Shown here: positions 1 through 37,533 of the stretch, in pieces
How positions within the stretch are numbered: the stretch's first letter is position 1
Layout of the letters: the number at the start of each line of letters is the position of its first letter
Source: Thermoplasmata archaeon
Lineage (GTDB): Archaea > Thermoplasmatota > Thermoplasmata > Lutacidiplasmatales > UBA184
DNA length: 37,533 bases
Assembly (NCBI GenBank): GCA_021816955.1
Contig: JAKAWP010000010.1
Span: forward strand, 1 to 37,533
Direction of reading: 5' to 3'
Notes under the pieces: model-generated
Databases searched by the model: none
Told to the model about the DNA's origin: nothing
The model's input: only the letters and a program-made list of their open reading frames with translations
Made by a program: the position numbers and the translations under genes

Positions 1-1
1 G

Positions 2-1129
2 TTGGGTGTCCGCCTTCGGCTGACCCCGCAGGCCGCGGAGCTCATCGACCGACTGCCGGAGGAGGCCGCGCTCGCCGCCGTCGCCGCGGGCCGAGCACCG
101 ACCGCGGAGGAGGTCATCGCCCGCTTGGAACGTCGAGGGCTCGTCCGAACGGAGCACCGGACGACGAAGCACTGGCGCCCTAGCGAGGAAGGCCGGGCGC
201 TTCCGTGGCCGTCCCGCGGGGCCGACGCGGTCGGTGAAGTGACGCCCGAACTCCTCGCCTCGGGGCGGTGGCAAGCCGCGACGTTCCGGCCGTACGATGT
301 TCGGGCGGACGTGCCGTTCCTCCGGAGCCCCCGGCCGCACCCGTACGTGGCGTGGCTGGAAGAGTTCGAGGAGATCCTCCTGGGACTCGGCTTCGAGCAG
401 GCCGAAGGGCCGATCCTGGAGTCCGAGTTCTGGAACGCCGACGTGCTGTTCATGCCTCAAGACCATCCGGCCCGGTCGATCCACGACGCGCTGAGCGTGG
501 AGGGCGTGGCGGCGCCGTCGAACCCTCCCGACCTGCTCGACCGCGTGGCGGCGGTCCACGAGGGCCGTCCGGTAGGCCCCGGCCGGGCCCCGCTCGGACC
601 GGGATGGGCGCGTCCGTACGACCGCGAGGTCGCGCGTCGTCCGGTGCTCCGGTCGCAGACGACGGCGGTCAGTGCACGGTTCCTATCCCAGCGGCCGACC
701 CCTCCGTTCCGGATGTTCTCCATCGACCGGAACGTCCGACGGGAGGCGGTCGACTGGCAGCACCACATCGAGTTCGCGCAGTGCGAAGGCGTCCTCGGCG
801 GTTCGGACGTCACCGTGCGCCAGCTGATCGGCATCTTCCGCGAGCTCGCCGAAGCGATCGGTATCCGGGAGGTCAAGATCCGCCCGTCGTACTTTCCGTT
901 CACCGAGCCTTCGATCGAGGGGTACGCACGCCACCCCCGTCACGGATGGATCGAGGTATTCCCCGGCGGGATGTTCCGGCCCGAGGTCCTCGCCCCGCTG
1001 GAGGTCGAGGTGCCTGTCGCGGCGTGGGGGATCGGGGTCACGCGCCTCGCGATGATCGCGCTCGGGCTTTCCGACATCCGCGACCTGTACGACGACGACC
1101 TCGGGCGCCTGCAAGGGGAGCGGATCTGA
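2..1129 (+). CDS. pheS: Phenylalanyl-tRNA synthetase alpha subunit (5' end probably truncated by window)
   Basis: Class II aaRS motifs (FWNADVLFMPQDHPARSIHDAL, FRMFSIDRNVRREAVDWQHHIEFAQCEG, GWIEVFPGGMFRPEVLAPL, WGIGVTRLAMIALG); followed directly by pheT. Confidence 0.95.
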   Translation: MGVRLRLTPQAAELIDRLPEEAALAAVAAGRAPTAEEVIARLERRGLVRTEHRTTKHWRPSEEGRALPWPSRGADAVGEVTPELLASGRWQAATFRPYDVRADVPFLRSPRPHPYVAWLEEFEEILLGLGFEQAEGPILESEFWNADVLFMPQDHPARSIHDALSVEGVAAPSNPPDLLDRVAAVHEGRPVGPGRAPLGPGWARPYDREVARRPVLRSQTTAVSARFLSQRPTPPFRMFSIDRNVRREAVDWQHHIEFAQCEGVLGGSDVTVRQLIGIFRELAEAIGIREVKIRPSYFPFTEPSIEGYARHPRHGWIEVFPGGMFRPEVLAPLEVEVPVAAWGIGVTRLAMIALGLSDIRDLYDDDLGRLQGERI

Positions 1130-1132
1130 GCG

Positions 1133-2818
1133 ATGCCTCAATCGACGCTTTCGTGGAGCCGCCTTCAAGCGGCGCTCGCGGCTCCGCTGTCGGAATCCGA
1201 GTTCGACGAGCTCCTCTTCCGCTCAAAAGCCGAGGTCACCCATCGCGCGGGCGACGAGCTGACCGTCTCCGCGACCCCGGACCGTCTCGACCTGCTCTGC
1301 GAAGGGGGACTCGCGGCGTACCTCGACGCGGCCCGCGGTCGGGCCCCGCGCCCCCGGCCGGCGCCGGCCGGTCGCGGCCGCTCCCCCGTCGAGCTGATCG
1401 TCGACCCGAACGTGACTCCGATCCGTCCGTCGATCGCGGCGGCCGTCGCGGTGCCTCCGCCGGGCGCCGCCGTCGACGCGGGGTTGCTGGTCGAGGCGTT
1501 CCGTTTCCAGGAGCTGCTCGCGGCTTCGGTCGGACGCGACCGTCGCCGGGCAAGCCTGGGCGTCTATGCGCTCGACCGCATCCAACCCCCGGTCCGATAT
1601 GCGCTCGAAGCGGCCGACCAAATCCGGTTCGTGCCGCTCGGCGAGGAGACGGAATGGTCCGGTGAGCGTTTCGTCGCCGAGCATCCGATGGGAGCGCGGT
1701 ACGCCCCGTACGGGCGCGTCGGCGAGAAGCTCTTGGTGCTCCGCGACGCCACGGGGACCGTCCTGAGCGTCGTCCCGATGCTGAACAGTCGGGCCGCCGG
1801 CGAAGCTCGTCCCGGCGATCGGGCGCTCCTGTTGGAAGCGACGGGAACCGATGACGCGGCGGTCCGCGAGGCGCTCGGGCTCTTCGAGCTCGTCTGGGCA
1901 TCGCGCAGCTGGCGGATCACGACGGTCCCCGTGCGGGGGCCGAAGGCCCGGGGCGTTCGTCGGGCGGCCGATCCTCGGTCGCGGGTCGAGCGGCTTACCC
2001 CGTCGCTCGTTCGAGCCCTGCTCGGCCGGGCCATCGCTGGGAAGGAGGGCGAGCGGCTGTTCGCCCGGGCCGGGTTGTCGTCTCGCCCAGCCGCGAACGG
2101 CTGGGCCGTGGAGATCCCACCGTGGCGGCCGGACTTGCGGGCCCCGGTCGATCTCGTCGAAGAGCTCGGGAACGCCGCGGGCTGGTCGATCGGCGACGCG
2201 ATGCCCGCTCCGAGCGTCCGCCGCGGACGCCGCCTCGCCGAAGTCAGGTTCCGTCGGCGGTTCGGCCCCCTCCTCCTCGGGCTCGGCTTTGTACCGGTCT
2301 ACCGCCCGGTGCTGGTGAGCGAGCGGTCGATCGAGCGGACCGGCTGGCAGGCGGAGGCCGTTCGCGTCCACCATCCGGTGTCGAGCGAATACGCCTACGT
2401 GCGCCCGTCGGTCGTGGTGAGCCTGCTCGACGCCCTCGCGGACAACCGGCGGTACCGCTACCCGCAACGGATCAGCGAGAGCGGTCCGGTCGTCCGCCGC
2501 GATCGCGACCCCGACCGGCAGTCCCGGCACGCCGTCGGATTTGTCCTCGCCGCCGAACGGGCCGGGTTTTCCGACGCGGCGGCGATCGTCGACCGCCTGC
2601 TCCGCGAGTTCGACGTCAGTTCCGTGCGGGTGCCGCTCGCTTGGCCGGGCTTTCTCGCAGGCCGTTCCGCCGCCGTTCAGGTCGCCGGGGAGACGGTCGC
2701 CTACGTGGGAGAAGTCGCCCCGGCCGTCCTCACCGCCCTCGGCCTCACCGTCCCGGTCGCGGCCGGAGAGATCGACGTGACGGCTCTCTGGCCCCTCGCC
2801 CGGCGCGACAGGGTTTAG
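1133..2818 (+). CDS. pheT: Phenylalanyl-tRNA synthetase beta subunit
   Basis: 561 aa; archaeal PheT-like B3/B5 and core motifs (EIPPWRPDLRAPVDLVEELGNAAGW); adjacent to pheS. Confidence 0.93.
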   Translation: MPQSTLSWSRLQAALAAPLSESEFDELLFRSKAEVTHRAGDELTVSATPDRLDLLCEGGLAAYLDAARGRAPRPRPAPAGRGRSPVELIVDPNVTPIRPSIAAAVAVPPPGAAVDAGLLVEAFRFQELLAASVGRDRRRASLGVYALDRIQPPVRYALEAADQIRFVPLGEETEWSGERFVAEHPMGARYAPYGRVGEKLLVLRDATGTVLSVVPMLNSRAAGEARPGDRALLLEATGTDDAAVREALGLFELVWASRSWRITTVPVRGPKARGVRRAADPRSRVERLTPSLVRALLGRAIAGKEGERLFARAGLSSRPAANGWAVEIPPWRPDLRAPVDLVEELGNAAGWSIGDAMPAPSVRRGRRLAEVRFRRRFGPLLLGLGFVPVYRPVLVSERSIERTGWQAEAVRVHHPVSSEYAYVRPSVVVSLLDALADNRRYRYPQRISESGPVVRRDRDPDRQSRHAVGFVLAAERAGFSDAAAIVDRLLREFDVSSVRVPLAWPGFLAGRSAAVQVAGETVAYVGEVAPAVLTALGLTVPVAAGEIDVTALWPLARRDRV

Positions 2819-2843
2819 TAGCCCGCCCCGGTCTTCGGCTTCC

Positions 2844-4520
2844 ATGGCGGCCGACGGGCGGCGCTCCGATCGACAGGGCCGGACGCGCTGGGAGGAAGAG
2901 GTCACGCGCGCCCTCGGGAAGGCACCGCCCGCGGGGCGCGTGCCGCTGTTGAGTGAGCCCCCGAGCGACCCGGACCGATACTACCTCGACCACCTCGGAT
3001 TCCCCGGGGCGTTCCCGTACACCCGGGGGATCCAGCCGACGATGTACCGGGGCCGACTCTGGACGTTCCGCCAGTACTCGGGATTCGGCAGTGCCGAGGC
3101 GACGAACCGCCGGTTCCATTACCTCCTCGCGGGCGGCCAGACCGGGCTGAGCGTCGCGTTCGACCTCCCGACCCAAACGGGATACGACTCCGACCACGAG
3201 CGAGCCCGCGGAGAGGTCGGTCGGTGCGGCGTGCCCGTCGCCACGCTCGACGACATGCGCACCCTCTTCCGGGGGATCCCGCTCGACCGCGCCACCGTTT
3301 CGATGACGATCAACGCGACCGCCCCGATCCTCCTCGCGTTGCTCGTGGCGACCGCGGAGGAGAACGGGGTGCCGCGCGCTCGACTCGGCGGCACGGTGCA
3401 GAACGACATCCTGAAGGAGTACGTGGCGCGGGGGACGTACATCTTTCCGCCGGGCCCGTCGATGCGGCTCACGGTCGACCTGATCGAGTTCGCGACCCGC
3501 GAGATGCCCCAATGGAACTACATCTCGGTCTCGGGCTACCACATGCGCGAGGCCGGCGCCACGGCGGTGCAAGAGGTCGCGTTCACCCTGGCGAACGCGG
3601 TCGCCTACGTGGAGGCGGCGACAGCGCGCGGACTCGCGCCGGACGAGATGCTCCCGCGGCTCTCGTTCTTCTTCAGTTCCGACTCGAATTTTCTCGAGGA
3701 GATCGCCAAGTTCCGCGCCGCGCGGCGCCTCTGGGCGTCGTTGGCGCGCGAGCGGCTCGGGGCGCGCTCCGCGCGGGCGATGCAGCTGAGGTTCCACACG
3801 CAGACGGCCGGATCGAGCCTGACCGCCCAGCAGCCGGAGCTCAATGTGATCCGCACCACGCTCGAGGCGCTCGCTGCGGTGCTGGGGGGAACGCAGTCGC
3901 TGCACACGAACGCGCTCGACGAAGCGATCGGGTTGCCGACCGAATCGTCGGCCCGCCTCGCGCTAAGGACCCAGCAGATCATTGCCGAGGAGTCGGGCGT
4001 TCCCCGCACGGTCGACCCTGTCGGGGGGTCGTATACGATCGAGGCACTCACCGACCGGATCGAAGCCGAGGCCCGCGAGTACCTCGACCGGATCGAGGCG
4101 CTCGGAGGGCCGCTCGCGGCCGCGGAGCGAGGATTCTATGCGTCCGAGATCGCCCGGGAGGCGTACCGCGTCGCCCGGGCCCGGGAGGCCGGGACGGAAC
4201 ACGTCGTCGGCGTGAATGTCCACCAAGAAGGGAACCCGTCGTTCACGCTGTTTCCGGCCGAGGGCCGAGGCAAGGTTCGGGGCCAACGGATCCGCCGGAT
4301 CGACGAGACTCGCCAGATCACCCGGGTGCGGCGATGGCGTCGGGAACGCGACGCCCGCGCCGTCGAGGCCGCGCTCGACGAGCTCGTCCGGACGACGGAG
4401 CGCGGCGCGAACGTGATGTCGGCGACGCTCGCGGCGGTCCGCGCGGGCGCGACGCTCGGCGAGATCTCCGACCGATGGCGCGCGATCTTCGGCGAACAGC
4501 CGCCGTCGCGAAGCTTCTAG
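2844..4520 (+). CDS. mcmA1: Methylmalonyl-CoA mutase large (catalytic) subunit
   Basis: YTRGIQPTMYRGRLWTFRQYSGFGSAEATNRRFHYLLAGGQTGLSVAFDLPTQTGYDSDH; PSMR and TMY residues typical of methylmalonyl specificity. Confidence 0.95.
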   Translation: MAADGRRSDRQGRTRWEEEVTRALGKAPPAGRVPLLSEPPSDPDRYYLDHLGFPGAFPYTRGIQPTMYRGRLWTFRQYSGFGSAEATNRRFHYLLAGGQTGLSVAFDLPTQTGYDSDHERARGEVGRCGVPVATLDDMRTLFRGIPLDRATVSMTINATAPILLALLVATAEENGVPRARLGGTVQNDILKEYVARGTYIFPPGPSMRLTVDLIEFATREMPQWNYISVSGYHMREAGATAVQEVAFTLANAVAYVEAATARGLAPDEMLPRLSFFFSSDSNFLEEIAKFRAARRLWASLARERLGARSARAMQLRFHTQTAGSSLTAQQPELNVIRTTLEALAAVLGGTQSLHTNALDEAIGLPTESSARLALRTQQIIAEESGVPRTVDPVGGSYTIEALTDRIEAEAREYLDRIEALGGPLAAAERGFYASEIAREAYRVARAREAGTEHVVGVNVHQEGNPSFTLFPAEGRGKVRGQRIRRIDETRQITRVRRWRRERDARAVEAALDELVRTTERGANVMSATLAAVRAGATLGEISDRWRAIFGEQPPSRSF

Positions 4521-4543
4521 GGGCGAAACCGGAGGGCGGCGGA

Positions 4544-4939
4544 ATGGAGCTCGATCACCTCGGGGTCGCGGTCCGGGATCTGTCGAAGTCGCTCGATCAC
4601 TGGCGCCCGCTCGTCGGCCCGCCGGAAGGCGAGCCCGAGGTCGTCGCCTCGCAACGCGTCCGGGTCGCGTTCCTTCCGCTCGGGTCGATCCACCTCGAAC
4701 TGCTCGAGCCGACCGACGCGGACGGTCCGGTCGCCCGCTTCGTGTCGAAACGGGGCGAAGGGCTCCACCACGTCGCGTTTCGAGTCCCGGACGTTCAGCG
4801 CGCGCTCGACCAGGTGCGCGCGACCGGTCGGACCGTTATCGACACCGCGCCCCGGCCGGGCGCCCGGGGCCGTCGGGTCGGCTTCGTGCATCCCTCGGGG
4901 TTCGACGGCGTGCTGGTCGAGTTCGTGGAGGGCGGATGA
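4544..4939 (+). CDS. mce: Methylmalonyl-CoA epimerase (VOC family)
   Basis: MELDHLGVAVRDLSKSLDHW...GEGLHHVAFRVPDV...VEFVEGG; sits in the larger ORF 3224..4939, with ATG at 4544; overlaps the next gene by 4 bp. Confidence 0.88.
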   Translation: MELDHLGVAVRDLSKSLDHWRPLVGPPEGEPEVVASQRVRVAFLPLGSIHLELLEPTDADGPVARFVSKRGEGLHHVAFRVPDVQRALDQVRATGRTVIDTAPRPGARGRRVGFVHPSGFDGVLVEFVEGG

Positions 4940-6150
4940 GCGAGACGATCGTTCGGCTCGCCCTTGACTCGATCCGAGACAGCCGCGGCCAATGGACCGT
5001 CGAGGCGACCGTGGAGCTCGACGGGGGGGCGAGCGGACGGGCCGGTGCCCCGAGCGGGGCGAGCACGAGCCACTTCGAAGCCCAGGCGTTCCCGGACGGG
5101 GGGGTCCCCGTCGCTCTCGAGCGGTTCCGCTCGCTCGTGGCGCCCCGCCTCGTCGGGCTCTCCGCGGCCGATCTCGGGTCGGTCGACGCGGCGCTGCACG
5201 AGGTCGACGGCACGCCGAACTTCTCCCGGATCGGCGGCAACACCGCGACGGCGGTGAGCGTGGCGACGGCGATCGCCTCCGCCCGGGCCCGCCGCGAGCC
5301 GTTGTGGAAGCGACTCGCCCGGCCCGGGGTCGAGGGCCGCGCGTTCCCGGCGATCGTGGGCAACTGCCTGAACGGCGGACGTCACGCGATCGGCGGGCCG
5401 GATATCCAAGAGTTCATCGCGTTCGCGGACGGGCCGACACCGGACGCCTCGATCGACGCCGCCGTGGCCGTTCACCGCTGGATCGGCGAGGAGCTCCATC
5501 GGCGCCTACCGACCGTGGCCCTCGGCCGGGGCGACGAAGGCGGATGGGTCGCGCCGATCGGCAACGTCGACGCGCTCGAGCTGCTCGCGCGGGCGTGCGA
5601 CGCCGTGCGCGATGCGACCGGCGTTCCGGTCTATCCCGGTCTCGATCTCGCCGCGAGTGAGTTCTTCCGCGACGGCCGTTACCGCTACCGAGAGCAGACG
5701 CTCGATACCGACGGCCAGATCGGCTTTGTCACCGAGCTCGTCGATCGGTACGGGATCCGCTACCTCGAGGACCCGATCGAGGAATCGGACTACGAGGGGT
5801 TTGCGCGCGTGACGGCCGAAGTCGGCCCACGGACGCTCGTCGTGGGAGACGACCTCTACGCGACCTCGCCGGCCCGGGTGGAGCGGGGAATCGCGGCCCG
5901 GGCGACCAATGCGGTCCTCCTGAAGGTCAATCAGATCGGGACGCTCACCGACACGATGGCCACGGACGAGCGGACCCGTTCGGCCGGGTGGTCGTCGGTC
6001 GTCTCCCACCGCTCCGGGGAGGTGCCGGAAGGCTGGCTCGCGCACGTCGCGGTCGGGCTCGAAGCGCGCGCGCTCAAATGCGGGGTGCTCGGGGGAGAGC
6101 GGGTGGCAAAGCTAAATGAACTCCTGCGGCTCGGGCGCGCCACGCCGTAG
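4936..6150 (+). CDS. eno: Enolase (phosphopyruvate hydratase), somewhat divergent
   Basis: GAPSGAST, NGGRHA, DEGGW, GLDLAASEF, LEDPIEESD, VGDDL, LLKVNQIGTLTDT, SHRSGE, ERVAKLNELLRL. Confidence 0.93.
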   Translation: MSETIVRLALDSIRDSRGQWTVEATVELDGGASGRAGAPSGASTSHFEAQAFPDGGVPVALERFRSLVAPRLVGLSAADLGSVDAALHEVDGTPNFSRIGGNTATAVSVATAIASARARREPLWKRLARPGVEGRAFPAIVGNCLNGGRHAIGGPDIQEFIAFADGPTPDASIDAAVAVHRWIGEELHRRLPTVALGRGDEGGWVAPIGNVDALELLARACDAVRDATGVPVYPGLDLAASEFFRDGRYRYREQTLDTDGQIGFVTELVDRYGIRYLEDPIEESDYEGFARVTAEVGPRTLVVGDDLYATSPARVERGIAARATNAVLLKVNQIGTLTDTMATDERTRSAGWSSVVSHRSGEVPEGWLAHVAVGLEARALKCGVLGGERVAKLNELLRLGRATP

Positions 6151-6158
6151 AAGGACCG

Positions 6159-6809
6159 ATGGAGGAGGAGACGATGGCGGCACCGGCGGCCGGGACCGAC
6201 GGTCAGGAGATCCCCGCCGGGGAACTCCTCGTTCCCGAGGAGACGTACCTCACCTCGGGCGTCCATATCGGGACCCAGCAGAAGTCGGCGAACATGCGGC
6301 GGTTCGTCCACAAGATCCGATTCGACGGATTGCACGTCTTGGACATCCGCCAGACCGACCAGCGGATCCGCACCGCCGCGAAGTTCCTGGCCCGGTTCCC
6401 GGCCGACCGGATCCTCGCGGTCTCGCAGCGTCAGTACGGTCAGAAGCCCGTCCGGATCTTCGCGAAGACCGTCGGGGCGGTCGCGTTTTCGGAACGGTTC
6501 GTCCCGGGCTGCCTGACGAATCCCAACCTGGACGAGTACTTCGAGCCTCGGGTGCTGCTCGTCACCGATCCCGCGACCGACCAGCAGGCGCTCAGCGAGG
6601 CGGTGTCGATCGGGATCCCCGTCGTCGGCCTCTGCGACGTCAACAACGAAACGCGGAACGTCGACCTGGTGATCCCGGCCAACAACAAGGGACGGGTGGC
6701 GCTTGCGACCGTTTTCTGGCTACTGGCCCGCGAGCTGCTGCGCGCGCGCGCCGGCGGCGCCGAGGTCGAGTTTTCCCTCACCGTCGACGATTTCCAAGCC
6801 GCCCTCTGA
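6159..6809 (+). CDS. rps2: 30S ribosomal protein S2 (archaeal S2P)
   Basis: YLTSGVHIGTQQKSANMRRFVHKIRFDGLHVLDIRQTDQRI; follows enolase, as is common in archaea. Confidence 0.95.
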   Translation: MEEETMAAPAAGTDGQEIPAGELLVPEETYLTSGVHIGTQQKSANMRRFVHKIRFDGLHVLDIRQTDQRIRTAAKFLARFPADRILAVSQRQYGQKPVRIFAKTVGAVAFSERFVPGCLTNPNLDEYFEPRVLLVTDPATDQQALSEAVSIGIPVVGLCDVNNETRNVDLVIPANNKGRVALATVFWLLARELLRARAGGAEVEFSLTVDDFQAAL

Positions 6810-6880
6810 GCGCGTCGGCTTCCGTCGCGCTGCCTCGACGGGGCCGGTCGGTGCGGGCCGCCGGTCGGTCACGGCCGGCA

Positions 6881-6890
6881 CTGTTTTAAC
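6881..6890 (+). promoter_or_regulatory. Putative TATA box of the TrmB-like gene
   Basis: ctgttttaac in GC-rich context, about 22-30 bp upstream of GTG 6912; fits leaderless transcription. Confidence 0.5.
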
Positions 6891-6911
6891 CGATGGGCCA
6901 CTCATTTTCCC

Positions 6912-8186
6912 GTGGGGCGACCGGGCTCTGGATTGCTCGAACTCTTGCTGGAGCACGGCGTGCCCGAGCGGGCGGCTCGGGTCTACTTGGCCGCCGCCCG
7001 GGGCGGTCCGCAGACCGCGAGCGAGCTCGCCCGAACCACGGCGCTCCACCGGGTCGACACCTACCGCTACCTCAAGTGGCTCGTCTCGGAGGGGCTCCTC
7101 GTCATGCAGGGGCAGCGCCCGGGGCGGTTCGTGGCCGTCCCTCCGGCCGAGTTGTTCGACCGATGGATCGGCCGAACGCGCGAAAAGCTCGACCGGCTCC
7201 GGGAGTCCCGCGAGCACGTCATCGAGGAGTGGCGAGACCACCTCCCCGAGGCCGTCGCCGGGGATCCGCGCCCGTTCGCAGTGCTCGAGGGGCACCTCGC
7301 CCTGGGCCGGTTCTTCTCGCGCCGGGTCGGTACCGCCAGGCGGGAGATCCTGCTGATCGTTCCCGGCGGGGGGCTCGGCCACCTGATCGACGAGGGCGCG
7401 CTCGCCGGGCTCAAACAAGCGCGACGTCGCGGCGTGAAGGTCCGATTGGTGACGGAGATCGATCCGGCGAACTTGGCGAGCGCAAAGGCGCTCGCCGAGG
7501 TCGCCGACGTCCGATCCGTCCCCGCCCCGATCCCGCGTCGAGCGATCGTCTTCGACCGGGACGGAGCCCTCGTCTTCGTCACGGGCGAGGAAGAGTCCGG
7601 GTCCGCTGCGAAGGCGCCCGTCGCGCTCTGGTCGACGTCGCCGACGCTCTTGCGGATCGCGCGCGAGGACCATCGGCGCCTCTGGGCGGCCGGAACGACG
7701 GCCGAGGAACGCCTCGTGGAGCTCGACACCGCCGATACCGCGGTGCTTCCGGTCGTACGGGGCCGGGAAGCGGAGCCGTTCCGGCGGCTGAGGGAGATCA
7801 CCGAGCTCGGCATGCGGGCGGTCGGCGTGGCCCAGCTCCGACTGAACGCGATCGAGCTGATCGAAGCGATCGGCGCGGAGCTGGGCCGCCAGATCGCGCG
7901 GGGGCTTGAGGGGCACGATGCCCGCACGCTCGCCCAATCGCTGTCGAACTACTACCGAACCCACACCCAGGGGTCGCTTGGATTGGTCCGAGAACGTCCC
8001 CTCACCTTGCAAGTGCGGAGCTGCTTTGCTTGTACAGCGTCCTCCCCCGAGGTCGGACGGGTGCTGTGCCCCCGATTGCTGCGGGCGATCTTCGAAGCGA
8101 CGCTCGGCGGCCGCTGGGAGGTGTCGAAACCCGATCCCCGGCGCCACGCCGAACGCGGTTGTCTATTCACCGTGACTCCAACCTAG
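6912..8186 (+). CDS. TrmB-family-like transcriptional regulator with C-terminal Cys-rich (V4R-like) domain
   Basis: N-terminal winged HTH (VPERAARVYLAAARGGPQTASELARTTALHRVDTYRYLKWLVSEGLL), PLD-like sensor domain, C-terminal SCFACTASSPEVGRVLCP...ERGCLFTV; GTG start supported by TATA spacing. Confidence 0.75.
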   Translation: MGRPGSGLLELLLEHGVPERAARVYLAAARGGPQTASELARTTALHRVDTYRYLKWLVSEGLLVMQGQRPGRFVAVPPAELFDRWIGRTREKLDRLRESREHVIEEWRDHLPEAVAGDPRPFAVLEGHLALGRFFSRRVGTARREILLIVPGGGLGHLIDEGALAGLKQARRRGVKVRLVTEIDPANLASAKALAEVADVRSVPAPIPRRAIVFDRDGALVFVTGEEESGSAAKAPVALWSTSPTLLRIAREDHRRLWAAGTTAEERLVELDTADTAVLPVVRGREAEPFRRLREITELGMRAVGVAQLRLNAIELIEAIGAELGRQIARGLEGHDARTLAQSLSNYYRTHTQGSLGLVRERPLTLQVRSCFACTASSPEVGRVLCPRLLRAIFEATLGGRWEVSKPDPRRHAERGCLFTVTPT

Positions 8187-8394
8187 CGGCCGGCTCCCGC
8201 CCGCCGCGCCCCGTCGTGAGCCGGATCCGGCGGAGCCACCTCGCCGGCTTCGGTCCGCGCACCGCCCGGCGGGGCTCTCGGTCGCAATCCCGGCGAGAAG
8301 GAAGAACGGCCGGTTCCCCGTGGGAGCGTGGCTGATCCGACCGCGGAGCCCGCTGGGCCTTCGGCGCGATGGGCCACAACCGCGGCAGTCACGG

Positions 8395-8422
8395 TGTAGC
8401 ATGTGTTTCAACAACACCTACA
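8395..8422. promoter_or_regulatory. Interrupted inverted repeat upstream of the TFB promoter (candidate operator)
   Basis: TGTAG-cat-GTGTT-tcaac-AACAC-CTACA. Confidence 0.45.
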
Positions 8423-8432
8423 AATTTTCGGC

Positions 8433-8445
8433 AAATGTATATATC
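8433..8445 (+). promoter_or_regulatory. TATA box of the TFB gene
   Basis: aaatgtatatatc about 28-40 bp upstream of ATG 8473; one of the strongest AT-rich motifs in the window. Confidence 0.7.
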
Positions 8446-8472
8446 TTGGCAAGCGATTCCCTCCGCACTAAC

Positions 8473-9561
8473 ATGGCGCCTTCGACCGTCCCCTCCGGTA
8501 GCTTGGCTCATCGACCGTCGCGCCGACCATCCGCCGCCTCCAAGGAGGCGCCGCCCGCCGCGTCCGCTCCACCGCAGGACGCGTGCCCGAATTGCGGTAG
8601 TAGCCACCTGATCCGGGACGAGATCCGTGGCGAGATCGTCTGCGCCGACTGCGGGCTCGTGGTCGACCAGAGCGCCTTGGTGAGCGACCGGGGTCAACGC
8701 GGGTCGAAGGACGACACGGGTCGCGAGGCGCGGGGTTGGGGCCCCGTCATCAGCCCGTTGATGCCCGACAAGGGACTGTTCAGCGAGATCGGCGTGCCGA
8801 CCCGGGACTTCCAAGGGAACAGCCTCTCGCGGAACACCTCGCTCAAATTCTACCACCTTCGCAAGCTGAACCACCGGCTCCGCGCGGCGAGGACCCACCA
8901 GCGGAACCTCGTGGTCGCGCTCGGTGAGCTGAACCGCCTGGCGGGCGTGCTCGGCCTCTCCCGGGAAGTGAAGGAGTCGGCGACGTACATCTACCGCCGG
9001 GCGCTCGAGCACAAGGCGACGCGCGGGAAGAAGATCGTGGCGCTCGTCGCCGCGAGCGTGTACGCCGCCTGCCGGCAGTGCCACGTTCCGCGGACGATGA
9101 AGGAGATCATCGCGCACTCGAAGGCGTCGAAGATCGAGGTCGGGCGCGCGTACACGTTGCTGGCGCGCGAGCTCAAGCTCGGGTTGAAGCCGGTCGAGCC
9201 TCGCGACTACCTGGTGCGGTTCACGCAGGACCTGAACCTCTCGAAGGAGGTGCGCCAGAAGGTCCTCGAGCTCCTGGAGCAGGTCGAGCAGGTCTACTCG
9301 ACGAGCGGGGTGCTCCCGAACGGGATCCTCGCGACGATCATCTACATCGCGTCGAACCTAATGGGGGAGCCGAGGAGCCAAGATCGGATCGCGGCGGTCG
9401 CGAACGTCACACCGGTGACGATCCGCAACCACTACAAGGAGCTCCTCGACCTCCTCGGGCTTCCGAAGAACCTCGCGAATCCGCAGGCCCGGGCCAATCT
9501 GATCGCGCAGATGGCCCCCGCGAAGGACGAGACGGCCTCGACGGCGTCGGCGGGCCACTGA
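8473..9561 (+). CDS. tfb: Transcription initiation factor TFB (TFIIB homologue)
   Basis: Zinc ribbon CPNCGSSHLIRDEIRGEIVCADCGLV plus two cyclin-like repeats; internal ATG chosen from TATA spacing (track ORF begins at 8320). Confidence 0.95.
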   Translation: MAPSTVPSGSLAHRPSRRPSAASKEAPPAASAPPQDACPNCGSSHLIRDEIRGEIVCADCGLVVDQSALVSDRGQRGSKDDTGREARGWGPVISPLMPDKGLFSEIGVPTRDFQGNSLSRNTSLKFYHLRKLNHRLRAARTHQRNLVVALGELNRLAGVLGLSREVKESATYIYRRALEHKATRGKKIVALVAASVYAACRQCHVPRTMKEIIAHSKASKIEVGRAYTLLARELKLGLKPVEPRDYLVRFTQDLNLSKEVRQKVLELLEQVEQVYSTSGVLPNGILATIIYIASNLMGEPRSQDRIAAVANVTPVTIRNHYKELLDLLGLPKNLANPQARANLIAQMAPAKDETASTASAGH

Positions 9562-9640
9562 CGGGCCCGGGCCCCCCCGCCCGCCCCGGATCGGGACGGC
9601 CGGGCGAAAGGAGATGAACCTCCGCCGGGGTGGCTAAGGC

Positions 9641-10843
9641 GTGGCGAACGTCGCCGCCCTCAGCTACTCGTCGATCTCGACGTACCTCGAGTGCCCGCTT
9701 CGCTGGAAGTTCTTGTATGTCGACCGGCTGCCCGAGGTTCCGAAAGGGTACTTCACGTTCGGCCGGACGGTCCACGCGGTCTTGGAAGAGCTACTGCGGC
9801 CATACCTGGAGAGTCGGCCGATCCCGGCCGGCGGCGCGGGCTCGACCCAGCGCACGCTCGATGCGTGGGCGACGATCCCGCCGTCGCCGCCCCGGTCCCC
9901 GATGAGCGAATCCGAGCTCCTTGCGCTCTACGACCGGCTCTGGAAGAGCGACGGGTTCACGTCCGACGAGGAAGAGCGGCGGTACCGGGCGCTCGGACGG
10001 ACGCTCCTCCTCGGCTACCGCGCGGCGCTCGAAGCCGAGCGGCCACGTCCCGTGGCGGTGGAAGCCCACCTCGAGACCGACTGGGACGGGATCCCGGTCC
10101 ACGGGTACGTCGACCGGATCGACCGGACCGACCGCGGAGGACTCGCCGTCCTGGACTACAAGACCAGCCGGGAGCTGACGCCCCAGGATGCCCGCGACTC
10201 CGATCAGCTGACCCTCTATCAGGTGCTGGTGGAGAGGAACTTTTCCGAACCGGTCGAAGAGCTGACGCTCTACCACCTGCGGAGCCTCACCCCGCTCGCC
10301 TCGGGCCCGCGAACGAAGTCCGACCTCGAGGAGCTGTATCAACGGGCGGGAAACGTACTCGACGGGATCCGGGCGGATGCGTTCGAGCCGACCCCCGGCC
10401 GCCACTGCGCTCGATGCGACTTCCGCGATCGTTGCCCGGAGTTCCGCACGCCGCCCTCGGAGCAGCTCCCGCGCCTGAGGGAGCTCGCCGACCGGTTCCG
10501 GGTCCTGCGGGCCGAGGAGCGCCGCGTCGACCGCGAGCTCCGGGAAACCGCGGAGGAGCTCCATCGGCTAGCGGAGGCGCTCGGGATTCATCGAATCCCC
10601 GGGAGCAACGGCACGCTCGTCCGTCGTCGCGAAGAGCAGTGGAAGTATTCTCCGGAGGGCCTCCGAACCCTCCAGGCCCAGGTCGACCCCCGGGAGCTTC
10701 CGGCGCCGGCCGACCGAGAGGCGATCCGGGCGCTGTTGAGCGCTCCCGGGATACCGGCCGAGATCCGCCGGAAGGTCGCCGCCTCGGGCGTTCGCGAGCG
10801 GACCTGGTACTGGGACCTCGAAGAGCCGGAGCGCTCTCCCTGA
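9641..10843 (+). CDS. RecB-family PD-(D/E)XK nuclease with probable Fe-S cluster
   Basis: SYSSISTYLECPLRWKFLYVDRLP, GYVDRIDRTDRGGLAVLDYKTSRELT (catalytic D...DYK), C-terminal HCARCDFRDRCPEF; GTG start. Confidence 0.87.
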   Translation: MANVAALSYSSISTYLECPLRWKFLYVDRLPEVPKGYFTFGRTVHAVLEELLRPYLESRPIPAGGAGSTQRTLDAWATIPPSPPRSPMSESELLALYDRLWKSDGFTSDEEERRYRALGRTLLLGYRAALEAERPRPVAVEAHLETDWDGIPVHGYVDRIDRTDRGGLAVLDYKTSRELTPQDARDSDQLTLYQVLVERNFSEPVEELTLYHLRSLTPLASGPRTKSDLEELYQRAGNVLDGIRADAFEPTPGRHCARCDFRDRCPEFRTPPSEQLPRLRELADRFRVLRAEERRVDRELRETAEELHRLAEALGIHRIPGSNGTLVRRREEQWKYSPEGLRTLQAQVDPRELPAPADREAIRALLSAPGIPAEIRRKVAASGVRERTWYWDLEEPERSP

Positions 10844-11052
10844 CGGATCGACCGCGAACGCCGCGCACCGGCCGAACCCGGGGCACGGCAAGCGCGGGAA
10901 GACGGTGGCCGACCCGGGGACGGCTCGTCCCGCCCCCCTCGGTCGCCTCGTGGGCCCGACCTCTTTACGGGCGAGCGGCTTCCCGGCCCCGGGCGTCTCT
11001 TTTGGGCTTTGGCGCCGGTAAAGGCTAAAGCACGGAGCTAGCTTATCCCCGT

Positions 11053-12120
11053 ATGGGAATCGAACTTTCTTCCGAAGCCCGGGTCGCCCCCTTACAATCG
11101 GGTTCGCCGACGATCGCCACCCTCTGCTCGCACTCGTCGCTACAGCTGTTCCACGGGGCGCGCCAAGAAGGATTCCGCACACTCGGGATCGCCGCTCGGG
11201 AGCCTCCGCGGTTCTACGACGCGTTCCCGCTCGCGAAGCCCGACCGATTCTTGACGGTCCCCTCGATCCAGGATCTGCCGAATCACGTCGACGTCCTTCG
11301 GAAGGAGCGGAGCGTTCTCGTTCCGCACGGCTCGTTCGTCGAGTATCTCGGACCAGAGGCGTTTATGCAGCTCGACGTCCCCGTCTTCGGCAATCGCGCG
11401 GTGATCGGGTGGGAGTCGGACCGGCGGAAGGAGCGGGAGTGGCTCGAGAGTGCCGGCGTCCCGATGCCGAAGCGGTACGAGCGGTTCGAAGACGTCGACG
11501 GTCCGGTGATCGTGAAGTACTACGGGGCGAAGGGAGGTCGAGGGTTCTTCTTGGCCAAGGACCGGGAGGCCCTGAAAGGGTTCACGCCGACCGGTCCGCA
11601 CGTCATCCAAGAGTACGTGATCGGTACGCGCTACTACATCCACTTCTTCTACTCGCCGCTGAACACGGACGGATTCCGCGTCGCGACGGGCTCGCTCGAA
11701 CTGCTCGGCATGGATCGCCGGGACGAAGCGAACATCGATGAGCTCTACAAGCTCGGCTCGGCCGAGGAACTGCGCCGCTCCGGTCTCCGCCCGACGTTCG
11801 TCGTCACCGGGAACGTGCCGGTCATCTTGCGGGAGTCGTTGCTGCCCCAGGTCTTCGACATCGGCGCCCGGATCATCGAGCGGTCGATCGAGCTGTTCGG
11901 GGGAATGGTCGGCCCGTTCTGCGTCGAAGGGATCATGACCGAAGAGCTCGAGTTCAAGGTCTTCGAGATCTCCACCCGGATCGTCGCCGGGACCACGCTG
12001 TTCATCCGGGGGAGCCCATACTCCGACCTCGTGGCCCCCGATCTTTCGATGGGCCGCCGGATCGCCCTCGAGCTCAAGCGCGCGCTCCGGGCGGGTCGGG
12101 CGCGCGAGGTGTTGAGCTAG
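11053..12120 (+). CDS. purP: 5-formaminoimidazole-4-carboxamide ribonucleotide synthetase (PurP)
   Basis: TIATLCSHSSLQLFHGARQEGFRTLGI, KYYGAKGGRGFFLAKD, HVIQEYVIGTRYYIHFFYSPL. Confidence 0.93.
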   Translation: MGIELSSEARVAPLQSGSPTIATLCSHSSLQLFHGARQEGFRTLGIAAREPPRFYDAFPLAKPDRFLTVPSIQDLPNHVDVLRKERSVLVPHGSFVEYLGPEAFMQLDVPVFGNRAVIGWESDRRKEREWLESAGVPMPKRYERFEDVDGPVIVKYYGAKGGRGFFLAKDREALKGFTPTGPHVIQEYVIGTRYYIHFFYSPLNTDGFRVATGSLELLGMDRRDEANIDELYKLGSAEELRRSGLRPTFVVTGNVPVILRESLLPQVFDIGARIIERSIELFGGMVGPFCVEGIMTEELEFKVFEISTRIVAGTTLFIRGSPYSDLVAPDLSMGRRIALELKRALRAGRAREVLS

Positions 12121-12137
12121 CCCGGCGGCCGGTCCCG

Positions 12138-13088
12138 ATGCCAACGGCGGCGATCGTCGCCCGCCAGCTCCGGCGGGTCTATCCGCGTGCTCCGCCGGGC
12201 GTTGCGGCGATCGACTCACTCGATCTCGAGGTCCCGTCGGGCGGGGTCTACGGGCTGATCGGGCGCAACGGCGCCGGCAAGACGACGTTCGTGCGGATCG
12301 CGGCGACGCAGCTGAAGCCGACGTCGGGCACGCTCGAAGTGCTCGGCACCGACGCGGTGCGCACTCCGGAACGGGTGCGGCCCCGGATCGCCTGCGTTCC
12401 CCAGGAATCCCGACCGCTGTACTTCTTGACCGTCGAGCAAGCGGCCCGATTCAATCTCCAACTGCGGGGGTTCGACCGACGCGAATCCCGTCGCCGCACC
12501 ACCGAGGTGCTCGAGGAGCTCTCCCTCGCGGACGTGCGCCATCGGTCGATCAGTCGGCTGTCCGGTGGCCAGCGGCGTCGGGTGATGGTCGCCATGATCC
12601 TCGCGACGGATGCCGAGCTTTTGTTCCTCGATGAGCCGACGACCGGCCTCGACCCGCTCGCGCGCCGAGAGGTATGGGCCGCCCTACGACGGGTCCGCCG
12701 CGAGGCCCGGACGATCCTGTTGACGACGCACTACCTCGACGAAGCGGAGAGCCTGTCGGACCGGCTCGCGCTCATCGAGAAGGGCCGGGTCATCCTCGAG
12801 GGAACACCGGCGGAACTGCGCCGTCGGGTCGCCTATCCGTTTCGGGTGACGCTTCGCGGCGGCTTCGCCCGGGAAGAGCTCGACTCGTTCGGCCGGGTCT
12901 CGTCAGTCGAGGACGGGTTCCTGGTGTTCGCCCAAGAGCCCGCCGCGCGCGAGCTCGCCCGGCTCGCGCTCGAGCGCGGAGTTCAGGTCGCCCTCGGTCC
13001 CGCGGACCTCGAGGATATCTTCCTCGAGGTCGTCGGGCGGCCGATCGACGCGGAAGAGAACGCACCGGACGACGGGGAGCGCCCATGA
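12138..13088 (+). CDS. ABC transporter ATP-binding protein (ABC-2/exporter type)
   Basis: Walker A GRNGAGKTTFVR, signature LSGGQRRRV, Walker B LLFLDEPTTGLDPLARREVW. Confidence 0.95.
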   Translation: MPTAAIVARQLRRVYPRAPPGVAAIDSLDLEVPSGGVYGLIGRNGAGKTTFVRIAATQLKPTSGTLEVLGTDAVRTPERVRPRIACVPQESRPLYFLTVEQAARFNLQLRGFDRRESRRRTTEVLEELSLADVRHRSISRLSGGQRRRVMVAMILATDAELLFLDEPTTGLDPLARREVWAALRRVRREARTILLTTHYLDEAESLSDRLALIEKGRVILEGTPAELRRRVAYPFRVTLRGGFAREELDSFGRVSSVEDGFLVFAQEPAARELARLALERGVQVALGPADLEDIFLEVVGRPIDAEENAPDDGERP

Positions 13089-13831
13089 CGACGTCCCCTC
13101 GCTGGCGGAGCGTCCTCACCCTGATCCAGCTCAACGGCCTCGTGCCGATCCGGGCCCAGCCGCTCTACCTGGTGAACCTCCTCGCCTCGCCCCTGTCGTT
13201 CCTGTTCTTCATCACCATTGCCTCGCAAGGTCGGCTGTTGAACTACGGCGTCGCGGGCGGGATGATCCTGACGATGCTCAGCGTCGGCACGGGCCTCCAG
13301 AGCGACCTCACGCACTATCGGCACGATCTGAAGTTCCAGGACGTCATCGTCGCCTCGCCGGTCACGGCCCCGGTCTACCTCATCGGGATGGCCCTCTCGG
13401 AGTTCGTCTACTCGCTTCCCGGCATGGCGGTCTTCCTCGGGCTCTGGGTGACGATGGGCTGGGCGAATCCGGCCTCGGCCGTGGTGCTGTTCGGGGCGCT
13501 CGTGCTCGTCTGGGCGTTCGCCTCGACGCTCGGATTCACGCTCGCGACGTACTTCGAGGACGTGCGCGAGACGTTCATGTTCAGCCCGCTCATCTCCCTC
13601 GGATTGAGCGTGCTCCCGCCGGTCTACTACCCCCTCGCCGCCTTGCCGGGGTGGGCCCAGGTCGTCGCCCGATTCTCGCCGACCACGTACGCGGCGGAGC
13701 TCGTCCAGAGCGCGGTCGGCCTGGCCCCGCTCGATGCGACGACCCAATTGTTCGCGTGGCTCGCGCTCTTCGGGTTCACGGGCGGACTGCTCGCCTTGTC
13801 GGCGGTCCGCGCCCGCTGGCGGGAGCCGTAG
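13085..13831 (+). CDS. ABC-2 type transporter permease
   Basis: Multiple hydrophobic segments; ATGA overlap with ABC ATPase; LPPVYYPLAALPGWAQVVARFSPTTYAAELVQSAVG typical of ABC-2 permeases. Confidence 0.88.
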   Translation: MTTSPRWRSVLTLIQLNGLVPIRAQPLYLVNLLASPLSFLFFITIASQGRLLNYGVAGGMILTMLSVGTGLQSDLTHYRHDLKFQDVIVASPVTAPVYLIGMALSEFVYSLPGMAVFLGLWVTMGWANPASAVVLFGALVLVWAFASTLGFTLATYFEDVRETFMFSPLISLGLSVLPPVYYPLAALPGWAQVVARFSPTTYAAELVQSAVGLAPLDATTQLFAWLALFGFTGGLLALSAVRARWREP

Positions 13832-13883
13832 CGAAGCCGCCGACCGAACGGTTATGTAGGGCGGTGCGGGTGGTCCCGCGTCG

Positions 13884-14147
13884 ATGTGGAGCGCGGTCGA
13901 CGTTCGGGGGTCTCTGCCGGCGGACGACCGGTTTTCCCCGTGCGTCTTCTGCGGCAAGGAGATCGCCGTGCTCCCGAACGACCGTCGCCGCGGCGCCTGC
14001 TTTGACTGCTATCAGCCGTTGGGATCCGGGCCGCTCTCTTGTCCCGCGTGCGGGGAGGCCGTCGAGCGGTCGGAGGGGCCGGCGGTTTGCCCGTCGTGCG
14101 ATCGGCCGCTCGTTCCCGACCCGCGACGCGGCGCCATCGGCCGCTAA
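13884..14147 (+). CDS. Small double zinc-ribbon protein, function unknown
   Basis: CVFCGKEI...CFDC...CPACGEA...CPSCDRP in 87 aa; TATA-like ggttatgtagg about 30 bp upstream. Confidence 0.65.
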   Translation: MWSAVDVRGSLPADDRFSPCVFCGKEIAVLPNDRRRGACFDCYQPLGSGPLSCPACGEAVERSEGPAVCPSCDRPLVPDPRRGAIGR

Positions 14148-14184
14148 GCTTATCGGGGGCAGGCTCCCCTAAAGGCGAGGGCGT

Positions 14185-14302
14185 GCCGAGGTGGCTCAGT
14201 CTGGTACGGCGCGAGTCTGGAAAGCTCGTGGCGGAATACGCCTCGGGAGTTCAAACGTCGGCGGCGGACCGCCCGCCCCGACGGAGATTCTCCCCCTCGG
14301 CG
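14185..14302 (+). tRNA. tRNA-Ser (anticodon GGA), interrupted in the T-loop
   Basis: Acceptor gccgagg (14185-14191) pairs cctcggc (14295-14301), discriminator G; anticodon stem cgagt/gctcg with loop ctGGAaa (14217-14223); variable stem ggcg/cgcc (14230-14242); T-stem gggag (14245-14249)/ctccc (14290-14294). Confidence 0.9.
14256..14288 (+). other. Candidate tRNA intron in the T-loop (33 nt; boundaries +/-2 nt)
   Basis: Removal leaves T-loop TTCAAAT between gggag and ctccc and an 85-nt tRNA-Ser; insert folds as cgtcgg-c-ggcgg/ccgcc-ccgacg style hairpin (14256-14283). Confidence 0.8.
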
Positions 14303-14333
14303 CCGCCTCGTCCGGCCCGAGGTCCGACCGCCA

Positions 14334-14828
14334 TTGACCGTCCGTCCCCGGCAGGTCGCTCCGTCCCTGTTGCACCTCGATGCGATCATTGCCCGGCTCC
14401 ACGGCCGGGCCGCCCTCACCGAGGTCTGCCGGTTCCTGCGGTCGGAATTCCCGTCGTACCGCTGGGTCGGTATCTACCGGAAGGACGGCGAAGAGCTGCG
14501 GCTCGAAGCGTGGGATGGGGAACGACCGACGGAGCACACCGTGATCCCGATCGACCGGGGGGTCTGCGGACGGGCGGTCCGGGAGAACGCCCCGGTGATC
14601 GTGCGGGACGTGCGGGACGCACCGGAGTACCTCGCCTGCTTTCTCGAAACCCGCGCCGAGATCGTGGTTCCGATCCGGCGGGACGAAGCGTCGATCGGCG
14701 AGATCGATGTCGACGGCAACGAGGTCGGAGCGTTCGATGAGAGCGATGCCGAGTTCCTCAGTCGCGTCGCCGCGAAGCTGGGGCCGCTGATCGACGCCGC
14801 CGCGACCGTCCCCTGGTCGCCGCCGTAG
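14334..14828 (+). CDS. GAF-domain protein, free methionine-(R)-sulfoxide reductase-like
   Basis: YRWVGIYRKDG...IDRGVCGRAVRENAPVIVRDVRDAPEYLACFLETRAEIVVPI...IGEIDVDGNEVGAFDESDAEFL. Confidence 0.75.
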   Translation: MTVRPRQVAPSLLHLDAIIARLHGRAALTEVCRFLRSEFPSYRWVGIYRKDGEELRLEAWDGERPTEHTVIPIDRGVCGRAVRENAPVIVRDVRDAPEYLACFLETRAEIVVPIRRDEASIGEIDVDGNEVGAFDESDAEFLSRVAAKLGPLIDAAATVPWSPP

Positions 14829-15552
14829 CGAGCCGACGCCGCATCGCCGCGATCGCTTCCGCGAGGAGCCACTCGGCGGACGGAGCGGGTGCGGCGCGGG
14901 GTGTGGAGCGTTCCCGCTCGAGCTCCTTTCTCAGGGCTCGGAGCGCTCGCGAAAGCTCGTCCACGATCGGCAGGTCGGCGACCCGACTCGTCCGGGAGAG
15001 CGGGTTCAGGTCGATCGAGATCACCCGGCACCCCCGCCGTCGGAGCGCCTCGGCCCGGTCGCCATCCTCGAGGGGGATCAAGCAGACGTCCGCCTGCGCG
15101 ATGCCGTCCGCATCGACCCAAGCCCGATCCGACGGCAGCCCGCGGATCCGGGCCGTCGGCCGGACCCCGAGGACCCGTCGAACCCCCGCCCGGCGTAGCC
15201 GACGCGCGATCGCCGCGGCGCGGCGCGGAGTGCGGTGGAACAGGTTCACCTCGACCTTGAGCGTGGGCAAGGCGCGCGAGAGCGCGGCGATTTCCGGCGC
15301 GGCCAGCGCCGCGACGTTGCCGTTCACGCTGAGGACCGGGGACCGGGCCCGGCGAAGCCACGCGGCGGCGGCCCGGATCGCTCGCGCCGCGCTCGGCGTC
15401 GTCTGCTCGCCGAGGAAGTAATCGAACGCCTCGCCCCGACCGTGCGCGATCAATCCTTCGGGAACGACGACGCCCGCCCGGGCGGCTGCGGCGAGCCGAG
15501 CCCGCACCCGAAGGCTCTCGAAGCGGGGATGGCTCGGGTCGATCCAAGTCAC
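14758..15552 (-). CDS. 4-phosphopantoate--beta-alanine ligase (archaeal phosphopantothenate synthetase)
   Basis: HPRFESLRVRARLAAAARAGVVVPEGLIAHGRGEAFDYFLGEQTTPSA...SPVLSVNGNVAALAAPEI...KVEVNLFHRTPRR. Confidence 0.9.
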   Translation of the reverse strand: MTWIDPSHPRFESLRVRARLAAAARAGVVVPEGLIAHGRGEAFDYFLGEQTTPSAARAIRAAAAWLRRARSPVLSVNGNVAALAAPEIAALSRALPTLKVEVNLFHRTPRRAAAIARRLRRAGVRRVLGVRPTARIRGLPSDRAWVDADGIAQADVCLIPLEDGDRAEALRRRGCRVISIDLNPLSRTSRVADLPIVDELSRALRALRKELERERSTPRAAPAPSAEWLLAEAIAAMRRRLATAATRGRSRRRRSAAPASRRRD

Positions 15553-16133
15553 GGCGATCGAGAGTTCGGTCGGCTACTAAACCGTTCGACCCGATCGACG
15601 GTTCGGTTGATGGGAAGCGCCGTCCCCCAGCTGATCGCACCGGGTCGTACCGCGGTGGAGACGGCCCGGATCTCGACGCCCGCCCGCTGCGCCTCTCGGA
15701 GCCGTTCGGCGAACACCGGGTCCGCGGCAGCATTCGGCTGCCAGGTGCGGACGTCCGAACGAAGCACGACGACGATCAGCATCGCTCGGAGGCCGCGCCG
15801 AGCGGCCTGAGCCATCCGCTCGAGATGATGCGCTCCCCGGGAGGTCGGGGCATCCGGAAATAGCGCCGTCGTCCCCTCGGCCAAGTTGCCACTCTTCACT
15901 TCGACCAGGGCGGTCGGACCGCGCGAATCGGGTCCGACTCGGCCGAAATCGAACCGGACATCGCGGTAACGGACCTCGCGACGCCATCGACCGGCCGGCA
16001 AGCCAAACGGGGGGGATTCGCGGAGAAGGGCCTCGACCAGTCGGTTCGCGACCCAGCTGTCGACCCCCACCAACGACCGGCCCGTCTCAACCGCGACCAG
16101 CTGCCATCGAGTCTTGCGGGTCCCTCGAGGCAC
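15549..16133 (-). CDS. sfsA: SfsA family protein (apparent N-terminal truncation; see findings)
   Basis: WVANRLVEALLRE, RYRDVRFDF, ALVEVKSGNLAEGTTALFPDAPTSRGAHHLERM, FAERLREAQRAGVEIRA; 4-bp overlap with next gene. Confidence 0.85.
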   Translation of the reverse strand: MPRGTRKTRWQLVAVETGRSLVGVDSWVANRLVEALLRESPPFGLPAGRWRREVRYRDVRFDFGRVGPDSRGPTALVEVKSGNLAEGTTALFPDAPTSRGAHHLERMAQAARRGLRAMLIVVVLRSDVRTWQPNAAADPVFAERLREAQRAGVEIRAVSTAVRPGAISWGTALPINRTVDRVERFSSRPNSRSP

Positions 16134-16319
16134 CGGGACGATCCAACCGCGAGTCGTGGCGGGGACGAGAAGCTCGGTGAGTCGACCGGGGTGCGCCTAG
16201 TGAGCCCATTGCTCCGCGGTTCCCGAAGTCCAGCGGACGCGGGCGAGGAACCGGTGCGCCCGTCCGAGAAAGACGACTCGACGTGGGGCTCCCGGGTATC
16301 GTACGACCGCGGTCGTGGG
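16134..16319 (-). pseudogene. Residual sfsA N-terminal coding sequence with in-frame TAG (16197-16199) and no ATG/GTG/TTG start
   Basis: Hand translation: PTTAVVRYPGAPRRVVFLGRAHRFLARVRWTSGTAEQWAH*AHPGRLTELLVPATTRGWIVP, in frame with the SfsA ORF. Confidence 0.6.
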
Positions 16320-17480
16320 CTACCCGCCCGAGTGGAAGTCGGCGCGGAGGAGCTCCCGGGCGACGATCAGCCGTCGGATCTCGCTCGTTCCGGCTCCGAT
16401 TTCGAGCAGCTTCGCGTCCCGGGCGAGCCGTTCGAGGGGAAGGTCGCGCATATAGCCGTAGCCTCCGTGGAGCTGGATCGCTTCCAAGGCGACCCGGGTC
16501 GACGCTTCGCTGGCGAACGTCAGGGCGGCCGCGCTCGGGCCCAACCGGCGACTGTCGTTCTTGACAGCGGCGAGCGACCGGTACACGAGGCCGCGCGACG
16601 CTTCGAGGGCCGTGTACATCTCCGCCAACTTCTCTTGGATCAGCTCGAACTGCCCGATCGGCCGGCCGAACTGCTGACGCTCGCGGGCGTACGCGACCGA
16701 ACGGTCAAGGCAGGTCGCCATGATCCCGAGAGGAATCGCCGCCAGGACAGCGCGTTCGATGTTCAACCCGCTCATGACGATCCGGGCGCCGTCGTTCTCC
16801 TCGCCGAGCCGTTGCTCGACCGGGACCTCGACGTTCTCGAACGCGAGCTCACCGGTCGGCGACCCTCGCATCCCCATCTTGTCGAGCTGGCGCGCGACGG
16901 TCAAGCCGGGGGTGCCCCGCTCGACGAGGAAGGCGCTGATGCCGTGGGCGCCTTTCGCGGGGTCCGTCTTGGCGTAGACGATCAGGACGTCCGCGATCGG
17001 ACCGTTCGTGATGAACTGCTTCGAGCCGTGCAGCCGGTAGTGCGGTCCGTGGCGCTCCGCTCGAGTCCGCAGCGACATCGCATCGCTTCCGGCTCCCGGT
17101 TCGGTGAGCGCGAGCGCCCCGATCTTCTCCCCCCGGGCGAGGGCGGGCCCGAACCGGCGACGTTGCTCGTCCGAGCCGTTGCGCATCAGGTTATCGAGGC
17201 AGAGATTGGAGTGCGCGCCCACGCTGAGGGCGAACGCGGGGCTGACCCGGGCAACCTCTTCCAGGATCGCCGCCTGCGCGAAGTAGTCCAATCCGAGGCC
17301 CCCGAACTCTTCGGGGACCGTGACGCCTAGGAACCCGTCTTCGCCGAACCGGCGAAACAGCTCCAGGGGGAATCGATCGTCCCGGTCCATCCGGTCGGCG
17401 ACCGGCTCGAGATGCTTTCGGACGAACTTGCGGGCGGCCTCGGCGAGATCCCGTACCTCGGCCGGCAGGGTGAATTCCAC
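16320..17480 (-). CDS. Acyl-CoA dehydrogenase
   Basis: [104 protein letters not shown]. Confidence 0.95.
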
Positions 17481-17592
17481 GGTCGGCGGGACGGCCGGGT
17501 CTCCTTTATCCTTGCGCCCACGGCCCGGGACGGACCCGAGACCGGACCGCCGCCGCGGACGACCGATTCGGCCGCGGGCCGACTTCGCCGGT

Positions 17593-19209
17593 TCACCGGC
17601 GAGGCTTCGGGGCCGCTGGTCGCGAGCGTCGACGGCCCTTGGTCCGGTCGCGACGCACGGCCGCCGCCGCGAGGAGGCCGAGATGCCGGTTCCAAACGGC
17701 CCGAGGCCGGGGCCAATCTTGACGGAAATGAGCGCCTCGGCTCTCGGTGCGAGCGAGCGCCGCTTCGGCGATCAGCCAGCCGGTGAGAGCGGCGTTCGCG
17801 ACGTCCGACGGCGGCTTGGAGGGGTCCGACGGCTCGGATCGCCGGCCGATTCGCTCGAGCAGCCCAATCGCTTCTTGGAGACCGGCGGCTGACCGGACGA
17901 TCCCGACGAACTCCCAGAGGCCGTCTTTGATCGCCTGGAGATCGTCGTCGCTCCCGGCCCAACCGCTCCCCGGGGGCCAAGCGAGCACGAGCCGGCGGGC
18001 GGGCATCGCGGGACCTCCCGGCGCCGGATGGACGAGCTGCCGGGCCGCATGCTCTCCGAAAACGAGGCCCTCGAGCAGGGAGTTGCTGCCGAGCCGGTTC
18101 GCGCCGTGGACCCCCGTGCAGGCGACCTCTCCGACGGCGTACAGCCCAGGGATCGAGGTTCTCGCCTCGTGATCTGTCGCCACCCCTCCGACAGTATAGT
18201 GCGCCGCCGGAGCGACCGGGATCCGATCCCGGGCGAGGTCGAGTCCGAACGCAGCGAGGAACCGGGAGACGGACGGAAACCTCGCATACAGTCGGTCGCG
18301 CGGCACCCGCGTCGCGTCGAGGTACACGCACGGAGCGCCGCTCCGCTCGATCTCGGCGACGATCGCGCGCGCGACGACGTCCCGGGGAGCGAGCTCGGCG
18401 TCCGGGTGCACGTCGGGCATGAACCGCTCCCCGGCTTCGTTGAGAAGGACGGCCCCCTCTCCCCGCAACGCCTCCGTGATCAGAAACCGCGGCGCCCCCT
18501 CCCGGCAGAACGTCGTCGGATGGAACTGGACGAACTCCATGTCCGTGAGCAGCGCGCCGGCCCGGAAGGCGATCGCCATCCCGTCGCCCGTCGCGACCGG
18601 GGGGTTCGAGCTCTGCCGGAAGAGGCTGCCGGCCCCGCCGGATGCGAGCACGACCGGTGCGGCGTCCAAGGTCTCCGTTTCGCCGCCCTCGGCGTTCGAC
18701 ACGGTCGCCTCGATCACGCCGGCCGCCAAGGGTCGCAGCGCGCGCAGCACGCACCGCTCGCGAACCTCGACGCCGAGGTCGAGCACGCGCTGGCGGATCG
18801 TCTCTTCGATCGAGAGGCCGGTCGCGTCGCCTCCCGCGTGCAGGATCCTCGAGCGGCTGTGCGCCGCCTCCCGTCCGAGTTGAATCTGCCCTTCGATCGT
18901 GTCGAACGGGACCCCGTAGCGGACCAGGTCGGCGATCCGAAGCGGTGCCTCCTCCGTCAAGATCTTCGCCGCCGTCCGGTCGACGAGATCCCCTCCCGCT
19001 CGGAGCGTATCCTCGAGGTGCAGTCGGGGAGAGTCGTCCGCGCCGATCGCGGCCGCAATCCCCCCTTGGGCGTACCGCGTGTTCGATTCTTCGAGCCGGG
19101 CCTTGGTGAGCAAGACCGGCTTGAGGCCGAGCTCACGGACCCGCAGAGCGACGTAGAGCCCGGCAATCCCCGTTCCCACGATGAACGGACGGCGGCTGCG
19201 GTCGGTCAC
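17593..19209 (-). CDS. nadB: L-aspartate oxidase
   Basis: [100 protein letters not shown]. Confidence 0.95.
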
Positions 19210-19361
19210 GCTCTTCGGGTACCGTCCGAGCGTAAGGGGTTGTCGCTCGGAGCCCCCCGAGAGAGATCCCGCTGGTCAGCGGCCGCCGAACGGCTTTCGT
19301 CCGGACGGATCCCGATTCTACCCGGGGCCGGGGAAGGGACGAAGCGGTGCCCGGCGGTGGG

Positions 19362-20465
19362 TCAGCTGAGGGGAGCGTGGCACCGGTGGCACGTGGCCGA
19401 GTACGGCGGGTTCGGCGCCCCGCACATTCCGCAGAAAACCGGTGGCCCGCCCGATGGAGGGGAAGCCGCGGGAGGTGGAGAGGGCGAAGCCGACGGAGGA
19501 GTTGGGGGTGGGCTCGGCCGCCCCGACTGGGGCGCTTGCGACGGGGCCGGACCGGCCGGGGGCGGAGCAACTGGTCCGGGACCCCCGCCCCAAGGAGGCG
19601 GCGACATGTACGGCGGCGGCATGGTCGGTGGAGCGTAACCGTACGGCGATCCTGCTTGGGGGGCCGCATACCCGGGCTGGGTCTCCGCGGCGCCGAACGG
19701 CTCGCGTCGCGTCCGGGCGACCAGGACGAGCGCCACGAGGAAGAAGACGAAGGTGACGAAGGCGAGGTACCAGCCGACGCCGGGGCCCCAGTTCGCCGTC
19801 GTTCCTCCCGCGCTCGAGGAACCGAAGAACGAGGTGCACGGCGACGGCGTGGTCGGGGTTGTTCCGCCGCAGACGGGTCCGAGCAGGGCCGATGAGCTCC
19901 CGGCCAAGACCCAGATCGGGGCGACGAGGACGAGGATTACCGCGATCAGCGCGAGCAGAATAGTGAGGGTCAGCTGGATGCGGCCAAACGTAAACCCGAG
20001 GGCGCCCATGATTCCAAAGATGACCCCGACCAGACCGAGAATCAAGGCGCCCAAAACGAGGTAGTAGACCCCGCTATAGAGGGTCGTCAGGGCTCCCGAC
20101 TGAGGCAGGCTGTTGTACTGAGTCGTTGTTGTCGTGCATTGGGCGCCCGCCGGGCAATTGACGGTGGATAAGGTGCTGCCCGGGTAGAGGGAAGTGGTGG
20201 ACGACGCGCCCCCGCCCGAAGAGCTGATCTGATACCAGCCGAGTCCGAGGGAGACCGCCGCCAAGATCACCGCCAACAGCAGAACGACGCTCGCTGCCAG
20301 CCGGCGGCGGTGAAGAGGGCGCCGGGGCGGTCGGGCGGGCGGATAGTACCCCGGCGGGACGTTGTATCCCGAAGGGGCCCCCGGCGGGTACGACGCCGAA
20401 GGAGGCATCGGCGGCGCGCCGACGTTGGGAGCTGGCCCGGGAGGCGGATTCCAGTTCGAACTCAC
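19362..20465 (-). CDS. Pro-rich four-TM membrane protein with C-terminal zinc ribbon
   Basis: GTG 20465 preferred over the longer track ORF (to 20669): TATA-like ttttaatag at about 20495-20503; four hydrophobic segments; C-terminal CGMCGAPNPPYSATCHRCHAPLS. Confidence 0.75.
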   Translation of the reverse strand: MSSNWNPPPGPAPNVGAPPMPPSASYPPGAPSGYNVPPGYYPPARPPRRPLHRRRLAASVVLLLAVILAAVSLGLGWYQISSSGGGASSTTSLYPGSTLSTVNCPAGAQCTTTTTQYNSLPQSGALTTLYSGVYYLVLGALILGLVGVIFGIMGALGFTFGRIQLTLTILLALIAVILVLVAPIWVLAGSSSALLGPVCGGTTPTTPSPCTSFFGSSSAGGTTANWGPGVGWYLAFVTFVFFLVALVLVARTRREPFGAAETQPGYAAPQAGSPYGYAPPTMPPPYMSPPPWGGGPGPVAPPPAGPAPSQAPQSGRPSPPPTPPSASPSPPPAASPPSGGPPVFCGMCGAPNPPYSATCHRCHAPLS

Positions 20466-20672
20466 AGCGTGCCGGGACCCCCACCCTCGTCCGGCTATTA
20501 AAACCCAGTGGAACGGTTGCCCTGGCTTACGAAACGCCACCGGGGCGCACTTCCCCGCGGGTGAATGCGGCCGGGGCCGCCCTGCCAATCGGGTTCGCCT
20601 CTTCAGAGCTCGACTCCGACCCGCGCACCGAATAACGGGGTCGGTCCTCTTCGACCGGTGCGTTCCCACCGG

Positions 20673-21662
20673 CTACGCCGAGCCGGAACGCCTCTCCCAC
20701 AGGAAGATCCTCGACGATTCGAACGGAGCGAATCCGTGCCGCGCGTACAGACGACGCGCCGGAGTGTTCTCCGCACTGACCCAGAGGGTCACCGCCTCGT
20801 AGCCTAGGGCGTGGAGCGAGCGCAGCGTCGAGTCCAGCAGGTTTCCCCCTAATCCCCTCCCCCGGAATGCGGGGTCGATCATGAAGTCCACGAGAAGCGT
20901 TCGTCGAGGCGACAGCTCGGTCGAGAGGCTCGCTCCGACCAGTTGACCGGAAGCCGTATCGGCTAAGGCCCACGACGCTTCGGGGAGAAATCGGCCCAGC
21001 CTGCCCCGGACGACCTCGGTCAGGATTCTTCGATGGCGCTCCGGGTCCGGCCCAAGGAGTCGTTCGTCGACACTGCCTTGGAAGGCCCGGACGTCGAGCG
21101 CGACGACGGTCTCGAGTGGGACTTCGGCAATTCGTCGAGGCGTGACCGTCGGGGGCCACGAGGGTGAAGGAGGTGGCTCGCCGGGCCGGAGCGCTCGGAC
21201 CAGGTGGAGCCGTTCGAACGCCGATACCGAAAGGGCCGAGGGGAGGAGTTGCGGAAGCGTCGCTTCCTCCTCGGGCGAGAGCCCCGTACAGCCGACGCTC
21301 ATCTGGCGCACGGCCGGCGCGGCCGCTCCGAGGAGGGCGGCCAAGAGCAACGCTCCGCGCCGGCCCGCCTCGGGCCCGGGCTCGACGTGCAGATGGCCGA
21401 AGGCCAACGCGCCGTCCTCGGAGGCGAACGCAAGACCCCCCGGCTCCTTCGGTATCGCGCGCCCGAGGACGGTCCCTCGGCGCAGGCTCGCCACCGTCTC
21501 CTCCGTCCAGGCACCGCCGGGGGCTTCCTCGCGCTGGGCCAGCGCCTTGTGCACGGCGTGGACCAGCTCGAGCAGCCGGTATTCGGGGACGTCGGACGCG
21601 GGGCAAACGGCGCCGGTCTCGCCGCGGTCCGTCGGAGCCCTCGGGTCAGGGGCCAGCGGCAT
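20673..21662 (-). CDS. GNAT acetyltransferase, probably two tandem GNAT-like lobes
   Basis: LLVDFMIDPAFRGRGLGGNLLDSTLRSLHALGYEAVTLWVSAENTPARRLYARHGFAPF. Confidence 0.85.
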   Translation of the reverse strand: MPLAPDPRAPTDRGETGAVCPASDVPEYRLLELVHAVHKALAQREEAPGGAWTEETVASLRRGTVLGRAIPKEPGGLAFASEDGALAFGHLHVEPGPEAGRRGALLLAALLGAAAPAVRQMSVGCTGLSPEEEATLPQLLPSALSVSAFERLHLVRALRPGEPPPSPSWPPTVTPRRIAEVPLETVVALDVRAFQGSVDERLLGPDPERHRRILTEVVRGRLGRFLPEASWALADTASGQLVGASLSTELSPRRTLLVDFMIDPAFRGRGLGGNLLDSTLRSLHALGYEAVTLWVSAENTPARRLYARHGFAPFESSRIFLWERRSGSA

Positions 21663-22524
21663 GTTGCCGGAGGATCTGGGCGATGTCCGGAGCGACGGAC
21701 GCCTTCTCGGCCGGGTTGACGAGCGTGTCCGTGGAGTAGATACCGTCCGTCACGGCCTTGATCCGCTCGAACGCGTCGCGAAGGAACAAGCCGTGGACGC
21801 AGGCGGCGGCGACCGACGCCGCTCCGCATCGAGCGAGCAGCTTCGCGGATTCAACGATCGTTCCTCCCGTGGAGATGACGTCGTCCACGATCGCGACACG
21901 GGCCCCTCGGACCTTTTCCCGGTCGGCCGCCCCGAGCGAGAGTTCGACGTGATCGCTGTCGATCCGGTGCTTCGCCAGTTGGATCCACGGCTTGTCGAGG
22001 AGCTTCGCCATTCGCTCCACGCGGGCGACCCCGCCCTTGTCCGGAGAGACGATCAGGTCGACTTGACGCTGGGCGAGCAGCCGCGCGAGCGCGGGGATCC
22101 CGCTCACTTCGTAGATCGGCTTCGAGAACGCCCCGAGCGTGAGCGGCGAGTGGAGCTCGACCGTGACCACCGCATCGCTGCCGAGCTCTACCACGTTCGC
22201 GACCGCCCGTGCGCTGACGGGCTCGCCGGGGTAGAACCGCCGATCCTGTCGCGCGTACGCGAAGTAGGGGACCACCGTGAAGACCCGCCGGGCCCCGGCT
22301 TCCCGGGCCGCGTCCTTGAGGAGGAGGAGCTCGACCAGGTCGGCGTCCGTTCGCGTCGACTGCACGATGACCGCATCCGCGCCGGCGAGGGAATCGCCGA
22401 TCCGCACGTACATCTCGCCGTCCGGGAATCGCTTCTGGAACGGAAGTCCGAAAGGGGCGTTCTCGAGCTCGCGGGAGATCCGTTCGGCGAGGGCGGTCGA
22501 CGCCGAGCCTCCGATCAAATACAC
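21646..22524 (-). CDS. prs: Ribose-phosphate pyrophosphokinase (PRPP synthetase)
   Basis: FPDGEMYVRIGDSLAGADAVIVQSTR, YFAYARQDRRFYPGEPVSARAVAN, VSPDKGGVARVE, VAIVDDVISTGGTI. Confidence 0.95.
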   Translation of the reverse strand: MYLIGGSASTALAERISRELENAPFGLPFQKRFPDGEMYVRIGDSLAGADAVIVQSTRTDADLVELLLLKDAAREAGARRVFTVVPYFAYARQDRRFYPGEPVSARAVANVVELGSDAVVTVELHSPLTLGAFSKPIYEVSGIPALARLLAQRQVDLIVSPDKGGVARVERMAKLLDKPWIQLAKHRIDSDHVELSLGAADREKVRGARVAIVDDVISTGGTIVESAKLLARCGAASVAAACVHGLFLRDAFERIKAVTDGIYSTDTLVNPAEKASVAPDIAQILRQHAAGP

Positions 22525-22614
22525 CGTTCCGTCCCGTTCCGTCGGCGCACTGGGGACTCGGCCCCCCTCTAAAGGTTTGCCCGGGAGCGCGTCGCAACGG
22601 CCGTTCGGGCTCGA

Positions 22615-24015
22615 TCAGCGGTCGTCGCTTCGTGCGTGGGAACGGCGGACCTTCGGTACCGGGCGTCCCCGCCGGCCCCCGAGCGGCGCCGCCTTCGTCC
22701 CCCGGACCGGCGGTGCGCGGCCTCGTCTCCGTTCCGTCGCATCCGCGCTCACCCGATCGCTCCCCGTTTCGCGGTCTTGCTCCCCGTCGGGATCGCGGGT
22801 TCGCTCTTCCCCAGCCACTTCGAGCGCCTCGTCGTCCTCATCGTCCGGCTCCGGCCGGGAGGAGCGACGCGCGCCGCGCGAAACCGAAGCCTCCTCCTCG
22901 CCGCCGTCGGCCGCCGGCTCGCGAACCCGTCGGTTCGCGGGGCTCCGTCGGCGCCACTGACCGACCGCCAGATGGATCGCGGCCCCGGCCCCGACGATCC
23001 CTATGATCGTCAGACCGAGATACTCCCACGACTGAACCGGGACTTCCGCGCTGGTGCCCGATAGGAGCAGCTTCAGCGCGCCCAGCCAGGGGATCATCCC
23101 GCGGGCGACCCCAATCACCCACCCGGGCTCGACCAGCGGGCTCAACCCGGCCTGTTGGTCAGGGTTGCCGATGCAATCGGTGGGGGGACAGCTGTCGCAC
23201 TTCAGGTTCGGGGTGTTCGCGCAGTTGTCGTCGCCCATCGTCAGGAAGCCCGACGCCCGCCCGAGACCGGGGCTCGAAAGATCGATCGAGAGGTTCACGC
23301 TCTTCCATCCGATATGGTAGAGGTTCAACGTCTGGGTCAGTCCCGCGTACTGGCAGGCGTTCGGTGCGGACGGCGGGCCGTAGCTGTAGACGGCGTGGTC
23401 AGCCGTGCCGCAGGGGAGCCCTGCGAGGGACGGAGCCGAGAATGATCCGCTCGCCGAGTCGTACACGAGGTAGAGGATCGCGCGGTGGATGATCGGGGTG
23501 GCTTGGGCATTGCCGTACGGTTCGTAGACGATGACGTCCCCGAGCTCTCCGTACGTCGAGAGACCGGCCGCGGCGGACCCGGAATGCAAGGCATCGACGT
23601 AGGTCGTGATCGACGTCGTGGGGGTCTTCTGGACGAAGATGATGTCGCCGGTGTTGAGCAACCCGAGCACATCGTTCGGCCCGTGCTGCATGCTGTTCGA
23701 GTCGACGACATAGACGGGCGGCCAATTTTGCGCGTAGGCGTACGACCCGACGATCAGCACTACCACGATCGCGAGCGCGACGAGCGGCTCGAAGAAGATC
23801 GAATCCCGAGCCCGGAAGAAGACCGGGCGCTTCGAGCGCCGCGCGCCGAACCAACCGCGGAAGCGACCCGGAGGCCGACCGTGCGCCGGCTCATCCCACC
23901 GGCGGATCGGCCGATGCGGCGGGGGCGGCCGGTGGGGCGGCAGCCGCTCGGTCGGAGGGTGATGGACCGGCCGGTGGTGGTGGGGCGGCGGTCCGTGCTC
24001 GGGTTCGGGCACCAT
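22615..24015 (-). CDS. Archaeal-type signal peptidase I (S26B-like) with His/Pro-rich N-terminus and charged C-terminal tail
   Basis: YVVDSNSMQHG (Ser), GDVIVYEPYGNAQATPIIHRAI (His), GFLTMGDDN; two TM segments; start 24015 suggested by TATA-like gggttaagg near 24045 (24036 also possible). Confidence 0.8.
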   Translation of the reverse strand: MVPEPEHGPPPHHHRPVHHPPTERLPPHRPPPPHRPIRRWDEPAHGRPPGRFRGWFGARRSKRPVFFRARDSIFFEPLVALAIVVVLIVGSYAYAQNWPPVYVVDSNSMQHGPNDVLGLLNTGDIIFVQKTPTTSITTYVDALHSGSAAAGLSTYGELGDVIVYEPYGNAQATPIIHRAILYLVYDSASGSFSAPSLAGLPCGTADHAVYSYGPPSAPNACQYAGLTQTLNLYHIGWKSVNLSIDLSSPGLGRASGFLTMGDDNCANTPNLKCDSCPPTDCIGNPDQQAGLSPLVEPGWVIGVARGMIPWLGALKLLLSGTSAEVPVQSWEYLGLTIIGIVGAGAAIHLAVGQWRRRSPANRRVREPAADGGEEEASVSRGARRSSRPEPDDEDDEALEVAGEERTRDPDGEQDRETGSDRVSADATERRRGRAPPVRGTKAAPLGGRRGRPVPKVRRSHARSDDR

Positions 24016-24167
24016 CCGATTCGTCGTCCGGCCCATCGGCCTTAACCCTATGGCTCGACAGGCCACCCGGACGGCGGCACCGTCGGGGACGGGTCCGCGG
24101 CGCCCGCCGCGAAGATCCACCGGCCCCGTGGAACGAACGCTTTAACGTGCAGAGCCGACGTGCTCCG

Positions 24168-24809
24168 ATGAGGACGCCGATGCGGCTGATCGACATTTCG
24201 ATGCCGTTGGGGCCGGGGATGCCGGCCTTTCCGGGGGATCCGCTGTTCTCCACGGAGCGCACTCACTCCCTCGATCGGGGGGATGCGTACAACGTTTCTC
24301 GCCTGACGATGGGTTCTCACGCCGGGACCCATGTCGACCCTCCGGTGCACTTCGTGAAGGGGGGCGTCGGGATCGACGCCGTCCCTCTGGAGCGGTTGAA
24401 CGGGATGGCGCAGGTGGTCGACGTACCGTCGAGCGTGACGAGGATCGAGCCGGCGCACCTCGCGACCCTCCCAGCCGGGACCGAGCGGGTGCTGTTCCGG
24501 ACCGCGAACAGCGCTCGGTGGGCCCGCGCTCTCGAATTCTTCGGCGACTACGTCGCGCTCGGCGACCCGGCCGCGGCGATGCTCGTGAGCCGGGGCGTCC
24601 GTCTCGTCGGGATCGATGCGCTCTCGATCGAGCGCGACCCGGACGGCCAGTTCCCGGTCCATCACCGCCTGCTGTCGAGCGGGGTCGCCATCCTCGAAGG
24701 TCTCCTCCTCGCGGAGGCGCCGACCGGCCCCCAAGAGCTCGTCTGCCTCCCCCTCCGGATCCGGGCCGGCGACGGAGGACCCGCTCGCGCGGCCTTGCGC
24801 CTCTCCTGA
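24168..24809 (+). CDS. Cyclase / arylformamidase-like family protein
   Basis: LIDISMPLGPGMPAFPGDP...LTMGSHAGTHVDPPVHF; ATG 24168 fits TATA-like gctttaacg at 24137-24145. Confidence 0.88.
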   Translation: MRTPMRLIDISMPLGPGMPAFPGDPLFSTERTHSLDRGDAYNVSRLTMGSHAGTHVDPPVHFVKGGVGIDAVPLERLNGMAQVVDVPSSVTRIEPAHLATLPAGTERVLFRTANSARWARALEFFGDYVALGDPAAAMLVSRGVRLVGIDALSIERDPDGQFPVHHRLLSSGVAILEGLLLAEAPTGPQELVCLPLRIRAGDGGPARAALRLS

Positions 24810-24818
24810 CCTCCTACC

Positions 24819-25247
24819 GTGACTCCTCCACCTCCGGGCGCCGGATCGTACAGCCTCACTCTCGCCACGCCGTCGTTCTACCTGCTCGCCGCGATCCTCG
24901 GCCTGTTCATCGTCATGCTCTGGTACCTCTGGGCGACGCACGCGGGCCGTCGCCGGGGGTTGGAAGGGTACCTCGATGCCGTGGGGGTCGACCTCGGGTT
25001 TCTCCTCTTCGGGGTGGCGCTCGTCATCGGCCTGGTCGCCTACGACCCGAACGGGAACGTCACGTCGTGGGCGCTCTACCGGACGATCCTCAGCGGATAC
25101 TGGTTCGCCTTCGCGATCCCGATCGTGACCGTCGGCAGCTCCGTCGAGAGCCGCTCGCGGCGGACGATCCGGTGGTTCTATCCCTCGATCGTGATCGCCG
25201 CGCTCTTGTTCCTCGGGATCTTCGCGATCTACCTCGTCGGAGGCTGA
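24819..25247 (+). CDS. Four-TM membrane protein, function unknown
   Basis: 142 aa with about four hydrophobic segments. Confidence 0.65.
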   Translation: MTPPPPGAGSYSLTLATPSFYLLAAILGLFIVMLWYLWATHAGRRRGLEGYLDAVGVDLGFLLFGVALVIGLVAYDPNGNVTSWALYRTILSGYWFAFAIPIVTVGSSVESRSRRTIRWFYPSIVIAALLFLGIFAIYLVGG

Positions 25248-25263
25248 CCGGTTCGCGAGGCCG

Positions 25264-25446
25264 TCAGTCGCGTTCGTCGGGCGGCATCAGGTCGGGGATC
25301 CCGTCCGAGATCGGGTAGGTCGCCCCGCACCGTTCGCACGTGAGCGTCCCGTCGACGACCTCGGGACCGGCGGAGTCGCGGCGTTCGAGCTCGAGGGACG
25401 ACCGGCAGACGGGACACCGCAAGATCTCGAGCAGCTCGGCTCTCAT
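25264..25446 (-). CDS. Trm112-like (UPF0434-type) small zinc protein
   Basis: LLEILRCPVCRSSLEL...GTLTCERCGATYPISDGIPDLMPPD; ATGA overlap with aIF2-gamma. Confidence 0.87.
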   Translation of the reverse strand: MRAELLEILRCPVCRSSLELERRDSAGPEVVDGTLTCERCGATYPISDGIPDLMPPDERD

Positions 25447-26678
25447 TTCGCCGCACTCTCGACGATCCCGTAGCCGATCAGGCGCCAGGCGTTCAGCCGG
25501 CGCGAAACGGCGACCCGGCTCTTCGGAAAGACCGTCACCGGCCGGCCGAGCTGGATCTCGACTTCGTCGCCGCGCGCGCTCGTGACCTTACCCGGCGTGC
25601 TCGTAGTTCCGACGGTGATCGCAAGCGTCTCGCTCGTTCGGATCTTCTCGATCTTGATTTCTCGGTTCGCCCCGAGCACCCGGTCGAGAAGGGTCACCTT
25701 CAGGCGGAGACGCTGCGCCACCGGCGGCAGCGATCCGCTGACCCCGACCAGCCGGCCCGTGAGGCCGTCGGCCTTGGTGAGCGCCGGGTCGAGCGACGTC
25801 CCGACCGCCGCCAGCCCTCCCGGTTCGAGGCTCTCCCACTCTTGGCCGCCGCTCACCAGCCGTTCGATCCGAGCGGTCAGCGATTCCGCCTTCGACCCCC
25901 CGAGCGCGGGGAGACCCGGGCGGATGTCGATCTCGTCCCCGACCTTGAGACGCCCTTGGAGAAGCGAGCCGCCCAGCACGCCGCCACGAAGCTCGCTCGG
26001 CGGCGTCCCCGGGCGGTTCACGTCGAACGACCGGGCCACGTACAGGAGCGGAGGCTGCGATCGATCGCGCGCCGGCGTCGGGATCCGCTCTTCGATCGCG
26101 GCGATCAAGGCATCGAGGCCGACCCGGTGGTTCGCGCTGACCGGGATGACCGGCGCGGAATCGATCGGCGATCCGCGGAGGAATGCCTGGATCTGGGCGT
26201 AATTCTCTCGCGCGGCCTCGGGGGAGATGAGGTCGATCTTGTTCTGGACCACGATCACCCGGCGGACGCCGATGATGTCGAGCGCGTACAGGTGCTCGCG
26301 CGTCTGGGGTTGCGGGCACGGTTCGTTGGCCGCGACGAGCAATAGCGCGCCGTCCATGATCGCCGCGCCGCTCAGCATCGTCGCCATCAGCGTCTCATGC
26401 CCGGGGGCGTCCACGAACGACACGGCCCGCAGGAACTTCGCCTCGCCGCCGCAATTCGGGCAGGTCGGGGAGACCGAGTAGCCCGTGGGCGATGGACAGT
26501 TCGGGCACCGGTAGAACGCGGCGTCGGCGTAGCCGAGCTTGATGGAGATGCCGCGCTTGAGCTCCTCCGAGTGGCGGTCGGTCCACTCACCGGTGAGCGC
26601 TTGGGTGAGCGTCGTCTTGCCGTGGTCGACGTGCCCGACGAGCCCGATGTTGACTTCTGGTTGCCGGGGGACCTTCAT
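25443..26678 (-). CDS. eif2g: Translation initiation factor aIF2 gamma subunit
   Basis: PEVNIGLVGHVDHGKTTLTQALTGEWTDRHSEELKRGISIKLGYAD, zinc knuckle CPNC...CPNC, VDAPGHETLMATMLSGAAIMDGALLLVAANEPCPQPQTREHL. Confidence 0.97.
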   Translation of the reverse strand: MKVPRQPEVNIGLVGHVDHGKTTLTQALTGEWTDRHSEELKRGISIKLGYADAAFYRCPNCPSPTGYSVSPTCPNCGGEAKFLRAVSFVDAPGHETLMATMLSGAAIMDGALLLVAANEPCPQPQTREHLYALDIIGVRRVIVVQNKIDLISPEAARENYAQIQAFLRGSPIDSAPVIPVSANHRVGLDALIAAIEERIPTPARDRSQPPLLYVARSFDVNRPGTPPSELRGGVLGGSLLQGRLKVGDEIDIRPGLPALGGSKAESLTARIERLVSGGQEWESLEPGGLAAVGTSLDPALTKADGLTGRLVGVSGSLPPVAQRLRLKVTLLDRVLGANREIKIEKIRTSETLAITVGTTSTPGKVTSARGDEVEIQLGRPVTVFPKSRVAVSRRLNAWRLIGYGIVESAAK

Positions 26679-27052
26679 GCGGCGCCGAACAGCTCCGCGA
26701 GCGGTTTTGCGCCCTTCTTGGCGACCACGAGGTTGATCTGCACGGTCTCCTCGCTGATCGTGTTCCCTCGGAACGTCTTGCGCCGGCGCATCCCTCGCCG
26801 CGTCGGATGAAAGCCGAACCCTTTTCCGACGTATAGGCGGAGTTGACGGGCCCCCGGAAGGTCGGGGCGCAGGGGAAAGCCGCTGCGGTCGCTGCCCCCC
26901 GTGATTCGGAACGTGTACCCTTCGGCCCCGAGGAGCTCGCCGCCAATGCTCTCGCCGATCCGTCGGCCGAGGAATCCGGCCGCTTGGGGATCGCCCAGCG
27001 TGCGGGCGAGCGCTAGGGGTCCATCGGAGATCACGAGCTTGTACTCGACCAT
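26675..27052 (-). CDS. rps6e: 30S ribosomal protein S6e
   Basis: KLVISDGPLALARTL...RITGGSDRSGFPLRPDLPGARQLRLYVGKGFGFHPTRRGMRRRKTFRGNTISEETVQINL. Confidence 0.96.
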   Translation of the reverse strand: MVEYKLVISDGPLALARTLGDPQAAGFLGRRIGESIGGELLGAEGYTFRITGGSDRSGFPLRPDLPGARQLRLYVGKGFGFHPTRRGMRRRKTFRGNTISEETVQINLVVAKKGAKPLAELFGAA

Positions 27053-27259
27053 CGGTGCCGGCGCGCTCGCCGCCCTTCGCCTTCCCCGAATCTATTTAGC
27101 CCTAACCGGGGGCGACGCGGCGGTCGCCGGGCCGGGCGGCGACGACCGAACCCAGAGCCCGCTCGGCCGCGGAACCGCCGCTCGCCCTTCCGTTGGGACG
27201 TTCGGTTTATCTCGCCGGGGCCGGCTCCGGTACGGATCGGACCGAAGAGGCCGTGGAAG

Positions 27260-28162
27260 ATGGAGGTGTGGGAGGTCGCGGCGATCGCGGGTACGCTGGC
27301 GATCTTCGCCGGAGCGGCCGCCAGCGATCTCCAGCGCCGGACCGTCCACGAAGGATGGTGGATCGCGCTCATCCTCCTCGGAGCGGTATCGATCCTGCTC
27401 ACTCATCCGCAATGGTCCCCCGCGACGACCGCTCTGTGGATCGGGCTCGTCTTGCTCGCGCTCGAGGAGGTGGTGCCTTGGCCCGATGCCCTGCGGGCCG
27501 ACGCGCCGTTCTCCACGACGGTCGACACCATCGCCTTCGCGGCGGTCGGAGCCTTCGTGGCGTACCGGTGGGTCACTCCCGGCGCGGGCCCCGTGCCCCC
27601 GGAGATACCGGCCACGCTCGGGATGATCGTCGGAGCGAGGCTGCTCTACGAGACGGGGGTGCTTCAAGGAGGCGCGGATGCCAAGGCGCTGATGGCCCTC
27701 GCCATCGCGATCCCGTTGACTCCCGCGCCGGTCTTCGGGGGGCCTTCCTTGAGCGCGGCCGCCGTGGTCGTGACGCCGTTTGCCCTCACGGTGCTGATCG
27801 ACGGCGCGCTGATGGCCGCGGTCGCTTCGCTGGCACTCCTCGCTTTCGCCCGCCTTCGGGGCGAAGCTGCCGCGTTGGCGCCGCCGGGAATCTATCGCCG
27901 GGCCGTGGGCGCGTTGACGGCGACGACGGCTGAAATCCAAGAGTTCCGCGGCGTCGCCATGGCGGGGTCCGCGTCGCCTGCGTCGATCGGCGACGCGCGA
28001 CCCGTCGCGCCGCTCCATCGGCTCCCGCCCGAAGAACGTTCCGCACTCCTCCGGGACTGGCGGAGCTGGGAACTGCCTTTGGTCGCGTTCTTGGCCGGCG
28101 GAGTTGTGCTCGGCCTTCTCGTGGGCAACGTGGTATTCTGGCTGATCGGCGGACTCATGTGA
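27260..28162 (+). CDS. A24 family prepilin/preflagellin peptidase-like membrane protein
   Basis: Catalytic Asp contexts SDLQRRTV and GGADAKAL; multiple TM segments. Confidence 0.8.
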   Translation: MEVWEVAAIAGTLAIFAGAAASDLQRRTVHEGWWIALILLGAVSILLTHPQWSPATTALWIGLVLLALEEVVPWPDALRADAPFSTTVDTIAFAAVGAFVAYRWVTPGAGPVPPEIPATLGMIVGARLLYETGVLQGGADAKALMALAIAIPLTPAPVFGGPSLSAAAVVVTPFALTVLIDGALMAAVASLALLAFARLRGEAAALAPPGIYRRAVGALTATTAEIQEFRGVAMAGSASPASIGDARPVAPLHRLPPEERSALLRDWRSWELPLVAFLAGGVVLGLLVGNVVFWLIGGLM

Positions 28163-28176
28163 TCCTCCGGGGCGGC

Positions 28177-28243
28177 GAGATCCGCTCGCGATCTCCGCCG
28201 CGGCCGATCGACCGGCGGGGGGCCGCCCTCGTCCGGCCGGTCG
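28177..28243. repeat. Two GC-rich inverted repeats (potential hairpins) in the intergenic region
   Basis: gagatc...gatctc starting at 28177; cgaccggc (28209-28216)...gccggtcg (28236-28243). Confidence 0.4.
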
Positions 28244-28323
28244 CCGGGCGCGCGTTCCGTGTCGGGGGGATACGGTTCCCCGAAACTCTTTAGGAGCCGC
28301 GCGACTCCGCACGGGGTGAGGAG

Positions 28324-28740
28324 ATGCCGAAGGCGTCGAAATCCGCGCCGATCCGCGTCCTGATCGCCAAGCCCGGGCTCGACGGCCACGATCGCGGAGC
28401 GAAGGTAGTCGCGCGAGCGCTCCGGGACGCGGGGATGGAGGTGATCTACGCCGGATTGCGGCAGACGCCCGCTGAGATCGTCCGGGCCGCCATCGAAGAG
28501 GACGTCGACCTGGTCGGCCTCTCGATCCTATCGGGGGCGCACATGGAGCTGATTCCCCGGGTCCTGAAGGGTCTTCGCGCCGAGCACGCCTCCCGCATCC
28601 CGGTCTTTGCCGGGGGGATCATCCCGGACGAGGACGCCCGTCGACTGAAGCGGCTCGGCGTTCGGGCCGTCTTCGGTCCGGGCACTTCGCTCGAAACGAT
28701 CGTCGAGAGCGTTCGGTCGATCGCCGGCCGCTCCTCATGA
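28324..28740 (+). CDS. mcmA2: Methylmalonyl-CoA mutase small, B12-binding subunit
   Basis: [39 protein letters not shown]...[18 protein letters not shown]. Confidence 0.95.
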
Positions 28741-29705
28741 ACGGCCGGGAACCGCGCGCGCCCCTGGCGCGAGCCGTGCGCCGGGGAGATCGACGCGCGC
28801 TCGCGCGGCTGATCTCGCTCGTGGAGCGTCGGGATCCGGCCGCGGACCGGGCGCTTCGCGAACTGTATTCGTTCACCGGGCGAGCCCGGGTCGTGGGGCT
28901 CACCGGCCCCCTCGGGGTCGGGAAGTCGTCCCTCGTGAATCGGTTGATCGGTCACCTCCGGTCCCAGGGCCGCTCCGTCGCCGTGGTCGCGGTCGATCCG
29001 TCGAGTCCGTTCTCGGGCGGCTCCGTGCTCGGCGACCGGATCCGGATCGAGCGGGAGGACGCCGACACGGGCGTCTTCATTCGCTCGATGGCGAGCCGCG
29101 GTCAATCGGGCGGGCTCGCGCCGACGACTCGGGACGTCGTCCGGTTGTTGGACGCGGCCGGCTTCGACGTCGTGCTCGTCGAAACTGTCGGCAGCGGGCA
29201 GGTCGACGTGGAGATCCGGGAGATCGCGTCGACGAGCATCGTCGTGCTGATTCCCCACCTCGGCGACGAGGTCCAGACGCTCAAGGCGGGGTTGTTCGAG
29301 ATCGCCGACGTCTTCTGCGTCAACAAATCCGATCTGGACGGCGCCGAGCAGGCGCGACGCGATCTGGTGGAGCTCGTGGCGCTCGGCGCCCCGCGCCACG
29401 GCTGGCGGCCCAAGGTCGTCTCGGCGTCGGCGAGTCAACCGTTCGGCATCGACGAGCTGTGGGCGGCGGTCGAATCCCACGAAGCGTTCCTGGACGAAGG
29501 GACCCGGCGGGCGGACCGCGACCGCCACCGGCTCCGGGCGGAATTGTTCGAACTCGTTCTGGATGACGCGGCCCGCCGGCTGCGCGGGGCGGTGGAGGCC
29601 GACCGCACGTTCGCCGAGCTGGTCGAAGAGGTGCGGGCCCGCCGGCTCGATCCGCGAACGGCGGCGGAGCGTTGGCGTCGCCGGTCGGCTCGCCCGCGAG
29701 GATGA
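28737..29705 (+). CDS. meaB: MeaB/ArgK-family G-protein chaperone of methylmalonyl-CoA mutase
   Basis: [67 protein letters not shown] overlap with mcmA2. Confidence 0.95.
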
Positions 29706-30226
29706 ACGCGGCCGAAGCGGCGGCCGTGGGCATCATTGGGGCCGCCGGCGCCCTGCTGTACTTTGTGTTCTTCTCGTTCGTCTGGGGCGCGGGCTACGAA
29801 CCGACGCCTCGGCGGATTGCCCAGCAGATGGTCGACTGGGCCGAGATCGGCCCCGATGATGTCGTCGTCGACCTCGGGGCGGGCACCGGCCGGCTCGTCT
29901 TTGCCGCGCTCGCCCGGCATCCCCGTCGGGTCGTGGCGGTCGAGATCGAACCGTTGCGGTGGGCGTGGCTGCGGGCGCGCCGGAGGCGATCGCCCGACCG
30001 GGAGCGGCTCGTCGTCCTGCGCTCGGATCTCCGTCAGGTCGACCTGACCGAGGCGACCGTGGTCACGACGTTTCTCTGGCCGGGCCTCATGGCGACCCTC
30101 GCGCCGAAGTTCCAGCGCGAACTCCGGCGGGGAGCCCGGGTGGTGAGCCACGGCCACCCGATCCCCGACTGGACCCCCACCGCCATCGACTTGCGGAGCC
30201 AGTTGTTTCGCTACGACGTCCGGTGA
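29702..30226 (+). CDS. Membrane-anchored FAM173/ATPSCKMT-like SAM methyltransferase
   Basis: N-terminal TM; PTPRRIAQQMVDWAEIGPDDVVVDLGAGTGRLVFAALA...DLTEATVVTTFLWPGLMATLAPKFQRELRRGARVVSHGHPIPDWTP; ATGA overlap with meaB. Confidence 0.8.
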   Translation: MNAAEAAAVGIIGAAGALLYFVFFSFVWGAGYEPTPRRIAQQMVDWAEIGPDDVVVDLGAGTGRLVFAALARHPRRVVAVEIEPLRWAWLRARRRRSPDRERLVVLRSDLRQVDLTEATVVTTFLWPGLMATLAPKFQRELRRGARVVSHGHPIPDWTPTAIDLRSQLFRYDVR

Positions 30227-30256
30227 GCCGCCGGTGAGCGCCGACCTCCACCCGTC

Positions 30257-30388
30257 CTACCACGGGTGATAGTAGAACCAGAAACCGGCGCCGACCACGA
30301 GCACGGCCACCACGACCACGGCGCCCGCCATCCATCCCACCCAAGCGCCGCCCTCGCCCTCGACTGCTCCGGTCGCCGTCGCTGGCAC
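30257..30388 (-). CDS. 43-aa single-TM small protein (absent from ORF track)
   Basis: GTG-start ORF: MPATATGAVEGEGGAWVGWMAGAVVVVAVLVVGAGFWFYYHPW* (GTG read as Met); TATA-like cctataaa (about 30411-30419) upstream. Confidence 0.6.
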   Translation of the reverse strand: MPATATGAVEGEGGAWVGWMAGAVVVVAVLVVGAGFWFYYHPW

Positions 30389-30456
30389 GGGGACGCCGAC
30401 GCCACCGTCGTTTATAGGGGTTCGATACCGACCGGCTTGTCGCTCGACGTGGATAG

Positions 30457-30609
30457 CTACGGTGGCGTCGTTCCCGGAATCGGGTAGCCGAGGTGGCCCG
30501 TCAGGCCGAGCCAGATCACGATCCCGGCCACGGCAAACCCCGCAATGAAGGCCGCGACAATGAACCGTCGCTCGCCCGGGGTGTAGCCGGTGCTCGCGCT
30601 AGTCGACAT
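30457..30609 (-). CDS. 50-aa single-TM small protein (absent from ORF track)
   Basis: MSTSASTGYTPGERRFIVAAFIAGFAVAGIVIWLGLTGHLGYPIPGTTPP*. Confidence 0.6.
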   Translation of the reverse strand: MSTSASTGYTPGERRFIVAAFIAGFAVAGIVIWLGLTGHLGYPIPGTTPP

Positions 30610-30674
30610 CCGAGCCGAAAAGATCGGGGACGTTCAAGAAGGTGTGGTTGGTACAATCCGATTGCGCGGAGCCT

Positions 30675-31553
30675 TCATTCAGAGCGAGGACCGCTCGTCG
30701 TACGCTTCGTCGGAGTCTTGGGCGGTTCGGCCGTGGAGGGGGCCGGCTCGGCCGCCGGTGGCGAAGGAGGGTTGGACGGACCCGGCGTCGGTGTCGCTTC
30801 TGGGGTGGCGGGCGCCTTCTCGGTCGAAGCCGGGGGCGTAACGTACTCTTCCACCAGCCGGATCTTCTTCGGTTGCAGGTGGCGTCGCACGGCCTCGATC
30901 AGCCGAGGCTTCGCGGCGACCCATCCGAGGTCGAACTTGGAACGGTCGGCGACCCCGACCGTCAGCACCCCATCCGCGAGATCGACCGAAAAGTCGCGGC
31001 TGCGTCCGTAGTGGAGCTCGATGAGGGCCCGGGCCTGGTCGGCCGGCTCGTTGATCCGTCGAACGATCTTCAACGTCGCCCGGATGGTGCGACCGGCGAG
31101 GGGGGAGTTGAAATCGACCCGTACGCGCGCGGCCGTCAGACTAACGACGCGTCCCCGGCGGCCCCGGATCGTGAGCAGGGTGCCGACGTCGAGTCGGGCC
31201 TCTTCCCGGCGCATCTCGGGCAGCCGTTGGATCTCCGCCATGCTGAACAGCTCGATCAGCTTCGGATCGCGCTCTCCAAACGCCTCGGCCGGAGGAAACG
31301 TCTGGGTGAATTCCTCGCCCGGCACCCGTCCGACCAGCGCCGCTTCGATCCCCTTCGGAAAGAACTCCCCCCCGATAAGATGCGGCCGCGGCCCGAACGG
31401 GGTCGCGTCGTCCCGGGTGACGTTCGCTTGAGCGGCCACGGACTCGCGTGTCGTGTCGACGAGCGTGGTCGTTCCCCCGCCTTCGGCCCATACTTCGTAG
31501 TCGAGTTCGACCAGGTCGCCCGACTTCACCGGGGTCGCGTCCGTCGAGGCCAT
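30675..31553 (-). CDS. FKBP-type peptidyl-prolyl isomerase (SlyD-like) with Pro/Thr-rich C-terminal tail
   Basis: VKSGDLVELDYEVW...LIGGEFFPKGIEAALVGRVPGEEFTQTFPPAEAFGERDPKLIE...VVSLTAARVRVDFNSPLAGRTI. Confidence 0.87.
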   Translation of the reverse strand: MASTDATPVKSGDLVELDYEVWAEGGGTTTLVDTTRESVAAQANVTRDDATPFGPRPHLIGGEFFPKGIEAALVGRVPGEEFTQTFPPAEAFGERDPKLIELFSMAEIQRLPEMRREEARLDVGTLLTIRGRRGRVVSLTAARVRVDFNSPLAGRTIRATLKIVRRINEPADQARALIELHYGRSRDFSVDLADGVLTVGVADRSKFDLGWVAAKPRLIEAVRRHLQPKKIRLVEEYVTPPASTEKAPATPEATPTPGPSNPPSPPAAEPAPSTAEPPKTPTKRTTSGPRSE

Positions 31554-31577
31554 CGCCGCGCGGAATCCGGACGCCGC

Positions 31578-32630
31578 TTAACGTTTGCTCGAGGCAGTGT
31601 CGTTCGACCGCCGGCGGGGGGCTCCCCGCGCGTCGTACCGAGCGAATCCCCGAGCCGCCCCCACGATCGTCGCCCAGCGGCGCAGGATCTCCAACGGCCG
31701 GTACCGCAGGCCCGGATACGACCGATCGAGACGCCGGCCCGAAATCCAGAGCGCGAGGGCCACCGCGCCGAGCGCGACTGCGCCGGCGGCGAGGAGAACG
31801 GCCCCGACGACGGCGAGGGAAGGAACGGCCGCCACCACCGCGCCGACGACGAGGAGCGCCGGCGGCAGCAGGTACGGAGCCACGGCCGCGCCCGACGCTT
31901 CGTAGGTTGTCCCGAGCCGACGCCAGACGACGTAGCCGCCGATCGCGTAGAGGCTTTGCTTCCGCAAGAGAGCAGTGAGCGTGAGTCCCGTGTAGTCGTG
32001 CCAGACGAACGCCTCGGGTCGATAGACGCCGCGGACTCCCACGGCGAGCGCCCGCACGGCGAACTCCTGGTCCTCGCTCGAGGCCCGGGGAAACAGCGTC
32101 GTGTCGAGGAGCCCGAGCCGGTCGAAGAGGGCCATGCGCCAGGCGGAGTTCCCCATCGGAAGGGCGTGGGGCCGCCGGCGCGCCACCGTGTCGTAGAATC
32201 GTCGCAAGTAGCCGTCGTAGTACTGCGCGGCCCGGGTCCGCACGGTTCCGTCGAGCGCGGGCGTCGGACCCCCGACGAAGCCGATACCGGGGTCGGTGAA
32301 CGGCTCGAGGAGCGTGGCAAGCCATCCCGGCGGGGCGACCTCGTCCGCGTCGAGAAACGCGACGAACTCGGTGTCGAGCTCTCGGAGCGCTTGATTGCGG
32401 CTCTCCGCGATCGTCCCGGGCGCCCGACGGTAGACGACGATCGGGTCGTTCGGAAATGCATCGCGCACGCGGGATTCCACGTCGGATCCCGGCGAGCCAT
32501 CGGCGACGATGATCGCATCGGGCCGTCGGGTCTGCGTCCGAAGACTTTCGACCGTCCGAACGACCCGCGGGTCGTTCAGAACGGTCACGATGACGCCGAC
32601 CGAGCCGGGTCGCCGGTACGGTGCGGGCAT
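31578..32630 (-). CDS. Family 2 glycosyltransferase with C-terminal TM segments
   Basis: SVGVIVTVLNDPRVVRTVESLRTQTRRPDAIIVADGSPGSD...EFVAFLDADEVAPPGWLATLL; start 32630 chosen within longer ORF. Confidence 0.9.
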   Translation of the reverse strand: MPAPYRRPGSVGVIVTVLNDPRVVRTVESLRTQTRRPDAIIVADGSPGSDVESRVRDAFPNDPIVVYRRAPGTIAESRNQALRELDTEFVAFLDADEVAPPGWLATLLEPFTDPGIGFVGGPTPALDGTVRTRAAQYYDGYLRRFYDTVARRRPHALPMGNSAWRMALFDRLGLLDTTLFPRASSEDQEFAVRALAVGVRGVYRPEAFVWHDYTGLTLTALLRKQSLYAIGGYVVWRRLGTTYEASGAAVAPYLLPPALLVVGAVVAAVPSLAVVGAVLLAAGAVALGAVALALWISGRRLDRSYPGLRYRPLEILRRWATIVGAARGFARYDARGAPRRRSNDTASSKR

Positions 32631-32647
32631 CGCCGGGCCGCTGGGGC

Positions 32648-33619
32648 TCAGCCCGAGATCCCCCGGGCCCGGGCGAGCTCTTGAATCGTGCGGTCGATCG
32701 CCTCGGCGCTCGAGAGCGTCGGGCGCCATCCGAGCCGTTCGATCCGCTGGATCGACAGCCATTGCTGGGGGATGTCGCCGACCCAGCCCCGGTCGCCTCC
32801 CGTGTACTCGATCCGGGCGCGGCCCCCATGGGCCGCGACCACCTTTTCGGCGATCTCGCGGACGCTGATCCGGTCGCGAGAGCCGAGGTTGTAGACGTTG
32901 ACAACCTCGCGAGCGCGCTCGAAGGCGAAGAGCATCCCGCCGACACAATCTTCGCTGCGCAGGTAGCTCTTCGCTTGACGGCCGTCCCCCAAGACTTCGA
33001 GTCGATTCGGGTCCCGGCGAAGCTTTTCGAACAGATCGAACAGGATCCCGTGGGTCATGAACGGGCCGATCACGTTCGCGAATCGATAGATGTACGCGCG
33101 AAGGCCGTAGGAGTGGGCGAACGCCGAGAGGAGCCCCTCCGACGCGAGCTTGTTCGCCCCGTACATCGACTGGGGCAGGAGGGGACCGTACTCTTCGGGC
33201 GTCGGGAAGACCGTCGGGAACCCGTAGACGACGCTCGAAGAGGAGAACGCGACAGCCGGAACATCGGCCGCCCGGGCGCTCTCCAGCACCCGAAACGTAG
33301 CGAGCGTTCCTTGCTCGAGGTCGATCGTCGGCCGCTCTGTCCCGAGCCGGATGTCTGGGTTGGCCGCCAGGTGCCAGACGGCGACCGCCCCGCGAAACGC
33401 CGAACGGTAGTCGTCCGGGCGGAGCAGGTCGGCCCGCACGACCTCCAACCGGCCCGGGCCGCTCGGAAGGCCAGCGAGGTGCGCTTCGCGGCCGCTCGAA
33501 AAGTTGTCGACGACCCGAACTTCGTGCCCCCGGGCCAACAGCTCTCGAACGAGGACCGCGCCGATCGCTCCGGCGCCGCCGGTGACGACCACAGGGCCCT
33601 CGGTCGCGGTTGCCGCCAT
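32648..33619 (-). CDS. NAD-dependent sugar epimerase/dehydratase (GalE-like SDR)
   Basis: VVVTGGAGAIGAVLVRELLARGHEVRVVDNFSSG...WHLAANPDIRLG...YGANKLASEGLL; TATA at 33645-33654 supports start. Confidence 0.93.
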   Translation of the reverse strand: MAATATEGPVVVTGGAGAIGAVLVRELLARGHEVRVVDNFSSGREAHLAGLPSGPGRLEVVRADLLRPDDYRSAFRGAVAVWHLAANPDIRLGTERPTIDLEQGTLATFRVLESARAADVPAVAFSSSSVVYGFPTVFPTPEEYGPLLPQSMYGANKLASEGLLSAFAHSYGLRAYIYRFANVIGPFMTHGILFDLFEKLRRDPNRLEVLGDGRQAKSYLRSEDCVGGMLFAFERAREVVNVYNLGSRDRISVREIAEKVVAAHGGRARIEYTGGDRGWVGDIPQQWLSIQRIERLGWRPTLSSAEAIDRTIQELARARGISG

Positions 33620-33644
33620 GCGTTCGGCGGCGAGAATGGGAGGC

Positions 33645-33654
33645 GTATATAAAT
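33645..33654 (-). promoter_or_regulatory. TATA box of the epimerase gene (leaderless spacing)
   Basis: gtatataaat about 26-35 bp upstream of ATG at 33619 (minus strand). Confidence 0.65.
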
Positions 33655-33765
33655 GGACGGTCGGCTTCCGCTCTCGATGGCCCCCCCTGTGCGTTCCCCG
33701 CGCTCCGCTGAGCGAGGCCCGGCGGGCCGATTCGGCCGGACGCCGCGGCGGCAGCGAGGCATCGA

Positions 33766-34320
33766 ATGAAGGTACCGCTGACGCCGCTCCGCGGAGAACG
33801 CGTGGTGTTGCGGCCCCCGGTGCCGGACGACTACCCCGTTCTCTTCGACTGGTACTCCGACCCCGAGCTTGTCGCTCCGTTTGACCGGTATTCCGAAGAG
33901 AGCTGGGAGAGCTTCGTGGCGAGCTTTGCGAGCGCCGAGGCCGATCCGGCGTCGCTCGCCGTGCGCTACGTGGTCGAGCGCCAATCGGACGCACGGCTCG
34001 TCGGGTGCGTCGGCTTCTACGCTCCGCACCCGGTGCTCGAGTATTGGGATGTCTGGTACTTGATCGGCGAGCCGAGCGCGCGGGGCCAAGGGCTAGCCAC
34101 CGAAGCGGTGCGGCTCCTCGTGACCCATCTCTATCGCTCGACCGAGGTCGAGCGGGTCGGCGCCACGTGCGATGTGGAGAACGTTCCGTCCGAGCGGTTG
34201 CTCGAACGACTCGGGTTCACGCGGGAGGGCACGCTGTCGGGGGCGCTGTTTCATCACGGCCGCTGGCACGACGTGCGGGTGTACGGCACCCGCCGAGCCA
34301 CCTGGCTCGCCCGACCGTGA
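33766..34320 (+). CDS. GNAT acetyltransferase (RimJ/RimL-like)
   Basis: TPLRGERVVLRPPVPDDYPVLFDWYSDPE...GEPSARGQGLATEAVRLLVTHLY...VENVPSERLLERLGFTREGTL. Confidence 0.92.
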   Translation: MKVPLTPLRGERVVLRPPVPDDYPVLFDWYSDPELVAPFDRYSEESWESFVASFASAEADPASLAVRYVVERQSDARLVGCVGFYAPHPVLEYWDVWYLIGEPSARGQGLATEAVRLLVTHLYRSTEVERVGATCDVENVPSERLLERLGFTREGTLSGALFHHGRWHDVRVYGTRRATWLARP

Positions 34321-34412
34321 TCCGCCGGCGCTCGGCGCCGGGGGAGATCGATTTTCCCGACCGATCCCGCCGGTGGGTCGTCCTGACGCGGTCTTCGCTC
34401 GACCGTCGGCGG

Positions 34413-35174
34413 CTACGATCCGCCCCCCAGTCGAAGTTGTAGACGGCGGATGCCGAGAGCCCGGTCGGACGCCGGGACCACCTCGACCGGTCCGATCTCG
34501 GCCGTCGAACGCACGTGGGTTCCCCCGCACGGGCATTCGTCCCATCCCTCGATCACGACCACGCGGAGCCGGTCGAGATTCGCGGGAAGCGGCACGAGTC
34601 CGCTCCGGCCGGCGGGTCGGGCCGCCCAAACGGCGCGGTCCCACGTCTCGGCTCGCACCGCCGCCGGCCGACGGAGCACTTCCTGCACGTCGTCTCGGAC
34701 TCTCCGTAGTGCGTCCTCGTCGATCGGGCCGTCGAGGTCGATCGTCGCGCCGAGGTCGTCCAGCCGCGCCCGCTCGGTCCGACGGCCCGTCAGGTGAAAC
34801 GTCCGAGCGCTGAGCAGGTGCTGGGCGGTGTGGAGCCGCATGAAGCGGTGCCGCCGGGGCCAGTCGATCTCCCCGTCCACCGTGGTCCCGACCGGGAGGG
34901 CGGCGAGGGCGGCAGGCTCCCCTTCGATCTGGTGGACGACGGTCGAGCCGACCCGGCGGACGTCGATCACCGCCACCCGATGGCCGTCCGGGTCCGTGAG
35001 CGTGCCCCGGTCCGCCGGTTGACCGCCCCCGGTCGGATAGAAGAAGGTCCGGTCGAGCACGAGGCCGCCGGCGGGACGGGCGACGACCCGGCCTCGGAAT
35101 CGAGTCGTGTATCCGGCCTCGATGTCCGTAAGGTAGCCGAGTTCCGTCATCCCCGATTCCCCGGTCTCGCCCAC
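34413..35174 (-). CDS. alaX: AlaX-type alanyl-tRNA editing protein
   Basis: DRTFFYPTGGGQPADRGTL, HTAQHLLSA, CPCGGTHVRSTAEIGPVEV; start may be 35150. Confidence 0.9.
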   Translation of the reverse strand: MGETGESGMTELGYLTDIEAGYTTRFRGRVVARPAGGLVLDRTFFYPTGGGQPADRGTLTDPDGHRVAVIDVRRVGSTVVHQIEGEPAALAALPVGTTVDGEIDWPRRHRFMRLHTAQHLLSARTFHLTGRRTERARLDDLGATIDLDGPIDEDALRRVRDDVQEVLRRPAAVRAETWDRAVWAARPAGRSGLVPLPANLDRLRVVVIEGWDECPCGGTHVRSTAEIGPVEVVPASDRALGIRRLQLRLGGGS

Positions 35175-35204
35175 GGGACCGGAGCATTTGCTCGGCCTAA
35201 CGGC

Positions 35205-35216
35205 ATAGCTATTTAG
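35205..35216. promoter_or_regulatory. Possible bidirectional TATA element between alaX and pcn
   Basis: atagctat (perfect 8-bp palindrome, 35205-35212) followed by ttag; about 37 bp from either gene start. Confidence 0.5.
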
Positions 35217-35248
35217 CGAAAGGGCGTGTGGGCCCGCGAGGAATCGGC

Positions 35249-35995
35249 ATGTTCAAGGCGCGCATCCGGATGGAGGTCCTTCGAGAGGTCGTCGAGGCGG
35301 TCTCGACGCTCGTGAGCGAAGCGAAGCTGACCGTCAGCAAAGACGGTCTCGAGGTGAAGGCCGTCGACCCTTCGCACGTGGCGATGCTGGTGCTCCGGCT
35401 CGACGCGAAAGCGTTCGAAGAGTTCACGGGCGAGCCGACGGAGTTCGGCGTCGATGCCGAGCGGTTCAAGGACGTCCTCCGGCTCGCGCGGCCGGGCGAC
35501 ACGATCTCGTTGCAGTACGACGGCGGCAAGAATCCCCTCATCGTCCGCGTCGGCCGCTTGGTGCGCGAGATGTCCCCGGTCGATCCGGCGAGCATCACGG
35601 ATCCGAAGGTCCCATCGGTCAATCCCCCCGCGAAAGCCGTGGTGAAGATGGAGCCGTTGCGTCAGGGGATCCGAGGCAGCGAGAGCATCGCCGACAACGT
35701 CGTCCTCGAGCTGAGCAAGGAGGGGTTCGTCCTCCACAGCGAGAGCGAGACCGACCGGGTCGACATGCACCTCACGGTCGGCGGCGACGACGGACTCGTC
35801 TCCGTCGACGCCAAAGACCCGGTGAAGAGCATGTACCCGCTCGACTTCTTCTCGGCGATGATGAAGTCGATCACCACGGCCGAGGACGTGACGTTGCACG
35901 TCGGCAACGAGTATCCACTCAAGATCGAGTTCTCGATCGCGGACGGCCGCGGGACCGGTCAATACCTCTTGGCGCCCCGCGTGGAAGAGGAGTGA
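35249..35995 (+). CDS. pcn: DNA polymerase sliding clamp (PCNA)
   Basis: MFKARIRMEVLREVVEAVSTLVSEAKLTVSKDGLEVKAVDPSHVAMLVLRL...GDTISLQYDGGKNPLIVRVG...YLLAPRVEE; ATG 35249 preferred over GTG 35228. Confidence 0.95.
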   Translation: MFKARIRMEVLREVVEAVSTLVSEAKLTVSKDGLEVKAVDPSHVAMLVLRLDAKAFEEFTGEPTEFGVDAERFKDVLRLARPGDTISLQYDGGKNPLIVRVGRLVREMSPVDPASITDPKVPSVNPPAKAVVKMEPLRQGIRGSESIADNVVLELSKEGFVLHSESETDRVDMHLTVGGDDGLVSVDAKDPVKSMYPLDFFSAMMKSITTAEDVTLHVGNEYPLKIEFSIADGRGTGQYLLAPRVEEE

Positions 35996-36020
35996 GATCG
36001 CCGCCCTCGCTTGCGGAGCG

Positions 36021-37235
36021 ATGTCCCCGATGTCGTCGGCCCCGCCGGTCCGCGTCGCCGTGCTGTCGGCCGCTCGCACGCCGATCGGCCGCTTTGGCGG
36101 CGCGGTCCGGTCGACGTCGCCGGTCGTGCTCGGTACGGTCGCGGCGCGCGGCGCGCTCGGTCGGGCCGGCGTCGCGCCGAACGAGGTCGACGAGGTACTG
36201 ATCGGCCAGGGGATTCAAGGGGGCCACGGGCAGAACCCCGCCCGTCAGGTCCTGCGCGGGGTCGGGATCCCCGATTCCGTCGGGGCCGCGACGATCAACA
36301 TGGTCTGTGGCTCCGGGATGAAGGCGCTTCACCTCGGCTACCTCGGGATCCGGGCGGGGGCGTACTCGATCGTCCTAGTCGGAGGGATGGAGTCGATGTC
36401 GACGTCGTCGTACTACCTTTCGGGAGAGGCCCGATGGGGGCTCCGCTACGGGCATCGGACGCTCGTCGACGGATTGCGGCGCGACGCGCTCGAGGATGCC
36501 TACGGCGAGCACGAGGTGATGGGCTTCACGGGGGAGCGGATCGCCCGGAAGTTCCACCTGACCCGGGCCGAACTCGACCGCTTCAGCTTGCGAAGCCACG
36601 AACGCGCGCTGGCCGCGGCGCGCGACGGCCGATCCGCGCAAGAGATCGTAGGGGTTCCCGGCGATTCAACGGCCCGGGGCCAGCCGTTCGAGGTCGACGA
36701 GGGGCCCCGACCGGACACTTCGCTCGCGAAGCTGGCCGCCCTCCCCCCGGCGTTCGCGCCGGACGGGCTTCTCACCGCCGGCAACTCCTCGCCGCTCTCC
36801 GACGGCGCGGCGGCGCTCGTCCTGGCGAGCGAATCGGTGGTGAAGCAACGCGGGGTCTCTCCGCTCGCGTGGATCCACTCCGTGGCGGAGTCCGGCGTCC
36901 ACCCGGACGATGTCATGGAGGCGCCGATCCCGACCGTCCGACGCCATCTCGAGGCGGTCGGCCTGACCCCCGCGGCGTTCGACCGGGTCGAGCACAACGA
37001 GGCGTTCAGCTCGGCCTCGATCGCCGTTCAGCGGACGTTCGGGTGGTCGGACGACGTGTTCAACGTGCGGGGCGGCGCGGTCGCCTTGGGTCACCCAATC
37101 GGGGCGAGCGGCGCGCGGATCGTCGTCACGCTCGCGCACGAGCTCGCGCACGCGCGCCGCCGGCGGGGCCTGGCCACGCTCTGCATGGGGGGCGGCAACG
37201 GCCTCAGCGTGATCCTCGAGCGCTCGGATTCGTAG
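36021..37235 (+). CDS. Acetyl-CoA C-acetyltransferase (thiolase)
   Basis: SAARTPIGRFGGAVR, NMVCGSGMKALHLG, EHNEAFSSASIAV, GGAVALGHPIGASGARIVVTL, ATLCMGGGNGLSVI. Confidence 0.95.
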   Translation: MSPMSSAPPVRVAVLSAARTPIGRFGGAVRSTSPVVLGTVAARGALGRAGVAPNEVDEVLIGQGIQGGHGQNPARQVLRGVGIPDSVGAATINMVCGSGMKALHLGYLGIRAGAYSIVLVGGMESMSTSSYYLSGEARWGLRYGHRTLVDGLRRDALEDAYGEHEVMGFTGERIARKFHLTRAELDRFSLRSHERALAAARDGRSAQEIVGVPGDSTARGQPFEVDEGPRPDTSLAKLAALPPAFAPDGLLTAGNSSPLSDGAAALVLASESVVKQRGVSPLAWIHSVAESGVHPDDVMEAPIPTVRRHLEAVGLTPAAFDRVEHNEAFSSASIAVQRTFGWSDDVFNVRGGAVALGHPIGASGARIVVTLAHELAHARRRRGLATLCMGGGNGLSVILERSDS

Positions 37236-37530
37236 CGGTCGATCCGACCGACGTCCGGGCCCGATTCCGCTGGCCCGGTCGGCGATTCCCGAGGGAGAGC
37301 CCGAGCAACCGTTCAATCCGGCGGAGGGCGGCGCGGGCCGCCGGGGCTTCGCCCCGGGCGAGGCGGGGGGCGGACGCCCGTCGGATCGTCTCGTCGAGCG
37401 AGCGAAGGTGGCCGAGGGCGAGATCCGGCCGGAACCCCCGTTGGAGCGCGTCGGATACCGATTCGGCGGTGGCGCGAAAGTCGTCCGCTTCAATGCTTCC
37501 GCCGGCGCCGGGCTCGAGGGCCGCGCTCAA
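37204..37530 (-). CDS. Hypothetical helical protein, possibly incomplete at window edge
   Basis: Open frame with TTG start near the window end; EADDFRATAESVSDALQRGFRPDLALGHLRSLDETIRRA; no family recognised. Confidence 0.35.
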   Translation of the reverse strand: MSAALEPGAGGSIEADDFRATAESVSDALQRGFRPDLALGHLRSLDETIRRASAPRLARGEAPAARAALRRIERLLGLSLGNRRPGQRNRARTSVGSTATNPSARGSR

Positions 37531-37533
37531 GTC

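Follow-up and report, generated by a model that had tools for sequence, protein, structure and literature searches.

Introduction

Non-canonical tRNA introns are known from Crenarchaeota (Thermoproteales above all), Nanoarchaeota, Thaumarchaeota, Korarchaeota, the Asgard Atabeyarchaeia and Freyarchaeia, and three euryarchaeal methanogens already present in Chan et al. 2011. Position 59/60, within the T-loop, is already a listed archaeal tRNA intron site (PMC4090602), and the training of tRNAscan-SE 2.0 included some euryarchaeal non-canonical introns. The Asgard genomes, which belong to soil and wetland archaea, have introns in 92-95% of their tRNA genes (PMC11291895).

Reviews link the intron repertoire of an archaeon to the type of its splicing endonuclease, EndA. 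Euryarchaeal α4 and α2 enzymes accompany few introns, one per gene, at position 37/38 (PMC4090602), and Korarchaeum was at one time the only α2 host of non-canonical introns known (PMC4033280). In published models, the α'2 enzymes that lack both the ASL (11 residues) and the CSL (15-18 residues), loop insertions associated with broad specificity, are limited to canonical bulge-helix-bulge (BHB) motifs with strict 3-nt bulges (PMC12397907), and loop-less α'2 EndA has also been described elsewhere as restricted to canonical BHB (PMC6379350).

The lineage UBA184 has been placed in an order named Lutacidiplasmatales, the description of which does not mention introns (PMC9287336). In the literature that we searched, tRNA introns were not treated for this order or for any other Thermoplasmata, although someone may already have listed them. 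Here we analyzed a stretch of 37,533 nt (the window) from a UBA184 genome, and conclude with near certainty that positions 14185-14302 are the only Ser(GGA) gene found in this genome, interrupted by a BHB-type archaeal intron at 59/60.

Results and discussion

Anatomy of the interrupted tRNA-Ser(GGA) gene

The gene lies on the forward strand. Its 5' exon (14185-14255) contains the 5' strand of the acceptor stem, the D-arm, the anticodon arm, the variable arm, the 5' strand of the T-stem and T-loop positions 54-59 (TTCAAA). The 3' exon (14289-14302) supplies T60, the 3' strands of the T-stem and acceptor stem, and the discriminator G73 at 14302; CCA is not encoded. The acceptor stem pairs 14185-14191 with 14295-14301, the anticodon GGA is located at 14219-14221, and the T-stem is formed by GGGAG (14245-14249) and CTCCC (14290-14294). 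Between the exons lies a predicted intron of 33 nt (14256-14288) at position 59/60, and hence not at the canonical 37/38. The serine tRNA stems, the insert, the anticodon and the absence of CCA on which an earlier, sequence-only reading of this locus had been built are all present.

ARAGORN called no tRNA in the intact window, and the Rfam tRNA model scored 22.8 bits at the locus, below its cut-off of 29. When 14256-14288 was deleted, ARAGORN called a tRNA-Ser(gga), while 33-nt deletions at three control places gave no call; neighbouring deletions within the loop also led to a call, so ARAGORN alone is not decisive for the exact intron boundary. Excision of the insert thus restores a canonical tRNA. 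Furthermore, a scan for the architecture of the interrupted 3' half (T-stem, TTCRAA, intron, T, T-stem, 7-bp acceptor) matched the window once, at this gene, and matched none of 200 Markov-1 resampled windows, which rules out a chance origin. A self-splicing intron was also ruled out, as such introns are much longer than 33 nt and tRNA was the only Rfam family matched. Together, 26 ORFs of the window use 131 UCC/UCU codons, indicating that a tRNA-Ser(GGA) is needed.

The interrupted gene is conserved and has an intronless counterpart

The source genome (G000; 1.42 Mb) is fragmented into 82 contigs and 93.5% complete, as would suit a pseudogene or an assembly artefact at this locus with a functional Ser(GGA) gene elsewhere. 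However, our tRNA search found no second Ser(GGA) gene in the assembled part of this genome, and a congener listed as 100% complete (G029) has a single one. The full-length 118-nt locus was recovered from 47 of 60 other genomes of the same genus, of which the collections searched hold more than 60 species, with 84-94% identity. This conservation excludes the assembly artefact that could have undone the earlier reading. All T-arm exon bases were identical over 29 orthologous T-arms, and we regard the pseudogene or artefact as refuted for practical purposes.

In contrast to the exons, the intron sequence varies among the 29 orthologues, and it does so in a manner that preserves its stem. The covariation score of the intron stem was 0.172 vs 0.101 in shuffled alignments (reached in 0 of 500 shuffles), and controls in which the stem was slid gave at most 0.064. 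Compensatory change was also in excess, with 19 cells altered on both sides vs 5.5 in the shuffles. Finally, intronless Ser(GGA) genes occur in the same class: the T-arm reads GGGAG-TTCAAAT-CTCCC in two genomes (G066 and G072) and GGGAG-TTCGAAT-CTCCC in a third (G076). These uninterrupted T-arms identify the predicted junction between A59 and T60 as the empty site. The placement of the 5' exon is supported by the tRNA stems, the Rfam match, the deletion assay and the invariant T-arm exon, that of the 3' exon by its stems, the invariant T-arm bases and the same deletion, and that of the intron by the orthologues with and without it, covariation and the deletion assay.

T-loop introns interrupt 14 tRNA genes and recur across Thermoplasmata

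Weak tRNA matches in the source genome turned out to be further genes of this kind, giving 14 T-loop introns at 59/60, in tRNAs Ser-GGA, Ser-GCT, Ser-CGA, Asn-GTT, Gly-TCC, Glu-CTC, Ala-GGC, Arg-TCT, Arg-TCG, Gln-CTG, Asp-GTC, Lys-TTT, His-GTG and Leu-TAG. The T-loop intron first noticed in tRNA-Ser(GGA) is no singular curiosity, as the position is shared by 14 tRNAs of the genome and by the class. A covariance model built from the 14 motifs (R1) recovered in the source genome the 14 introns it was built from and no others.

The congener G029 carries T-loop introns in the same 14 tRNAs, among at least 43 tRNA genes, a count that is a minimum because it includes a single Pro tRNA and lacks any for Ile. 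It also has four D-loop insertions (initiator-like Met, Arg-GCG, Leu-TAG and Lys-TTT) and four called anticodon-loop introns (Tyr, Met, Leu-TAA and Trp), so that 20 of the 43 counted genes, roughly half, are interrupted. Most of these were recovered by ARAGORN only with the predicted intron cut out. A weak R1 match in this genome (C2:137788) is not a tRNA. As in Atabeyarchaeia and Freyarchaeia, non-canonical introns are many, but here the interrupted fraction is lower than in those Asgard genomes and the T-loop set is fixed. Unlike in the known hosts of non-canonical introns, T-loop introns outnumber anticodon-loop introns, and the introns bear no sign of recent copying.

This last observation bears on the origin of the introns, though not on their splicing. 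The position and motif common to 14 different tRNAs could reflect recent mobility, with one intron copied from tRNA gene to tRNA gene as proposed for Thermoproteales. However, the similarity of non-orthologous intron cores was the same within one genome (-0.119) as across genomes (-0.119), vs 0.154 for orthologous cores, and two species interrupt exactly the same 14 tRNAs. As the cores of different tRNAs show no excess similarity, these alignments lead us to reject recent transposition, which we consider improbable; an old spread of introns is possible.

A survey with R1 yielded at least one match in 158 of 400 genomes of the class. All genomes of the same family drawn in this survey matched, with 3 to 14 matches each. 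Thirty matches from other families were inspected in sequence, and all 30 proved to be tRNAs with T-loop introns, Lys-TTT being the commonest. Many complete genomes of other families had no match at all, indicating that R1 does not fire at random. Judging from these genes, predicted T-loop introns are found across the class Thermoplasmata. Given the methanogens of Chan et al. 2011 and the intron-richer Asgard genomes, the kind of intron is already known. In contrast, we found no description in the literature searched of how extensive these introns are in Thermoplasmata, of a fixed set of 14, or of the coupling of position 57 presented below. T-loop introns also explain why simple annotation of these metagenome-assembled genomes leaves some tRNAs out.

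The T-loop as one half of a predicted splice motif

The introns share a general motif, with the T-stem serving as outer helix and an intron G-R-R paired with U54, U55 and C56, while two 3-nt bulges are formed by A58, A59 and the first intron base on one side, and by the last two intron bases and U60 on the other. In the tRNA-Ser(GGA) gene, folding and covariation support the outer helix (14245-14249 with 14290-14294), while comparison and covariation support the central helix, in which U54 U55 C56 (14250-14252) face GAG (14284-14286). A57 (14253), at the fourth central position, stands opposite G (14283). The 5' bulge A58 A59/C (14254-14256) places the predicted 5' cut at 14255/14256 from folding, comparison and canonical BHB geometry, and the 3' bulge AU/U60 (14287-14289) places the predicted 3' cut at 14288/14289 from folding and comparison. 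The bulges enclose an intron hairpin (14257-14282), also supported by covariation, with the inner helix of the BHB at 14257-14261/14278-14282 and a further stem at 14263-14267/14273-14277.

Over the 14 introns of the source genome, 92.9% of the motif positions were paired and covariation reached 0.652 vs 0.208 in shuffles, part of this signal coming from the T-stem, which is variable between tRNAs anyway. We then counted pairs over 137 introns from many genomes; the counts are not independent, since the introns share ancestry and some were gathered with R1, for which 14 of them had served as the input. U54, U55 and C56 were each paired in 136 of the 137. Position 57 was coupled to the intron: G57 stood opposite C in 44 of 45 cases, and A57 opposite G in 86 of 92 and opposite U in only 3. 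A Fisher test of this coupling takes no account of shared ancestry; however, each state is seen repeatedly in tRNAs that are not related, and Arg and Ser tRNAs show both, each with the matching partner.

Unconstrained RNAfold produced a textbook hBHBh' for the G57 tRNAs Gly-TCC, Asp, Lys and Arg-TCG. G57 tRNAs have mostly a perfect 4-bp BHB, and a strict 4-bp central helix was found in 5 of the 14 source-genome introns, including those four. The minimum-energy fold of tRNA-Ser(GGA) did not form the 3-pair central helix, which for this gene rests on comparison. Its central helix has three standard pairs out of four, and the fourth is relaxed because A57 faces G. Its junctions lie in a BHB fold with 3-nt bulges that is backed by comparison.

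The pairing of TTC with GAG flanked by 3-nt bulges proposed in the sequence-only reading is the same as that supported by the 137 introns. The relaxation it had foreseen applies at the R57 pair and proved narrower than feared, since bulge and central-helix lengths are canonical. A non-canonical T-loop intron with a BHB relaxed in this sense is the best reading of the locus, and is backed by both excision and comparison. Like a canonical 37/38 intron with a strict BHB, it has an outer helix, two 3-nt bulges and an inner helix, in a host that encodes EndA and RtcB; unlike such an intron, it sits in the T-loop and has A57 opposite G. It shares its position class, its BHB architecture and the occurrence of multi-intron tRNAs with other archaeal 59/60 and non-canonical introns, from which it differs in its host, a member of Thermoplasmata with a loop-less two-repeat EndA, and in the A57:G/G57:C coupling. 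The same design recurs in 14 tRNAs because every tRNA brings one half of the splice motif with its near-invariant T-loop (TTCRAA..T).

Could the insert instead be retained, the mature tRNA bearing an enlarged T-loop hairpin? RNAfold shows that the hairpin does not prevent the T-arm from forming. However, T-loop positions 54-59 and T60 are invariant, and within the hairpin only the BHB positions are kept. The coupling of position 57 to an intron base close to the 3' junction is what a splice motif would show, intronless orthologues exist in the class, and EndA and RtcB are encoded. We consider retention very unlikely.

A loop-less two-repeat EndA and RtcB are encoded in the source genome

The EndA gene contains two PF01974 domains in one frame, which are the sole matches to this family in the source genome. 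With the start that we chose, the protein has 354 aa. Its sequence matches the EndA of Methanopyrus kandleri and Archaeoglobus fulgidus, and close relatives are encoded by MAGs of Thermoplasmata, UBA184 and the AcS/SubAcS bins from soil among them. The catalytic residues Y285, H300 and K331 are invariant in 37 EndA homologues, as is R324 (all numbered as in L113, a homologue with 69% identity). We equate R324, as a putative bulge-binding residue, with the bulge-binding Arg280 of A. fulgidus EndA. The structural model of L113 had a mean pLDDT of 90.2 and best matched 5x89 and 2gjw; along the structural alignment, sequence identity with 5x89 and A. fulgidus EndA was ~28%. No insertion of ASL or CSL size was found, as the protein has at most one extra residue relative to M. 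jannaschii EndA (1a79), taken as the loop-less reference, with the region placed by sequence alignment and not by superposition.

The class of EndA, which the sequence-only reading had left to be identified, is by these comparisons the two-repeat α'2 type: a single polypeptide, with no separate β subunit found and no recognizable ASL or CSL, and the only splicing endonuclease found. An RtcB ligase gene is also present. The enzyme resembles the EndA of A. fulgidus (2gjw/1r0v) and Thermoplasma acidophilum (2ohc), as well as the subunit-fusion EndA of M. kandleri (5x89), in its two-repeat chain, catalytic Y/H/K and lack of an ASL/CSL-sized insertion. Unlike these, it co-occurs with many non-canonical introns.

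We infer that splicing would proceed as follows. In the precursor, the T-stem would stay paired as the outer helix and U54-U55-C56 would pair with GAG near the 3' end of the intron, A57:G forming a non-Watson-Crick fourth position. The bulges AA/C and AU/U would present the cut sites to an expressed EndA, which presumably dimerizes and cuts both. RtcB would then join A59 to U60, restoring the T-loop UUCAAAU. The predicted mechanism is thus ordinary (EndA plus RtcB), in a place that is uncommon, many times over, and in a lineage unexpected from reviews.

Ferroplasma belongs to Thermoplasmata. Its homodimeric EndA can cut minimal BHB substrates, and one design to which this enzyme was applied had a 5' bulge of 2 nt (PMC8707768), making some tolerance plausible. 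Against the splicing proposed here, A57:G breaks the strict 4-bp BHB, and loop-less α'2 enzymes are described as canonical-only (PMC12397907, PMC6379350). As bulge and central-helix lengths are canonical and only A57:G departs, this may be why a loop-less EndA copes. We lean, with some reserve, towards the view that a loop-less α'2 EndA efficiently splices a large and old set of T-loop introns in Thermoplasmata under a two-letter rule, G57:C or A57:G, set by the exon. On this view, broad intron placement would not require the ASL or CSL, one half of an almost canonical BHB being provided by the invariant T-loop itself. Extensive T-loop introns beside such an enzyme strain the view that the type of EndA goes with a given set of introns. 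With about one third of the tRNA genes interrupted in the T-loop, this accepted link becomes directly testable with the soil enzyme.

Other intron positions and sizes

Several other introns were observed. The tRNA-Lys(UUU) gene of the source genome (L067, G000 C72:9975-10106) appears to hold a second intron, in the D-loop and 20/21-BHB-like, as do four other loci (L230, L233, L240 and L288). There, the exon strand is CUAGG in some lineages and CUGGG in others, with CCUAG and CCCAG as the respective intron partners, so that an A-U pair is replaced by G-C, as read by eye. In one family (f25; L221, L223 and L224), tRNA-Lys(TTT) apparently has three introns, in the D-loop, anticodon loop and T-loop. 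tRNA-Arg(GCG) has a D-loop intron in the source genome (L063, G000 C9:22285-22336) and in G029 (L279), where ARAGORN misread it as Ser(gga). A Met-CAU tRNA of G029, probably the initiator (L271, C11:84080-84182), also carries a D-loop intron and was misread as Arg. The tRNA-Trp(CCA) gene of G029 (L286, C8:105144) has an anticodon-loop intron of 87 nt. In other archaea, the tRNA-Trp intron nests a box C/D RNA. Finally, a genome from family f3 of the same order (L246 in G062) shows T-loop introns down to 13 nt, which the stricter survey had missed.
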